From: an uncultured Pseudomonadota bacterium
Lineage (GTDB): Bacteria; Pseudomonadota; Gammaproteobacteria; Xanthomonadales; Wenzhouxiangellaceae
Assembly: GCA_937138395.1 (NCBI GenBank)
Contig: CAKZPB010000117.1
Location: forward strand, 1 to 64,000
Direction: 5' to 3'
DNA: 64,000 nucleotides
Shown: in pieces, positions 1-64,000 of the stretch
How positions within the stretch are numbered: the first letter of the stretch is position 1
Layout: every line of letters begins with the position of its first letter
Notes under the pieces: generated by a model
Seen by the model: only the letters and a program-made list of their open reading frames with translations
Database searches by the model: none
Told to the model about the DNA's origin: nothing
Program-made: the position numbers and the translations under genes

Positions 1-643
1 CCCGCTCGATTCGTCGGCTCAGTACCTGATTGAAAATCAGACTGCGCGCGGCCGATAGATAAAAGCCCTGCTTGACGCGTGACGGCTTGCGCTTCAGTTC
101 ACCGGCAAACAGTGCACGGGCGCGCTGGATATTGTTACCGCCAAAGCGCTGCTCGCCGAAGCCGTTGGGTACACCCTCGACCTGAATCTGTTTCAATCGA
201 TGGGACAGCTCTTCGAACACATCAATCGATGGATCGTCGGCTGTCAGGTCACGTATGATCAGCTCGAATTGGTTACCGGCCAACCGTCCTCGCTGAATCT
301 TGCGTTGATGCCTGCTGGCGGACAGGATTCGAAAAGAATCATCGGGCCATGAAGCCCAGTCCGGATCCGGCTTTCCCGGCAGATGAATCGTGAATGGCTG
401 TCGGGTAACAGCGTTACGATCCTTCAAGCCGGCGAAGCTGACTTGCCGCGGGTGCACACCGGCCAGCCGAGCCAGGTCGCGTGCGACATCGACGGTGTTG
501 GCCTGTCGCTTTTCAACCCACAGCCACAGATGTTCACCCGAACCGCTGGCATCATAGCCAAGCTGTTCGGTAACGAAAAAGTCCTCGGGCTGGGTGCGGA
601 TACTGCCCCGTACCCGTGGCGCTTGCCAGGCAAAAGCGCTCAA
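1..643 (-). CDS. truD: tRNA pseudouridine(13) synthase TruD, C-terminus cut by window edge
   Basis: The frame reads through to position 1 without a stop, giving about 214 residues of a protein that is usually near 350. TruD converts U13 of certain tRNAs to pseudouridine. Visible family marks are the early RTQPEDFFV segment, GEHLWLWVEK, the catalytic-loop motif FAGLKDRNAVT with the nucleophilic Asp at about residue 75, and VEGVPNGFGEQRFGG followed by SAARSLIFNQ. The frame opens after a TGA, and the only plausible initiator is TTG at 643, 15 nt after the ftsB stop; no good Shine-Dalgarno is seen there. It follows ftsB in the same direction. Identity is firm; the start codon is less so. Confidence 0.93.
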   Translation of the reverse strand, partial: MSAFAWQAPRVRGSIRTQPEDFFVTEQLGYDASGSGEHLWLWVEKRQANTVDVARDLARLAGVHPRQVSFAGLKDRNAVTRQPFTIHLPGKPDPDWASWPDDSFRILSASRHQRKIQRGRLAGNQFELIIRDLTADDPSIDVFEELSHRLKQIQVEGVPNGFGEQRFGGNNIQRARALFAGELKRKPSRVKQGFYLSAARSLIFNQVLSRRIER

Positions 644-658
644 TGCTGCGCTGCGCGT

Positions 659-1009
659 TCAGCCATCATTGGCTGGCGATGTCACGATCGGTGCGTCGGT
701 TTCGGGTGGTGGCAGTGGCTGTGCCTCGAGCGCTGCTTCCAGATCATCCGGCTCGACGATCAAATAAAAGTCTTCACCTTCGCGGATCAAGCCCAGCTCG
801 GAGCGAGCCCGCTCTTCAACGGCATCCAGACCGGACTGTAGATCAGCCACTTCGGCCGCCAGTGCATCGTTGCGGGTAATCAAGCGCTGGTTATCCTCAT
901 CCTGCGCTTCAACCAGTGCTTTCAAATCCTGTACGTGCCGATACTGCTGCCAGACCTGGATCTGCAGCAGCACCAGCAAAATCGACAAGATGACAATAAT
1001 CAGACGCAT
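659..1009 (-). CDS. ftsB: Cell division protein FtsB
   Basis: A 116-residue bitopic protein. Residues about 3-21 form one hydrophobic helix (MRLIIVILSILLVLLQIQVW), followed by a heptad-rich coiled coil (about 30-75) and the family-typical RSELGLIREGEDFYLIV segment. FtsB joins FtsQ and FtsL in the divisome and acts in the inner membrane and periplasm. E. coli FtsB is 103 residues; the extra length here is a Pro/Glu-rich tail. In many gammaproteobacteria ftsB is followed by ispD and ispF, but here truD follows directly. Confidence 0.93.
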   Translation of the reverse strand: MRLIIVILSILLVLLQIQVWQQYRHVQDLKALVEAQDEDNQRLITRNDALAAEVADLQSGLDAVEERARSELGLIREGEDFYLIVEPDDLEAALEAQPLPPPETDAPIVTSPANDG

Positions 1010-1076
1010 TCAATGGCCAACTCGAAGCACATGCTTGCAGTGTAGCGCGAAGGCCGTTGCTGATCCGGCCTGTAAT

Positions 1077-2222
1077 TCATGCCAACAACGTCACTAGGAT
1101 TCGACCATAGAGTCCGGGTAGCTGGTTCAATTCATTCAATGCAATGCACTCATTGACTTGATGAATCGTCTTGTTGACGGGCCCCAGTTCGACGACTTCA
1201 ATCCCCAGTGGGCCGAAAAAACGTCCGTCTGACGTGCCGCCCCCGGTATTGGCTTCCGGCGCTGTTCCAAGCAGTTCTACGCAAGCCTTGTTGACAGCTT
1301 CCAGCAAGGGCCCCTGAGCCGGTCCGAACGGTTCGCCGGACAGGCGCCAGCTCATCGAACAGGGCCCGGGATCGTGCTGTTCGATCAGCCCTTCGATTTG
1401 GTCTCTCAGTCCATCGGCGGTCTGACGGGGGTTGTAGCGAATATTGAACCAGATCTGAAGTTCGCCCGGCGTAACGTTTTCAGCGCCGGTGCCGGCCTTG
1501 ATATTTGAAATTTGCAGGCGCGTCGGTGGGAAAAAATCATCGCCATCATCGAAACCAAGACGACCCAGCGCGGCGAGCAGCGGACCGGCTCGATGCGCTG
1601 GATTGTCGGCCGGGTCGGCATAGGCCGTATGCCCCTGCTCACCCTGGATCGACAGCGTTGCCTGAATGCTTCCGCGGCGACCAATCCGGATCGTATCGCC
1701 AAGCGCAACGGAACTGGACGGCTCGCCGACCAAAACGAAATCAGGCAGCAGGCCTCGCGCGTCCAACTCGGGTACGACCTTGCGTACGCCATCCTGTGCA
1801 GGGCCTTCTTCATCGCTGGTCAGCAAGAGCGAAATTCGGCCCGCATGCTCTGGACGTTGCGACAGAAAGGATTCCAGCGCAACAACGAACGCGGCCACCG
1901 AACACTTCATATCGGCGGTGCCTCGACCAAACAAGGAGTCTCCTCGTATGCTGGGCTGGAACGGCGGGCTAGTCCAATGGGCTTCTGGCCCAGGCGGCAC
2001 GACATCGGTATGGCCCAGCAACAGCAGATGCGGTGAACCCTCGCCATGCGTCGCAAGCAGATTATCAACGTTGTTAAAGCGCAGATGCTCAACATGCATG
2101 CCGGCCTGTTCGAGGCGTTCGGCCAGCATCTGTTGACAACCCTGGTCATCGGGCGTGACCGACGCCCGCTCGATCAGATCAACGCTCAACTGCTCCACCA
2201 CAGACGGTCCAGGCTGACTCAT
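1077..2222 (-). CDS. dapE: Succinyl-diaminopimelate desuccinylase DapE
   Basis: A 381-residue M20-family zinc hydrolase that cleaves N-succinyl-LL-2,6-diaminopimelate in the succinylase branch of lysine/DAP synthesis. Metal-ligand and catalytic motifs are visible: LLLGHTDVVPPG (His71), FGRGTADMK (Asp104), LTSDEEG (Glu138/139), VGEPSS, and a C-terminal TIHQVNE. The open frame extends far upstream, but the ATG at 2222 overlaps the stop of the preceding gene as ATGA and gives a normal length (E. coli DapE is 375). A second in-frame ATG at 2237 is possible. It is coupled to yffB upstream, as in E. coli. Confidence 0.95.
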   Translation of the reverse strand: MSQPGPSVVEQLSVDLIERASVTPDDQGCQQMLAERLEQAGMHVEHLRFNNVDNLLATHGEGSPHLLLLGHTDVVPPGPEAHWTSPPFQPSIRGDSLFGRGTADMKCSVAAFVVALESFLSQRPEHAGRISLLLTSDEEGPAQDGVRKVVPELDARGLLPDFVLVGEPSSSVALGDTIRIGRRGSIQATLSIQGEQGHTAYADPADNPAHRAGPLLAALGRLGFDDGDDFFPPTRLQISNIKAGTGAENVTPGELQIWFNIRYNPRQTADGLRDQIEGLIEQHDPGPCSMSWRLSGEPFGPAQGPLLEAVNKACVELLGTAPEANTGGGTSDGRFFGPLGIEVVELGPVNKTIHQVNECIALNELNQLPGLYGRILVTLLA

Positions 2223-2566
2223 GCTGATTTCAGCCATTGCTGCGTCGCCTCGTTGAAGCCAACCCGTACTTCCTGACCATGAACGAACACCGGTCGCTTG
2301 ATCAGCGTCGGCATCTCGAGCAGAACCTCCAGCCAATCTTCCGAATCGAGCTGCGGCCTGCGCTCGGGTTCCAGCTGAGCCCAGGTCCTTGAGCGGCGGT
2401 TGACCAATTGCTCCGGGCCAAGTCCGACTAACCAATGGTCTACTTGCCCGGCGCTCAGGCCATCGGCCCGAATATCCGTCCATTCATACTCGATTCCTTC
2501 AGCATCGAGCCACTTCATGGCCTTGCGGCAGGTATCGCAGGTTTTGATTCCGTAAACTCCAAGCAT
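2219..2566 (-). CDS. yffB: ArsC/Spx-family protein YffB
   Basis: A 115-residue thioredoxin-fold protein starting MLGVYGIKTCDTCRKAMKW. It has the Cys-x-x-Cys of the ArsC/Spx/MgsR superfamily at about residues 10-13, a mid-protein NRRSRTW segment, and the MPTLIKRPVF motif (cis-proline region) near the end. YffB proteins are glutathione-dependent reductase-like proteins of uncertain physiological substrate. The gene is paired with dapE in many gammaproteobacteria, and here its TGA overlaps the dapE ATG. Family assignment is firm; the actual role is not known from sequence. Confidence 0.87.
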   Translation of the reverse strand: MLGVYGIKTCDTCRKAMKWLDAEGIEYEWTDIRADGLSAGQVDHWLVGLGPEQLVNRRSRTWAQLEPERRPQLDSEDWLEVLLEMPTLIKRPVFVHGQEVRVGFNEATQQWLKSA

Positions 2567-2589
2567 TGGTTATCGTCCGTTAAGTTGAA

Positions 2590-3555
2590 TCATCGATACG
2601 AATGAAGCGCATGGATTGCAACCTGATTTTCCACACGCATTGCAATATCCAGGGCGGTTTCATTTTCCTCATTGACTGCATCGGCATTCGCACCCCGACT
2701 CAGCAAAGTCGAAAAAACTTCAGGCGATCGACTGAAGATTGCGGCAACCATCAGCGGCGTGAGTCCCTTGAAATTCCGTTGCTCCAGATCAGCTCCGCCA
2801 TTCAGCAGCGCCAACAATACATCAACATTCTCATTGAACCGGCTTGCGATATGCATTGCTGAGTCCCCTTCTGAATTCTTATGATTCATTCTTGCTCCCG
2901 CAGCAACCAACGCATCGATTTTGTCAGGATTATCGGTATGCCGTGAAGCAATAATCAATGCCGTCTCGCCCGCAGTATCTTTCCTGTCAGGGTCCGCACC
3001 ATGGTTCAACAATACGCGGACAAGCTGGTCATCATCATTGTGTTTTGCAGCTAGCATCAAAGCAGTATGCCCATGCTCATCCTGGTGATTCAGGTCAGCA
3101 CCAAGATCCAGAAGCGCGCGGACCATATCGGGCGACTGATTGCTCTTTGCGGCAAGCATCAAGACTGTTTGGTCAAACCAGAGCGTTTGCTTGATGTCAG
3201 CGCCCAGGCTGACCAATTCATACAATATTTCAGGATTTGAATTACGCGCTGCCGCCGCACTCAGCGGCGTACCCTTGAATAGGCCATCATATTCATTTGG
3301 ATCAGCCCCGCGTTCAATCAGTGCACGAATGATTTGGGCTTGACTGACTTCCATAGCTGCCCACATCAATACTGGCCCGTTGCGATTACCAGCCTTCAGC
3401 GCTTGATCCGGAATGGCTGCGACCGATTCCAACGATGCATCTTGCCAGAACGCCTCTGTACTGAATTCACGGTATGGATTACTTGAAACGATATATGCTG
3501 CAGCCGCAATCGCTACCACCAGCGCAATCCAGTAGATTGGATGAACCGACCGCAA
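2590..3555 (-). CDS. Membrane-anchored ankyrin-repeat protein
   Basis: 321 residues. The N-terminal hydrophobic stretch (about residues 6-24) suggests a signal anchor, so the repeat region probably lies in the periplasm. Residues about 60-318 hold seven to eight ankyrin units of the form L..GADxN...G.TALMLAA. The units are longer than the canonical 33 residues because of an N-x-(D/S/N)-x-(D/E) insertion after the first helix (for example AAKSNQSPDMV, ASRFNENVDVL). The frame opens right after a TAG, and the best start is TTG at 3555, preceded by GGTGGAG with about 6 nt spacing. The gene sits between dapD and yffB, 16 nt after dapD, in a lysine-synthesis cluster where it has no obvious role. 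Partner unknown. Confidence 0.85.
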   Translation of the reverse strand: MRSVHPIYWIALVVAIAAAAYIVSSNPYREFSTEAFWQDASLESVAAIPDQALKAGNRNGPVLMWAAMEVSQAQIIRALIERGADPNEYDGLFKGTPLSAAAARNSNPEILYELVSLGADIKQTLWFDQTVLMLAAKSNQSPDMVRALLDLGADLNHQDEHGHTALMLAAKHNDDDQLVRVLLNHGADPDRKDTAGETALIIASRHTDNPDKIDALVAAGARMNHKNSEGDSAMHIASRFNENVDVLLALLNGGADLEQRNFKGLTPLMVAAIFSRSPEVFSTLLSRGANADAVNEENETALDIAMRVENQVAIHALHSYR

Positions 3556-3571
3556 CTAGATCTCCACCCTT

Positions 3572-4417
3572 TCATTCATCGATTGATTCAGCGCTCCTCA
3601 AGAGCTCGTTGACCGACGTCTTGCTGCGCGTCTGTTGATCGACCCGCTTGACAATGATGGCCGCATTCAGGCTGTGACTGCCGTCCTCGGCGGGCAGCGA
3701 ACCGGCAATGACAACGGCCCCTGCCGGCACACGACCTCGCGTGATTTCGCCGGTAGCCCGGTTATAGATTCGGGTGCTCTGTCCGATGAACACGCCCATG
3801 CCGATCACGGCACCGCGCTCGACGATCACGCCTTCGACCACCTCCGAGCGCGCGCCGATAAAACAGCCGTCCTCGATGATCGTTGGCTGCGCCTGCAGCG
3901 GTTCAAGGACGCCGCCAATACCGGCGCCGCCGGAGATATGCACGTTGCTGCCAATTTGTGCGCACGAGCCCACCGTGGCCCAGGTATCGATCATGCTGCC
4001 CGAACCAACCCGGGCACCGATATTGACATAGCTCGGCATCAGCACCACGTCCTCACCGATATACGCGCCTTGTCGAACGGTCGCCGGCGGCACGATGCGC
4101 GCGCCCGAGGCCTCGACCGGATCACCCGAATGCGAGAAACGCAGCCCGACCTTGTCGAAATAGTGCCGATCAGCGCCGTGCATGATGCGATTGCCGGTCA
4201 CCCGGAAATGCAGCAGAATGGCTTGTTTCAGCCATTGATGAACCGTCCAGCCATCGTCGGCCGGTTCGGCAACCCGGAACTCGCCGGATTCAAGCCCGTG
4301 CAGCGCCTGGTCGATCGAATTGCGCAAGGCATCCGGTACCCAGCCGGGATGAAAGTCCTTGCGCTGTTGCCAGGCGTCGGTGATATTGGCTTGTAGTTGT
4401 TCAATTGAATACGACAT
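3572..4417 (-). CDS. dapD: Tetrahydrodipicolinate N-succinyltransferase DapD
   Basis: 281 residues (E. coli DapD 274). It transfers succinyl from succinyl-CoA to tetrahydrodipicolinate, the step opening the succinylase branch that DapE later closes. There is an N-terminal helical domain, then the left-handed beta-helix hexapeptide region (about 105-230) with [41 protein letters not shown] and [19 protein letters not shown]. It closes with the succinyl-CoA-binding tail containing [20 protein letters not shown]. It lies downstream of map and glnD on the same strand, an order common in gammaproteobacteria. Confidence 0.96.
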
Positions 4418-4486
4418 AGCGAGATCCCGTTCAGCCCTGATGGCGGATACTTCGGATACTACCTCAGTTCAACATGGAAACCGGAT

Positions 4487-7237
4487 TCAGCCCGCCCCGG
4501 ACTGCTGCTCCAGGCCTGCATCGAGCTGCTGCCGCAGTCGCTGTTCCAGTTGTTCGGCTTCGCTCGAGTTCAGGGCTCGACCAGATTCAGTGCCGATCAG
4601 GAACACGTCTTCAACGCGTTGACCAAACGTCGCAACGCGCGCATCATACAGCCGCATACGCGATTCAAGCAGCACGGCAGCAATCATCGATAACAGGCCG
4701 GGCCGATCCGTTGTCATGATATCAAGCCGTGTCTTTGAACCCTGGTCGACCTCGACCTGCTCAAAACGAAGCGTGGACCGGGTAATGAAGGGCCGTAAAC
4801 GGCGTGGGATCGGACAATGCGTTAACGGCCGAACATCCTTGCTGGCTAATTGTTCCATCACGGCGTGTTGCAGCCGATCGGCGTCAGTCGGATGCAGCGG
4901 CAGGCTCTGGTCATTAACGATTTGATACATGTTCCAGGCATGTTGCTCACGCGTAGTGGCGATTCGCGCAGCCAGCACATCGAGCTGCATGCGATCAAGC
5001 TCGTGTGCAACGATCGCGAACAGGCCCAGGAAGTCAGGGCCATACACCAGTAATTCGGTGATTTCCTTTTCATTCAGGTTTCGCGTCTGCGCCAGATGGG
5101 GATGACCTGGCTGCTGCTGTTCAGCGAAACGCAGGATGCCGCGTGTGCTCCAGGCGAGCTGATCTGCATCCATGCGCGTCAACGCCGCTCTGGGCAGGCT
5201 GTTCCACAAGGACTGACACGATTGCTCATCCAACGCCTGGTCTGCCGCCGCCCATTGCGATAAATGATTCAGCGCTTCGCTACAGCGCTGTTCGAACAGA
5301 TCATCATGATCAATCGGTTCATTCAACCCCTCTGCCAGGCGGTCACGCGTGGCGATATACAGCTGCCACAACAGTGAATCCTTCCAGCCATTCCATAGCT
5401 TCGGTCGAGTGGCTGCTATATCGGCGGCGGTCAGGACATAGAGATGATCAAGGCGCTGCTGGCTACCCACATGCCGAGCAAAACGATCGACGACAACCGG
5501 GTCCGATATATCCTGGCGCTGGGCCGTCATCGACATCAGCAGGTGTTGCTCGACCAGCCAGACAATCAGGTCCCGATCAGCGGGTTCCAGCGATAAGCGG
5601 TCGACCATAGCGCGTGCGTCTTCGGCACCCAACTCGGAATGATCCCCGCCCCGCCCCTTGGCGATGTCATGAAATAACGCGGCCAGGTACAGCACTTCGG
5701 GTTTCCCGATTCGATCAACGACCCGGTTGGGATGTGCGAACTGGTCGGGATACTTCTTGCGCGCAATGCGGCGCAGATTGCGGATCACGAACAGGATGTG
5801 TTGATCGACCGTGTAGACATGAAACAGATCAAATTGCATCCGGCCGGTGACCTGTGCGAAGCCTGGCACCAGCGCGGCCAATACGCCGTAACGATTCATT
5901 CGCTCCAGCTGGGAATAGACTCGATGCTTGCGCTTGAGCAACTGCAGAAACAGGTCCAGATACTCACGATTGCTTCGGAATTCATCGTCGATCAGATACA
6001 GATGGTCGCGAATCAGACGAATCGTAGAGGCCCGCACACCGCGCACTTCGGGATGGTCAGACAGCACCAGGAAGATTTTCAGCAGCAGCTCCGGCTTGCG
6101 CACGAACCGATGATCATCGACCAACTCCAGATAGCCATGCTGAACGCGAAAATCCTCATCGATCTCGGCCGACGGCAAATGCCTGCGGCGCAGCAACAAC
6201 TCCTCTTCGAAGATCTGGAGCAGCTGCTCGTTGAGTCGCTCAACCTGCATCGCCGTCCGGTAATAGCCCTGCATGAACTGCTCGACCGCCGCATTCTGGT
6301 CGTCCTGATTGAAGCCAAAGTGCCTGGCAAGCGCACGCTGATGATCAAACAGCAGCCGCTCTTCAGCGCGATCAGCCAACTGATGCAGTGCCCAGCGAAT
6401 CGACCAGAGATGCTTTTCTGCATCCACCAGCTGCTGGTGTTCTCGCTGCGTCATGAAGCCATGTTCGACCAGACCGTGCAGCGTGGACGTACCAAAATGA
6501 CGTCGCGCAACCCAGGAAATGACCTGAATATCGCGCAAGCCTCCAGGGCCGGACTTGATATCCGGCTCCAGGTTGTACACGGTATCTTCGAAGCGATCGT
6601 GTCGCTGTCGTTGCTCGTCCAGCTTGGCCGAAAAAAACTGTTCAGCCGGCCAGATTGCACTCGGCGAAGTGGCCTGATTCAGCGCATGGAATAATCCGCT
6701 GTGACCGGCCAGCAACCTGGACTCCATCAGATTGGTGGCTTCAGCAATGTCTGCGCGCGCCAGCTCCACACATTCGCTTACGCTGCGCACACTGTGGCCC
6801 AGACTCAGGCCGGCGTCCCAAAGCGTTCGAATGAAATGCTCCAGCGCGCGCTGCGTTGATTCGTCAAGAAGATGAACGGCCGGATCGGGTCCTTTGTCTT
6901 CCGGTTCGGGCGCAAGCACCAGTAAATCGACATCGGAATGGGGGTGCATTTCACCACGGCCCAGTCCACCGACTGCAACCAGTTCAACGTGATGCACATC
7001 TGACATCAACGCCTGCCAGGCCGTCAGTACCAGTTGCTCGACCACCCAGGCTCGCGCCTGAACCAGTTCCACGATGTCGGTGCCGGCTGAACACTGCCGG
7101 GCCAGACGCTGCCCGGCTTCGCGTTCTGCATCCGCGAGGGCCCCGGAAAGGGTGTGCGGCTGCTCGGCAGAAACCGTCAGCGCATTCAGGTCAAGACAAT
7201 GTCGGGAAGCCGGCGGCGCGAGCAGCCGGTCGATCAC
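4487..7237 (-). CDS. glnD: Bifunctional [protein-PII] uridylyltransferase/uridylyl-removing enzyme GlnD
   Basis: 916 residues (E. coli 890). GlnD senses glutamine and uridylylates or deuridylylates PII proteins (GlnB/GlnK), setting glutamine synthetase activity and Ntr transcription. Domains in order: nucleotidyltransferase with GGLGRGEMHPHSDVDLLVL (Asp102, Asp104); a GlnD-type helical linker with YNLEPDIKSGPGGLRDIQ; an HD domain with ALFHDIAKGRGGDHSELGA; and two C-terminal ACT domains, the last starting near LDIMTTDRPGLLSMIAAVL. The start is GTG at 7237; no earlier in-frame start exists before a stop. It lies 48 nt after map. Confidence 0.96.
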   Translation of the reverse strand: MIDRLLAPPASRHCLDLNALTVSAEQPHTLSGALADAEREAGQRLARQCSAGTDIVELVQARAWVVEQLVLTAWQALMSDVHHVELVAVGGLGRGEMHPHSDVDLLVLAPEPEDKGPDPAVHLLDESTQRALEHFIRTLWDAGLSLGHSVRSVSECVELARADIAEATNLMESRLLAGHSGLFHALNQATSPSAIWPAEQFFSAKLDEQRQRHDRFEDTVYNLEPDIKSGPGGLRDIQVISWVARRHFGTSTLHGLVEHGFMTQREHQQLVDAEKHLWSIRWALHQLADRAEERLLFDHQRALARHFGFNQDDQNAAVEQFMQGYYRTAMQVERLNEQLLQIFEEELLLRRRHLPSAEIDEDFRVQHGYLELVDDHRFVRKPELLLKIFLVLSDHPEVRGVRASTIRLIRDHLYLIDDEFRSNREYLDLFLQLLKRKHRVYSQLERMNRYGVLAALVPGFAQVTGRMQFDLFHVYTVDQHILFVIRNLRRIARKKYPDQFAHPNRVVDRIGKPEVLYLAALFHDIAKGRGGDHSELGAEDARAMVDRLSLEPADRDLIVWLVEQHLLMSMTAQRQDISDPVVVDRFARHVGSQQRLDHLYVLTAADIAATRPKLWNGWKDSLLWQLYIATRDRLAEGLNEPIDHDDLFEQRCSEALNHLSQWAAADQALDEQSCQSLWNSLPRAALTRMDADQLAWSTRGILRFAEQQQPGHPHLAQTRNLNEKEITELLVYGPDFLGLFAIVAHELDRMQLDVLAARIATTREQHAWNMYQIVNDQSLPLHPTDADRLQHAVMEQLASKDVRPLTHCPIPRRLRPFITRSTLRFEQVEVDQGSKTRLDIMTTDRPGLLSMIAAVLLESRMRLYDARVATFGQRVEDVFLIGTESGRALNSSEAEQLEQRLRQQLDAGLEQQSGAG

Positions 7238-7285
7238 GCTGGAGTACCGGGTTGCTCAATCACCTGCTGCCAACCTCTGAATCAA

Positions 7286-8092
7286 TCACAAATCATCGCC
7301 GGGTAGTTGAGTCAGTACATCGACGCCATCATCGGTGACAGCCATGGTGTGTTCCCACTGTGCCGATAGGCTGCGATCGCGGGTCAGCACGGTCCAGCCG
7401 TCGTTCAACAGTCGCGTGCCGGGCTTGCCCACATTGACCATCGGCTCGATGGTAAACGTCATGCCGGGTTCCAGCACCACACCCTCGCCGGGGCGGCCGT
7501 AATGCAACACCTGCGGCGGCTCATGAAACACCTGGCCAATGCCGTGTCCACAATACTCGCGCACGACCGAGCAGCGCTGCGATTCGACGTAGCGCTGGAT
7601 GGCGTAACCGATGTCGCCCAGCGTGACCCCGGGGCGTACTTGACCAATGCCGATCTTCATGCCTTCATGGGCGACGTCAACAACACGCTGCGCCTTGACG
7701 GACGGTTCTCCGACGATGAACATCTTGCTGGTATCGCCGTGCCAGCCAGCCTGAATCACGGTCACGTCGATATTGACGATGTCGCCATCCTTCAAAACCC
7801 GTTCGCCAGGAATTCCATGACAAACCACATGGTTGACCGATGTGCAGATGGATTTCGGGAACGGCATCCGGCCAGGACCTCCGCCATAGTTCAGCGGCGC
7901 GGGTACTCCCTGGAGTTCATCCACGATGTATTCATGACAGAGGCGATCCAATTCCCCGGTCGTGACGCCCGGCTGAACGTGCTCACGGATCATGTTCAAC
8001 ACCGAGCCGGCTTGATGCCCGGCTACGCGCATGGCTTCGATATCATCTGCTGATTTGATCTTGATGCCCAGCTGTCTGGCTTGCGAGTACAT
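7286..8092 (-). CDS. map: Type I methionine aminopeptidase
   Basis: 268 residues. It removes the initiator Met from nascent proteins in the cytoplasm. All five metal ligands of the pita-bread fold are present: Asp109 (NIDVTV), Asp120 (HGDTSKMF), His183 (EYCGHGIGQVFHEPP), Glu216 (FTIEPM) and Glu247 (QWEHTM). The substrate-site His92 in VVCHGIPG is also present. It is first in the map-glnD-dapD run. In many gammaproteobacteria rpsB-tsf sits divergently upstream of map; here an RND efflux pair is divergent instead. Confidence 0.97.
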   Translation of the reverse strand: MYSQARQLGIKIKSADDIEAMRVAGHQAGSVLNMIREHVQPGVTTGELDRLCHEYIVDELQGVPAPLNYGGGPGRMPFPKSICTSVNHVVCHGIPGERVLKDGDIVNIDVTVIQAGWHGDTSKMFIVGEPSVKAQRVVDVAHEGMKIGIGQVRPGVTLGDIGYAIQRYVESQRCSVVREYCGHGIGQVFHEPPQVLHYGRPGEGVVLEPGMTFTIEPMVNVGKPGTRLLNDGWTVLTRDRSLSAQWEHTMAVTDDGVDVLTQLPGDDL

Positions 8093-8275
8093 GATCCATT
8101 CAAATGTCGGGTTAGCATGCTATTTTAGCCGATCTTGTAAAAGGGTCCGTCATGATCAGCGTGATCGTTCATGACAATTGATGATCGGCATAGGCCTTCC
8201 GGCACGTGCATGCCTGCGCTCGACGTGCCATGCTGAGCTGTTGCGCAATACCGTGAGCGAATTGAAAGAGCAGTC

Positions 8276-9532
8276 ATGATTGGAAAAATTCTTAAATTTT
8301 TGCTGCCCCTCGGCGTGATCGGGCTTGCAATTGTCGGCACCGCGCTATTGGTGTTCCTGCGCCAGGGCCCGGAACAGCGGCCACCGGAAGCAGCCGTATT
8401 ATTGGTCGATACTGTCCAACCAGAACTCAACCGGGATCGATTTATCGTGCAGGCTCAGGGCACGGTTCAGCCGCGCACGGAAACCACACTGGTCGCAGAA
8501 GTCAATGGTCGGATCACTTTGCTGTCCGACGCATTTGTTGCAGGCGGTTTTTTCAGGGCCGGTACCGAATTGGCGCGAATTGATCCGAGCGACTATGAGA
8601 CAGCGCTGCTCGCGGCCGAAGCTGACCTGGCTGCAGCGCGCGCAAACCTGTCCGATGAACAGGCCCGATCCGACGCAGCACGCGAAGACTTTCGTCGCTT
8701 GTATGGTGACGAGCGCACGCCAAACGATCTGGTGCTGCGTCTGCCTCAGCTGGCGCGCGCCGAAGCTGCCGTTCAGGCACAACAGGCTTCCGTTCAGCGT
8801 GCACGCCGGAATCTTGAGCGGACACGTATTCAACTGCCGTTTGACGGCATGATCAAACGACGCGATGTGGATCTGGGCCAGTATGTGAACACCGGGGCGA
8901 GCCTGGGCGTAGCGTTTGCAGTCGACGTGGCCGAAGTGCGCCTGCCGGTATCGGATCGTGATCTGGCCTTCGTCGGCGTTCCTTTTTTCAATCGGGGGGC
9001 CCGATTGGACGTACCCGTCACACTGCGCGGTCGCGTCGCAGGTCATGCGGCTGAGTGGCCCGCCACATTGATCCGCACAGAAGGCATCGTCGATCAAACC
9101 ACTCGACTGACCTACCTGGTCGCAGAAGTGGTTGACCCCTATGGTCTGATTGCAGGCACTCATGATCCGGGGCTGCCGATCGGCACCTATGTTGAAGCAG
9201 CCATTGCCGGGCGCGCCGCCGAAGGGCTGATGATGGTCCCCAGTGAGGCGGTCAGCAATGGCAACCAGGTGCTGATTGCCAACCAGCAGGATGAACTGGA
9301 AGTGCGCGAAGTGAACATCGTTCGCTCGACCCCGCAATACGTCTACGTCGAGGGCAATCTGGATGGCAGTGAACGCATTATCACGACGGCCATTACAGCA
9401 CCCGTACCCGGCTTGAAGCTTCGCGTACGGGGTTCGTCGACTGCAATCGAAACCAATGCATCCGACACGGGCAATTCAATACCGCCTGAAGACGGGAACG
9501 GTGTTGCGGCTGAGGCCGGGCCATCGTCATGA
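8276..9532 (+). CDS. RND efflux periplasmic adaptor (membrane fusion protein)
   Basis: 418 residues. One N-terminal membrane segment (about 7-28) anchors it in the inner membrane. The usual adaptor layout follows: a lipoyl-like half with VAEVNGRITLLSDAFVAGG; an alpha-helical hairpin rich in Ala/Arg (about 118-185, LLAAEADLAAARANLSDEQ); the second lipoyl half TRIQLPFDGMIKRRDVDLGQ; then beta-barrel and membrane-proximal domains. It overlaps the permease gene by ATGA at 9529. Substrate cannot be told from sequence. No outer-membrane TolC-type gene is in the window, so the pump probably borrows one from elsewhere. Confidence 0.9.
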   Translation: MIGKILKFLLPLGVIGLAIVGTALLVFLRQGPEQRPPEAAVLLVDTVQPELNRDRFIVQAQGTVQPRTETTLVAEVNGRITLLSDAFVAGGFFRAGTELARIDPSDYETALLAAEADLAAARANLSDEQARSDAAREDFRRLYGDERTPNDLVLRLPQLARAEAAVQAQQASVQRARRNLERTRIQLPFDGMIKRRDVDLGQYVNTGASLGVAFAVDVAEVRLPVSDRDLAFVGVPFFNRGARLDVPVTLRGRVAGHAAEWPATLIRTEGIVDQTTRLTYLVAEVVDPYGLIAGTHDPGLPIGTYVEAAIAGRAAEGLMMVPSEAVSNGNQVLIANQQDELEVREVNIVRSTPQYVYVEGNLDGSERIITTAITAPVPGLKLRVRGSSTAIETNASDTGNSIPPEDGNGVAAEAGPSS

Positions 9533-12500
9533 CCGATCGCGGCTGGTACGGCAATATCATTGGCTGGTTTGCCCACAACGCGGTGGCCGCCAACCTGCTG
9601 ATGTTGACGCTGGTCGTCGGCGGACTGTACTCGGCCTGGACGATCACCAAAGAAGTCCAGCCTCGCATCGAAACCAACTATGTCACCGTCAGCGTTCCTT
9701 ATCGAGGCGCTTCACCGAAAGATGTCGAAGAAGGCGTACTGATCAAGATCGAAGAAGCCGTGCAGGATCTCGAAGGCGTGCGCGAAATCATCTCGACCGC
9801 GAACGAGGGATCAGGCACGGTCACAATCGAAGTCGAGGCTGAATACGACATTGTCGAAGTGCTCGACAACATCAAGATCCGGGTCGATTCCATCGCCACC
9901 TTCCCGGCCGAAACCGAGCGCCCGACCTATCGTCGAAACACCTGGTCACAGTCAGTGCTTTGGGTCAGCGTGTTCGGCGAAGTCCCCGAACGCACGCTAA
10001 AAGAAGTATCCCGCCAGATCCGCGATGAAATCACTGCGCTGCCGACCGTTACATTGGCTGAGATCGAGGGCGACCGGCCGTACGAGATCGGCATCGAGGT
10101 CACCGAAGAAACGCTGCGTGCCTATGGCATGACGCTGGATGAAGTGGCGCGCGCCGTGCGTCAATCGTCGCTTGATTTACCCGCCGGGCGGATTCAGGCC
10201 GCCGGCGGCGACATCCTGGTGCGCTCGATCGGTCAGGCCTACGTGGGCAGTGATTTCGAAACGATCGTGGTGCGCACCAATCCGGACGGCTCGCGCATTC
10301 TGCTGCGTGACATTGCAGGGATCCGCGATGGCTTTACCGAAAACGAGCGGTACGCCAAGCATAACGGCCGCAACGCCATGGCAATCCAGGTATTCAGCGT
10401 CGGCAACCAGGACGCGCTGGCGGCAGCTCGCGATACCCGCGAATTCATCGAGCAGCGCAAGCAAACCCTGCCGGATGGTATCAGCGTCGAATGGTGGGGA
10501 GATAGCTCGTACTATCTGGCCGATCGCTTGAGTCTGATGGGCAAGAACCTGGTGTTCGGCGCCTTGCTGGTCTTCCTGATTCTGACCCTGTTCCTGCGCC
10601 TGAAGCTGGCGTTCTGGGTCATGGTCGGCCTGCTGGTTGCATTTGCCGGCACCGTTTTTCTGCTTCCGGCCTTTGGCGTAACGATCAATCTGGTCAGCTT
10701 GTTCGGCTTTCTGGTCGTACTCGGCATCGTCGTTGATGACGCGATCGTGATGGGCGAGTCAGCCTATACCGAAATCCGCAATCATGGCCATTCAGCTGAC
10801 AACGTTGTGAACGGTGTCATGAAGGTGGCCGTGCCGGCCACGTTTGGCGTACTGACGACGATTGCCGCATTTCTGCCGATTCTGATGGTATCGGGCATCT
10901 CGGGCCAGTTCTTCGATCCGATCGGCTGGGTCGTGGTGCTGGCGCTGCTGATGTCGCTGGTCGAGTCCAAGCTGATTCTTCCCGCGCACCTGGCGCATAT
11001 GAAAATCCGGACGTACCAGGAAAACGAAACGCCGGGTGCCCTGATTCGCTTTCAACGTTCCTTTTCGAACCGTTTATTCCGCTTCGTCGATGCCATTTAT
11101 ATTCCTTCGCTAAGGGCCATGCTGCATCGCCGCTATCTGTCCGTTTCAGCGTTTATCGGCCTGTTGATTCTGTCGATCGGCCTGATTGCCAGCCCGTTTG
11201 TTCGTGTCGTGCTGTTCCCGGATGTAACCGGTGATTTCATGCAGGTCAATCTGACCATGAATGAAGGCACGCCGGCTGAACTGACTCATCGTACGATGGA
11301 TCAACTCGCCGGGGCGCTGGTAGACGCTGAAGCCAGGATGATGGCAGATCTTGAACTTGATGAACCGATTGTACGAACCGTTTTTGCCTGGGCCGGTGAA
11401 ACCACTGGAAATTTTGTCGTCGAAATGGAAAAAACCGATGACTTGCGCATCAGCACAACGGAACTGGAGCGCTTATGGCGAAACGAGGTCGGTCAGCTGG
11501 TGGGGGTTCGCTCACTCCAGATTGGCGGGCCTGGCGGCCCGGGCGGTGATGGACCGGATATATCCTTCCAGCTCGTCGGTCAGGACCTGCAGCAGCTGGA
11601 ATCCGCTGCCAAGCAGCTGGAACAAGCCGTTGCCAACTTCGAAGGCACCTTCGACATCCGCAACAGTTTCGACGGCGGCATTCGAGAACTGCAGCTCAGC
11701 ATCCGTGAAGAAGCCGAGGTGCTGGGCCTGAGCCAGCAGGATCTGGCTCGTCAGGTCCGCTCGGCATTCTTCGGCGAAGAGGTCCAGCGCATCCAGCGCG
11801 GACAGGACGATGTTCGCGTCATGGTGCGTTATCCAAAAGAACAGCGCACCTCGCAGGGCTATCTGGAGAATATGCGCATTCGCACGGCAAACGGCGATGA
11901 AGTGCCGTTCAGCGCGGTTGCCGATATCGAAGTCGGCAGCAGCCCGTCTCGAATTCGACGCTATAACCGTCAACGCTCGGTCAGCGTAACCGCCAGGGTC
12001 GATAAAGAAATCGCCGAGCCAGGACCGATTGTTGGCCAGCTACGCGGTCAAGTCCTGCCCGAAATCCTGAGTTCGCACCAAGCTGTTGGCTTCCGGATTT
12101 CTGGCGCATCTCGCAATAACCAGGAATTGATGCAGGAACTGGCCGTCAACGCATTGTTCGCGATCTTTCTGATCTATGCGTTGATTGCCATACCGCTGCG
12201 TTCCTACATTCAACCCATCCTGATCATGTCCGTCATTCCGTTCGGCATGATTGGCGCCGTGGTCGGGCACCTGTTGCTCGGCATTCCGATCAGTCTGCTA
12301 AGTATGTTCGGGATTATTGCGCTGGCCGGTGTCGTCATCAACGACAGCCTGATACTGGTCGATTTCGTCAACAAGCATCGGCATCAGGGTGAGTCAAGGG
12401 AAGATGCCATCGTTAAAGCAACCAGAGCCCGATTCCGTCCGATTATCCTGACCTCGGCCACGACCTTTCTGGGGCTGGCGCCGATTACGCTGTTTGAAAA

Positions 12501-12708
12501 GAGCCTGCAGGCTCAGCTGGTCGTACCGATGGCCGTGTCACTTTCATTCGGCATTCTGTTTGCCACTGCCATCACACTGGCGCTGATTCCACTGCTGTAT
12601 CTGATCGCCGATGATTTCAAACAATTCTCGAGTCGCTATTTCGAAGAAATGGGCGCATTCTTCAAGGGCTCCAGCTCACGCAAGAATCGACGGCAGACCA
12701 GCAACTGA
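9529..12708 (+). CDS. RND-family efflux permease
   Basis: 1059 residues, the size of an AcrB-type permease with 12 predicted membrane segments in two repeats. One segment is near residues 18-36, then a large periplasmic loop, then a hydrophobic cluster containing LGIVVDDAIVMGES. The Asp pair (about 403/404) lies where proton-relay Asp residues occur in TM4. The second half repeats the layout, with GIIALAGVVINDSLILVDFVN in its TM10 region. A Gly-rich stretch GGPGGPGGDGP near residue 665 lies in the second periplasmic loop. It is translationally coupled to the adaptor. It resembles RND permeases of the multidrug/hydrophobic-compound type; substrate unknown. Confidence 0.92.
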   Translation: MTDRGWYGNIIGWFAHNAVAANLLMLTLVVGGLYSAWTITKEVQPRIETNYVTVSVPYRGASPKDVEEGVLIKIEEAVQDLEGVREIISTANEGSGTVTIEVEAEYDIVEVLDNIKIRVDSIATFPAETERPTYRRNTWSQSVLWVSVFGEVPERTLKEVSRQIRDEITALPTVTLAEIEGDRPYEIGIEVTEETLRAYGMTLDEVARAVRQSSLDLPAGRIQAAGGDILVRSIGQAYVGSDFETIVVRTNPDGSRILLRDIAGIRDGFTENERYAKHNGRNAMAIQVFSVGNQDALAAARDTREFIEQRKQTLPDGISVEWWGDSSYYLADRLSLMGKNLVFGALLVFLILTLFLRLKLAFWVMVGLLVAFAGTVFLLPAFGVTINLVSLFGFLVVLGIVVDDAIVMGESAYTEIRNHGHSADNVVNGVMKVAVPATFGVLTTIAAFLPILMVSGISGQFFDPIGWVVVLALLMSLVESKLILPAHLAHMKIRTYQENETPGALIRFQRSFSNRLFRFVDAIYIPSLRAMLHRRYLSVSAFIGLLILSIGLIASPFVRVVLFPDVTGDFMQVNLTMNEGTPAELTHRTMDQLAGALVDAEARMMADLELDEPIVRTVFAWAGETTGNFVVEMEKTDDLRISTTELERLWRNEVGQLVGVRSLQIGGPGGPGGDGPDISFQLVGQDLQQLESAAKQLEQAVANFEGTFDIRNSFDGGIRELQLSIREEAEVLGLSQQDLARQVRSAFFGEEVQRIQRGQDDVRVMVRYPKEQRTSQGYLENMRIRTANGDEVPFSAVADIEVGSSPSRIRRYNRQRSVSVTARVDKEIAEPGPIVGQLRGQVLPEILSSHQAVGFRISGASRNNQELMQELAVNALFAIFLIYALIAIPLRSYIQPILIMSVIPFGMIGAVVGHLLLGIPISLLSMFGIIALAGVVINDSLILVDFVNKHRHQGESREDAIVKATRARFRPIILTSATTFLGLAPITLFEKSLQAQLVVPMAVSLSFGILFATAITLALIPLLYLIADDFKQFSSRYFEEMGAFFKGSSSRKNRRQTSN

Positions 12709-12722
12709 GGTCGTTCAACTCG

Positions 12723-13574
12723 ATGAATAATGCTGAGCCCACGGTCGCAGCTGTGCTTCGCTCCATCGGCCAGCAACTATCATCCAGATTTGAAGCTGAG
12801 TTGTTGCTGGCCGGAGTACTGAAGTGTGATCGAGCCAGGCTATTTGCTCATCCGGAAACCGTTCTCAGCAAGTCGCAGCTCAAGCAGCTGAACGAACTTA
12901 CCGCTCAGCGCATCGACGGTGTACCCATTGCTTACCTGCTGGGCGTGCGCGAATTCTACGGCCGCGAATTCATCGTCAACCCGTCGGTATTGATTCCCCG
13001 ACCCGAAACCGAGCTGCTGGTCGAGCAGGCATTGAAGCTTCCCGTAACGGCGCAGGCCCACGTTCTGGATATTGGTACCGGATCGGGCTGCATCATCCTG
13101 ACGCTGGCGGCTGAACGCCCAGACTGGCATTTCACTGCAACGGATATCAGTGCCCAAGCGCTTGCAACCGCGCAACGGAATCAGCGCAGGCTTGATCTAG
13201 GCGATCGATCCATCACCTGGCGCAAAGGTAGCGGCTATAAGGCATTCGCCGCACAAACGAATCATAGATTCGATCTGATTGTCTCCAACCCACCCTACGT
13301 GGCTGAGCAAGATCCACATCTGACACAGGGTGATCTTCGGTTCGAACCAGACATTGCCCTGACCGCTGGGCCAAGCGGCCTTGAACTGATTGATGAACTG
13401 ATCGACCAGGCACCAGCTCATTTGAATCCCGGCGGCTGGTTGCTGTTGGAACATGGCTATGACCAGTCGGAACAGGTCTGCGAGCAAATGCAGCAAATCG
13501 GTTTTGATGCCGTTCAATCCAGGCAGGATCTAGCGGGTCACTATCGCGTGGCCATGGGTAGCTGGCAGCGCTGA
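12723..13574 (+). CDS. prmC: Release factor glutamine methyltransferase PrmC (HemK)
   Basis: 283 residues (E. coli 277). It N5-methylates the GGQ glutamine of RF1/RF2 using S-adenosylmethionine. Visible are the N-terminal helical domain with LAGVLKCDRARLFAHP, the IPRPETELLVEQAL motif, the SAM-binding DIGTGSGCIILTLA loop, and the catalytic NPPY at residues 189-192 followed by VAEQDPHL. It starts 14 nt after the RND permease stop with GAGG upstream of the ATG, so it may be co-transcribed. prmC usually lies next to prfA, so this neighbourhood is not the common one. Confidence 0.95.
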   Translation: MNNAEPTVAAVLRSIGQQLSSRFEAELLLAGVLKCDRARLFAHPETVLSKSQLKQLNELTAQRIDGVPIAYLLGVREFYGREFIVNPSVLIPRPETELLVEQALKLPVTAQAHVLDIGTGSGCIILTLAAERPDWHFTATDISAQALATAQRNQRRLDLGDRSITWRKGSGYKAFAAQTNHRFDLIVSNPPYVAEQDPHLTQGDLRFEPDIALTAGPSGLELIDELIDQAPAHLNPGGWLLLEHGYDQSEQVCEQMQQIGFDAVQSRQDLAGHYRVAMGSWQR

Positions 13575-13755
13575 ATACTGAGCGCAATACTAGACAACCG
13601 GACACTGCCAGGCGCTCAGCACCAACTCAGCGCCAGTCGGTCTCACTCCATAAAACCTGGCAAGTCGAAGCGATTGCAGTCTAGAATAACTGCGTGTTAG
13701 CGTAAAGCTTCAATAGATCGTGGGGGCGATAATCGATTCCGGGTTTGGAGGTTTG

Positions 13756-16140
13756 ATGATCATGCACAGCAGCACACAGGGTTTCCCGCATTGTTCTGAC
13801 TTGAATACTCATCGCGTGCCAGCGGTGTCCACTATTGCAGCCATTATGCTGTGGACCGCCCAGTTGATTGCCCCCACGAATGTCTACGCCCAAGTCACAC
13901 ATGAGGTCGATGCAGACGGCAGCACACCCGGCGCCCTCTTGACGATTCAGGCTGCAGCCGATGTGGCCCAGGCTGGCGATACCATCGTCATCCACGCCGG
14001 CACCTACCGAGAGCGTGTGCGTCCCGCCAATAGTGGCACTCCATCCGATCCCATCGTCTATCGAGCCCACGAGCAAGGCGGCGTGGTGGACGAGGTGCTG
14101 ATCCTGGGAACGGAAACGGTAGGTCCTGAATCTTCAGACTGGCAAGATGAAGGCGGCGGCATGTTTTCAACCCCGCTTGCGAGCGATTTCTATAGTTCCG
14201 CTATGCCTGGCACGGGCATTGCAAACCAGCTCTACGATGGCTCGGTTCAAAACCAGGCGAACCAGGTCTTTTTCGATGGCAACATGCTGTTGGTCGCCCG
14301 GTGGCCGAACGATTTGGAACGCAACCTCAGCTACCCGAAAAAAGCCATGCTCGACGACTTTACCAGCCGCTCGGGACCGGATGGCGCCGGCTGGCGGACC
14401 GCAGAAGTATCCGATGACGATCTTCAGGGCCAGTTCGGGCCGGACGAATTGATTGGCGCGGAGATTTATTTTCAGCCCAGCGAAATTGGCGAATGGAACT
14501 GGGCGTTTACCGGTTATGTATCCGCTAATTTCGAAGCCGGCCTGACATTCCGCACGCGCAGTAACGCCACGGACGTTAATGAGAATAACTACTCCGATGA
14601 AAGCCGTTACATCCTGTACAACGCCATGGCCTTGCTGGATACCGAGGGCGAGTGGTTTCACGACAAAGCGGCCGACACGCTCTACGTCATGCCGCCAGGC
14701 GGGGCCAATCCTGCCGGGCGGATTCAAGTCAAGAAACGATCGTTTGCTTTTGACTTGTCGGATCGACAGTACATCACAATCGAGAATCTGCGCATCTTTG
14801 CCAGCACGGTTACAACCGACACAGGCTCCGGTGGTGACGGCGTGCCTTATAACGCCAACGGCCAGCCTCGATTCCCTTGGCGCAATGCCGCATTCGCCTG
14901 GCGCAACAACTATGATCCTTACCACCGGGAAGATTTTGCCGATGCGCCGGCACAAGGGATTATCCTCGACGGACTGAACGTGAAATATCCAACTCATTAC
15001 ACCGATATTTCAGGACATTTCAATAACCAGTGGTGTCAGTCATCTGGAATCGTACTCAGCGGCAAGCAGCACATCATCAGAAATTCCGTCATTCAATACT
15101 CCGCAGGTAACGGCATTACGCTGATGGGTCGCCGTCATCGTGTCTATGACAACGAAATCTACGACACTAACTACCGCGGAACAAAGTGCGCCGCGGTTCA
15201 CTGTGGTGCTACCGACCGCGGATCCTCCGATCACGAAATCGCGTTCAATACCATAGCGCGCAGCGGCAAGAATGCCGTCAATATCTCGATGTACTACTCG
15301 ACGCCTGATGTGCCGCACGACTGGCGAGGTCGCGTCCACCATAACGACATCAGCGTATTCGCCATTCAGGACGGCGACTCCGGCGCGATTTATTCAGGCG
15401 GCACCCACCGCTTCATCCGCGTCGATCACAACTGGATTCATGATGCCGAACAGAATATCGATGGCGTGCCTGGAAACGGCAACTTTACTGTGGGTGGGGT
15501 TTATCCGGATTTCGGCAGCGATTTAATCATCGACCACAACGTGATATGGAACGTCGAGTGGGCGATTCACACCCAGAGCCAACGCAAAGAAGGCCCTAAC
15601 TTCAGAGATTCGAACTATCTGATCTACAACAACACGCTGAGCGTCAAACGCAGCAAACCGAGCATCGGCTACGGCCCGTTCGGTATTGCTACCAACAACG
15701 GAAATCTTGACGATGCCCACAGGGGCACGTCGATTAAAAACAACATCATTTTCAATATTGACGATGCGCCCGGTTATGAGCCTATTGATCGCGAGAGTAT
15801 GCGATGGGAACTGGCTGATATTTCAAATAATTTGCGCTGGAATTATGTGGTCGGCAGCCCGACAGATCCGCTGTTCACTCAAGGCGATGGTGTCGATTAC
15901 CAGCTTTCCGGAGATTCCGTTGCTCGTGATTCGGGCGTCTCGATTCAAGCATCAGACCGGACGCTGTCGATCGACATCGGTGGCCACACCGATACTTTCG
16001 TCGTACCCTTTTACCGCTATGACGATGACGGCGGGATCGACCAGGGCGCCTATCAATACGGCCAGACGGCCTGGGTTGCCGGTCACCGTAACGTTCAGAT
16101 CCTGGACCGGATCTTTGTGGATTCTTTCGAACTGAACTGA
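13756..16140 (+). CDS. Secreted right-handed parallel beta-helix repeat protein with DSFE tail
   Basis: About 794 residues. I chose ATG 13756 because GGAGG lies at 13747-13751; ATG 13762 and GTG 13720 are alternatives. A signal peptide ends near NVYAQVTH. Then GALLTIQAAADVAQAGDTIV and IHAGTYRERVRPANSG open a right-handed beta-helix of the polysaccharide-lyase-like type, with repeated segments such as IRNSVIQYSAGNGITLMGR and VYDNEIYDT. The C-terminus ends ILDRIFVDSFELN, matching the (I/L)F-x-D-(S/G)-F-E tail of proteins at 34-48 kb. Enzyme activity cannot be assigned: the fold is shared by lyases and by non-enzymatic surface proteins. It converges on nuoN. Confidence 0.85.
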   Translation: MIMHSSTQGFPHCSDLNTHRVPAVSTIAAIMLWTAQLIAPTNVYAQVTHEVDADGSTPGALLTIQAAADVAQAGDTIVIHAGTYRERVRPANSGTPSDPIVYRAHEQGGVVDEVLILGTETVGPESSDWQDEGGGMFSTPLASDFYSSAMPGTGIANQLYDGSVQNQANQVFFDGNMLLVARWPNDLERNLSYPKKAMLDDFTSRSGPDGAGWRTAEVSDDDLQGQFGPDELIGAEIYFQPSEIGEWNWAFTGYVSANFEAGLTFRTRSNATDVNENNYSDESRYILYNAMALLDTEGEWFHDKAADTLYVMPPGGANPAGRIQVKKRSFAFDLSDRQYITIENLRIFASTVTTDTGSGGDGVPYNANGQPRFPWRNAAFAWRNNYDPYHREDFADAPAQGIILDGLNVKYPTHYTDISGHFNNQWCQSSGIVLSGKQHIIRNSVIQYSAGNGITLMGRRHRVYDNEIYDTNYRGTKCAAVHCGATDRGSSDHEIAFNTIARSGKNAVNISMYYSTPDVPHDWRGRVHHNDISVFAIQDGDSGAIYSGGTHRFIRVDHNWIHDAEQNIDGVPGNGNFTVGGVYPDFGSDLIIDHNVIWNVEWAIHTQSQRKEGPNFRDSNYLIYNNTLSVKRSKPSIGYGPFGIATNNGNLDDAHRGTSIKNNIIFNIDDAPGYEPIDRESMRWELADISNNLRWNYVVGSPTDPLFTQGDGVDYQLSGDSVARDSGVSIQASDRTLSIDIGGHTDTFVVPFYRYDDDGGIDQGAYQYGQTAWVAGHRNVQILDRIFVDSFELN

Positions 16141-16529
16141 TCAGTTTCGCCGAGAACTTGATTCGATCATTCGCTCGGCAACGGAGCAAAACCTGCGCTG
16201 ACAATACCAGGTGATCTTCGAAAATGGCGGATGCCGTGATCGTACTGGCTGTTAATCAATCCACACCCATCAAAGCAGGCACCTCATGGCGTCAGGCAAA
16301 CGCCGATACAGGGTGGACAGCAATGGCATGCAGTAGCCGCTGATACCCTCAAGCCCCTTTTGATTAGTTACCTTCAATAGGGTGACTGGGCGATTTTTCA
16401 CGCTGTACTGGCTGAATCTGAGGCCGAACCTCGTTGGAGGCAAGTGGGCCAATGGTTGGAGAGCGGCCCTGCAGATTCAGGAGCTGTCAGATACGACAGC
16501 ATTAGTGCGACGTGTCGGAAACCATCGAT
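16141..16529. other. Convergent intergenic region between beta-helix gene and nuoN
   Basis: 389 nt with no convincing gene. A perfect 6-bp hairpin (GCTGTC, loop AGATAC, GACAGC) lies at 16483-16500, about 30 nt past the nuoN stop. A weaker hairpin near 16363-16386 is followed by a short T run. No classic intrinsic terminator with a long T tract is evident for either gene. Confidence 0.5.
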
Positions 16530-17969
16530 TCAACCCGCAAAGCTGGACACGCAAAGGCTGATCAAGCCGCCCGAAAACAGCCCGAGCAGGATCATGCCCA
16601 GGCCATTGATCGACAGCATGGCCTTGAAATCGGCCGGGGCTTCGATCGCATCGGTATTTTCAGGCTCATCGAAATACATCAGCTTGACTACGCGCAAGTA
16701 ATAGAACGCACCAATAACGGCCGTAATGACGGCCAGGACCGACAACCCGGTAAAACCGGCGCCAATGGCAGCTGCGATCACTTGCCACTTGGCGAAAAAG
16801 CCGACGAATACCGGAATACCCGCGAGCGAAAACATCAGCATCAGCATCATCAGTGCAAACCACGGGCTGCGCTTGGCCAAGCCCCTGAAGTCCTCGAGAT
16901 TTTCCGCCTCGATGCCGTCGTGCGAAAGCAGGATCATGACGGCAAAGGTACCGGCCGACATCATCGCGTATACGATCGTATAGAACATGGCGGCAGCATA
17001 GCCTTCAGCCGTGCCGGCCAGCACACCCAGCAGAATGAAGCCTACGTGCGAAATGGTCGAATAGCCAAGCATCCGCTTGATATTGCTCTGCGCTATGGCC
17101 ACCACATTACCCAGGATCAGCGACAGGGCTGCCAACACCACCAGCATGGCCTGCCAGTCGGCATGCAAGCCGCTCATGCCATCTTCGAGCATTCGGATGA
17201 TCAGGGCCAGGTAACCCAGCTTTGGCAGCGATGCAATCAGCAGCGTGATCGCAGCCGGCGCGCCCTGGTAAACGTCGGGCAGCCACATGTGGAATGGTAC
17301 GGCACCGAACTTGAATGCGATACCGACAACAATGAATGCCAGGCCGAAGGAAAGCAACAATTGATCGTCGGCACCACTCGCCAAGCTGGCCGAGATTTCA
17401 TTCAGCGCCAGGGTGCCTGTGGCGCCGTAGATCAGGCTCATACCAAACAACAGAATGCCCGAGGCCAGAGACCCCAGAATAAAGTATTTCATGCCGGCCT
17501 CGGAACCGGTCGCCGAATCACGATTCAAGGCAACCAGCGCATAGCTCGACAGCGCCAGCAACTCCAGGCCCAGATAGACCGTCAGCATGCTGCCGGCCGA
17601 TATCATGATCATGACGCCCAACAGGGCAAACAGACTCAGCGCATAGAACTCGCCGCGGTACAGGTTCGCCATGCGCAGAAAATGTTTGGCATAGATAAAC
17701 GCCGCAAACAGAATCAAATAGCTGAACAGCTTGAGTACATCGCCAAAGCGATCGCGCACAAACGTGTCGTAGAAGGCCAACTCACTCGCACCGACAGGCC
17801 ACAGCATGCGCAGCGTAATGATGGTGACGAAGGCCAGTGTGATCAGCGCCAGCAAATGAGTCAATCCACGACGTCGATCGGAAATAAACAGATCGGCAAT
17901 CAGGATGACACAGGCCATCACGGCGATGAAGATTTCTGGCAGCGCCAGCTGGATTTCAACGATATTCAT
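16530..17969 (-). CDS. nuoN: NADH-quinone oxidoreductase subunit N
   Basis: 479 residues, about 14 hydrophobic helices. NuoN is one of three antiporter-like proton-pumping subunits of the complex I membrane arm. Family segments include LELLALSSYALVAL (with the helix-5 Glu), GSEAGMKYFILGSLASGILL, AFKFGAVPFHMWLPDVYQGA (with the conserved Lys) and NIKRMLGYSTISHVGF. The open frame extends upstream to 18098, but ATG 17969 overlaps the nuoM stop as ATGA and gives the normal start MNIVEIQLALPEIF. It is the last gene of the nuo operon. Confidence 0.97.
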   Translation of the reverse strand: MNIVEIQLALPEIFIAVMACVILIADLFISDRRRGLTHLLALITLAFVTIITLRMLWPVGASELAFYDTFVRDRFGDVLKLFSYLILFAAFIYAKHFLRMANLYRGEFYALSLFALLGVMIMISAGSMLTVYLGLELLALSSYALVALNRDSATGSEAGMKYFILGSLASGILLFGMSLIYGATGTLALNEISASLASGADDQLLLSFGLAFIVVGIAFKFGAVPFHMWLPDVYQGAPAAITLLIASLPKLGYLALIIRMLEDGMSGLHADWQAMLVVLAALSLILGNVVAIAQSNIKRMLGYSTISHVGFILLGVLAGTAEGYAAAMFYTIVYAMMSAGTFAVMILLSHDGIEAENLEDFRGLAKRSPWFALMMLMLMFSLAGIPVFVGFFAKWQVIAAAIGAGFTGLSVLAVITAVIGAFYYLRVVKLMYFDEPENTDAIEAPADFKAMLSINGLGMILLGLFSGGLISLCVSSFAG

Positions 17970-19498
17970 GGGGCAATCTTTGTTGTCGTGATGTGGTTGA
18001 CCAGCTCGACGATCGACGCGTTCATCATATCGATCAGCGGATGAGGCCAGACACCCAGGCCAATGGTCAGCAGCGCAAGCACGGTCATGACCAACCATTC
18101 GCGACCATTCAGGTCTTTCAATGCGGCAACCGAGTCGTTACCGATTTCGCCGTAGAACACCCGCTTGACCAGCCATAAGCTGTAGCCTGCGCCGAGAATC
18201 AGTGTCATCGCTGCCAGGAAAGCAAACCAGAAGTTGGCTTTGAACGCTGCCAGGATGACCATGAATTCGCCGACAAATCCACTGGTACCTGGAAGGCCCG
18301 AGTTGGCCATGAAGAACAGAACCGCGAACATCGCGAACCAGGGCATGGTGTTTGCTACACCACCATAATCGGCAATCTGACGGCTGTGCATGCGATCGTA
18401 CAGCACGCCGACGGCAAGAAACATTGCGCCGGATATGAATCCATGTGAAATCATCTGGACCATGCCGCCGCTGATGCCAAGCGCTGCGCCAGAAACATCA
18501 CCGGTACTGCGCACAATGGCAAAGGTCAAAAACAGGCCCAGCGTCACGAAGCCCATATGCGAAATCGAGCTGTAGGCGATCAACTTTTTCATATCGCGTT
18601 GCGCCAGGGCAACAAACCCAATGTAGACAATTGCGACCAGGGACAATCCAATGACCAGCCAGTCCAGCGCTGCAGCGGCATCGGGCGCAATGGGTAGCGA
18701 AAACCGCACCAGACCGTAACCGCCGATTTTCAGCATGACCGCGGCCAGCACGACCGAACCGCCCGTCGGAGCCTCGACGTGGGCATCCGGCAACCAGGTG
18801 TGGACCGGCCACATTGGCACCTTGACTGCAAATGCAATCAAGAATGCCAGGAAAATCCAGATCTGGGCTTGCAGGCTGATCGGGAATTCATGCAGATCCG
18901 CAACGGCAAAGCTGCCCGACTGAAGGTATAGCCAGATCAGTGCAATCAGCATGAACACCGAGCCAAAAAACGTGAACAGGAAAAACTTGATGGTGGCAAA
19001 AATCCGGTTCGGTCCGCCCCAGATGCCGATAATCAAGAACATCGGCACCAGCATGGCTTCGAAAAACACGTAGAACAGCATGGCATCCAGAGCCGAGAAC
19101 ATGCCGACCATCAAGCCGGACAGAATCAAAAATGCAGCCATGTAATGGCCGACACGATCCTGAACTGCCCAGCCCGAAATCACAACGATGACCGTCGTCA
19201 GCGTGGTCAGGACAATCAGCGGTAGCGACAGACCATCGATACCCAGGTGGTAATGGATCTTGAACGCTTCGATCCACAGCAACTTCTGCTCGAACTGGAT
19301 GGCAGCAGTACTCGAATCAAAACCTGCAATCAACAGCAAGGACAGGACGAATGCAACGAGTGCGATGATCAGCGCGATGCTTTTGGCCAGCCCGGCCTGA
19401 CTGTCACTTACAAACAGCAGCGCCAGGCCGCCCAGCACAGGCAACCAGACCAGCAAACTCAATAATTGACTGTTCAGTGCATCCATGGCCGGGGTCAC
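17966..19498 (-). CDS. nuoM: NADH-quinone oxidoreductase subunit M
   Basis: 510 residues, about 14 membrane helices; antiporter-like subunit of the complex I membrane arm. Diagnostic segments are FEAMLVPMFLIIGIWGG (helix-5 Glu), AFAVKVPMWPVHTWLPDAHVEAPTGGS (conserved Lys region) and DMKKLIAYSSISHMGFV. GTG at 19498 overlaps the nuoL stop as GTGA; an ATG at 19486 (MDALNSQ) is an alternative start. It is coupled on both sides to nuoL and nuoN. Confidence 0.97.
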   Translation of the reverse strand: MTPAMDALNSQLLSLLVWLPVLGGLALLFVSDSQAGLAKSIALIIALVAFVLSLLLIAGFDSSTAAIQFEQKLLWIEAFKIHYHLGIDGLSLPLIVLTTLTTVIVVISGWAVQDRVGHYMAAFLILSGLMVGMFSALDAMLFYVFFEAMLVPMFLIIGIWGGPNRIFATIKFFLFTFFGSVFMLIALIWLYLQSGSFAVADLHEFPISLQAQIWIFLAFLIAFAVKVPMWPVHTWLPDAHVEAPTGGSVVLAAVMLKIGGYGLVRFSLPIAPDAAAALDWLVIGLSLVAIVYIGFVALAQRDMKKLIAYSSISHMGFVTLGLFLTFAIVRSTGDVSGAALGISGGMVQMISHGFISGAMFLAVGVLYDRMHSRQIADYGGVANTMPWFAMFAVLFFMANSGLPGTSGFVGEFMVILAAFKANFWFAFLAAMTLILGAGYSLWLVKRVFYGEIGNDSVAALKDLNGREWLVMTVLALLTIGLGVWPHPLIDMMNASIVELVNHITTTKIAP

Positions 19499-21456
19499 CG
19501 AAGCAACACAAATGCAAATACCAGTGCGACCAACCCGATGATCATCGCAAAGGCATAGTGATAAAGAACGCCGGTTTGAACCGTGCGCAAACGATTCGAC
19601 AGCGCATCAATGACGCGCGCAGATCCATTCACCAGCCAGCCATCGATAATCATCGTGTCACCTTTGCTGGAAAACAGATTGGCCAGCTTCATTCCGCCGC
19701 CGGCGATGACCGTTTGGTAGAACTCATCGAAGCCATACTTCTTGTCCAGAATTGACCATAACCAGTGGAAGCGCGATTTGATCACAGTTGCCAGGGCCGG
19801 CTTGAACAGGTAGACGACCGTCGCGATTGCTACACCGAGCATGGCCAGCCAGAACACCGGCGTTACAAATCCGTGCAAGGCAAATTCGAAAGGCCCGTGG
19901 AATTTGTCAGCCAGTTTTATCATCGGGTCATGCACTGCAAGCACGGTGATGGCATCCGACAATGCACCACCAAACAGGAGCGGCTCGACCGTCAAGTAAC
20001 CGATTACCAGTGACGGGATCGCCAGCAACACCAGCGGAAGCGTTACAACCCAGGGCGGTTCTTGCGCATGCGAAAAGGTTTCGGCATCTGCTCTGGTCGG
20101 GCCGTGAAAAGTCAGATACAGCATGCGGAAGGTATACAAGGCGGTGATCACCACGCCGGCATACACCGCAAATACTGCAAAGCCGGCACCTGGACGATCG
20201 ACCAGCTTGACCGCTTCGATAATCAGATCCTTGGAATAGAAGCCGGAAAAAAACGGAAAGCCGATCAATGCCAGCGAGCCGATCCATGCGGTCACGGCCG
20301 TAACCGGAAGTTTTCTGAACAGGCCGCCCATTTCCTGCATGTCCTGCTTGTGGTGCATCGCGATGATGACGGAACCCGCAGCCAAAAACAGCAGGGCCTT
20401 GAAGAATGCGTGGGTCATCAAGTGAAAGATGGCGACCGAATACGCAGATGCGCCCAGCGCCACCGTCATATAACCAAGCTGCGACAGCGTTGAGTACGCA
20501 ACGACGCGCTTGATATCGTTTTGAACAATGCCGATCAAGCCCATGAACAACGCGGTCACCGCACCGATAATCAGAATAAAACTGAGCGCAGTCAGCGACA
20601 GCTCATACATTGGAGACAGTCGCGCAACCATGTAAATACCGGCCGTGACCATGGTGGCAGCATGAATCAGCGCTGAAATGGGCGTTGGTCCTTCCATCGA
20701 GTCCGGTAACCAGACATGCAGCGGCACCTGGGCAGACTTGCCCATTGCCCCGATAAACAGGCAAATGCAGATAAACGTCAGCACCGACCATTCCATGCCC
20801 CCCAGAATAGAAATCGTCGAATCAGTCAAGCCGGGCGCTGCCGCAAAGGCTTCGGCAAAATCCAGCGTGCCCATGTACATCAGCACAGCCGCAATCCCGA
20901 GCAACAGGCCGAAGTCGCCGGCGCGGTTGACCAGAAACGCTTTCAGGTTGGCTTTGGTTGCTGAATCCTTCTTGAACCAGAATCCGATCAACAGATAGGA
21001 CACCAGGCCGACCGCTTCCCAGCCGAAGAACAGCTGTAGAAAGTTGTTTGCCATGACCAGCATCAACATGGCAAACGTAAACAGATTGATATAAGCAAAG
21101 AACCGCTGGTATCCCGGATCATCCTTCATGTAGCCGATAGTGTAGATGTGGACCATCAGCGATACGAACGTCACCACGACCATCATCATCGAGCTCAGCG
21201 AATCAATCAGAAAACCGATCTCGAATCGAATCCCGTCTATCAACGCCCAGGTATAGATGGAATAGTTCAACACCGGCAGATCATTGACAAACACCTGCCA
21301 GGCAACAACAGCAGACAGCGCAAACGAGCCGGCGACGGCCAGGATGGTGATGCTGTGCGCCCCGCTACGTCCGACCTGGTGCCGCAACAGGCCCGCAATC
21401 GCGCTGCCTATCAAGGGCAGCAGCGGAATCAGCAGCAGAATTGTTTTTATATCCAC
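19495..21456 (-). CDS. nuoL: NADH-quinone oxidoreductase subunit L
   Basis: 653 residues; the distal antiporter-like subunit with the long lateral helix at its C-terminus. Family segments are FFGWEAVGLVSYLLIGFWF, GKSAQVPLHVWLPDSMEGPT, DIKRVVAYSTLSQLGYM and HAFFKALLFLAAGSVI. The start is GTG at 21456. Unlike nuoL-M-N, which overlap, nuoL is separated from nuoK by a 341-nt spacer. Confidence 0.97.
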   Translation of the reverse strand: MDIKTILLLIPLLPLIGSAIAGLLRHQVGRSGAHSITILAVAGSFALSAVVAWQVFVNDLPVLNYSIYTWALIDGIRFEIGFLIDSLSSMMMVVVTFVSLMVHIYTIGYMKDDPGYQRFFAYINLFTFAMLMLVMANNFLQLFFGWEAVGLVSYLLIGFWFKKDSATKANLKAFLVNRAGDFGLLLGIAAVLMYMGTLDFAEAFAAAPGLTDSTISILGGMEWSVLTFICICLFIGAMGKSAQVPLHVWLPDSMEGPTPISALIHAATMVTAGIYMVARLSPMYELSLTALSFILIIGAVTALFMGLIGIVQNDIKRVVAYSTLSQLGYMTVALGASAYSVAIFHLMTHAFFKALLFLAAGSVIIAMHHKQDMQEMGGLFRKLPVTAVTAWIGSLALIGFPFFSGFYSKDLIIEAVKLVDRPGAGFAVFAVYAGVVITALYTFRMLYLTFHGPTRADAETFSHAQEPPWVVTLPLVLLAIPSLVIGYLTVEPLLFGGALSDAITVLAVHDPMIKLADKFHGPFEFALHGFVTPVFWLAMLGVAIATVVYLFKPALATVIKSRFHWLWSILDKKYGFDEFYQTVIAGGGMKLANLFSSKGDTMIIDGWLVNGSARVIDALSNRLRTVQTGVLYHYAFAMIIGLVALVFAFVLLR

Positions 21457-21797
21457 GAATAACGTCCGATTATTGTTCGGTTACAGAGCTCAGGGCCGAC
21501 CAGTTGGATGATGAGCCGACACGACGGCAACGTTGCTGCACGCACCGGGCCGGCTCCGCTGAACGACGGTCTGGTTGTTTCAAATGACTCAGTCGCTTGT
21601 GTCGACCATCAGGCACGCAGCACCCGCCCAGGGCCGTCCCGAATGGTTTCAAAGGACCAGCTGAACGCCGATGGTCAAATTCAGCGCTGTGTTGAAAAGC
21701 GCTGCATCTCGGGTGGTTCTGCTTCATCGCCAGCTTGTCCAACTGAACCATGTCTAATTCCTGAACCAGGTCTAATTCAAAGCTCATCTGGTATTCC
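21457..21797. other. Long spacer between nuoK and nuoL
   Basis: 341 nt inside an otherwise compact operon. It holds an 18-bp tandem duplication at 21743-21778 (listed separately). A 105-codon minus-strand frame (21470-21787) starts 10 nt after the nuoK stop, but its translation is Arg/Ser/Pro-rich, has no recognisable family and lacks a strong ribosome site. I do not call it a gene. No clear promoter or terminator was seen. Confidence 0.5.
21743..21778 (-). repeat. 18-bp tandem duplication in the nuoK-nuoL spacer
   Basis: Two adjacent 18-bp units (21743-21760 and 21761-21778) on the plus strand both read CTGAACCA-x-GTCTAATTC and differ at a single base. They lie just downstream of nuoK. Because the unit is a multiple of three, the duplication would keep any frame, but no convincing protein is encoded. 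Confidence 0.75.
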
Positions 21798-22103
21798 CTA
21801 CCCTTTCAAACGGTCGATTTCTTCGACGTCGATAGTCTGACGGTTCCGGAACAACACAACCAGTATGGCCAGGCCAATCGCGGCTTCCGCCGCAGCGACC
21901 GTTAATATGAAGAAGACGAACACCTGCCCGTCCATGTTGTCCAGGAATCGCGAGAACGCGATGAAGTTCATATTGACAGCCAGCAGCATCAGCTCGATCG
22001 ACATCAAGAGAATGATGATGTTCTTGCGGTTCAGGAAAATACCGGCGACACCGATCGAAAACAGGATTGCACCCAGCGTCAGAAAATGAGCGAGCGTCAG
22101 CAT
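21798..22103 (-). CDS. nuoK: NADH-quinone oxidoreductase subunit K
   Basis: 101 residues, three membrane helices, the normal NuoK length. The segment [20 protein letters not shown] carries the conserved membrane Glu residues of the quinone-to-antiporter proton path, followed by [23 protein letters not shown] 22103 ([11 protein letters not shown]) lies 1 nt after the nuoJ stop. Upstream in-frame codons would lengthen it without family support. Confidence 0.97.
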
Positions 22104-22104
22104 G

Positions 22105-22719
22105 TCAGCGCTCCTCCCCTTCGCCGTCCTCGACTGCATCCATCTTGACCAACCGGACCCGCTCGTCGCGCTTGATCTGAACCTGCAGTGAAGGATCCTG
22201 ATACTTGGTTTCCGGGCGACGACGATGGGTCAGCGATATCGCCGCAACAATGGCTACCAGCAAAATCATCCCGGCGATTTCAAACGGATACAGATAGCGC
22301 GTAAACAGCCACTCACCCAGTTCCCGGGTATTGCTGATATCACCCTGACTGCCGTACACCAGCACCTGCGTTTCCAGGCCGCGGGTCCAGATCAGGATGA
22401 AGAGCTGCGCTGCCATGGCCAGTGCCACCAGAATGCCGACCGGCAGGTAGCGCGCAAAACCGGCCCGGACTTGCGCCAGGTTGATGTCCAGCATCATGAC
22501 GACAAACAGAAACAGCACCATGACCGCCCCGACATAGACCAATACCAGCACGATGGCCAGGAACTCGGCCTCCAACAGCAGCCAGATGCAGGCTGCCGAG
22601 AAAAACGCCAGCACCAGAAACAACACCGAATACACCGGATTGCGCGCCGTCACGACGCACAGCGCCGAGGCAAGCAGCACCGTACCGAACAGGTAAAAAA
22701 CGATTTCAACAATGGGCAT
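22105..22719 (-). CDS. nuoJ: NADH-quinone oxidoreductase subunit J
   Basis: 204 residues, five membrane helices, beginning [20 protein letters not shown]. It has the family segment [24 protein letters not shown], the pi-bulge helix (TM3) linked to proton coupling. The charged C-terminal tail after about residue 165 is longer than in many NuoJ proteins. The gene sits directly before nuoK and 266 nt after nuoI. Confidence 0.96.
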
Positions 22720-22985
22720 TACTTCGGCTCTTGTTCCTGACTCTAAAATTCAACTGCAAACCGCAGGTTTCGCAGATGTAAAAAAATTGATCGCTAATTG
22801 ATACTAATAATTGTTGTTTGATCTACGGCCTGCTAACACTACCGTGAAGTGCACAGGCCTGGCTTCACGCTCTTGACTGATTGAGCGAACTGTGCGGATT
22901 CGTGAGCAAATTTGAACTCCCTGGCATTCGATTTTAATCTGCGTAGATCCGGGTAAGCTGCGGTCTTGAATATTTTTTGAAAAAC
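22720..22985. other. Spacer between nuoI and nuoJ
   Basis: 266 nt, markedly AT-rich in its first part (around 22780-22820) compared with the flanking genes. It contains a stretch near 22932-22962 resembling decayed intergenic repeat sequence (ATCTGCGTAGATCC). No ORF of interest. A promoter for the distal nuo genes could lie here, but no clean -35/-10 pair was identified. Confidence 0.4.
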
Positions 22986-23474
22986 CTATCGATACGGCGC
23001 ATCCTGGGCACGCGCAGCTGCAATCTGGTCTTCGAAGCGGTCACCGATGGCCAGCAGCTGTTGTTTGGTAACGATATTTTCGCCGCGCTGTTCAAAGTGA
23101 TACTCGGAAAAATCGGTCTCGACGATCGAGTCCACAGGACAGGATTCCTCGCAAAAACCGCAGTAAATGCACTTGAACAGGTCGATGTCATAGCGCGTCG
23201 TGCGACGCGTACCGTCATCACGCTGTGTCGAATCAATCGTAATGGCCAGCGCTGGACACACAGCCTCGCATAACTTGCAGGCGATGCAACGCTCCTCGCC
23301 GTTCGGATAGCGACGCAGCGCGTGCAGACCACGATAGCGCGGTGATTTCGGTGTTTTTTCTTCCGGATAGTTCAACGTGAACTTCGGTCGGCTGAAATAC
23401 CGCATGGTTACACTCAAGCCCTTGAACAGCTCAAGCAGCAACAGCGAACGGAAATAATTACGTACTGTATCCAT
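22986..23474 (-). CDS. nuoI: NADH-quinone oxidoreductase subunit I
   Basis: 162 residues. It carries two 4Fe-4S ferredoxin motifs, [16 protein letters not shown] and [16 protein letters not shown], which bind clusters N6a and N6b and pass electrons from NuoG toward NuoB. The N-terminus [20 protein letters not shown] is typical. It begins 3 nt after the nuoH stop. Confidence 0.97.
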
Positions 23475-23477
23475 TAA

Positions 23478-24485
23478 TTATCCTCCTCCATACCAGCCCG
23501 ACACGCGCATGACGCCAGCGACCAGCACCCAGACAATCGTTATTGGGATAAACACCTTCCATCCCAGACGCATGATCTGATCATACCGATAGCGCGGGAA
23601 CGTCGCCCGGAACCAGAGGAACAAAAACATGAAAAACGCCGTTTTCAACAGAAACCAGTGCGGACCGGGCTCGCCAATGACCGGCACGCCGTGAAACGGG
23701 CTCATCCAGCCACCCATGAATAACAGCGCGGTCAGGGCTGAAATCAGGATCATGTTGGCGTATTCAGCCAGGAAAAACAAAGCAAACGCAGCACCGGAAT
23801 ATTCAACGTGAAAGCCGGCAACAATTTCCGATTCGCCTTCTGCGACGTCGAACGGCGCGCGATTGGTTTCGGCCACGCCGGAAATGAAATAAATGATGAA
23901 CAACGGGAAAAGCGGCAGCCAGAACCAGTTCAACACCGAACCGGACTGTGCTTCAACGATAGATGAAATATTCAACGTACCGGCCAGAATAATCACGCCG
24001 ACCAGCGCAAAGCCCATCGCGATTTCGTACGACACGATCTGAGCCGATGAGCGCATGCAGCCCAGAAAAGCGTATTTCGAGTTGGATGCCCAGCCGCCAA
24101 CAATCACGCCGTATACACCCAGTGAAGTCATGGCCAGGATATACAAAAGACCGGCATCGATATCCGCCAGCACCAGGCCGTCCCCGAACGGAATGACCGC
24201 CCAGGCGGCAAAGGCCGGGACCAGTGTAATCAGCGGCGCCAATACGAACAGAAAGCGGTTCGCATTGCTTGGAATGATGATTTCCTTGAACAGCAGCTTG
24301 AATACGTCGGCAAATGGTTGAAACAGGCCTTTCGGGCCCACGCGGTTGGGGCCGACCCGGGCCTGCATGTAGCCAATCACCTTGCGCTCGAAATAAGTGT
24401 AATAGGCCACGGTAAGAATCAACGGCACCATGATCATCATGACCTTGGTTACAGTCCAGATGGCAATGGTCAACTGCTCGATCAT
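23478..24485 (-). CDS. nuoH: NADH-quinone oxidoreductase subunit H
   Basis: 335 residues, about eight membrane helices. NuoH forms the quinone chamber at the junction with the peripheral arm. Characteristic segments are [36 protein letters not shown] and [20 protein letters not shown] (the acidic loop). Its start at 24485 overlaps the nuoG stop by 4 nt. Confidence 0.97.
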
Positions 24486-26872
24486 GCACCCGGCTCCAGC
24501 TCAATGGCACCAAAAGCCGGCCCGAGACTGCTGGCCAATTCGGTTGCGGCTGGCAGCCAGATCGAGGCCGGCGGCACTGCAGGGTCGATCTCAAGACGCA
24601 CGCTCAATGTCGCATCACCCTGCCGAAGCCTGATTTCACTGCCGGCTGCAAAACCCAGCGTTTCGGCGCTGGACGGATGCATGACCGCATGATCCAGCCG
24701 GGCGTGATCGGTTTTTTGCAACGACTCGGAACGACGCACCAATGCATCACAGTGAACCATCGGCACAGGGCCGGACCGCCAGATTTGACGATTCTCGCCC
24801 TGCTGATCCTGCTGCTGTTGTTCAAGCTGAATCGACTGGCTCAGATCAGGCACGCTGCGTTTCGAAAACTCGAGCGTATCCAGTTCGGCTTGCACCTGGC
24901 TAAGATGCGTGAATTCAAAGCCATCAAGCTCGAGCGATGCACCCAGCATGCGTAGGATTTTCCAGCCGCTGCGCGATTGGCCGACCGGTTTACCGGCCGC
25001 CTTCAGCCACTGCTGATGCCCGTCGGCATTGATGTAGCTGCCTTCGGTCTCTGGCATTGTTGCCAGCGGCAGAATGATATCGGCCACTTCCATCAGATCC
25101 GGTCCGGCGAAACTGCTGATGGCAATCACCTGTTCCGCTTTCCGCAGGGTGGTCATCGCGGCCGATGGATCGGCCGTATCCCGGGCCGGCTCGAAGTCAT
25201 ATACAAGAAACCCCTTGCGGCCCTGATTCAGCATCGAGGTCGCGCACAGGCCCTGCGCACCGGGACGCATACTGGCCAGGCAGGCGCCCTGGCTGTTGGC
25301 CGCGCCCGGAAGAATCATCAGCGAGAGGTTCAGGCATGCCGCAGTGCGCTCGGCTATAGCTCGAATCAGCCCTGCCCGGGGGTGCTGAAGCGCTTGATCA
25401 CCGACCAGCAGGATGCTGCTATCGGCTTCTTTCAGCGCCTTGGCAATGTGTTCAGCTGCAGGCTCGGGCTCGCGCGCCTGGATCCAGTGGCCGAGTGCAT
25501 CGTCATCGGGCTCTTGCCCCACGAGTGCATACGCTGCCGCGGCAATTCTGGCCAGCGAATCAGGCAGATGCTGTGGCGGCACAATCATGCGCTCGGTCAT
25601 GTCGAAGGGGAAATCCCAGGCCACGGGATTCAGGTCCATGACACGCGCCTGCTTGTGACGCCAGGCGCTGCGCACACGATGGTTCAAGATGGGCTGATCA
25701 TGTCGCAAATAGCTGCCGACCATCAAAATCGCATCGGCTTCAGACAGGGCGGCCGTCGGTTGATCCAGATGCGCCTGGCCGAGCTGCGGATCTGAATCGT
25801 CGAGGATACGCAGGCGGTGATCCGTATGCGGCGTGCCGAGCTGATCGGCCAGTTTCTTGAGCAGATGATGTTCTTCAGTCGTCGCACGTGGCGTGGTCAG
25901 CACACCCAGTTGATCAGCACCGTGCTGGTCGATCAGGTTACCGATGGCGGATCGGGCAGCGTCCAGCGCTTGCTCCCAGTCCACGCGCTGCCATTGGCCC
26001 TTGATTTTCAGCATCGGCTCGGTCACGCGATCATCCGACTGGAGCCCGAAGTGGCTGTAGCGGTCTCGATCCGGCAACCAGCATTCGTTGATGGCTTCGT
26101 TGTCGCGAGGCACCGTGCGCATGATCGTGCCGCCGCGGACATGATAGAACAGGTTGGAGCCAACACAATCATGGGTTCCGATGTAGGGCCGCGCTGACAT
26201 TTCCCAGGCGCGAGCCGAAAAGCGGAAGGGTTTGTTGGTCAGCGCACCGACCGGGCAAAGGTCAATGATATTGCCGGACAGCTCCGAGTCGATGTTGCGC
26301 TCGATGAAAGTTGAAATCTCGGTTTTTTCTCCACGACCCACGCCGCCGAGTTCCGCGGTACCGGCGATTTCTTCGAGGAAGCGGACGCAGCGCGTGCAAT
26401 GAATGCAGCGCGTCATGTCGGTTGCCACCAGTGGACCCAGATTCTTGTCCTTGACCACGCGCTTGCGCTCGGTAAAGCGTGAAACCGAACGTCCATAACC
26501 CATGGCCAGGTCCTGCAGCTCGCATTCGCCGCCCTGGTCACAAATCGGGCAATCCAGCGGGTGGTTGATCAGCAGGAACTCCATGACGCCACGCTGGGCA
26601 TCGGCTGCGCGACGCGAGCGGGTAAACACTTTCATGCCATCGGCCACCGGTGTGGCGCAAGCAGGCAGCGGCTTCGGCGCCTTCTCGACGTCCACAAGAC
26701 ACATGCGGCAATTGGCGGCAATCGACAGCTTGCGGTGATAGCAGAATCGCGGAATTTCGATGCCGGCCTGATCAGTCACCTCGATGATCATCGCGCCCTT
26801 GGACGCGCTGAGCTCACGGCCATCCACTTCGATGGTGACGGTATCAACGGGTTTGTTTTCGACGGTGGCCAT
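24482..26872 (-). CDS. nuoG: NADH-quinone oxidoreductase subunit G
   Basis: 796 residues. The N-terminal 2Fe-2S ferredoxin domain has [18 protein letters not shown]. Next come the His/Cys-ligated cluster N5 ([14 protein letters not shown]) and a 4Fe-4S domain with CIHCTRC and CPVGALT. A molybdopterin-oxidoreductase-like domain follows that is not catalytic in complex I. The segment [17 protein letters not shown] replaces the Cys-rich N7 site of some NuoG proteins, suggesting cluster N7 is absent, as in many proteobacteria. It ends overlapping nuoH and starts 229 nt after nuoF. Confidence 0.96.
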
Positions 26873-27101
26873 TAGTACAACTCCATAACCCGTGATTGCA
26901 TGATCGTGACTCGTGACCCGGAAGTCGGGACTCGAAATGCAAATCGCGCAAGGTTCAATTTTCCAGTGTTAATCGAAGCACCAGGCACCCGCGTTTTGGA
27001 AAAGCCTTCCAATGACCAGTCCCGGGTCCCGGGTCCCGCGTTCCTCCAGTCGGCCTGAATACCCGCGATCCTGACGTGCAATTGGGCGAATTCAGAAACC
27101 A
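26873..27101. repeat. Spacer between nuoF and nuoG with short GC-rich repeats
   Basis: 229 nt with no gene. It contains a 7-bp tandem CCCGGGT at 27021-27034 followed by CCCGCG, and near 26910-26940 a related GTGACCCGG...CGGGACTCG stretch that is partly self-complementary. These look like decayed intergenic repeats rather than regulatory sites. Confidence 0.45.
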
Positions 27102-28397
27102 TTATGCCGCTGCACCCAGTTTTTCTTCCACGATCGATCGCCTGTGTTCGACGAAGTACTCGAATTCGTGGCGGAAGTGGCGCAGAAAACCCTGAACCGG
27201 CCAGGCGGCGGCTTCGCCAAACGCACAGATCGTGTGACCCTCGATTTGTCCGGCGGCCGTTTCCAGCAGATCGATGTCCTCGGGACGTCCCTGCCCGGCC
27301 TGAATCCGCTGAAGCACGCGGTACATCCAGCCCGTGCCTTCACGGCACGGCGTGCACTGGCCGCAGGATTCGGCATAGTAAAAGCGTGCGATGCGCGTAC
27401 AGGCCGAAACCATGCACGTGGTTTCATCCATCACGATGACCGCCCCGGAGCCAAGGCCGGAACCCGCTTTCTGCAGCGCATCGTAGTCCATGGTGATCTC
27501 CATCATGGTGTCGCCCGGCAGAATCGGCATCGAGGAGCCGCCCGGAATCACACCTTTCAGTTCGTTGCCATTTCGCATGCCACCGGCCATGTCCAGCAAC
27601 TCGCTGAATGGCGTACCCAGCGGAATCTCGAAATTGCCCGGTTTTTCGACGTGGCCGGACACTGAAAAGATCTTCGGACCACCATTATTCGGTTTTCCGA
27701 TCTTCAGAAACCAGTCCGGCCCATTGCGGATGATGGCCGGCACTGAAGCCAGCGTCTCGGTATTGTTGATCGTGGTGGGTTTGCCATAGACCCCGAAGTT
27801 GGCTGGAAACGGTGGTTTGAAGCGCGGTTGACCCTTCTTGCCTTCCAGCGATTCCATCAGTGCGGTTTCTTCACCGCAAATGTAGGCACCGGCACCCAGC
27901 AACGCATACAAGTCAACGTCTACACCCGAACCGCGAATGTCCTTACCCAGATAGCCCGCTTCATAGGCCTCCTTCAAGGCCGCCTCGAACCGTTCGAACG
28001 GCTCATGATGAAACTCGCCGCGCAGATAGTTGTAGCCGATGGTCGCTCCCATCGCATAGCAGCCGATCGCCATGCCCTCGATCAGGGCATGTGGATTGAA
28101 GCGGAGAATGTCGCGGTCATGGCAAGTGCCGGGCTCCGATTCATCGGAATTGCACAACAGGTATTTCTGGACCGGCGCCGAGCGCGGCATGAACGACCAC
28201 TTCAAGCCCGTCGGAAAGCCAGCGCCGCCCCGTCCGCGAAGGCTGGATGATTTCACCTGCTCGATAATATCTTCCTGCGGAATCTTGTCGGCCAGGATCT
28301 TCTCCCAGGCCTGATACCCGCCGTGCCGCTTGTACGCATCCAGCGACCAGCATTCGTCTTCATCGAGATGTGTAAAGCAAACGTGATGGTCAGCCAT
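27102..28397 (-). CDS. nuoF: NADH-quinone oxidoreductase subunit F
   Basis: 431 residues. NuoF oxidises NADH with FMN and carries cluster N3. Visible are the FMN/NADH-binding loop [31 protein letters not shown], the [19 protein letters not shown] segment, and the 4Fe-4S site [13 protein letters not shown] with a later Cys ([14 protein letters not shown]). ATG 28397 ([14 protein letters not shown]) is preceded by AAAGGTG. The frame is open further upstream but lacks family similarity there. Confidence 0.97.
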
Positions 28398-28587
28398 GAA
28401 AACACCTTTGATCCCTAGCAATGGAGCAATCGCAAATTTGCGCCAATGAACACACTGTCGATGCGTCATTGGCCAGATCCGGATCAAGCACAGGGCCGAA
28501 GTTGATCGTGCATGAATCAACTTCATACCTTCCGGGAAAAATACATTCGCAGTTACTGGCAATCATTTTCGCTTCAAAATTCAAGGA

Positions 28588-29115
28588 TTATTCCAACTCA
28601 TCCAATAATTCATCAATCTTCTGCTCGGTCAGTTGTTCATGGTAGTGGCCGTTGATAATCATCATTGGCGCACCGGTGCAGGCGGCGACGCATTCTTCTT
28701 CGATCTTCAGAAAAACCTTTCCGTCGGCCGTGGTTTGACCCATCTTGATACCGAGCTTGTTTTCGACGTAGTCAACGACCTTATCCGCGCCGCACAACAT
28801 GCAGGAAATATTGGTGCAGATCGAGATCGAATTGCGACCCACTTTTTCGGTTTCGAGCATGGAATAGAACGTTGCCACTTCGTATACCCAGACCGGTGGT
28901 AGCTGCAAGTAATCAGCCACTGCATCCATCAGCTCACTCGACAGCCAGCCCTCATTCTGCTCCTGGGCCGCGACCAAAGCCTGGATCACGGCTGAGCGCC
29001 GGCCTTCCAGGCCTTCAGGAAACTTGGTCAGCCAGTGGTCGATATGCTGGCGGGTCGATTCGCTGAGCAACTCGGCCTTGCCCGCAGCCGGGCTTTCATG
29101 CGCTTGAAAACTCAT
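28588..29115 (-). CDS. nuoE: NADH-quinone oxidoreductase subunit E
   Basis: 175 residues from ATG 29115; a GTG at 29124 is also possible. It has a thioredoxin-like fold with cluster N1a ligands SICTNISCMLCGAD and EEECVAACTGAPMM. It partners NuoF and NuoG in the NADH module. The spacer to nuoF is 190 nt (28398-28587), in which I see no gene or obvious signal. Confidence 0.96.
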   Translation of the reverse strand: MSFQAHESPAAGKAELLSESTRQHIDHWLTKFPEGLEGRRSAVIQALVAAQEQNEGWLSSELMDAVADYLQLPPVWVYEVATFYSMLETEKVGRNSISICTNISCMLCGADKVVDYVENKLGIKMGQTTADGKVFLKIEEECVAACTGAPMMIINGHYHEQLTEQKIDELLDELE

Positions 29116-29204
29116 GCTGAACACTCTTTCAATAAATACAAAGCGGATAGCAATTCAAAACGTTGCGCACCAAGCCTGAAACGAAATTTGGATTTGCGCT
29201 CAGA

Positions 29205-29291
29205 GCGTCGCGAGCGGCATGCGGAGGGTGATCCCCGGAGCACAGGAACCGCAGTGTACGTTGTGGTACATGAGGATTCCGGGCACCGTAG
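29205..29291. repeat. Intergenic repeat, copy A (nuoD-nuoE spacer)
   Basis: The copy starts with GCGTCGCGAGCG and contains a 47-49 nt core shared with copy B: CACAGGAACCGCAGTGTACG, then GTACATGAGGATTCCG and GCAC. Within the core, GGAA...TTCC and TGTAC...GTACA pair, so an imperfect hairpin is possible. Confidence 0.75.
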
Positions 29292-29350
29292 AGCGCCGTT
29301 GCCGGTTTGAAAAAGCATTCCGAAAACTTGCCCAGATTGCGATTCAGGCC

Positions 29351-29437
29351 GTCGCGAGCGACGCGCAGCCGGTGACCGCCAGCGCACAGGAACCGCAGTG
29401 TACGGATGTGTACATGAGGATTCCGAGCACTGCCGGG
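29351..29437. repeat. Intergenic repeat, copy B (nuoD-nuoE spacer)
   Basis: The copy starts with GTCGCGAGCG and carries the same core as copy A (CACAGGAACCGCAGTGTACG ... GTACATGAGGATTCCG.GCAC), about 146 nt further on in the same orientation. The loop between the two arms differs in sequence while the arms are kept, which is what selection on a hairpin or mobility of a repeat family would give. Confidence 0.75.
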
Positions 29438-29479
29438 CGCCGGCAGCGCGTTGCGCAGCAGGTCTGAATCGCAATCTGG

Positions 29480-30733
29480 TCATCGGTCGATCTCGCCGAA
29501 TACGATATCCTGCGTACCAATCAGCGCTACAACATCCGACAACATATGGCCACGCGCCATTTCATCCATCGCCGATAAGTGCGCAAAGCCTGGCGCGCGC
29601 AGGTGCACTCGAAAGGGCTTGTTTGCACCATCGGAAATCATGTAGCAGCCAAATTCACCCTTGGGCGCTTCAACTGCGGCGTACGCTTCTCCCTCGGGTA
29701 CGCAATACCCTTCGGTAAACAGCTTGAAGTGGTGGATCAGGGCTTCCATGTCGTCTTTCATCTCGCCGCGTGAAGGCGGCGCTACTTTGAAATTCTTGAC
29801 CATGACCGGCCCCGGGTTGGCCCGCAGCCAGGCAATGGCCTGCTGTGCGATACGGGCCGACTGACGCATTTCTTCGATGCGAACCAGGTAGCGGTCATAG
29901 CAATCGCCGTGAACCCCAACCGGTATGTCGAAATCCACTTCACGGTATTTGGCATACGGCTGTTTCTTGCGCAGGTCCCAGGCCACGCCGGAACCCCTCA
30001 ACATCGGCCCGGTAAAGCCGAGCTGTTTTGCCCGTTCCGGAGATACAACACCAATGCCGACGTTGCGCTGTTTCCAGATGCGGTTATCGGTCAATAGCGT
30101 CTCGTATTCATCAACACGATCGAAGAAATCGGTCATGAACTGGTCGAGAAAGTCCAGCATCGAGCCCTCGCGCCATTCATTCAGGCGCTGCACGTCGCTG
30201 GCCTTGCGAAAGCGCGATTCGGCGACTTTCGGCATCTGCTCGGGCAGGTCTCGATAGACGCCGCCCGGACGATAGTAGGTTGCGTGCATTCGCGCACCGC
30301 TGACGGCTTCATACACGTCCATCAGCTGTTCGCGTTCGCGGAATGCATACAGAAACAGCGTCATCGCACCCAGATCGAGCCCATTGGCACCAATCCACAT
30401 CAAGTGATTCAGAATGCGGGTGATTTCATCGAACAGGGTTCGGATCCACTGCGCCCGATCAGGCGCCTCAATACCCAACAGCTTTTCGATGGCCAGCACA
30501 TAGGCATGCTCGTTGCACATCATCGACACATAGTCGAGTCGATCCATATAGCCAATCGACTGGTTGTACGGCTTGGATTCGGCCAACTTTTCAGTCGCGC
30601 GGTGCAGCAGCCCGACGTGTGGGTCCGCACGTTGAACCACTTCGCCGTCCATCTCGAGAATCAGTCGAAGTACACCGTGCGCCGCAGGATGCTGCGGTCC
30701 AAAATTCAATGTGTAGTTGCGAATTTCTGACAT
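29480..30733 (-). CDS. nuoD: NADH-quinone oxidoreductase subunit D
   Basis: 417 residues. It is the 49-kDa homologue that, with NuoB, forms the quinone-reduction site. Segments include [51 protein letters not shown] and [18 protein letters not shown]. nuoC and nuoD are separate genes, not the fused nuoCD of E. coli. The start codon shares one base with the nuoC stop. Confidence 0.97.
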
Positions 30734-31458
30734 CAGTCGGTCGTGGATTCGGTGGTTTCACCCAAGTAGCGCGAATCGTGGCGAATCACGCGCGGAACCA
30801 GCACACGGGGTTCAATTTCCGTTGGCTCGTAAACCACGCGCTGACGTTCTTCGTCATAGCGGACGGTCACGTTTCCGATCAGTGGAAAATCCTTTCGAAA
30901 AGGATGGCCGATAAAGCCATAGTCGGTCAGGATACGGCGCAGATCGGGGTGGCCTTCAAATACGATGCCAAACAGGTCGAATGCTTCGCGCTCATACCAG
31001 TTGGCCGAAGACCAGACATCAAGCAATGAAGACAGCGTTGGAAAATCGGAATCCTCGGGATGGCAACGCACGCGCAGGCGCTGATTCAGATCCGTAGATA
31101 ACAAATGCACCACGACGGAAAAGCGATTCGGAATATTTTCGGCTTCAGGGCGCGAAGCCCAGTCGAACCGACCTGGCCCCAGGTGATCAACACCGCGCGA
31201 GAAACCGGAACCGGTGGCTTCAGCCGTTTCCCATTCGTCATCGCCATAGCCAAGATAATCAACGCCACATAAATCCACTAGCTGATCGAATTCCAGGCCG
31301 TCCTGATCACGCAATTCCTGACAGGCATCAACCCAGTGCTTGGGAGACAGTTCAAGCGTTAACTGGCCTCGATGCTCGGTCAGACGTTCAACCCGCTCAC
31401 CGAGTGTGGATTGAATATGTTCAGCCAAGGACTGATTGCGTGAACTGAATGCGCTCAT
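30733..31458 (-). CDS. nuoC: NADH-quinone oxidoreductase subunit C
   Basis: 241 residues. The 30-kDa family signature [20 protein letters not shown] is followed by [18 protein letters not shown]. It is a structural subunit of the peripheral arm. Its ATG overlaps the nuoB stop as ATGA. Confidence 0.96.
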
Positions 31459-31991
31459 GCAGCAGAGGCCGTTATGGAATTGGTGCGACGGATTTTTTTC
31501 TGCAGCTGCAAAATACCGTACACCAGCTGTTCGGCCGATGGCGGACAGCCTGGAACGTAAATATCAACCGGCACGATGCGGTCACAGCCGCGCGTAACCG
31601 CGTACGAATAGTGGTAGTAGCCACCGCCATTGGCGCAAGAACCCATGGAAATGACCCATTTCGGGTCAGGCATCTGGTCATACACCTTGCGGAGCGCAGG
31701 CGCCATCTTGTTACACAGCGTACCGGCCACGATCATGACGTCGGACTGCCTGGGGCTGGGGCGGTAAATTACCCCGAAGCGATCAAGATCATAGCGAGAA
31801 GCGCCGGCGTGCATCATTTCGACCGCGCAGCAGGCCAGCCCGAAGGTGACCGGCCACATGCTGCCGGTTCGCGCCCAGTTGACCAGCGCATCAACCGACG
31901 TGGTTACCATGCCGCGATTCAACAACGGGTTGCCGTCTGCGTCAGGACGCAGGATGTCATCTACCTGGTTCAATTCAGCCGTTATTCCCAT
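31455..31991 (-). CDS. nuoB: NADH-quinone oxidoreductase subunit B
   Basis: 178 residues. It holds cluster N2, with the tandem Cys pair [10 protein letters not shown], then [19 protein letters not shown] and [10 protein letters not shown]2 is the last electron carrier before quinone. The ATG at 31991 lies inside the end of nuoA, a 10-nt overlap. Confidence 0.97.
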
Positions 31992-32338
31992 TCAAGCGCA
32001 CCTTTTTTCCATTCGTAGATGAATCCGACGACCAGAATGCCAAGGAATATTGCCATCGCGATCAGCCCGGTCATGCCGATCGTATCCAGCGCAACCGCCC
32101 ATGGAAACAGGAATGCGATCTCGAGATCAAAAATAATGAACAGGATGGCCACCAAGTAAAAGCGGACATCGAACTTCATTCTCGTGTCTTCGAAGGCTTC
32201 AAAGCCACATTCGTAGGGCGAAAGCTTTTCGCTGTTCGGGCGGCGCGGGCCAAGAATGCCCCCCACCGTCAGGAGCACCAGACCCAGGCCAGAGGCGATG
32301 ATCAGAAAAATCAGAATTGGAAAGTATTCTGTCAGCAT
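31982..32338 (-). CDS. nuoA: NADH-quinone oxidoreductase subunit A
   Basis: 118 residues, three membrane helices, with the loop [20 protein letters not shown] carrying the family Cys, then [25 protein letters not shown] 32338 ([14 protein letters not shown]) is chosen over upstream codons on family length. It is the first gene of the nuo operon, about 100 nt downstream of tRNA-Leu. Confidence 0.96.
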
Positions 32339-32441
32339 AATTTTGATCGTTTGCAGCCGTCTGGCTGTGTTTCCAACAGGGCAACCGATCGCAACAATCA
32401 GTGCCAATTGTATTCAATATCGGTCAACTTCTCGTCAAAAA

Positions 32442-32526
32442 TGGTGCCGAAGGCCGGACTCGAACCGGCACGGCTTTCGCCACTGCCCCCTCAAGACAGC
32501 GTGTCTACCAATTCCACCACTTCGGC
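32442..32526 (-). tRNA. tRNA-Leu, anticodon GAG
   Basis: Read on the minus strand, 85 nt including an encoded CCA. The acceptor stem is GCCGAAG/CTTCGGC with discriminator A. There is a D-arm GTGGAATTGGTAGACAC, an anticodon stem CTGTC/GGCAG with loop TTGAGGG (anticodon GAG), a long variable arm of class II type (GTGGCGAAAGCCGT), and the T-loop GGTTCGAGTCC. It closely resembles E. coli leuU, which likewise sits beside secG. It lies between secG and nuoA, probably in one transcript. Confidence 0.97.
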
Positions 32527-32545
32527 CATTTTCAAACGAAAGGGA

Positions 32546-33001
32546 TCAACCATCGACAGGCGGTTCGAGCGGTTCCTCTGCAGAATCAACTGCCGCTTCT
32601 TCCGATGCCTCAACAGGAGGATCAAGCGCTTCGTCATCAACGCGCATCTCGGTGTCCAGCGTATCCAGCAGCTGATCGACCGTTGCAGCATTATCCTGCT
32701 CCTGATCTTGCTGAGCCTGTTGCTCGACCATGCTGCCGACCAGGCCGAGATCATTTTGCCCGGGTGCGCCGTCGCGGGCCGCCAGGACTGCCATCGTCAG
32801 GCTGATGCCGAAAAATCCGGCCGCCATCCAGCCGGTGGTGCGGGTCATGAAACTGCCTGCACCGCGCGAGCCAAACACCGTGCCCGACGCGCCTGCACCA
32901 AATGCAGCACCCATCGTAGCGCCGGGGCCGCGCTGCAGCAAAACGATCACAATCAAGCCGGCCGCAAGCAGTACGTGTAAAACAATCAAAACTGTAAACA
33001 T
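32546..33001 (-). CDS. secG: Protein-export membrane protein SecG with acidic tail
   Basis: 151 residues (E. coli SecG 110). There are two membrane segments: residues about 3-22 (MFTVLIVLHVLLAAGLIVIV) and about 54-74. Between them is the family loop LLQRGPGATMGAAFGAGASG and TVFGSRGAGSFMTRTT. SecG aids SecYEG-mediated secretion. After about residue 88 comes a roughly 60-residue Glu/Asp/Gln-rich tail that is much longer than in E. coli. ATG 33001 has AGGAAG upstream. The neighbours tpiA, tRNA-Leu and nuoA are the classic order. Confidence 0.93.
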   Translation of the reverse strand: MFTVLIVLHVLLAAGLIVIVLLQRGPGATMGAAFGAGASGTVFGSRGAGSFMTRTTGWMAAGFFGISLTMAVLAARDGAPGQNDLGLVGSMVEQQAQQDQEQDNAATVDQLLDTLDTEMRVDDEALDPPVEASEEAAVDSAEEPLEPPVDG

Positions 33002-33084
33002 TCCAGTACTTCCTGTTTGTTTCTGCCGTCCGATCCACAATCCATTCAGATCATGGGCTCGACGGCAAGTTGTTCGATCTCAGA

Positions 33085-33843
33085 TCATGCCGCTGCTGCG
33101 ATGGCCAGAAAGTCCTGAGCTTGGAGCGCAGCACCGCCAATCAAACCACCATCAATATCTTCGCAAGCCAGCAACTCGGCAGCATTTTGCGGCTTCATGC
33201 TGCCGCCATACAAGATCTGAATTGAGCCCGCTATTGTAGCATCCTGCGCTTCTAAACGCGATCGAATCAGGGCATGAATTTCCTGGGCCTGGTCCGGCCT
33301 CGCCGTTTTTCCGGTGCCAATTGCCCAAACCGGTTCATACGCAATGATGGCCGATGCAAAGCCCTGAATTGAAACCATTTCAAGCACTGCGTCGAGCTGT
33401 CGATGAATCACGGCCTCGGCCAGGCCGGAATCGCGCTGCTCCAGCGTTTCGCCTACGCACAGGATGGGGATCAAACCGGCATCCAGCGCAGCCTTGAATT
33501 TTGCCGCAACCTGTTGATCGTCCTCGGAATGAAGCTCACGGCGCTCGGAATGGCCCACGAGCACATGGCTGGCGCCACAATCAAGCAACATGGATGCCGA
33601 CACATCGCCGGTGAAGGCCCCGTTGGCTTCGGCGCTGAGATCCTGCGCACCGACCATCAGCGAATGACTCTGGCACTGCAGGATTACTTGGGCCAGGTAC
33701 GGAAACGGCGGCAACACCAGCAGCTGCAGGCCGTCTTGATCCGGCATCCCGGTAAGCACGTCACCGACCAACGATTCGGCCATAGCCGCAGAACCATTCA
33801 TCTTCCAGTTGCCGGCAATCAGGGTCTTTCGAGTCACGCTCAT
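33085..33843 (-). CDS. tpiA: Triose-phosphate isomerase
   Basis: 252 residues. It interconverts dihydroxyacetone phosphate and glyceraldehyde 3-phosphate. Active-site residues are all present: Asn12 and Lys14 (AGNWKMN), His98 (VLVGHSERR) and Glu170 (AYEPVWAIGTGKTA). The phosphate loop YGGSMKPQNAAELL is present too. It heads the tpiA-secG-tRNA-nuo run. A relic of a yceI gene lies about 110 nt upstream. Confidence 0.97.
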   Translation of the reverse strand: MSVTRKTLIAGNWKMNGSAAMAESLVGDVLTGMPDQDGLQLLVLPPFPYLAQVILQCQSHSLMVGAQDLSAEANGAFTGDVSASMLLDCGASHVLVGHSERRELHSEDDQQVAAKFKAALDAGLIPILCVGETLEQRDSGLAEAVIHRQLDAVLEMVSIQGFASAIIAYEPVWAIGTGKTARPDQAQEIHALIRSRLEAQDATIAGSIQILYGGSMKPQNAAELLACEDIDGGLIGGAALQAQDFLAIAAAA

Positions 33844-33949
33844 CGCAGTACTCCAAATTGATCAATCAGATGCGTTCAAGAATAGCGGATGTGCCCGATG
33901 CTGTCAGCGCGATCCAACATTCAACGAAAGAATAGCCTAGAGGTTATTA

Positions 33950-34119
33950 GCGACCTCAGTATTCTGTCCATCGAAGGCATCGGGCACAAACCTGAACAAG
34001 CACCCAGTTGCGACTGAGCCGCCCACTTCGCGCAACTTGATCGACCGCCGATCCGGTATACAACGCTTGCCGGCGAACGCTCGGTGGCTGACCGGAGATT
34101 ATTTTCCGGCGATGGCCAC
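33950..34119 (+). pseudogene. Relic of a yceI 3' end joined to a pmbA 3' end
   Basis: From 33961 the plus strand encodes ILSIEGIGHKPEQAPSCD and a stop at 34015. The intact yceI at 48743-49384 ends ILSIEGIRQEPEEASSGD. Homology continues through the intergenic part (both read CTGAGCCG then CCACTTCGCGCAAC). It ends in the reverse-strand tail of pmbA: VAIAGK and stop here (stop at 34099-34101) versus MTIAGE and stop at 49466. The rest of both genes is missing, and the terminator hairpin present at the intact junction is degraded here. The segment is thus the left member of a diverged direct repeat of about 165 bp. Confidence 0.88.
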
Positions 34120-34224
34120 AGGAAATCGGCTGAAACAAATTCGGTCGTTGATGGCCAGCATGGTCATAGTAATTCCGCCCGTAAACACAACCTCAGGCGC
34201 ATCAATTTGCATAACAGGGCAATT

Positions 34225-34259
34225 TTCACACTAATTTCAAGCAAATTTTAAGTTACAGA
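34225..34259 (+). promoter_or_regulatory. 11-bp direct-repeat activator box with -10 (copy P1)
   Basis: TTCACACTAAT and TTCAAGCAAAT stand head to tail, followed by the half unit TTTAAGT and the -10-like TACAGA at 34254-34259. The same architecture, base for base in spacing, precedes the 40352 operon (P2) and the 48561 gene (P3). The first coding ATG is 60 nt downstream. The -35 position falls within the repeats, as in PhoB-type activation; the binding protein is inferred. Confidence 0.82.
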
Positions 34260-34319
34260 CCGGGCTCGCCCTCATGATCGGGGTTCGATTTAAAGAAATC
34301 ACAACGGTCAAGTGAGCCC

Positions 34320-36992
34320 ATGATGCAAGCCCAATTCAAGCTGCTACTGATACTGTCAGTGCTATCAGCACAGGCCTTCGCAGCAACCATCCCCGTAGGC
34401 GGGCCCGACGGCTGCTCGCTGGCCAATGCCATCCGCAGCGCCAATCAGGACAATTCGGTAGGCAACTGCACAGCTGGCTCCGGCGCGGACACCATCATTA
34501 CGCCAGACAACTGGACCGCCAATCTGACGACAACATTACCGACAATCGATACGGATATGACCATTGAAACCCAGACTGACAATGGGCGACTGGCAATCCG
34601 ATCAGACACCATCGACCTGATTCGCCTGATACGCGTGCGAGGCGCCAACACCGATCTGGTCTTGAGGAATGTATCGATCACCGGCGGTCGCACCAATTTC
34701 ACCCTCGGGCGTGGTGCCGGAATGAATATTGAAGATGCCAGCGTAACAATCATCAATTCAATCATTGGCGCGAACAGGGCGACCGATATTGACGGTAGCG
34801 GCATTTTTATAAGAAATGGTGAACTGCAGCTCGAATCAAGCATCATTCGATTCAATAGCGTTGCCACCACAGGACTACCTCGCCCTGAACGTGAGGCTGC
34901 CATTGTTGCGGTGAATTCAGATGTCGAAGTCAACCGATCCGAGTTTTACAGAAATTCCGGCATCGAGGATGGACCATTCTTTGGTGGCAGTATTTTCATG
35001 GATGGAGGCACGTTGCTTTTTCAGAACAGCTCGATTCAGGAACAGTCGCTTGGGCTTAGAGGCAACGATGCCATAGTCGAAATTATCAACGCGTCGTTCG
35101 ATGAATTAAGTAACGATGCATTTCTAATCATTTTTGAGGATTCCACACTTTTTCTAAGCCATGTCACCATGCGCTTATCAAATTTGTCACTTTCCGATTC
35201 AACGTTGTCGATAACCAATAGCTTCATTTTCGAATGCGGTTTTGGGAATGTGAATGTGATTCTGGATGCCGGCAACTACAGAAGCGATAGCGACTGCCCC
35301 GGTTTATCAAGTTTCAATGCCCCCATTCTTCCATTGGCACAGAATGGAGGGCCGACGCGAACCAACCGGTTGGAATTCTCGTTCAATCAAGAGTTCAACC
35401 AACTCATCAATAACGCGGATCAAGCCTTTTGCGAGCCGTTCGACCAACGCGGCGTAGCGCGTGCAGGGCTATGTGATGTGGGCGCTTACGAGGCAGCAGA
35501 TCTGGCGGATGTGAGTGTAGAAATCGATCTAAGCGAATCTGAACCGTTTGGTGTTGGGCAAAATCTAACAGCAAACCTGGTCATTACCAACAATGGACCG
35601 GAACGAGCCAACAATGTTCTTGTGGATTTGCAGACCGATCAAGCGTTTATTCAGAGTGTCAATTCAAGCGTATGTCCAACGCTACCCTGTGAGATCAACA
35701 CCATAGTTGCCGACCAGATTGTTGCAATCCCGATTCAGATTAATCTTGGCGGCAGCGATGGGGCCGAATTCAACCTGGACGCTTTCGCGGTGTCGACTGA
35801 AAACTCACTTCACACAGATCCTGACGAGTCAGACCAAGACAGCAACAACTTTGCCAACGTCACAGGCACAACCAATTTAAGCGCTGATCTTGGCGTTGAA
35901 TTCAACCTGATAGATCAACCCCCGTACACCAATAATCAATTTGTTCAGTATGAAGCGACTGTAAGCAATCATGGGCCGTCTACTGCACTCAACGTGGCAT
36001 TCAATGTTGAACTCGATAATCTGGATATTGTTAGCTGGACTGGCTGTGTTACCACGTCAGGCTCGATCTGTAACATTGGTGGCATCCTTTCCGGCGGCAG
36101 TAGGCAAGTGACGCTGCTCGCTCAGCTCAACTCAAATATTTTCAATTCCGCAGCCGAAGTTTCAGGCAGCAGGCTGGACATCAACCCCGATAACAACATT
36201 GACTCCACAAACAACGGCGGCGGCGTGGATGAGACCAATATTGCGGTTTTCCTCGACATCATCACCGATCCGCCCTACTACAGCGATCAGTTCATTGAAT
36301 TCACGATTGGAATACGCGCAGAAGATCCAGCAACCAGCATACAAATTTCCTACGAGTTCCCAGGCGCTGAATTGATCAGCATTGAAGGCTGTCTGCAATT
36401 CCCCTGCATACTGCCACCACCGTTCGATTTGGCAGCAAATGAAAGCCTAGTGCTGGATGCTCGATTCTTTGCACCCATTCGTATCTCCGATGACTCGGAT
36501 GAATTCGAATTTACGGTCACCGCCATTCCAGGCCAAACCGATGTCGATCTAGGCAACAATACGGCCAGCCTAAGCCGTGACTTGAATTTCTCAAGCGATA
36601 TAGTCACTCAATTAGAGTTGATATCTGAGCCACCGTTTATCGCTGGGCAGGAAATCCTCTACGAACTGAAAGTAGGTAATGGCGGGGTCAACAACGCCGC
36701 CAATGTGTCCATTGATCTGATACCGAACAATCTTCTTTTGGTATCAGCTTTCGGCCAGCAGTGCGATACAGCGAATTGTGTCATTCCACAGCTTGATTTT
36801 GGCAATCAGGAGGTCATTACGCTGGTTTATCAAATCGAACAGGGAGGAGTCTTTAACCTGATCGCACAAGCTTTTGCCGATGCATTCGACCCGGGCATTG
36901 AAAACAATATCGATAATCTTGACAACGGCGGGTTTGCCGACGATGCGCCTGATATTGATCGGATTTTTAATGACAGTTTTGAATCACCGTAA
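34320..36992 (+). CDS. Secreted beta-helix / DUF11-like protein with DSFE tail
   Basis: 890 residues. A signal peptide ends near SAQAFA. Residues about 22-380 start with GCSLANAIRSANQDNSVGNC, a CSLREAI-type opening of parallel beta-helix proteins, and continue in beta-helix repeats (ITGGRTNFTLGRGAGMNIED and similar). Residues about 395-870 hold four DUF11-like immunoglobulin-type domains, each with a (D/S)-x-P-(P/F)-(Y/F) opening and N-x-GP or related turns. The C-terminus is DIDRIFNDSFESP. Base composition is visibly more AT-rich than the nuo or tldD regions, especially around 35040-35280. Preceded by promoter box P1. No enzymatic motif seen; a surface or secreted structural role is inference. 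Confidence 0.82.
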   Translation: MMQAQFKLLLILSVLSAQAFAATIPVGGPDGCSLANAIRSANQDNSVGNCTAGSGADTIITPDNWTANLTTTLPTIDTDMTIETQTDNGRLAIRSDTIDLIRLIRVRGANTDLVLRNVSITGGRTNFTLGRGAGMNIEDASVTIINSIIGANRATDIDGSGIFIRNGELQLESSIIRFNSVATTGLPRPEREAAIVAVNSDVEVNRSEFYRNSGIEDGPFFGGSIFMDGGTLLFQNSSIQEQSLGLRGNDAIVEIINASFDELSNDAFLIIFEDSTLFLSHVTMRLSNLSLSDSTLSITNSFIFECGFGNVNVILDAGNYRSDSDCPGLSSFNAPILPLAQNGGPTRTNRLEFSFNQEFNQLINNADQAFCEPFDQRGVARAGLCDVGAYEAADLADVSVEIDLSESEPFGVGQNLTANLVITNNGPERANNVLVDLQTDQAFIQSVNSSVCPTLPCEINTIVADQIVAIPIQINLGGSDGAEFNLDAFAVSTENSLHTDPDESDQDSNNFANVTGTTNLSADLGVEFNLIDQPPYTNNQFVQYEATVSNHGPSTALNVAFNVELDNLDIVSWTGCVTTSGSICNIGGILSGGSRQVTLLAQLNSNIFNSAAEVSGSRLDINPDNNIDSTNNGGGVDETNIAVFLDIITDPPYYSDQFIEFTIGIRAEDPATSIQISYEFPGAELISIEGCLQFPCILPPPFDLAANESLVLDARFFAPIRISDDSDEFEFTVTAIPGQTDVDLGNNTASLSRDLNFSSDIVTQLELISEPPFIAGQEILYELKVGNGGVNNAANVSIDLIPNNLLLVSAFGQQCDTANCVIPQLDFGNQEVITLVYQIEQGGVFNLIAQAFADAFDPGIENNIDNLDNGGFADDAPDIDRIFNDSFESP

Positions 36993-37029
36993 CCGCTGGC
37001 GCAGTTGCCAAACAAGTATCGGTGCTGTT

Positions 37030-39927
37030 TCAATCAGCTGAATCAGTATTCAATGCAGCCATATTTTGATTGGCCAACTCAAGCATCGGTTCGAAACCCT
37101 GTTCTGCGGCGGTTTGAATAATCCAAAGCAGCTGCTGTTCAGCCAGTTCCGGTTCTGACACTCGGGCTCTAAGCAGCGCCATATTTAAATTCTTCAGTGC
37201 ATGCGGCGAAGCATCCAGTAACTGGCCAATCCACTGAAGCAATTCTTCAGCTTCGCTGGTCCGCCCCTGTTCAATCAGGCTATCGGCCTGCAGCAGCAGC
37301 GCATCGATTTGTGAGTACACATTGTTTTCTGCGCCGAACACATCGGCTAGCCGGCGCGCTTCCTGTTCGGCCTGAACCCGATTATCCAGCGCCAGCTGAA
37401 CCCGGGCCAGATCCAATTCAGACACCAGCTGCCAGTCGGGTGCAGATTCTCGCAGCTGGAAAGCGCGCTGAAAATACGTCTCAGCTGCCTGGAAATCCTG
37501 TTTGGCATACGCCAGCTCACCTCGCAGCGTTTCAATTTCCGCCGCACGGATAGGATTTTCGATAGCCAGGGCATCGAGCCTTTCAAGAAGCTCAGCACTT
37601 TCCTCATTACGGCCCATGTCGAGCATGATCGCACCTTGAGTTACATAGGCGCGTGCCTCGAACATGGTGCTGCCCTGGCTGGCGAACCGCTGGCCTGCAT
37701 CAAGGATCATCTGCTCAGCCAAGTTGAGATTTCCAAGCCGCCGGTGCACCAACGCCAGATTATAGGCCGTGCGTGCAGCATCGATTTCCGCTTCAAGCTG
37801 ACGAAACAACTCCAGCGCCTCAGTATTCAGTTCAATCGCGCGTTCAGTGGCACCACGTCGGCTGGCGAGGGCGGCAAGATTACCCAGCGTAATGGCTTGT
37901 CCGCGCAGATCTTCAATATCGACAAACGCTTCCAGTGCGCGTTCCAGAGCACGCTCGGCCTGATCGGATCGACCCTGGCGTGCAAACAAGGTGCCACGAT
38001 TGATCAGTGCGACCGCCTCGCCCTGGCGGTCGCCGATTTCACGATAGAACAGCGCGGCCTGGCCGAGGTTGGCCAGGGCTTCGTCGGGCCGACCATTCGA
38101 CATCAGCGTGATACCCAGATTGACGTGCGCCCGCGCCAGATTTCGCTGATCCCCAAGCCCAGTCAGCATCTCGATTGCAATATTCAATTGCTCCAGCGAC
38201 GAGTCGAGCCGACCGGACCTCTCCAGCGCCATGCCCCGCACGATTGCCGTTTCGGCCAGCCCTGGCTGTGAGTTGACTTGAGTAAATAGATCCTGTGCCT
38301 GATCGGCAATCGTCAACGCCTGTTCAAGATCACCCTGCTGGAACAGCAAACTGGCCTGGATCACTTTCAATTGGGCGCGAGCTGGCACCAGGTCATCCGT
38401 TGCCGGAATATCCGAGATTCGTTCAACCGTCGCCAATGCTTCGTCCACCCGACCGAGCTTGCGCAGGGCATCGGCTTCTAACGCCAGCGCTTCTGCCGCC
38501 ACCACGGGCAGCACAGCTTCAAGCGCCTGCCGGTAGGCATTCCGGGCGATGTCCAACTGCTGTTCGACCTGGTTTTCCGCACCGGCGAGTTCAGCCTGAA
38601 GCAGACCGATGCGCGGATCGTTTGGCATCTGGCGGTCGAGCAACTGCAGGGCTTCACCGGCTGTTTCAATTCGATCCGACTCGATCTGGGCATGAATCAT
38701 GCGGCGGATATTGGCCGGCTCTGGGAAGAACTGATTTAAGGCCTGGAGGCGGTCAGCGGCCAATTCGAAGTCGAAATCCAGGCGGGCGGCTGTAGCTTCA
38801 ATCGCCAGTCGGTTACGGCGGGGCCAGAGTTCGGTGGCCTGTAACGCGGCAGTAATGCGGGTTCGGGCTTCCAGAATATTACCCTGCTGGGCCAGTGCCT
38901 CGCTTTGCAATTGAATCAAAAATGGATCATTGATCTGCATATCGGGTATGGCCTTGATTGCTGCCACCGCTTCATGCCGATTGAGCAACGCCTGTGCCTG
39001 AAAAAATGTGCGCTGCAGATCCACTTCCGGTGGCAACAGCGAACGAACCGCAGCCGGTGTGATTTCCGGCAAAGACTCAATATCGAGCCAGTCACTGATC
39101 GCACCAGCCAATTCAGTGCTGATCAGACCAACATCAATGCGGTCATGTTCAACGGCCACCCGGGTCAACGGCTCATACTGGTCTGGTTTTTGAATCGTCG
39201 CAACCACTTCAATACCGCCGTCGGCCAGGAGGTTGAAGCTCGGCTCAATTTGATAATCTACTGCACCCTGAACAATCTCCGAATCGATCGATGACGCCGT
39301 CACATTCACGCCAGTTAATTGGCTCAGTGAATGGCCAAGAAACAGCTTCATTGCAGGTGGCAACCAGTCATCTGCATTGCTGTTGATCGCCTCACCCTGA
39401 TCGTCAAAATCGGCAATCGCAACGGTAATCGTAGGCTGGCGATTCGTCTGACGATCGGTATCCGGTGGAGCAAAATTGTTTGATGCCCACCAGGCCGCAA
39501 ACAATACGATGACCAAACCAGCGGCGAACAGCGGATTCGGGACTTTTATCCTTGGCGTTTGAGCCTGAGCTTGCCGCGATTCATGGGCAGTATTCCGGGT
39601 TGCCGAGGCATCTCCAGCATTGATCTCTGCAATGAACTGATAGCCAAGCCGGCGGCGCGTAGCGATAAATCGAGGCTTGCTACTCGAATCACCAAGTGCA
39701 ACGCGTAATTCCTTGATCGTTTGCGAAACGGAGCTGTCGGACGTGGCCTGATGCCCCCAAACCGCGTCCAGCAGATCGTTGCGGGAGACCACGGCCGGTG
39801 CCTGCTTCAGTAAATGACAAAGCACCGCAAAACTTTGCGGTCTGAGCATGATCGGCCCGTCCGGGCCGCTTAAGGATTTCTGATCAAAATCCAGCGCAAA
39901 ATCGCCGAACCGTATGATTGTCGTCAT
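37030..39927 (-). CDS. Membrane-tethered OmpR/PhoB-type transcription regulator with TPR sensor region
   Basis: 965 residues. Residues 3-101 are an OmpR/PhoB-type winged helix: LRPQSFAVLCHLLKQAPAVV, a recognition helix around SDSSVSQTIKELRVAL (63-78) and a wing RFIATRRRLGYQFIA. There is no receiver domain. A single membrane helix lies at about 132-149 (NPLFAAGLVIVLFAAWWA), the CadC/ToxR layout. The remaining 800 residues, predicted periplasmic, hold an alpha/beta region (about 165-280) and then many TPR units rich in Ala/Leu/Glu (such as NLGITLMSNGRPDEALANLG). It sits between the secreted-protein genes and is the obvious candidate to bind the 11-bp repeats at P1-P3. The stop lies 37 nt from the convergent 34320 gene. 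Signal sensed unknown. Confidence 0.9.
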   Translation of the reverse strand: MTTIIRFGDFALDFDQKSLSGPDGPIMLRPQSFAVLCHLLKQAPAVVSRNDLLDAVWGHQATSDSSVSQTIKELRVALGDSSSKPRFIATRRRLGYQFIAEINAGDASATRNTAHESRQAQAQTPRIKVPNPLFAAGLVIVLFAAWWASNNFAPPDTDRQTNRQPTITVAIADFDDQGEAINSNADDWLPPAMKLFLGHSLSQLTGVNVTASSIDSEIVQGAVDYQIEPSFNLLADGGIEVVATIQKPDQYEPLTRVAVEHDRIDVGLISTELAGAISDWLDIESLPEITPAAVRSLLPPEVDLQRTFFQAQALLNRHEAVAAIKAIPDMQINDPFLIQLQSEALAQQGNILEARTRITAALQATELWPRRNRLAIEATAARLDFDFELAADRLQALNQFFPEPANIRRMIHAQIESDRIETAGEALQLLDRQMPNDPRIGLLQAELAGAENQVEQQLDIARNAYRQALEAVLPVVAAEALALEADALRKLGRVDEALATVERISDIPATDDLVPARAQLKVIQASLLFQQGDLEQALTIADQAQDLFTQVNSQPGLAETAIVRGMALERSGRLDSSLEQLNIAIEMLTGLGDQRNLARAHVNLGITLMSNGRPDEALANLGQAALFYREIGDRQGEAVALINRGTLFARQGRSDQAERALERALEAFVDIEDLRGQAITLGNLAALASRRGATERAIELNTEALELFRQLEAEIDAARTAYNLALVHRRLGNLNLAEQMILDAGQRFASQGSTMFEARAYVTQGAIMLDMGRNEESAELLERLDALAIENPIRAAEIETLRGELAYAKQDFQAAETYFQRAFQLRESAPDWQLVSELDLARVQLALDNRVQAEQEARRLADVFGAENNVYSQIDALLLQADSLIEQGRTSEAEELLQWIGQLLDASPHALKNLNMALLRARVSEPELAEQQLLWIIQTAAEQGFEPMLELANQNMAALNTDSAD

Positions 39928-40351
39928 GGATTTTGAATCCGCATCTCAAATTCCCTCTTTGACGATTAGTGTATTCCATCCGCGCGATTGCGAGTCAGCA
40001 AATATGTCGATGCTGTGGCCATATCGAGTACGCCACTGTTTTCTCGGTTGTGCTGGCTTTGTGATTTAAGCATTTCGTCCACTCCAATAATGTCTTGCGC
40101 CCATCTTGAGTATTGTTTTTTTCTGGATCAAGTGCTGTTTGTACCCAACAAGGCTATCTTCCGTAAAAAAACCAATTGATACAGCAGGTTATACCTGGAT
40201 TTAACAAACCCTTCGATTCAATTTTCACGATAATTTCAACGCAATTACACGTTATCTGAGCTGATGCTGGCTAGCATCACTATCCAATAAACCGGGGTTT
40301 CTGACCAGGCATGGTGCCCGGCTCTTTACCGAGAATTAAGGGATTGTAGCG
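39928..40351. other. Divergent intergenic region between regulator and FG-GAP operon
   Basis: 424 nt, AT-rich relative to its neighbours. It holds promoter box P2 at 40224-40258. A 63-codon plus-strand frame at 39988-40179 has no family features and is not called. No copy of the repeat box is seen close to the regulator start, so autoregulation by the same element is not supported here. Confidence 0.65.
40224..40258 (+). promoter_or_regulatory. 11-bp direct-repeat activator box with -10 (copy P2)
   Basis: TTCACGATAAT and TTCAACGCAAT, then the half unit TACACGT and the -10-like TATCTG at 40253-40258. Distances between units (11 and 11 bp) and to the hexamer (29 bp from the first unit) equal those of P1 and P3. 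The start codon of the FG-GAP gene is 93 nt downstream. An extra TTCA lies at 40217. Confidence 0.82.
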
Positions 40352-43300
40352 ATGCTAGGGAAAAGCCTGAAGCGTGTTCAATTTAGCCTGACCGGCGTTC
40401 TGTTCAGTTTTGCATTCATGAACGTGCTGTCGGCCAATGAGCCGATCAATGGTCCAGTAGGGCCGGCGGCCGGGCTGGCTCTAATGCAGGGACAACAACA
40501 AGACCGTGGCACAACCGTCTTTGAACAGGCATTTTTGAAAGCGTCGAACGCAAACGCTGATGACAATTTTGGCGTCGAAATTGCGATCAATGAAGCTGGC
40601 ACCATCTTAGTTGTAGGTGCTCGCTACGAAGATAGTGATGGCAGTGGGCCTGAAGACAACTCCATCCAGGATGCCGGCGCAGCGTATGTATTCGAACGTC
40701 AAATCAATGGCGACTGGATTGAAACTGCCTACTTAAAACCATCATTACCCTATTTCCCTGGACCGGCTGGTTTCATCACTGGTTATCAGTTTGGGTTGGC
40801 AGTGGGTATTTCAGGTGAAACGATCGTCATTGGTGAACCATTCAGGGACATTGACGGCATTCAGGCCGGCATTGATTTTAACGAAGGCGCGGTCTACGTA
40901 TTTGAACCAGATGAAAACGGCGACTGGGTCGAAACGGATGTATTGCTCTCCTCGAGACCAAATCCAAGCCAGGATGAGTTCGGCACTGCGGTAGCCATTT
41001 CTGGAGATCGTCTGCTCATCGGTGCCCAGCGCGAAACTCGACCCGGCATCGGTCGCAATGGTTCGGTACGCGCCTACACCCGAAACAGCAATGGTCTATG
41101 GGAAGAAGAGGATGTCTTGTTTCCAGATGCAGAGCCTAGCGACATGTATTTTGGAAATAAGATCGCACTTGATAATAACCGCGCAATCATCAGCGCCCCG
41201 CTTGAAAGCAGCGATGGAAGTTCACCCAATGATCAGTCCAAACCGTTTTCCGGGGCTGCATTCATATTCGAGCGCGACCCAAACGGCCAGTGGGATCAAG
41301 TTGCCTACCTGAAAGCCAGCAACGTCGATGAAGATGATTCGTTTGGACAAAGTGTTGGTATATCAGGCAACGTTGCCGCTGTTGGTGCCAACAGTGAAGA
41401 TAGCGACGGTTCGGATCCAGGCAATAATACGTCTAATGCAGCGGGTGCAGTGTACATTTTTGAACCAAATGAATCTGGCGACTGGGTTCAAACTCAGTTC
41501 ATTAAATCGCCTGATCTTGATTCTTTTTCCCATTTTGGCTTTTCGCTTGACCTAGAAGACCAGTCACTTCTTGTGGGTGCCAATATTCATGAACAGCAAC
41601 AAGGCACCAGCTATCTATTTGCACAAAACGAGCAGAGTAGCTGGGTTTTTCAACAGCGAATTATCCCAGACATCAGGGGTTCTGGAGACCGCTTTGGGCA
41701 CCAAGTCGCCCGAGGTGGAGGACGTTTCCTGATCAGCAGTTGGTGGGAAAGCAGTGACCCTGACATCGGGCCTGGAGACAGCTCACTTACTCGATCAGGC
41801 GCAGTCTACTTATTCGGTTTGCCTGGCCTTACTGTTGGAGGGCAAGTCAGTGGCCTGATCGGTAATGGGCTGGTTCTTCGAAATACTCAAACCGATGATG
41901 ATGTATCCATCGTTACTAACGGCGATTTTACGTTTCCCGTTCCTTTGCAGGACGGCGAAAGTTATGCAGTCAGCGTATTGCAACAACCCGATAACCCCGA
42001 GCAGACCTGCACGGTCAGCGATGGCACGGGCATTCTTTCAGGGCAAGACGTGACCGACATTGATATCAATTGCGTACTGACCGAAACATTTACCTTAGGC
42101 GGTATAGCTACCGGAGTAAACTTCACCGGTCTCATGCTGCAGAACAATGGTAGTGATGACCTGACGATTATTTCTCCGGGCGGCCCTTTTACTTTCGACA
42201 CCGAGCTGGCCAATGGTGAAAACTATGAGGTCACCATCATTGAAAGCTCTATCGACCCAACGCATGTCTGCTCAGTAAGTAACGGCAGCGGCACCATCAA
42301 TAGCTCGGACGTCAGTGACGTGCTGGTCGAGTGTAGTTTCAGATCCACCTTTCCGATTGAAGCTGAAGTGACCGGCCTGACCGGCAGCGGATTGGTGCTG
42401 CAGAACAATGGTGGCGACGATTTGGCGATACCTAACAACGGCACCTTCCGGTTTGCGACTGAACTTGAACTGATGGACTCGTATTCGGTCACCGTAGCCA
42501 CGCAGCCAAGCAACCCGGCTCAGGCTTGTGTCGTTAACAACGGCAGCGGCATCGTGGGCGAGATCAGCATCATCACCGTCGAGGTGGTTTGCGAGACCGC
42601 TCAATATGAAATTGGCGGGATGGTTTCGGGCTTGCCTGCCCCGGGGCTGACGTTGTTCAATAACGGCACGGATTTCATCATGATCAATGCCGATGGCCCA
42701 TTCATCTTCCCGACGCTGCTTGAAGACGGTCAATCCTATAACGTTACTATCGGATTACAGCCAGAGGATCCTTCTGGTGGCGAATGTCTGGTCGCAAACG
42801 GCACGGGCATGGTTAACGGCATGAACGTGAATAATATTCAGGTTACCTGCGGCGTGCTTCCGACAACATTCAGTCTGGGTGGAACGGTGTCGGGGCTGAA
42901 AGGTATCGGTCTGGTGCTCCAAAACAATGGCACTGACAGCGAGATTATCAATCAGAATGGTCCGTTCAGCTTTTCAATAAGGCTCTCGGACAGCGAACCC
43001 TATACCGTCACAGTCGCATCACAACCTGATGGAGGCATAGAGCAGTGCCAGGTATCGAACGGTACTGGCGTAGTCGACGGGATGGATGTGACCGATATTC
43101 AAATCGACTGCACCGCGCTGATCGCAGACCTGACCATCAGTAAGACCAATGGGTTTGCGTTTGTCGACAACGGCGTATCAACAACCTGGTTTATCGAAAT
43201 CAAAAACGTGGGCGCGGTTGACATCATCGGCGCGACGCTAAGCGACCCGTTACCGGCCGGTGTGACCAACGCAAGTTGGAATTGCAGTGGCAGTGATGGC

Positions 43301-43543
43301 GGTATCTGCCCGAATGCCAACGGAAGCGGTAGCATCAATGAAGTCGTGGACTTATCAGTCGGCAGCACGCTGAGTTATGAATTCACCGCCACGGTCACAG
43401 CCATGGAAGGGAGTGTCATCAGCAATACCGCCACCATCACCCTGCCTCCTGCCCAAACCGATATCAATCCAGCCAACAACTCCGCCACCGACACCGACCC
43501 GGTCGGGCTGTTTGCCGATGGGTTTGAAGATGAACTGGATTGA
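40352..43543 (+). CDS. Secreted FG-GAP propeller protein with five carbohydrate-like repeats, DUF11 and DGFE tail
   Basis: 1063 residues. A signal peptide ends near VLSA. Residues about 50-480 form an FG-GAP/integrin-alpha-like beta-propeller of about seven blades, each with (D/S)FG..(V/L)A(I/L)...(I/V)VGA and AGA(A/V)Y(V/I)FE. Residues about 493-920 are five tandem repeats of about 85 residues built on (V/L)GG.VSGL.G.GLVLQNNGTD, FxFxxxLxDGxxYxVTV and C.VSNGTG. A DUF11-like domain follows, then DPVGLFADGFEDELD. Several acidic blade loops (DSDGSDPGNN) could bind calcium. It leads a two-gene operon under P2. No enzyme motif seen; adhesion or surface display is a guess from architecture. Confidence 0.85.
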   Translation: MLGKSLKRVQFSLTGVLFSFAFMNVLSANEPINGPVGPAAGLALMQGQQQDRGTTVFEQAFLKASNANADDNFGVEIAINEAGTILVVGARYEDSDGSGPEDNSIQDAGAAYVFERQINGDWIETAYLKPSLPYFPGPAGFITGYQFGLAVGISGETIVIGEPFRDIDGIQAGIDFNEGAVYVFEPDENGDWVETDVLLSSRPNPSQDEFGTAVAISGDRLLIGAQRETRPGIGRNGSVRAYTRNSNGLWEEEDVLFPDAEPSDMYFGNKIALDNNRAIISAPLESSDGSSPNDQSKPFSGAAFIFERDPNGQWDQVAYLKASNVDEDDSFGQSVGISGNVAAVGANSEDSDGSDPGNNTSNAAGAVYIFEPNESGDWVQTQFIKSPDLDSFSHFGFSLDLEDQSLLVGANIHEQQQGTSYLFAQNEQSSWVFQQRIIPDIRGSGDRFGHQVARGGGRFLISSWWESSDPDIGPGDSSLTRSGAVYLFGLPGLTVGGQVSGLIGNGLVLRNTQTDDDVSIVTNGDFTFPVPLQDGESYAVSVLQQPDNPEQTCTVSDGTGILSGQDVTDIDINCVLTETFTLGGIATGVNFTGLMLQNNGSDDLTIISPGGPFTFDTELANGENYEVTIIESSIDPTHVCSVSNGSGTINSSDVSDVLVECSFRSTFPIEAEVTGLTGSGLVLQNNGGDDLAIPNNGTFRFATELELMDSYSVTVATQPSNPAQACVVNNGSGIVGEISIITVEVVCETAQYEIGGMVSGLPAPGLTLFNNGTDFIMINADGPFIFPTLLEDGQSYNVTIGLQPEDPSGGECLVANGTGMVNGMNVNNIQVTCGVLPTTFSLGGTVSGLKGIGLVLQNNGTDSEIINQNGPFSFSIRLSDSEPYTVTVASQPDGGIEQCQVSNGTGVVDGMDVTDIQIDCTALIADLTISKTNGFAFVDNGVSTTWFIEIKNVGAVDIIGATLSDPLPAGVTNASWNCSGSDGGICPNANGSGSINEVVDLSVGSTLSYEFTATVTAMEGSVISNTATITLPPAQTDINPANNSATDTDPVGLFADGFEDELD
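41828..43116 (+). repeat. Five tandem ~85-residue protein repeats inside the FG-GAP protein
   Basis: In-frame repeats starting near residues 493, 577, 664, 749 and 834. Each carries a VSGL or related opening, LVLQNNGxD, a FxF...LxDG(E/Q)xYxV core, a Cys near the end of the unit (QxCxVxNGTG) and a second Cys at the boundary (I.CT/V.C). Two Cys per unit suggests one disulfide per domain. Unit sequences have diverged, so the expansion is not recent. Confidence 0.85.
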
Positions 43544-43600
43544 TCTTTTGCGATCCATCAATGCGCAGTCAAACTTTAATTTCATAGCAGGACGCTAATC

Positions 43601-45625
43601 ATGACGCCCTTAAAACGCACTCAACTGGTCACCGCATTGCAACTGGCCCTGGCGGTTGGCTTCAGCCATCACGCCATGGCCCAGCCTTTTCCGGCCGAAA
43701 TCAACCTGTCCGATCTGGACTCCAGCGATGGGTTCAGTATCGACGGCGAGGCCGACTATGATGCTTCGGGCTTTTCGGTCAGCGGCGCGGGTGATATCAA
43801 CGGGGACGGACTGGATGATTTGATCATCGGCTCTCCGTATGCCGACCGTGTGAATTACACCGTGGGTTCAGCACATGTTGTGTTTGGTTCCAGCTCTGGT
43901 TTCTCAAGCCCCACTGATCTCGGCAGTCTCAACGGCAGTAACGGCTTCGAGATGACCAATCAGGTCGGGTCTGATCAAGTCGCACGCTCAGTCAGTAATG
44001 CGGGCGATGTCAACGGGGATGGCATCGACGATGTCATCGTCGGCGCTGCCTATTCCGACCCGAACGGGAATGGCAATGCCGGACGCAGCTACGTGCTGTT
44101 CGGTAGCGATACCGGGTTTCCCGCTGAATTTGACCTCAACACGCTTGACGGCAGCGACGGTTTTTCCATCAACGGCGAGGCGGGCTACGACGAATCAGGC
44201 TTTTCGGTCAGCACGGCAGGCGACGTCAATGGCGATGACATCGACGACCTGATCATTGGCGCGCCGGATGCAGACCCCAATGGCAGCTATTCAGGCCGCA
44301 GCTATATTGTATTTGGCACGGATTCCGGTTTCAGCAGTGAACTGGAGCTCAGCAGCCTGTCGGGCAGTATCGGCTTTGCCATGAATGGCGAAACCGCATA
44401 CGACGGATCCGGGTATTCAGTCAGCACGGCCGGCGATTTCAACGGCGATGGCTTTGACGATGTCGTGATTGGTGCGCCAGGTGCGATGGGGAATGCATCG
44501 GGATCTGGACGCAGTTATCTCGTTTTTGGTGGCGCGGGCGTTCACACTGATTCTCTGAATTTAGGTCAGCTGGCGGGGTTTAAAGGGTTCATCATGGATG
44601 GCCAAGGCATGAGTGATGACACTGGCATTAGTGTGAGTGCTGCAGGTGACTTCAACAACGACGGGTTCGATGACTTGATTATTGGTGCCGACGGAGCCAC
44701 GGTAAATGGGCAAGGACAGTCCGGCAGAAGCTACATCGTATTCGGCACAGATCAGCTGATTTCCACACCCCTCAACCTCGGTGCGCTGAACGGCAGCAAC
44801 GGCATCATCATTCAGGGCGATCCGGGCGAGGACGAAAGTGCAAGCCTGGGACGTTCTGTGCATGGTGCAGGCGATATCAACGGCGACGGCATTGATGATG
44901 TGATCATTGGCGCGCCTGAGGCCGGCGTATATCCTGATCGAACGGGAAAAAGCTACGTAGTCTTCGGTACCGATTTAGCCCTGCCTGCCGTGTTGGACAT
45001 CAACACGCTCGACGGTATCAATGGCCTGGTGTTGAATGGTGAGGATAATTACGATTATTCCGGACATGCAGTCAGCGCGGCCGGGGACATCAACGGCGAC
45101 GGTATTGATGACCTGGTCGTCGGTTCGTACAGTTTCGAACCGGCTGGCGGCTACAGCCGGCCGGGTCGAACGTATGTGGTATTCGGCCGTCCGCTGCCCG
45201 ATCTTGCGGTCACGAAAAACAATGGCTTCGCCTTTGTCGACAGCGGCTTTTCAACCACCTGGCAGATCGAAGTCAGCAATCTGGGTGCCTCGGCCGTCAA
45301 CGGCGCCACCTTATCGGACACAATTCCCGCCGAGGCCGGCAACGCAAGCTGGACCTGCAGCGGCAGCGGCGGTGCGACCTGCCCGAATGACAGCGGCAGC
45401 GGCGATATCAATGAACTGATCAATCTTCCGCCCGGCAGTAGCCTCACCTACCAACTGACCGCAACCGTCACCGCGACAGAAGGGAACAGCATCAGCAATA
45501 CCGCCACTGTCACCTTGCCGGCCGGTTTAGGCGACAACAACCCGGCCAATAACAGCGCCACCGACACCGACCCGGTCGGCCTGTTTGCAGATGGCTTTGA
45601 AGATGAATTCAACCCCAAAGGCTAG
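43601..45625 (+). CDS. Secreted FG-GAP beta-propeller protein with DUF11 and DGFE tail
   Basis: 674 residues. A signal peptide ends near HHAMA|QPF. Residues about 30-530 hold seven FG-GAP blades with the calcium-type motif D(I/V/F)NGDG(I/L/F)DD(L/V)(I/V)(I/V)GA, each followed by GRSYVVFG. A DUF11-like domain (about 533-655) and the tail DPVGLFADGFEDEFNPKG are very close to those of the preceding gene. It starts 57 nt after that gene with no repeat box of its own, so it is taken as the second gene of the P2 operon. The repeat motif is that of integrin-alpha N-terminal propellers; ligand unknown. Confidence 0.88.
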   Translation: MTPLKRTQLVTALQLALAVGFSHHAMAQPFPAEINLSDLDSSDGFSIDGEADYDASGFSVSGAGDINGDGLDDLIIGSPYADRVNYTVGSAHVVFGSSSGFSSPTDLGSLNGSNGFEMTNQVGSDQVARSVSNAGDVNGDGIDDVIVGAAYSDPNGNGNAGRSYVLFGSDTGFPAEFDLNTLDGSDGFSINGEAGYDESGFSVSTAGDVNGDDIDDLIIGAPDADPNGSYSGRSYIVFGTDSGFSSELELSSLSGSIGFAMNGETAYDGSGYSVSTAGDFNGDGFDDVVIGAPGAMGNASGSGRSYLVFGGAGVHTDSLNLGQLAGFKGFIMDGQGMSDDTGISVSAAGDFNNDGFDDLIIGADGATVNGQGQSGRSYIVFGTDQLISTPLNLGALNGSNGIIIQGDPGEDESASLGRSVHGAGDINGDGIDDVIIGAPEAGVYPDRTGKSYVVFGTDLALPAVLDINTLDGINGLVLNGEDNYDYSGHAVSAAGDINGDGIDDLVVGSYSFEPAGGYSRPGRTYVVFGRPLPDLAVTKNNGFAFVDSGFSTTWQIEVSNLGASAVNGATLSDTIPAEAGNASWTCSGSGGATCPNDSGSGDINELINLPPGSSLTYQLTATVTATEGNSISNTATVTLPAGLGDNNPANNSATDTDPVGLFADGFEDEFNPKG

Positions 45626-45628
45626 CTA

Positions 45629-45646
45629 GCCTCCGCCGCAGGAGGC
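45629..45646 (+). terminator. Possible terminator hairpin after the FG-GAP operon
   Basis: GCCTCC and GGAGGC (loop GCCGCA) form a 6-bp GC-rich hairpin just past the 45625 stop, between two convergent genes. The following sequence is only weakly T-rich, so intrinsic termination is uncertain. Confidence 0.4.
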
Positions 45647-45750
45647 CTGGCGCCCTTGTGTTCGTTTAACGGGCAACAAAATCGATGGCTGGAAAAACCC
45701 TGCGTGTCGGCCAGGCTCAAGGCACCATGGGTACCCAGAGCCGAATACTT

Positions 45751-48561
45751 TTACTCCGCTTCCATACTATCGCTGAAGAATGCTTCAACCAGGCGTTTAG
45801 CTGCACCCTGAAAGACAATAATTCCATCATCCGGAGTAGCATCGCCTGGCGCTCCGTCGGTTAAGGTGACGGTCCATTCTTGTCCATTCAGTGTGGCTGG
45901 CAGTTCGTGCCAGATCGCCCGATCTTGATCCGGGAACGCCAGCCCGTAGCCGCGCAATACATAGCTTGGATCCGAAAAATCTGCGCCATGGTAGATCAGC
46001 GTGACTTCAGCCTGTTCGCAGTCCGGAATGCGCAGATGCAGACCGTTCAGCGGCGGCTCATAGGTCGGTTCTGCCGGCAAATTATCCAGCAAGTCCAGAC
46101 CGAAGCTGTCCTGTAACACCTGGCAGTTGCCATCGATGCCATTCAGACTCGCCGTGATGTAATTTGCAGCGCCTCGGCTATTCGAGTTTACGGTTGGCGA
46201 TGCTACGTCAGATTGCGTTTGGTCCGGCACGCCATCAGCGTTGCCATCGCCACCATTCGGCGCATCACCTTCCGTCGTGTTACTTGCACCATCGGTATCA
46301 CCGTCGGGTACGACTTCGAACGTCTGCACGCTTTTATTGGTGCCTGCGTGGATAACGATATTTGAGTCACTGGTATCGAGCGCTAATTTTAGTGGTACCG
46401 CAGTAGTTGGAAAGCCCGTACTGATGGAAGACCAGCTTGCACCATCATCACTACTTACAAACACGCCACCGTCGCCGTTACCGAAGGGGTCGGCTATCGC
46501 TGCATACACATCGCCAGAATCCGGATCGACCACAATATCGCGTACGTCGCGCTCTTCCAGGCCACTGCCTGAAAATGTCCAGTTTAGGCCGCCGTCGACC
46601 GTTTTATATACAGACCCGAATACAAGTGTCACAAGATCGTTTACTGATGCATACAGCGTCTGCCCGCTGGGATCGGTCGGATCGAAGGCAAGCGAAAGAA
46701 CGTTGAGTGTAGATGCAGTTGGATCATTATTGATCCGCGGCAGGCCATTGGCAGCATTAAACCAGTTCGCACCACCGTCGACGGTTTTAAACACACCATT
46801 TTCGAGCGTCAGCGGTGCTGTTGAAGATCGAAAATTGATAAAAGTAGAAGCGTACAGCGTATTACCCGTAGTGTCGGTCGTATCCTGCACCAGCTGAACA
46901 ACGGAGACGAAGCTGGCTATGCCGTTGGCATCAAGCTCTCCGCCGCCAAGACCGTTATCACTGGCGAACCAGTTGGCGCCAGCATCAGTGCTTTTATAAA
47001 TTCGAGCCGCTTGTTTGACAATCGTACCCATACCGTCGTTCGCAAGTCGTCCTTCAGCGCCCGCATACAGCACTTGAGAATCGCCGCTTGAATCAGCACT
47101 GAAACGATCGACTTCGATGTCCCTGACAGTTCGATAGATCGCAAAACCGGACGGCTGCAAAGGAATACCCGTATCAATGGTCGACCAATTAACGCCCGCA
47201 TCCGTACTCTTGTACAGTCCGCCATTGCCCGGAATAAATACGCCCTGCGCATCCGTTCCTCCAGAGAAAATGCCGCCGCCGTACACGACATCAGTATTAT
47301 TTGGATCCACCACCAGCGCCCTAAAACTATATGCGTCAAGCCCATTATTCGCTTGAGTCCAGCTGTTACCGCGGTCTTCACTCCGAAAGCTGGCAAAAGC
47401 CGGAAGCTCAATATCACTCAGCGCCGCATGTACACGTCCGCCAGCAGCGGTTGCGATGGCTCGAATGCTTTGTGCTTCAAAACCCTGATTGCTTTGCGCG
47501 AAGATATCAGACGACACCGGCGAAATTCTGCGATAGATACCATTCGGAAAACTGCCAACAAGCTGTAGCGAAGGATCAAATGGGTCAAACGTGACGAATC
47601 CTGCTGTGGCTGGCTGTAACAATTCATTCCCGATTAACCCTTCGATGATGGACGTCCAGTTAGCGCCGTCATCTTTGGTGTATTGAATACCCTGGCCACC
47701 GACTACATAGACTTCCGCAGGATCTTGCGGATTGATTGCCAGGCGTATTCCCGACACTGTGGAATCGACCGATGTCCAATTCAAACCTGCATCTTCGCTG
47801 CGGAAGACCCCGGTTGGAATACCCACCGACCAAGCGCGACCAGCGCTGTCAAACTGAATATCCCTTAGAAAAAACGTCTCCCACGGACAGCCCGATGGGC
47901 ATGGCACTTCGGACCAAACCGCACTCGGTGATGATGCGCTGACATCGGCTACCCACAAACTCGCGCTTGAAGATGATTCGCGCGTACTGACCAGCAATCG
48001 ATCTGTCGTAGCCGGATCTGCCACAAATGCCTGAATACTGAAACCCGGTGATTGAGGAATTGCCGGCAATTCAGTCCAATTGAGCCCCGAATCAGCAGTT
48101 CTTAAAATCACACTGTCGGTACGAATGAGGTAATAAACACCGGGTTGAGTCGGCGAAGCCTGCAAATCTGTATAGCGAATATTGGCGGGTAAGGAAATCG
48201 CGGGCGTGCGATCCTGCCAGATTTCGCCACCATCATTGGTAAAATAAACCCGACCGACGCCCATAGCCATCAAGCGGTTGTCTGCGGTTTGGCTATGTAC
48301 AATACCCAAAACCTGTCGATTGACACCGGCGTTTGCGGCAAACCACGATTGACCTCCATCTGTGCTTTTGAAGATACTCGTGCCCCCAATGGCATAGAAC
48401 TCACCCTGATTAAACGGTGATGCCAGAAGTGCATCGACTTCACCTCCTTCGGGACCGTTGGAGGTCCAGATCCCTTGACCTGCGTAGACAGGGCAGCTGA
48501 TATTCATTACCGTCAGCATCAACGCCGAAACAATGGTGAACTTGACTAAAGTAGCTTTCAC
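45751..48561 (-). CDS. Secreted Asp-box (BNR) repeat beta-propeller protein
   Basis: 936 residues. A signal peptide ends near CPVYA|GQG. At least eleven Asp-box motifs (S/T-x-D-x-G-x-x-W) are visible, for example STDGGQSW, TNDGGEIW, SEDAGLNW, STDAGVNW and TVDGGANW, the pattern of sortilin/sialidase-like propellers. After a Ca-binding-like linker (DGDTDGASNTTEGDAPNGGD) comes a C-terminal domain of the choice-of-anchor type with NGLHLRIPDCEQAEVTL and an anchor-like end VEAFFSDSMEAE, a divergent match to the (I/L)F-x-D-(S/G)-F-E tails. It is transcribed from P3, convergent with the FG-GAP operon. Catalytic sialidase residues cannot be assigned. Confidence 0.85.
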   Translation of the reverse strand: MKATLVKFTIVSALMLTVMNISCPVYAGQGIWTSNGPEGGEVDALLASPFNQGEFYAIGGTSIFKSTDGGQSWFAANAGVNRQVLGIVHSQTADNRLMAMGVGRVYFTNDGGEIWQDRTPAISLPANIRYTDLQASPTQPGVYYLIRTDSVILRTADSGLNWTELPAIPQSPGFSIQAFVADPATTDRLLVSTRESSSSASLWVADVSASSPSAVWSEVPCPSGCPWETFFLRDIQFDSAGRAWSVGIPTGVFRSEDAGLNWTSVDSTVSGIRLAINPQDPAEVYVVGGQGIQYTKDDGANWTSIIEGLIGNELLQPATAGFVTFDPFDPSLQLVGSFPNGIYRRISPVSSDIFAQSNQGFEAQSIRAIATAAGGRVHAALSDIELPAFASFRSEDRGNSWTQANNGLDAYSFRALVVDPNNTDVVYGGGIFSGGTDAQGVFIPGNGGLYKSTDAGVNWSTIDTGIPLQPSGFAIYRTVRDIEVDRFSADSSGDSQVLYAGAEGRLANDGMGTIVKQAARIYKSTDAGANWFASDNGLGGGELDANGIASFVSVVQLVQDTTDTTGNTLYASTFINFRSSTAPLTLENGVFKTVDGGANWFNAANGLPRINNDPTASTLNVLSLAFDPTDPSGQTLYASVNDLVTLVFGSVYKTVDGGLNWTFSGSGLEERDVRDIVVDPDSGDVYAAIADPFGNGDGGVFVSSDDGASWSSISTGFPTTAVPLKLALDTSDSNIVIHAGTNKSVQTFEVVPDGDTDGASNTTEGDAPNGGDGNADGVPDQTQSDVASPTVNSNSRGAANYITASLNGIDGNCQVLQDSFGLDLLDNLPAEPTYEPPLNGLHLRIPDCEQAEVTLIYHGADFSDPSYVLRGYGLAFPDQDRAIWHELPATLNGQEWTVTLTDGAPGDATPDDGIIVFQGAAKRLVEAFFSDSMEAE

Positions 48562-48613
48562 TGAAATTCTCGCAGTTGGAATAGGACTTCAGTCAATGTA
48601 GTGAAAGGCACGC

Positions 48614-48648
48614 TCTGTAGCTTGAAATTAGCGTGATATTATCTTGAA
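48614..48648 (-). promoter_or_regulatory. 11-bp direct-repeat activator box with -10 (copy P3)
   Basis: On the minus strand: TTCAAGATAAT and ATCACGCTAAT, then TTCAAGC and the -10-like TACAGA at 48619-48614. Unit phase and distance to the hexamer are the same as in P1 and P2. The ATG of the Asp-box gene (48561) is 52 nt downstream. The box is in the divergent region with yceI, but its orientation points to the Asp-box gene. Confidence 0.82.
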
Positions 48649-48742
48649 GGTTAGCCAGTAGACCCAAAATCAGCCAAATAAGTGATGATTCGATCACTGT
48701 GTGCAGAATCTCATTGAAAGATATATTCACGGAGAAACAGGC

Positions 48743-49384
48743 ATGAAACCAATCGGAAATCGTAAAGCCCGACTACTCGGCACCCTTACCGGTGGTCTAT
48801 TACTTGCAACCGGATTCGTCAGCACCGTCTCAGCCAGCGAACCCATTGAACACTACGCCATTGACGTTCGGGGTGCGCATGCCTTTGTCCAGTTTCGGAT
48901 TCCACACCTGGGCTTTTCGTGGCTGTATGGCCGGTTTAATGAATTCGACGGCAGCTTCACCTTCGATACCAAAAATCCGGCCAACTCGACCGTCAATGTC
49001 GAGATTCAGACTGCGAGCATTGATTCGAACCACGAGCGCCGCGATGACCATCTGCGCAACGAAGATTTCCTGCACGTCGAGCAGCACCCGACCGCCTCGT
49101 TCAAGTCGACTGCGTTCGAGCCGCTGGGCGATGACCGCTATCGACTGGCAGGTGATCTGACCCTGATGGGCATGACCGACTCGGTTGAAATCGAGGTTGA
49201 GCAGATTGGCGCCGGCACCGACCCATGGGGTGGCTACCGCCGCGGTTTTGAAGGCCAGACCACGCTGACGCTGGCCGACTGGGGCATTGACTACGACCTC
49301 GGGCCGAGCGCGACCGAAGTCGAGATGATTCTGTCCATCGAAGGCATCCGCCAGGAACCTGAAGAAGCATCCAGCGGCGACTGA
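48743..49384 (+). CDS. yceI: YceI-family periplasmic lipid-binding-like protein
   Basis: 213 residues from ATG 48743, preceded by GGAGA; GTG 48701 is a poorer alternative. A signal peptide of about 30 residues ends near VSA|SEP. The YceI lipocalin-like fold is marked by YAIDVRGAHAFVQFRIPHLG, GSFTFDTKNPANSTVNVEI, RDDHLRNEDFLHVEQHP and LTLMGMTDSVEIEV. Family members bind polyisoprenoids or amphiphiles; the physiological role is unclear. Its 3' end and the following intergenic region are the right-hand copy of the direct repeat whose relic lies next to tpiA. It converges on pmbA. Confidence 0.93.
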   Translation: MKPIGNRKARLLGTLTGGLLLATGFVSTVSASEPIEHYAIDVRGAHAFVQFRIPHLGFSWLYGRFNEFDGSFTFDTKNPANSTVNVEIQTASIDSNHERRDDHLRNEDFLHVEQHPTASFKSTAFEPLGDDRYRLAGDLTLMGMTDSVEIEVEQIGAGTDPWGGYRRGFEGQTTLTLADWGIDYDLGPSATEVEMILSIEGIRQEPEEASSGD

Positions 49385-49486
49385 GCCGGCCACTTCGCGC
49401 AACCGGATCGGCCGCCGGTCCGGTTGACAAATTTCACCGGCGTTCGCCCGGTGGTTATCCAGCCATTATTCCCCTGCGATCGTCAT
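49322..49486 (+). repeat. Right-hand copy of the ~165-bp direct repeat (yceI 3' end / pmbA 3' end)
   Basis: This segment covers the last codons of yceI, the intergenic hairpins and the last codons of pmbA. It aligns throughout with 33950-34119 in the same orientation. Being the intact junction of two full genes, it is the parental copy. The two copies bracket about 15.4 kb of accessory genes. Confidence 0.85.
49400..49453. terminator. Paired hairpins at the yceI-pmbA convergent junction
   Basis: First hairpin: CAACCGGA (49400-49407) pairs with TCCGGTTG (49419-49426). Second: CACCGG (49435-49440) pairs with CCGGTG (49448-49453). Both lie between convergent stops, so they could terminate either gene. 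T tracts are short. The corresponding bases in the relic at about 34.03-34.09 kb no longer pair well. Confidence 0.55.
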
Positions 49487-50851
49487 ACCATCGACCAGCA
49501 ACGACGGCACCTGAATATTCCGGCGGGATTCGACATCGCTGCCGGCGGCCTGCAGCTGTTTGAACATATCGGCCAGGTTACCGGCAATGGTGATCTCTTC
49601 AACCGGATAGGCGATTTCGCCGTTTTCGACCCAGTAGCCCGAAGCACCCCGGGAATAATCGCCGGTCACCAGGTTGACGCCCTGCCCCATCAATTCCGTC
49701 ACGACCAGGCCGCGCTGCATGCTGCGGATCAGGTCATCCTGGGACTGGTCTCCCGGCTTGAACATCAGATTCCGCACGCCGCCGGCATTGGCCGTGGTTT
49801 CGAGCCCGAGCTTGCGCGCCGAGTAGCTGCTCAGCACATAGCGCGACAGCACGCCGCCTTCAACCAGCGGCTGGTCTGACGTTGCCACGCCTTCGCTATC
49901 GAATCGACTGGACCGCTGGCCGGCCGGACGATGCGGCTGTTCCCCGATATCGACCCAATCCGGAAAAACCGATTGACCGGCCTTATCCAGCAGAAAACTG
50001 GATCGCCGATACAGATTGCCGCCCGAAACAGCACCAACCAGATGGCGTATCAACCCAAGTGCGGTGTCGGTGTTGAACAGCACCAACGAAGGGCCGGTGG
50101 GTGCCTTTCTGGCGCCCAGACGACGCAGCGTCTTGCGTGCCGCACCCAGCCCGGTAGTCGCCGGATCGGTCAGCAGATCCCAGCGCCGCTGATCATCCCA
50201 ATCCCAATCGCGCTGCATGCCCGAGTCGTCGCGCGCGACCAGCACGCAGTGCTGGCCGTAATGAGTCCGCTGAGCATGACCGTTGAACCCATGCGTATTG
50301 GCATACACCCCCAGACTGGCATTGGCTGATACCGAAGCACCCTCGGAATTGGTGACTTGCTGGTCGAACTCGAGCCCGGCCTGCTCCATTTCGGTGGCAC
50401 GCGCTATCAGTTCGGCCATTTCGAATCGCTGCGGATGCCAGATATCGAAGTCACCCGAGGTGTCCTTGGCCATTTGATCGGCATCGGCCAGGCCACCGGC
50501 CGGATCCGGCTGGGTGTGACGGGCAATGGCGAGTGCTTGCTCGACTGCCTGATCCAGTGCATCCGGGCTCATGTCGGCGGTACTCACCGTGCCGCTGGAA
50601 CGCTTGCAGTAGACCGTAAGGCTCAGGCCACGATCGCGTGCGTCCTCGAGCACATCAATGTCCCCGAGCCGGACAGTGACATGTCGGCCAAGACTCGACG
50701 ATACGCTGATGGCAGCGGCATCCGCACCGCCAGCCCGGGCCTGGTCCAACATGCGTTCGGCGATGCCGGTCAGTAGTTGAATTTCACGCTCCGGGTTGTC
50801 AAGCATGCCCTGCATGCCGGATTCGCTGAGTGCCTGCTGAAGATCCTTCAT
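49466..50851 (-). CDS. pmbA: TldE/PmbA metalloprotease partner subunit
   Basis: 461 residues. It forms the TldD/TldE complex that processes modified peptides (microcin B17 in E. coli) and degrades unfolded small proteins. Family segments: [62 protein letters not shown] and [20 protein letters not shown]. As expected for TldE it lacks the HExxxH zinc motif. ATG 50851 overlaps the tldD stop (ATGA); the frame is open further upstream but without family similarity. Confidence 0.95.
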
Positions 50852-52278
50852 GCCGTGCCTCCGACCGTCAGGCCATCGACCCTGAGCGTCGGCTGTCCGA
50901 CGCCGACCGGGACGCTTTGACCTTCCTTGCCGCATACGCCCACGCCGGAATCCAGCTCGAGATCATTGCCGACCATGCTGACGCGAGTCAGCACGTCCGG
51001 CCCATTGCCGATCAGCGTGGCGCCTTTGAGTGGCGCGCCCAGCTTGCCGTTCTGGATGCGATAGGCCTCGGAGGCGGCAAACACGAACTTGCCGGACGTG
51101 ATGTCGACCTGCCCGCCGTTGAAATTGACCGCGTAGATGCCGTCATCGACCGAGGCGATGATTTCCTCCGGCTCGTGCGCGCCCGGCAGCATATAGGTGT
51201 TGGTCATTCGCGGCATCGGCAGGTGTGCAAATGATTCGCGGCGGCCGTTGCCGGTCGGTTGAACGCCCATGGCGCGTGCATTGAGCTTGTCCTGCATCAG
51301 CCCACTCAGACGCCCATCTTCAATCAGCACGTTATGGCCGCTCGGCGTGCCCTCATCGTCGATCGTCAACGATCCGCGACGATTGGCCAGCGTGCCGTCG
51401 TCGACGACGGTGCAGTGCTCGGTGGCCACGCGCTCGCCCATGCGGTCATTGAATGCCGACACGCCTTTGCGATGGAAATCACCTTCAAGACCATGGCCAA
51501 TGGCTTCGTGCAGCAACACACCCGGCCAGCCAGGCCCAAGCACCACCGTCATATTGCCGGCCGGTGCCGCGACCGAGTCGAGGTTGACCAGCGCCTGACG
51601 CACGGCTTCGTCGGCAAACGGCTGCCAGCGTTCCGGCTGGATCAATTCAGTCAGCGCATAGCGCCCGCCACCACCCGCATAGCCGGATTCACGGCGATCA
51701 CCCTGCTCGACGATGACGCTGACATCCAGCCGAATCAGCGGGCGCACATCCCCGGCCAGCGTGCCGTCGCTGGCGGCAACCAGTATCGATTCATGCTGGC
51801 AGGACAAGGATGCACTGACCTGGCTGACCCGGGGATCCAGCGAGCGGGTATACGCATCCATGGTACGAAGCAGATCCACTTTGGTCGCTGCATCGGCCGC
51901 CTCGATCGGGTTGTCGGCACGGTACAGGGGCTGCTGTGCGTGGGCTGGTGCTAGCGCTTTGGCGCCGGATTGGCCGCTGCGCGCGATGGCCCGCGCACTA
52001 CCGGCCGCTTCCATCAGGGCCGGCAATGAAATCGCATCGGCATACGCAAAACCAGTGCCGGTATTGACGACCGCGCGCACGCCCACGCCCTGGTCGACCG
52101 AGAAGCTGCCGCTCTTGACGATGCCGTCCTCAAGCGACCAGCTCTCGGACTGCCGATTCTGAAAATACAGGTCGCCCAGATCCACCTGGCCACTGACCAG
52201 GCGACCGAGCACCTGGTCGAGTTGCGAGGTTGTAATTCCAGCCGGTTCCAGCAGTGCCGCTTGTGCAGTATCTAACAT
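50848..52278 (-). CDS. tldD: Metalloprotease TldD
   Basis: 476 residues. It is the catalytic subunit of the TldD/TldE heterodimer. The zinc motif HEAIGH is at residues 257-262 within [20 protein letters not shown], and the later Cys of [20 protein letters not shown] is also typical. The N-terminal strands [20 protein letters not shown] are family-typical. The start is ATG 52278 ([10 protein letters not shown]). It is coupled to pmbA; the maf-rng-yhdP-tldD order is the same as in E. coli. Confidence 0.96.
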
Positions 52279-52372
52279 GATGTATTTTCCAGTCGTGGTT
52301 AGCCAGCGATCATCGATCACGTTGAATCATCGCAGGGCAGTGTCAATCAAGATTCGGTCGAAAACCGGTTTT

Positions 52373-55300
52373 TCAACCGCTTTCCGGTAGGTTGCGCTCC
52401 GGCTCGCCTCCAGCCGCAGCATCGGCTTCGACCAATGGCGCCCCTCGTGCACCGATCGTTTCCACGAGCGGATCTTCCCAGCTTCCGGTCACGCGGTATT
52501 CGATTTCGGATAAACCCGAGATCGGCTCGTTCAGCAATTGCTCCAGCGCCACGCCCGCGGCCGCGCCGATGGGTCCACCGGTCAATGCACCGATGATCGG
52601 CAGCGTGGAGCCCAAACCGGGCCGGACGCGCATGGTCTGGTTGTAGACCCGCTCGGCCAGATTGGTCTGTCCGCGGATGTCAATATCGGCTGCCGGTGCA
52701 GAAATGGATAAATCGTCAGTTCTCGCCAGGCCAGCCTCGAGATCAAAATGACCCGCCACGCGGTCAAAGCCGAAACCGGAGCCGAACACGTCGCTGAAAT
52801 CCAGGCGCAAGCGTCGCGGAATCGAACCCAGGCTGACCAGGCCCAGCAGGCGTCCAGCACCGGGCTGGGCTTCGGCGATGACGCCATCGTCAATCAACAG
52901 GTCCAGCTCGCCATTCAATCGCGTCAAGCTGAAGTCCAGCGGACTGCCGGGCCAGGACCCATCCAGCTCGATCAACGCGCGGCCCCGTTCCAGTGCCAGC
53001 TGGTAGCCGGCCTGCTGCAGGCTACGCCCGAAATTGTCATCGGTCAGTCGAAGCCGCGCCTGGGTATTGAAGGGGTAGGCCAACTCGTCAGCCGATGCGA
53101 CCCAGCGACCACTGCCGGCCAGTTGGAGGCCCGCTCTTCCAAGCGAAAACTGCTCGATTTCCAGCCCTTCCTGACGGGCATGCGAAACCACCCGCAACTG
53201 GCCAAGCGGCAGGTTACCCCAGCGTAAATCCTCGATCGCGATCTGCAGTTCGGGCAGGCTGCGGGGATCCACCATCCGAGGTTCTTCAAGCAGTTGCTCC
53301 GGTTCCCCGAGCGGCCAGTGCAGGTAGTCGAAACGGGCCACCGCAGCCGGCAGGGCGGACGGCGTGGCGGGCGTCTGAATACTGCCACGCATGGACTGCC
53401 CGTCGAAATTCAATCGCCAGACGTTCTGTTCACGAGCCAGCGCAACTTCAATTGCACCGAGTTCAGCCTGCCCCAGACTCCAGCTTCCAATATCCAGATC
53501 AAGCCAGCCCGTCAGATCATCATCGATGCCCTGCGAGCGCAGCATCAAACGGTCTGTCGATTGGGTCATGTCCGCAATCAGCTCTAGCCAATCGCCCAGC
53601 GCCAATGCATCGATCTGACCGGCAATATGAAAATTTTCGGCCATTGGCCGCTTTGCAGGCAGGCCGCCAAAGCCGAGGCCGAGCTGCCAGTAGTCTGGCT
53701 CGACCTGGAGTTGACCGTCGATGACATCCATCACGCCAAAGCGGATCGCACGAAGAGCCGGCTGTAGCTCGAGCTCGATATGCAACGGCCATTCCTGCTC
53801 GGCAGGTTTGGACAATGGCAAAGGCAGGCTCAGCGCTGTACCTGTCATCTTGCTTTGCAGTGACAGCATCAGTGGGCTGCGTTCACTGGTATCAGCCATC
53901 GCATCGGTCGCTGGAGGCTGTGAGTGCCTGGTCGCAGCGCGCTGGATATTGAATTGCCACAGGCTCTGCCCGTCGATCCGTTCAGTGATCGCAGCCAGGG
54001 CTTCGGGCGCTGCGGCCTGCCAGTTCAGAGGCAACAGGGCCGCGGTTGGCACTTCGCCCTGAATCGACAAGTCCAGTTCAGGCCAGATCTGAGCGTCGAG
54101 CTGGAGCTCGACGGACTGTTGCCCGGCCTGGCCCTGCAGCGTTGCAGGGCCGATACGCTCGCGGCTGAACGGGACCTGGGCCTGCAGTTGTTCAATGGCA
54201 AAGCCCGGCTCGTCGATGTGAAAGTCAACGCCATCCAGCCTGACTTGTCCGTTCATTTGCCAGTCCTGGATCTGCTTGACCGGCAGCATGACCCGGGCCG
54301 TGGCCTCGGCCGCGCCCTGCCAATGCATCAGGTCCAGTGCGGTCCGGGCCTGCTCCAGCGGCAGCGATTGGACGAGGCCAAGCAGCTGTTCGGCGGTGGC
54401 GCCATCACTGGCCAGATTCAGTTCGACCTGGGCACGCCGCAGCTGGGGAATCTCGATGGACGGCGCGGTGATGGTCGTGCCGCTAATGGTTCCAGACTCC
54501 ATCTCGGCCAGCATTTGTTCAGACAGAAACTCGACCCGGCCACTCAATTTCTCGCCACGCGGCCAGTTCTGGCCATACTGCAGATCAAGACCCTGCACAT
54601 CAATCAAGCTGTGCACCGCACCCGGTGGCGTGTATTGTTTCCACCCCTGTGGCCAGCCATGCAAGGTGGTCAGGGCCTTGCCGGACTCGATGCTCAGCAA
54701 TGCCTGGTCCAACCAGTTTCGCGTCTTGCTCGGCAAGCCGCGCTGTGGCAACCAGCGATTGAGCCGGGGACTGCTCATGCGGCCGAGATCGATGGTCAGA
54801 TCCATGAATGGTCCGGCGAAGCCCGCTATCGGATCAGGCCTTAACAGCTGGCCCTGCGCTTTGAAATCAAAGGCCTCGTTGACGACTTGCAGCGTCCTGA
54901 CCTCGAGGCTGTCCGTGGACAGGACCAGCTCAGCGTCAAGGGATTCGAATGCAATCGGACGATCGTAGAGAAACGCCCATTGAAGCTCGGGCTGACCGGA
55001 CACCGACACCCCATAGCGATCCCCGTGCAATGCAAGTCCAAGGTCAAGCGGTCCCAGATTGAACGGAATGCTGCCGGCCGTCACCCCGAACCCATCCAAT
55101 TGCCCGCGAAACAAGAACGGCGTCCCATCCGGCCACCAGGCGACGGCAAATTGTTCGAGCACACCCTCCAACCGCTGCGGCCAAAGCGGCTCGGCCTTGA
55201 CAAATGCGGACAGGAGTGCGTTCAGCCTGGCCAGGTCGGCACGCTGAAGGGACACCCCGGTCAGCCCATCCTGTCTGGAAAACACCAGCTGATCAATCCA

Positions 55301-56320
55301 GGGTTCGAGTTCCGGCGCATCCTTGCTATTGACCTCGATCGTCAGGTCTTCCTTGTCTGATCGACCGTCCAGCTGCAGGGTCACCCCGGCCTGATCGGCG
55401 AGCCCCTGAAGCGAAAGCTGCGCATGGAAACGCAGTGGCTCACTCACAGTCCAGTCCAGCCAGACTTGACTCGAACTGCGCGCCTGGTCAAGTACATCCA
55501 GGTTCAAGCGTGCCTGCAGCTCTTCGCCAAGCATTGCCTGCAGTCGCATCAGTACACTGGAATCCTCGATCGTCAGGTAGGACCGCAGTGAAGACAAGCC
55601 ATCATCATCCAGCTTCAATTCAGCCTTGACCAGCCAAGGCGACGATACATCGCGGTCATCGATGCCAAGCGGTACACCATCATCGTCAACACGCGCGTGC
55701 TGAGAACCGGATTCAAGGGCCGAAAAGCGGATCCGCAGGCGATTGCCGAGGCGGTTCAGGTCGGCTTCAGGCACGTCCCAACTCAGCGCACGCTGATTGA
55801 AGGGAACAATGCGGACGCTGGACGAACGCAGCTTCAGGTCGCCCGCGGACAAGCCACGCTGCCAGCCATCGCGCACGGTTCCACCGCCCTCGATCTGCCA
55901 GCTCCAGCGACCCTGCTCGTCTTCCAGTAGCCCAAGATTCAAACCAAGGCCGATCAATTCGAAACTGTTGTAAGCCGGGCGCAGCAAGTTGTACAACTTC
56001 AACTCGAGCCGCGCACGGTCGACCTGCAGCATGGCATTTTCCGGTGTTCCAACCGTCAGGTTCGAAAGGTGAATCTGCGGCGACAAACGAGGCCACTGCG
56101 CCTCGACCCGGCTGATTTGAACCGGCTGATTCAGCGCATGACTGAGTATTCGCTCGAGCAGCGGCCGCGCATGATCGGCGTACGGCGCCAGCAGGCGGCC
56201 CAGGCTGACCAACACCGCCGAGGCAATAATGAACCAGAGCAGCAGTTTCCAAACCGTCCTTCGAAACAGGCGCAGGATACTGGACCAACGCGAAGATTCA
56301 GCCGCTGCAGCCTCGCTCAA
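52373..56320 (-). CDS. yhdP: YhdP-family AsmA-like envelope protein
   Basis: 1315 residues. One N-terminal membrane helix (about 22-44, LLLWFIIASAVLVSLGRLL) precedes a very long periplasmic beta-rich region of the DUF3971/AsmA-like type. It includes VQISRVEAQWPRLSPQIHLSNL near the start and DADIDIRGQTNLAERVYNQT-like sequence plus PIIGALTGGPIGAAAGVALEQL near the end. In E. coli YhdP, with TamB and YdbH, carries phospholipids across the periplasm to the outer membrane. The start is TTG at 56320, overlapping the rng stop as TTGA. Confidence 0.93.
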   Translation of the reverse strand: MSEAAAAESSRWSSILRLFRRTVWKLLLWFIIASAVLVSLGRLLAPYADHARPLLERILSHALNQPVQISRVEAQWPRLSPQIHLSNLTVGTPENAMLQVDRARLELKLYNLLRPAYNSFELIGLGLNLGLLEDEQGRWSWQIEGGGTVRDGWQRGLSAGDLKLRSSSVRIVPFNQRALSWDVPEADLNRLGNRLRIRFSALESGSQHARVDDDGVPLGIDDRDVSSPWLVKAELKLDDDGLSSLRSYLTIEDSSVLMRLQAMLGEELQARLNLDVLDQARSSSQVWLDWTVSEPLRFHAQLSLQGLADQAGVTLQLDGRSDKEDLTIEVNSKDAPELEPWIDQLVFSRQDGLTGVSLQRADLARLNALLSAFVKAEPLWPQRLEGVLEQFAVAWWPDGTPFLFRGQLDGFGVTAGSIPFNLGPLDLGLALHGDRYGVSVSGQPELQWAFLYDRPIAFESLDAELVLSTDSLEVRTLQVVNEAFDFKAQGQLLRPDPIAGFAGPFMDLTIDLGRMSSPRLNRWLPQRGLPSKTRNWLDQALLSIESGKALTTLHGWPQGWKQYTPPGAVHSLIDVQGLDLQYGQNWPRGEKLSGRVEFLSEQMLAEMESGTISGTTITAPSIEIPQLRRAQVELNLASDGATAEQLLGLVQSLPLEQARTALDLMHWQGAAEATARVMLPVKQIQDWQMNGQVRLDGVDFHIDEPGFAIEQLQAQVPFSRERIGPATLQGQAGQQSVELQLDAQIWPELDLSIQGEVPTAALLPLNWQAAAPEALAAITERIDGQSLWQFNIQRAATRHSQPPATDAMADTSERSPLMLSLQSKMTGTALSLPLPLSKPAEQEWPLHIELELQPALRAIRFGVMDVIDGQLQVEPDYWQLGLGFGGLPAKRPMAENFHIAGQIDALALGDWLELIADMTQSTDRLMLRSQGIDDDLTGWLDLDIGSWSLGQAELGAIEVALAREQNVWRLNFDGQSMRGSIQTPATPSALPAAVARFDYLHWPLGEPEQLLEEPRMVDPRSLPELQIAIEDLRWGNLPLGQLRVVSHARQEGLEIEQFSLGRAGLQLAGSGRWVASADELAYPFNTQARLRLTDDNFGRSLQQAGYQLALERGRALIELDGSWPGSPLDFSLTRLNGELDLLIDDGVIAEAQPGAGRLLGLVSLGSIPRRLRLDFSDVFGSGFGFDRVAGHFDLEAGLARTDDLSISAPAADIDIRGQTNLAERVYNQTMRVRPGLGSTLPIIGALTGGPIGAAAGVALEQLLNEPISGLSEIEYRVTGSWEDPLVETIGARGAPLVEADAAAGGEPERNLPESG

Positions 56321-57825
56321 AGCAGCACCACGTCAAACTGTTCCAGAGGGTACTGATCCTCAGGCTGAAAGCGGACTTCAGTGCCCAATTGTTCGGTCAG
56401 TTCAGCAATGGTGCGGGTATGTTCTTCTAGAATTTTTTCAACCACCGGACTGGCCGCCAGAACCCGAAGCTGGCCCGTCTCGAACTGTCGAACCGCACGC
56501 AGGATCTCGCGAAAGATTTCTGAGCAGATTGTCTCGATCGACTTCTGCCAGCCCCGACCATTGCAGCTCGAGCAGGGCTGACACAAGCGATGCTCCAGAC
56601 TTTCAGTCGTGCGCTTGCGCGTCATTTCCACCAGGCCCAATTCGGAAATAGTCGAAACCGAGGTGCGGGCCGGATCACGTGCCAGTGCCTGATTCAGCGT
56701 ACGCAGCACTTGGGCCTTATGGCCTTCATCATGCATATCGATAAAGTCGACAATGATGATGCCACCCAGATTGCGCAGGCGCAGCTGACGTGCCAGTGCC
56801 TGCGCTGCCTCCAGGTTGGTCTTGAATATTGTCTCGGAAAAATTGCGCACGCCGACATAGGCGCCGGTGTTGACGTCCACGGTAGTCATGGCCTCGGTCT
56901 GGTCAATAGCCAGATACCCGCCGGATTTCAACGACACGGTGCGACTCAACGCGCGTTCGATTTCGTCTTCGACGCCAAACAGATCAAACAAGGGCCCGGT
57001 GCCCTGGTAGCCTCCGATTCGATCGGACCATTCCTGGATAAACGTAGACACGAACTCGCGTGACCGGGACAGCGTGGTCGCATCGTCGATCCGCACACGA
57101 TCAATGCCTGCATTCATCCAGTCGCGCAGTGCGCGCAGCGGCAGCGACAGTTCTTCGTAGACACAGTCACCCGGTTCGGGCTGTTCCTGCATGCGACGCT
57201 CGATGCGTGCCCAGAGTCGACGCAGATAATCCAGGTCACGCGCCATTTCTTCTGTACCCACGCCCTCGGCATTGGTCCGGACGATCAAGCCGGTTGCAGG
57301 TTGATCGGCCAGAATCTGCTTGACCAGTCCACTCAAGCGATTTCGTTCGTCCTCGTCTTCGATGCGGAGCGAAATGCCGAGGCTGTTCTGGTCGCCTGGC
57401 AAATACACCAGGTAACGTGATGGCAGGCTGAGCTGAGTAGTCAAACGAGCACCCTTGCTGCCCAGCGGGTCCTTGATCACCTGGACCAGCAATTGCTGCC
57501 CCTGATGCAGCATGTCGGTAATCAGCGGAACCGGAGGTTCAGCAAGTGCTTCGCGGTCGGTCGAGGCATCGTCGTCGAGCACATCAAGCGGGGTGCGGGG
57601 CCGCGCAATTTCATTGGCGTGCAGAAACGCAGTCCGGTCCAATCCGATCTGAACAAATGCCGCCTGCATCCCGGGTAGCACGCGCTCGACCCTGCCCAGG
57701 TAGATATTGCCGACATAGCTGTTGTCATCGGCCCGCTCCAGATGCAGTTCCTGCAGCAGGCCATTTTCGACCAACGCCACGCGGCTTTCCGACGGCGTCA
57801 CGTTGATCAGCAGTTCATTACTCAC
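56317..57825 (-). CDS. rng: Ribonuclease G
   Basis: 502 residues (E. coli 489). An endoribonuclease for 16S rRNA 5' maturation and some mRNA turnover. It begins SNELLINVTPSESRVALVEN with an S1-like domain (NIYLGRVERVLPGMQAAFVQIGL, HANEI) and carries the catalytic DNase-I-like segment TEAMTTVDVNTGAYVGVRNF and IIIVDFIDMHDEGH. The zinc-link Cys motif is CQPCSSCNGRG. GTG 57825 is the start. A strong hairpin sits 16 nt upstream. Confidence 0.96.
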   Translation of the reverse strand: MSNELLINVTPSESRVALVENGLLQELHLERADDNSYVGNIYLGRVERVLPGMQAAFVQIGLDRTAFLHANEIARPRTPLDVLDDDASTDREALAEPPVPLITDMLHQGQQLLVQVIKDPLGSKGARLTTQLSLPSRYLVYLPGDQNSLGISLRIEDEDERNRLSGLVKQILADQPATGLIVRTNAEGVGTEEMARDLDYLRRLWARIERRMQEQPEPGDCVYEELSLPLRALRDWMNAGIDRVRIDDATTLSRSREFVSTFIQEWSDRIGGYQGTGPLFDLFGVEDEIERALSRTVSLKSGGYLAIDQTEAMTTVDVNTGAYVGVRNFSETIFKTNLEAAQALARQLRLRNLGGIIIVDFIDMHDEGHKAQVLRTLNQALARDPARTSVSTISELGLVEMTRKRTTESLEHRLCQPCSSCNGRGWQKSIETICSEIFREILRAVRQFETGQLRVLAASPVVEKILEEHTRTIAELTEQLGTEVRFQPEDQYPLEQFDVVLL

Positions 57826-57840
57826 GTGTTTTTCTCGTCG

Positions 57841-57859
57841 AGCCCGGGTTCGCCGGGCT
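57841..57859 (-). promoter_or_regulatory. Stem-loop in the rng leader
   Basis: AGCCCGG (57841-57847) pairs perfectly with CCGGGCT (57853-57859) around a GTTCG loop. It lies in the 172-nt gap between maf and rng, ending 15 nt before the rng GTG. It has no following U tract on the minus strand, so it is more likely a leader structure than a terminator. Role inferred only from position. Confidence 0.45.
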
Positions 57860-57997
57860 TCAATTCATAAAATGTTCAAAATCATACCATTGAAGCGCGT
57901 TTTTACAATGATGCGCAGCCCTCATTGCGGCTGCAAGACGAGTGCCTGCTCGATCTTGCGCGTGGCGCGAATCGATCAACCCATCATCGATCAACCG

Positions 57998-58582
57998 CTA
58001 GTCGATCAACCGCGCAGCACGCAGTTGTTGGGCGGTTTCAAACAGCGGTAATCCCATGACACCGCTGTAGCTTCCATGTATGAACTCGATCCAGGCCGAG
58101 GCTTGCCCCTGAATTGCGTACGCGCCGGCCTTGTCCATCGGTTCGCCGCTGGCCACGTAGCGTTCAATCCAGTGTTCGGGCAACTTCGCAAAGTGCACTT
58201 CCGTGATGCTGACGGCCGTCTTCATCGATTGGCAAGGCTCGATCAGGCAAACCGCAGTCATGACCCGATGCGATCGATTCGACAGGCGTCTCAGCATTTC
58301 GGCGGCCTGTGCTTGATCGGCAGGCTTGCCCAAACATTCCTTCTCCAGTACAACGACCGTATCGGAGCCAAGCACTGCGATGGCCTCGCCTGCCTCAGGC
58401 TGCGCTGAAACGATGGCCCTGGCCTTGGATTCGGCCATTCGGACCACGTAGTGTTCCGGTAGCTCGGTCGAATGAACACGCTCGTCAATATCGGCGGGTT
58501 GCACGGTAAATTCAGGCATCAGCAGCTTCAACAGCTCCGCCCGACGCGGAGAGGCAGAGGCCAGAATCAGGGATGCAATCAT
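57998..58582 (-). CDS. maf: Maf-family nucleoside triphosphate pyrophosphatase (YhdE-like)
   Basis: 194 residues from ATG 58582; an in-frame ATG at 58615, 3 nt after rlmH, would add 11. The Maf signature LILASASPRRAELLKLL is at the start, then DIDERVHS, ESKARAIV, VLGSDTVVVL and ASGEPMDKAGAYAIQG. YhdE-type Maf proteins hydrolyse dTTP/UTP and modified nucleotides to monophosphates. Neither candidate start has a good Shine-Dalgarno; I preferred the one matching family length. Confidence 0.93.
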   Translation of the reverse strand: MIASLILASASPRRAELLKLLMPEFTVQPADIDERVHSTELPEHYVVRMAESKARAIVSAQPEAGEAIAVLGSDTVVVLEKECLGKPADQAQAAEMLRRLSNRSHRVMTAVCLIEPCQSMKTAVSITEVHFAKLPEHWIERYVASGEPMDKAGAYAIQGQASAWIEFIHGSYSGVMGLPLFETAQQLRAARLID

Positions 58583-58618
58583 GGTCGATGCGGTGGAGGT
58601 CTGGTGCATGATCATTTG

Positions 58619-59080
58619 TCAGGCGCGATGATACGGGTGGCCCTGGGTCAAGCTCCAGGCACGGTAGAGTTGTTCAGCCAGAATGACGCGCACCAGCATG
58701 TGCGGCAGCGTCAGCGGGCCCAGTGACCAGTGCTGATCGACTTCGGCCAGCAGCGATGCATCCAGGCCATCGGCGCCGCCAATGAGGAAATTCACCGCCC
58801 GGCCATCCATCTGCCATGCCTCCAACTGCTTGGCCAACTGTTCGGTATTCCAGCGCTGGCCAGCACCATCCAGCGCAACCACGCGGGCTGGCTGCGGCAT
58901 GCGCTTGCGTAACAATTCGGCCTCAGCCTGCTGGATTTCTTTGGCATTGCCGCCCCTGCTGCTGTCCATTGCGATCAGCTTCAGCGGAAGATGCGGTGGC
59001 AAGCGTCGCTGGTAATCCTGCCAGCCCTGCTCGACCCAGCCGGGCATCTTACGACCGATGCAGACCAGGTTTAGATTCAC
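58619..59080 (-). CDS. rlmH: 23S rRNA pseudouridine1915 N3-methyltransferase RlmH
   Basis: 153 residues (E. coli 155), starting at GTG 59080. It methylates pseudouridine 1915 in helix 69 of 23S rRNA. SPOUT-fold marks: NFLIGGADGLDASLL (SAM knot), WSLGPLTLPHMLVRVILAEQ and the C-terminal LYRAWSLTQGHPYHR. It follows rsfS, the common rsfS-rlmH pairing. Confidence 0.96.
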   Translation of the reverse strand: MNLNLVCIGRKMPGWVEQGWQDYQRRLPPHLPLKLIAMDSSRGGNAKEIQQAEAELLRKRMPQPARVVALDGAGQRWNTEQLAKQLEAWQMDGRAVNFLIGGADGLDASLLAEVDQHWSLGPLTLPHMLVRVILAEQLYRAWSLTQGHPYHRA

Positions 59081-59141
59081 GCCGTGCGGCGCTTCGCTAG
59101 CATCAAGTGAACCATGACCATGTCACGTCGAAACGTTTGCT

Positions 59142-59528
59142 TCAACCAGCCGTGTCGCCGGTTTTGGATGCGCGCGACTCGGTCGAGGCATCCCACAATT
59201 TCTCCAGGTTGTAAAAGGCCCGGGTCTGCGGCAGCATCAAGTGCACCACTACGTCAACCAGGTCAACCAGTACCCACTCACCGCCCTGCTGGCCTTCAAT
59301 CCCGAGCGGCGGCGGCAAATTCATGGATTTGAGCTTCAGCGACAGGCGTTCAGCCATGGCCTTGATCTGCCGGCTGGACGTGCCGCTGGCCAGGATCATG
59401 AAATCGGCAAAGGTGTTGCGCTCGCGAAGATCGAATTGTTCAATATCCTGTGCCTTGGCGTCTTCGAGCACGGCGACGGCCAAGTCACGCAATCGGCTGG
59501 ATTCGATGTGTTGGTTTGTGGAACTCAA
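59142..59528 (-). CDS. rsfS: Ribosome silencing factor RsfS
   Basis: 128 residues. It binds ribosomal protein uL14 and blocks subunit joining under starvation. Family segments: DLRERNTFADFMILASGTSS, RQIKAMAERL, GGEWVLVDLVDVVVHLMLP and AFYNLEKLW. It is paired with rlmH downstream. The usual upstream neighbour nadD is not here; a glycosyltransferase pair lies upstream instead. Confidence 0.95.
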   Translation of the reverse strand: MSSTNQHIESSRLRDLAVAVLEDAKAQDIEQFDLRERNTFADFMILASGTSSRQIKAMAERLSLKLKSMNLPPPLGIEGQQGGEWVLVDLVDVVVHLMLPQTRAFYNLEKLWDASTESRASKTGDTAG

Positions 59529-59603
59529 TAGATTGGTCGATGTGATGTCAAAGCGCCATTTTACGCCGTTTTGGCCGATGAATACACCCGCTTGATCGAG
59601 CCA

Positions 59604-61232
59604 TCACGGATGGTCCATCACTTGGCTTCGGAAGACCACGCTCGAATCGTCCTCGAACCAGGGTGGGCCCAGTAGCTGCCGGGCCTGAGCGATACAGTTC
59701 GAAGGATCAGGCCGTGGGCGGGCATCGGGCAACAGCGAGTGTCGATGAAAAACAACAAAATCACCGGGTTGTATGTGCCGTTCAATATCGTCCAGAAATA
59801 CAAAATTGCGGAATTCGAACTGATGTGACACGACGCGATGCGCCGGGTGCGGAAACTCACCGTGAGTCCAGTCCATACACCGCCCGTTGAGCATGACAAT
59901 CCCGACTTTGCGCTGGTACAGCTGCTGGAAGATCACCAGCGGATTGAAATGAGCCTCGAACCACCAGCCGGCTTCAAACACGCGACCCGGCCCCTGTGCG
60001 TGGCCAATTTCCCGGTACGCCTGGGGCATCTCGATCGACGCAAAATGCTGTCGATAGACATTGCGCTGCTTGCGGTAGTCAAAGTGATACAACATGTGCT
60101 TGGCCCAGGCATTGGGCTGGGTCTTGATTTCGGGCAGCGGTCCGGTCGCGACCCAGGCGATCAGGACAATACCGATCAGCAGCTGGCGTGGCCACGCTGA
60201 GATCACTGAACGGGCCAGCGTATGCAGCCCGATGCTGATCAGCACGAACGCGAAAATTTGCAGCGGGACCGAATAGCGCGCCAGCACCAGGCCGTGGTGC
60301 AGCCAGGCTGCATTGGTCGCTGCAATCATGCCAAGAGAGCCCAGTGCAATCAGAAGCCAATACGCCAGGAACGGTGCGTCCCGCCGGGCCAGCTCTACAC
60401 CGCCCAAGACGGCCAAGCCAAGCGCCAACACGCCGACCAGATGACTGCCATGACCAATAAACAACTGCCAGGCAATCCAGAATGTCTGGGCCTGCACCTG
60501 GTCGGCGCCGGTCTTGACCTGCAGCGACGCCAGGTCATTCAGCACCGGCCAGGCCAACAGGGAAGCAGACAGCGCCATCAGCACGGCGCCGGCGATCACC
60601 ATGCGCCAGAACGAGATCCAGCCCTTGTCATGTCGCAGGTCCCACAAGCCGAAGCCGGCTGCCACGACCAGCGCCCAGCCCAACCACGCCAGCATCAGCG
60701 GATGCAACCAGGCCGAAGCCACACCGGTAATAACAAACGCAAGCAGCTGACCGAGACGACCCTGTGATCGAAACTGCCAAAGCGCGACCACGGCGATCGG
60801 CACAGTCAAGACCAGCAAGGCGTAGGGGCGTGCCTGCTGGCTGTAAAAAATCAGCAGCGCAGAAAAACTCAGCAGAAACGCCAGCACCAGCGACTCATCC
60901 GGTCTCAGCCAGTGGCGAAAACTCCAGGGCAACAACAAAACCGCAGCGACGCCCGCCATCAGAAAGGGCAACCCCATGCGCCATTCGTTCAGGCCGACAT
61001 GTACGGCCAGCGTCTTGAGCCAGAGCGCGATCGGGATGCTGTGATCAGCATGGCCGAACGTTTGAAACAACTCGCCAAAATCAAGCTGCATCATGGCGTG
61101 CAGTGCGTGCCACTCGTCGTCCATGACGATCAACTGTGAAAAATGCGCGAAGCGCAGCCAGACTGCGGCCATCGTGATCAGCATCAGCGCAAGCAACCCG
61201 ATGCGATGGTCCGCCGCCTTGCGATCGATCAT
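59604..61232 (-). CDS. GT-C type integral-membrane glycosyltransferase (GT39-like)
   Basis: 542 residues with about 10-12 hydrophobic helices up to about residue 365, then a soluble domain of about 175 residues. The first periplasmic loop has VMDDEWHALHAMM (about residues 35-47), the acidic pair expected of lipid-sugar-dependent GT-C enzymes such as ArnT and protein mannosyltransferases. It is probably active on the periplasmic face with a polyprenyl-phosphate sugar. It overlaps the GT2 gene stop by ATGA, so the two likely work together: GT2 makes the lipid-linked sugar and GT-C uses it. Acceptor unknown. Confidence 0.8.
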   Translation of the reverse strand: MIDRKAADHRIGLLALMLITMAAVWLRFAHFSQLIVMDDEWHALHAMMQLDFGELFQTFGHADHSIPIALWLKTLAVHVGLNEWRMGLPFLMAGVAAVLLLPWSFRHWLRPDESLVLAFLLSFSALLIFYSQQARPYALLVLTVPIAVVALWQFRSQGRLGQLLAFVITGVASAWLHPLMLAWLGWALVVAAGFGLWDLRHDKGWISFWRMVIAGAVLMALSASLLAWPVLNDLASLQVKTGADQVQAQTFWIAWQLFIGHGSHLVGVLALGLAVLGGVELARRDAPFLAYWLLIALGSLGMIAATNAAWLHHGLVLARYSVPLQIFAFVLISIGLHTLARSVISAWPRQLLIGIVLIAWVATGPLPEIKTQPNAWAKHMLYHFDYRKQRNVYRQHFASIEMPQAYREIGHAQGPGRVFEAGWWFEAHFNPLVIFQQLYQRKVGIVMLNGRCMDWTHGEFPHPAHRVVSHQFEFRNFVFLDDIERHIQPGDFVVFHRHSLLPDARPRPDPSNCIAQARQLLGPPWFEDDSSVVFRSQVMDHP

Positions 61233-61972
61233 GATCGAAACAAGCGCGTGCGATAAATACCCGTGCGTGCCAACAGGTGCTGACCGGCAATACTCAACAC
61301 GCCAAGGCCATAGCGCACGCTGCGCCGGAAATTGATGGATGAAGCTTCGGGAAAATACTTGGTTGGGCAGGTGATTTCGCCAATTCGGTGACCGCTGTAG
61401 ATAATCCGCGCCAGCATCTGATTGTCGAACACGAAATCATCGGAATCCGATTCGAAATCGATGGATCGCAACAGATCGGCCGAAAAAGCCCGGTAGCCGG
61501 TGTGGTACTCGGACAGCTTGGCGCCAGTACACAAGTTCTGGAACGCGGTCAGCAGGCGGTTGGCGATGTACTTGTAGGTTGGCATGCCGCCGTCCAGCGC
61601 ACCGCCACCGAGGATTCTGGAGCCGAGCACGGCATGAAACTGCCCGGAAGCCACCAATCCAGCCATTGCAGGAATCAGCTTGGGGGTGTACTGGTAATCC
61701 GGATGCAGCATGATGACGATATCAGCACCCAGGTCCAGCGCTTTTCGATAGCAGGTCTTCTGGTTGCCGCCATAGCCACGATTGCGATCATGCACGAGCA
61801 CATGCCGGATGCCGAGCTCCCGAGCCAATGCAGCCGTTCGGTCCGAACTGGCATCATCGACCAGTACGATGTCATCCACGATGCGCTCAGGGATCTCGGC
61901 CAGCGTTGCTGCCAGCGTTTTCGCTGCGTTGTAGGCCGGCAGCACGACCACGACGTTCTGGTTCTCGATCAC
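61229..61972 (-). CDS. Family 2 glycosyltransferase, polyprenyl-phosphate sugar transferase-like
   Basis: 247 residues, GTG start at 61972. A GT-A fold with VVVVLPAYNAAKTLAATL, DIVLVDDASSDRT and DRNRGYGGNQKTCYRKAL. At the place where dolichyl-phosphate mannose synthases have a DxD-type site it reads IVIMLHPDYQYTP. Later conserved parts are LGSRILGGGALDGGMPTYKY, EYHTGYRAFS and ITCPTKYFPEASSI. No C-terminal membrane helices are evident. Coupled to the downstream GT-C gene. Donor and acceptor cannot be told from sequence. Confidence 0.85.
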   Translation of the reverse strand: MIENQNVVVVLPAYNAAKTLAATLAEIPERIVDDIVLVDDASSDRTAALARELGIRHVLVHDRNRGYGGNQKTCYRKALDLGADIVIMLHPDYQYTPKLIPAMAGLVASGQFHAVLGSRILGGGALDGGMPTYKYIANRLLTAFQNLCTGAKLSEYHTGYRAFSADLLRSIDFESDSDDFVFDNQMLARIIYSGHRIGEITCPTKYFPEASSINFRRSVRYGLGVLSIAGQHLLARTGIYRTRLFRS

Positions 61973-62039
61973 GCTGTAATTTTACCGCCGCAATGACCTG
62001 CAGGGGCGGCAGGTCATTGGTGGATCTGTCAGGCGCTGC

Positions 62040-64000
62040 CTAATTTGAGCAGGCCGCAAAATCCGTCAGCCGTATGACTGGCCGGTCGCTGCTGTAGGTC
62101 TCGTTCAATGGCGGTCGCGATACAAAATCAATCACTTCACGGCCCTCGGTCAAGCTGAAGAACTGGCGCTCCATCACGCCGACCGTTTCAAACGACAGCG
62201 GACTTTCTTCGCAGTAGATACAGAAGCCCTTGAATTCGTCCACGCGTAAGCGCTTGCCGCCCGGCAAGGTCGGCTCGAGCAGGCCATCGCCATACACCCA
62301 GCGCGGCTGTCCTGAGTTGTCGAAGTAGTAGCGAATCCAGATTTCGACGTTTTCGGTCGCCAGCACGCTGGCGCCACCCTCACGAGCTTCGTTCGGGAAC
62401 CACAGCGCCTGATACGGCTGTGGTTCGCCGTCGACTATCGGGCAATCCTGACCATTTGCAATCGTCTGGATTTCGGCGTTGCGCGTGCCATTCAGCGTCC
62501 AGGAGAATGAAATCTGCGTCTCCGATATTGCCATGACCTGAACTTCGCCGACCAGGTCTGCTGTCTGGCGCACGCCGTTCGACGTGAAGCGGAACAACGG
62601 CGCTGAGTAATACGAGCTGGTCGGATCCGGCGGCTCGGAGCCGGACAGATAGAAGGTCGCGTCGCCGCTTTCATCGAAGCTATACCAGACCACCAGACCG
62701 TTGCCGCCGCCCAGGCTCCACTGAAAGCCCTGGAAGATCAGGCGGTCGCGCGGGCTGTACAGGCCAAAATTCGGTTCCAGGCGGTCGGATTCAATGACAT
62801 TGGTCGTAATTTCGACCAGCGATTCGGCCCCGACATCATTATCCAGCAGCAGATAATAACGACCCTCGGAAATGATTGAGTTGTCCCCTGGTCCAGGGAG
62901 CAGTGAAACGCTCCACCCGGTACCCGTCTGCTGAATATCCAGCACGGGGGCACTAGAACCCAGCGGAGGCGGTGTTCCGATGACGGGCAGCGGAGGCAAG
63001 TCCCCGAAGAAGTCAGCCAATTCGTTAATTTCCGAGAATGGATAGAGTTCCAGCTGCACATCGGCCAACGCGCCCTCGATCTCGAATTCAATTCCAGATG
63101 TGCCGGCAGGAACATCAAGAAAGATGCCGTCATGTAATGAGTCTGATGGAACCACCACCGTCTCGGTCCGTCCTTCGAACAGCGGTGTGATCTCTGGTGT
63201 GTTTTCATCAGTCCGCGTGACCGAGATCGGAACAATACCGACATTGGCCAGCGTGTCCGGCGTCGACGCAATGCCGATGGCGCCGAGCCAGCGTTCCTGC
63301 TCGAGCATGGCCGGCTCGATCCAGTACACCGGCAGCTCCAGGTCACCACCCGGATGGTTGGCAATGCCGGAAACCACCAGGCTTGGGTCATTCTCGGCGG
63401 CCAGAACCGCATATTCAAACGGCACGTTGTCGGTCGCGCCCGGCACCGAGTCGTTGAAGTTCTGCACCATGATCCACCAGTTGCCGGCAGAAGGGGCACG
63501 AATCTCGCACTGCTCCTGATCATTGAAGCTCAACGAGGCGCAGGCCTCTTCATCCTCATCCGGCAGACCGTTACCATTCAGGTCCGGTCCTACAAAAAGA
63601 TCCACGTCGAGTGAATCCGAGGCGAACGTCTCTGCATGCAGCAGTAAACCGTCAACCGGCACCGAAACAAGCTGAACGAACACGCCGGGGCCACCGTTGT
63701 AGGGATTCGTTGGCGATGCGTCCTGCGGCAGGCTGGCCAGCACCTGCTCCGGCCGCACCAACGGGCTGGTGTTATAGACCGCTTCAGGATAGGCCGCAGC
63801 ATCCTGGATCTCAAGCGTGCCCCGACCGCGATTGGTATCGCTCCGATAGACCACGCGGTCCGGCAGCAAACCACCTGCGACCAGTGCGCCGACCGGCAAG
63901 CGCTGCGTTACAAACTGGTTGTTCGAGCTGTCCAGCACAACGGCACCACTGGACCATTCGCCAACCGGCGCCGAGCCCGGATTGATGGTCACGGTCAGCA
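62040..64000 (-). CDS. C-terminal part of a large secreted protein, probably an S8 (subtilisin-like) peptidase
   Basis: The frame is open to the window edge (at least 653 residues). It starts in an Fn3-like module (TVTINPGSAPVGEWSSGAVV), continues with a pre-peptidase C-terminal-like domain (DLFVGPDLNGNGLPDEDEEA, SAGNWWIMVQNFNDSVPG), a second such region (RYYLLLDNDVG) and a final beta-rich domain with CPIVDGEPQPYQALWFPNEA and FCIYCEESP. It ends VIRLTDFAACSN, so it lacks the DGFE-type tail. The module order is common downstream of subtilisin-type catalytic domains, but the catalytic part is outside the window, so the peptidase call is inference. Confidence 0.7.
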   Translation of the reverse strand, partial: LTVTINPGSAPVGEWSSGAVVLDSSNNQFVTQRLPVGALVAGGLLPDRVVYRSDTNRGRGTLEIQDAAAYPEAVYNTSPLVRPEQVLASLPQDASPTNPYNGGPGVFVQLVSVPVDGLLLHAETFASDSLDVDLFVGPDLNGNGLPDEDEEACASLSFNDQEQCEIRAPSAGNWWIMVQNFNDSVPGATDNVPFEYAVLAAENDPSLVVSGIANHPGGDLELPVYWIEPAMLEQERWLGAIGIASTPDTLANVGIVPISVTRTDENTPEITPLFEGRTETVVVPSDSLHDGIFLDVPAGTSGIEFEIEGALADVQLELYPFSEINELADFFGDLPPLPVIGTPPPLGSSAPVLDIQQTGTGWSVSLLPGPGDNSIISEGRYYLLLDNDVGAESLVEITTNVIESDRLEPNFGLYSPRDRLIFQGFQWSLGGGNGLVVWYSFDESGDATFYLSGSEPPDPTSSYYSAPLFRFTSNGVRQTADLVGEVQVMAISETQISFSWTLNGTRNAEIQTIANGQDCPIVDGEPQPYQALWFPNEAREGGASVLATENVEIWIRYYFDNSGQPRWVYGDGLLEPTLPGGKRLRVDEFKGFCIYCEESPLSFETVGVMERQFFSLTEGREVIDFVSRPPLNETYSSDRPVIRLTDFAACSN

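Follow-up and report, generated by a model that had tools for sequence, protein, structure and literature searches.

The promoters of a small set of genes for predicted exported repeat proteins share a triple 11-bp repeat, and a gene for a ToxR/CadC-like regulator, here called B, stands among them. We found three such boxes in the window (the whole 64-kb stretch of DNA analysed). Very probably the triple-repeat box serves a small dedicated gene set as its operator. On balance we consider it likely that this operator defines a small regulon of the Wenzhouxiangellaceae, run by the adjacent B as an activator of the ToxR/CadC type.

Boxes and promoters in the window

The three boxes were found letter for letter where the original prediction had placed them (Table 1). 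All six full units end in AAT, and five of the six begin with TTCA, also as described. The boxes had been called identical; they do share one layout, but pairs of them agree at only 22, 23 and 27 of 35 positions. The third unit, described as a half, is in most relatives a complete heptamer. The claim that the boxes stand before secreted-protein genes holds, since the targets (A, C-D and E) are all predicted exported repeat proteins. Gene D is probably co-transcribed with C, judging from the 57-nt gap between them and the lack of a box of its own.

Table 1. Features of the window and related loci (positions are those of the window unless a locus handle is given)
Feature	Position	Strand	Description
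Candidate operator box 1	34225..34253	+	TTCACACTAAT TTCAAGCAAAT TTTAAGT; three heptamers, 11-bp period; upstream of gene A
Candidate operator box 2	40224..40252	+	TTCACGATAAT TTCAACGCAAT TACACGT; divergent region between B and C
Candidate operator box 3	48620..48648	-	TTCAAGATAAT ATCACGCTAAT TTCAAGC; upstream of gene E
Predicted -10, promoter 1	34273..34278	+	CATGAT; predicted +1 near 34285
Predicted -10, promoter 2	40272..40277	+	TAGCAT; predicted +1 near 40284
Predicted -10, promoter 3	48595..48600	-	TACATT; predicted +1 near 48588
Gene A	34320..36992	+	890 aa, signal peptide, choice-of-anchor Q + DUF11, tail FNDSFESP
Gene B	37030..39927	-	965 aa, ToxR/CadC-type; winged helix aa 3-98, predicted membrane helix about 127-150, TPR solenoid
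Gene C	40352..43543	+	1063 aa, signal peptide, FG-GAP_2 repeats + DUF11, tail FADGFEDELD
Gene D	43601..45625	+	674 aa, signal peptide, FG-GAP repeats + DUF11, tail FADGFEDEFNPKG
Gene E	45751..48561	-	936 aa, signal peptide, Sortilin-Vps10/BNR/Ycf48-like repeats, tail FFSDSMEAE
Tail [IL]F-x-D-[GR]-F-E	43511-43528, 45584-45601		
DUF3592 loci in relatives	L028:3306-3848, L057:10433-10978, L059:3388-3882, L060:13825-14313, L062:4390-5004, L063:12492-12962, L054:8061-8579		
Close B orthologues			Genomes G004, G006, G010, G015 (two copies), G020, G023, G024, G025, G027, G036

A leave-one-out weight matrix built from any two boxes placed the third next best in the window, every other position trailing by more than 11 bits. 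The source genome (2,841,561 bases in 142 contigs, 99% complete) was searched with a degenerate pattern at up to three mismatches, which matched only the three window boxes; the reversed control gave none. A model made solely from the boxes of other species also ranked them as the top three of this genome, with E-values of 1.1e-4 (box 1), 1.1e-3 and 2.4e-3, the next match scoring 0.017. That fourth, weaker match (C85:33068) has an ordinary reading frame without export signal downstream, and was taken as chance. Chance is excluded as the origin of the likeness among the three boxes. The private regulon originally proposed stands as far as it concerns three boxes, the only ones in the genome, before secreted-protein genes, while its -10 assignment does not.

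The anatomy of the operator was read from 33 aligned boxes. It has three 7-bp units (TTCAmGn) with 4-bp spacers, and the consensus is TTCAmGn-wwAT-TTCAAGn-trAT-TTCAAGt. TTCA is near invariant at offsets 0-3, 11-14 and 22-25, and across the 33 sites the half-sites run head to tail with the 11-bp period of OmpR/PhoB-type operators. Between the box and offset 49 there is little conservation, and then nAnnnT at offset 48-53 is almost invariant (A49 in 32/33 boxes, T53 in 33/33). The same holds for the first 20 non-window boxes, which were picked without scoring offsets 48-53 (T53 in 20/20, A49 in 19/20). In a sigma-70 -10 element the two bases that matter most stand at these positions. The hexamers TACAGA, TATCTG and TACAGA do occur at offset 29 of the three window boxes, where the -10 had been proposed. 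As a -10, however, offset 29-34 averages only 1.5 matches to TATAAT, with A2/T6 in 3% of boxes, versus 2.9 of six and 97% at offset 48.

With the -10 at offset 48-53, the third unit would lie on the -35, at about -38 to -32, and the conserved A49 and T53 so put the operator on the -35 or immediately before it. The predicted transcript starts, near the +1 positions of Table 1, are about 19 nt further downstream than the rejected hexamer would place them. The -35 sequences under the boxes (TTCAAG, TTTAAG and TACACG) are weak. Together with the poor -10s they fit a promoter that needs an activator. A box that covers the -35 region is also positioned compatibly with repression, and B might bind there as a repressor, the third unit blocking RNA polymerase until a signal lifts the block. 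We regard this as unlikely, because the weak -35s and -10s suit activator dependence, and because activators of the OmpR/PhoB kind usually have their tandem box across the -35. We infer activation rather than repression by B, as we do its membrane topology and signal.

Box targets and the C-terminal tail

Genes A, C and D end in the tail F-x-D-[GS]-F-E, and E has the variant FSDSME. The boxes do not serve the proteins with this tail as a class: the boxed set is a small subset. The tail pattern has 35 matches in the source genome (reversed control 0), and F-x-D-[GR]-F-E is found near the stop codon in 27 of the 30 loci opened. Among those roughly 27 tail loci only C and D are boxed. The genome has roughly 30 tail-bearing proteins, of which the boxes serve only four, and the box was rejected as a marker of all FxDGFE-tail proteins, with 35 pattern matches set against three boxes. 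The tail [IL]F-x-D-[GR]-F-E looks like a sorting or processing tail by its sequence. No tail model was named in Pfam and NCBIfam scans of the four tail-bearing window proteins, and a literature search on the tail motif and on Wenzhouxiangella regulators gave nothing relevant. Another ToxR-like paralogue of the source genome (L157:5551-9833) lies near a short tail protein, with no triple 11-bp repeat there.

In boxes with a readable gene, the distance from box to gene start is about 70-150 nt. The genes behind them nearly all encode exported or DUF3592 membrane proteins, the export or membrane call being an N-terminal hydrophobic segment in a crude hydropathy test. Among the complete large box targets, most have a C-terminal tail of the IFSDRFQ, IFDDRFQ or FADRFQ sort. 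In seven genomes a boxed gene beside the regulator, divergent from it or linked, encodes a DUF3592 membrane protein (five calls above the Pfam cutoff, one at the cutoff and one below), which is absent from the window locus. In genome G020, the products of two boxed genes (L056:18307-19998 and L106:325-2931, one of which runs off its contig) resemble each other, have a membrane segment at the N-terminus and lack the usual tail, suggesting that the regulon varies between species.

The regulator and its co-occurrence with the box

The block had been predicted to hold a gene for an OmpR/PhoB-type winged helix, and B is such a gene, although it is better described as ToxR/CadC-like, with a predicted membrane anchor and a TPR solenoid, than as a response regulator. 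Its N-terminal winged helix matches Pfam Trans_reg_C (PF00486, E 3.6e-16), and Pfam also finds many TPRs. The best PDB sequence match is Vibrio cholerae ToxR (E 1.7e-10), followed by YycF/WalR, CadC (3.7e-8), KdpE, OmpR, PhoB and PhoP. Pfam gives no Response_reg match to B, whose winged helix begins at residue 3. Hydropathy has a single peak at about 127-150 in B and every orthologue, which predicts one membrane helix C-terminal to the winged helix. In the AlphaFold2 model (mean pLDDT 82, with lower values over the first 200 residues) the winged helix is followed by a lone helix at 132-150 of low confidence, then by an alpha/beta part, and last by an extended TPR solenoid, which is probably periplasmic. 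The winged helix is modelled, with moderate confidence, as four strands and three helices.

We searched 60 relatives for B, taking E < 1e-140 to define close orthologues. These were found in 10 other genomes (Table 1), all Wenzhouxiangellaceae, at 42-47% identity; named records among them include Wenzhouxiangella sediminis XDB06 and Wenzhouxiangella sp. XN79A. A scan of GTDB 220 for orthologues outside the family yielded nine loci, of which those titled below class level are all Wenzhouxiangella(ceae), and no match from the order's other families is better than E 2e-42. Between the window protein and its orthologues the winged helix is 75% identical, compared with 38-43% for the later domains and 16% for the linker, as expected if DNA specificity is kept. 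The recognition helix SSV-QTIKELR-ALGD is nearly invariant among the orthologues.

The box occurs in all 11 genomes that have B, and for each of the ten other genomes the fetched orthologue neighbourhoods contain triple TTCA repeats. With a matrix made from the three window boxes only, a box was found within 400 bp upstream of the B orthologue in 9 of the 10 other genomes. G020 has none just upstream of its orthologue, the nearest being about 5 kb away. With the window-box pattern alone, the closest copies are in G020, G023 and G025, which all have B; its other matches are looser, at three mismatches, and many are in G044, where the reversed control also matches. In G015 a second regulator copy (L061:9364-12237) lies about 8 kb from the first, has an upstream region without a good box, and reads TRPRLGYQF for TRRRLGYQF in the wing region. 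It is possibly a natural specificity variant.

The other-species model mentioned above (R1, sequence-only) was made from 20 boxes of other genomes and run on 61 genomes. Its training boxes came mostly from near regulators; independent of that training are the window boxes and the genomes lacking B. Among the 25 family genomes with a completeness of 90% or more, boxes at E<1e-3 were found in 10/10 with B versus 0/15 without (Fisher p 3e-7, kinship ignored). Adding drafts gave 11/11 versus 3/26 (p 4e-7, kinship again ignored). The three exceptions are the drafts G028, G029 and G031 (83-84% complete), which have boxes and in which B was not found; only paralogue-like matches turned up in a search there for fragments of B. 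Missing sequence could explain its absence. This phylogenetic co-occurrence ties B to the box.

The boxes might instead be operators for a DNA-binding protein from elsewhere in the genome, a different winged-helix paralogue or one of another kind, with B merely linked. The source genome has 9 Trans_reg_C matches, so that several paralogues could in principle bind, and the three drafts with boxes also suit this reading. We give it little weight, somewhat less than we give repression, because the presence of B tracks that of the box over the 25 good-quality genomes, the box lies just upstream of most B orthologues, and no similar triple repeat was found in the neighbourhoods of other ToxR-TPR paralogues. 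Recent gene duplication including upstream DNA, for which the 66% identity of a region common to C and D and the location of all the genes in one block might speak, is highly improbable as the sole source of the promoter likeness, as the upstream regions are unlike one another outside the box, the domain families of A, C and E differ, and the box is kept ahead of unrelated genes across genomes in which regulator identity is no more than 42-47%, a cross-species conservation that largely refutes it. Binding of the boxes by B is most likely, given co-occurrence and adjacency.

Proposed mechanism and known systems

B would be a one-component activator anchored in the membrane by a single helix, with its winged helix in the cytoplasm and its TPR solenoid probably in the periplasm. 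The winged helices would bind head to tail, as tandem monomers, on the three TTCAmGn half-sites, with centres near -57, -46 and -35, the last occupying the -35. That -35 being poor for sigma-70, RNA polymerase would be recruited to the -10 at offset 48-53 in a class II-like activation. The proposed targets are A, C-D and E in the source genome, and in relatives also the divergent DUF3592 membrane protein. More speculatively, and in our view less likely than not, this could be a family-specific envelope circuit: with an extracytoplasmic TPR solenoid, B would monitor the state of the giant tail proteins after export, or of the co-regulated DUF3592 protein, and drive a triple-repeat operator dedicated to those genes alone, in a feedback loop that governs a surface-protein programme.

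The proposal offers a complete set of regulator, operator and targets, with motif, exact spacing and predicted starts, for a poorly studied family. It would put large exported proteins under a ToxR-type regulator whose TPR sensor is itself large, and provides a handle on the roles of these proteins and of their C-terminal tail.

Several known systems share features with B and its boxes. As in AfsR and MalT (SARP/MalT-type), B has a TPR part, which scores against AfsR and MalT-like models. What sets it apart from these STAND proteins is its Trans_reg_C domain, together with a predicted membrane helix; Pfam gave no NB-ARC/STAND NTPase match in B, and the NCBIfam AfsR score was 80 bits against a cutoff of 1430. 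Mycobacterium tuberculosis PhoP recognizes 7-bp TCACAGC motifs, head to tail with a strict 4-bp spacer, and three motifs in a row are bound more tightly (PMC4832192). The box has the same 7-bp motif length and 4-bp spacer, and TCACAGC resembles TTCACGC. PhoP and Escherichia coli PhoB are phosphorylated two-component regulators, unlike B, which is without a receiver domain. The 11-bp period is that of TcpP (TGTAA-N6-TGTAA) and PhoB (TGTCA-N6-TGTCA) (PMC4829181, PMC11358694), and the direct-repeat operator of the B-linked boxes is in this respect like that of TcpP. B resembles ToxR, TcpP and CadC in its N-terminal Trans_reg_C winged helix without receiver domain and its one predicted membrane helix. 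It differs from the small sensor of ToxR and CadC in a C-terminal part of about 800 residues, mostly TPR solenoid, and from all three in its operator, a triple TTCAmGn, and its targets, large exported repeat proteins. From sequence, B and its boxes are strongly predicted to form a conserved regulon of the ToxR/PhoB-like tandem-repeat kind, unusual in its sensor and in its targets.
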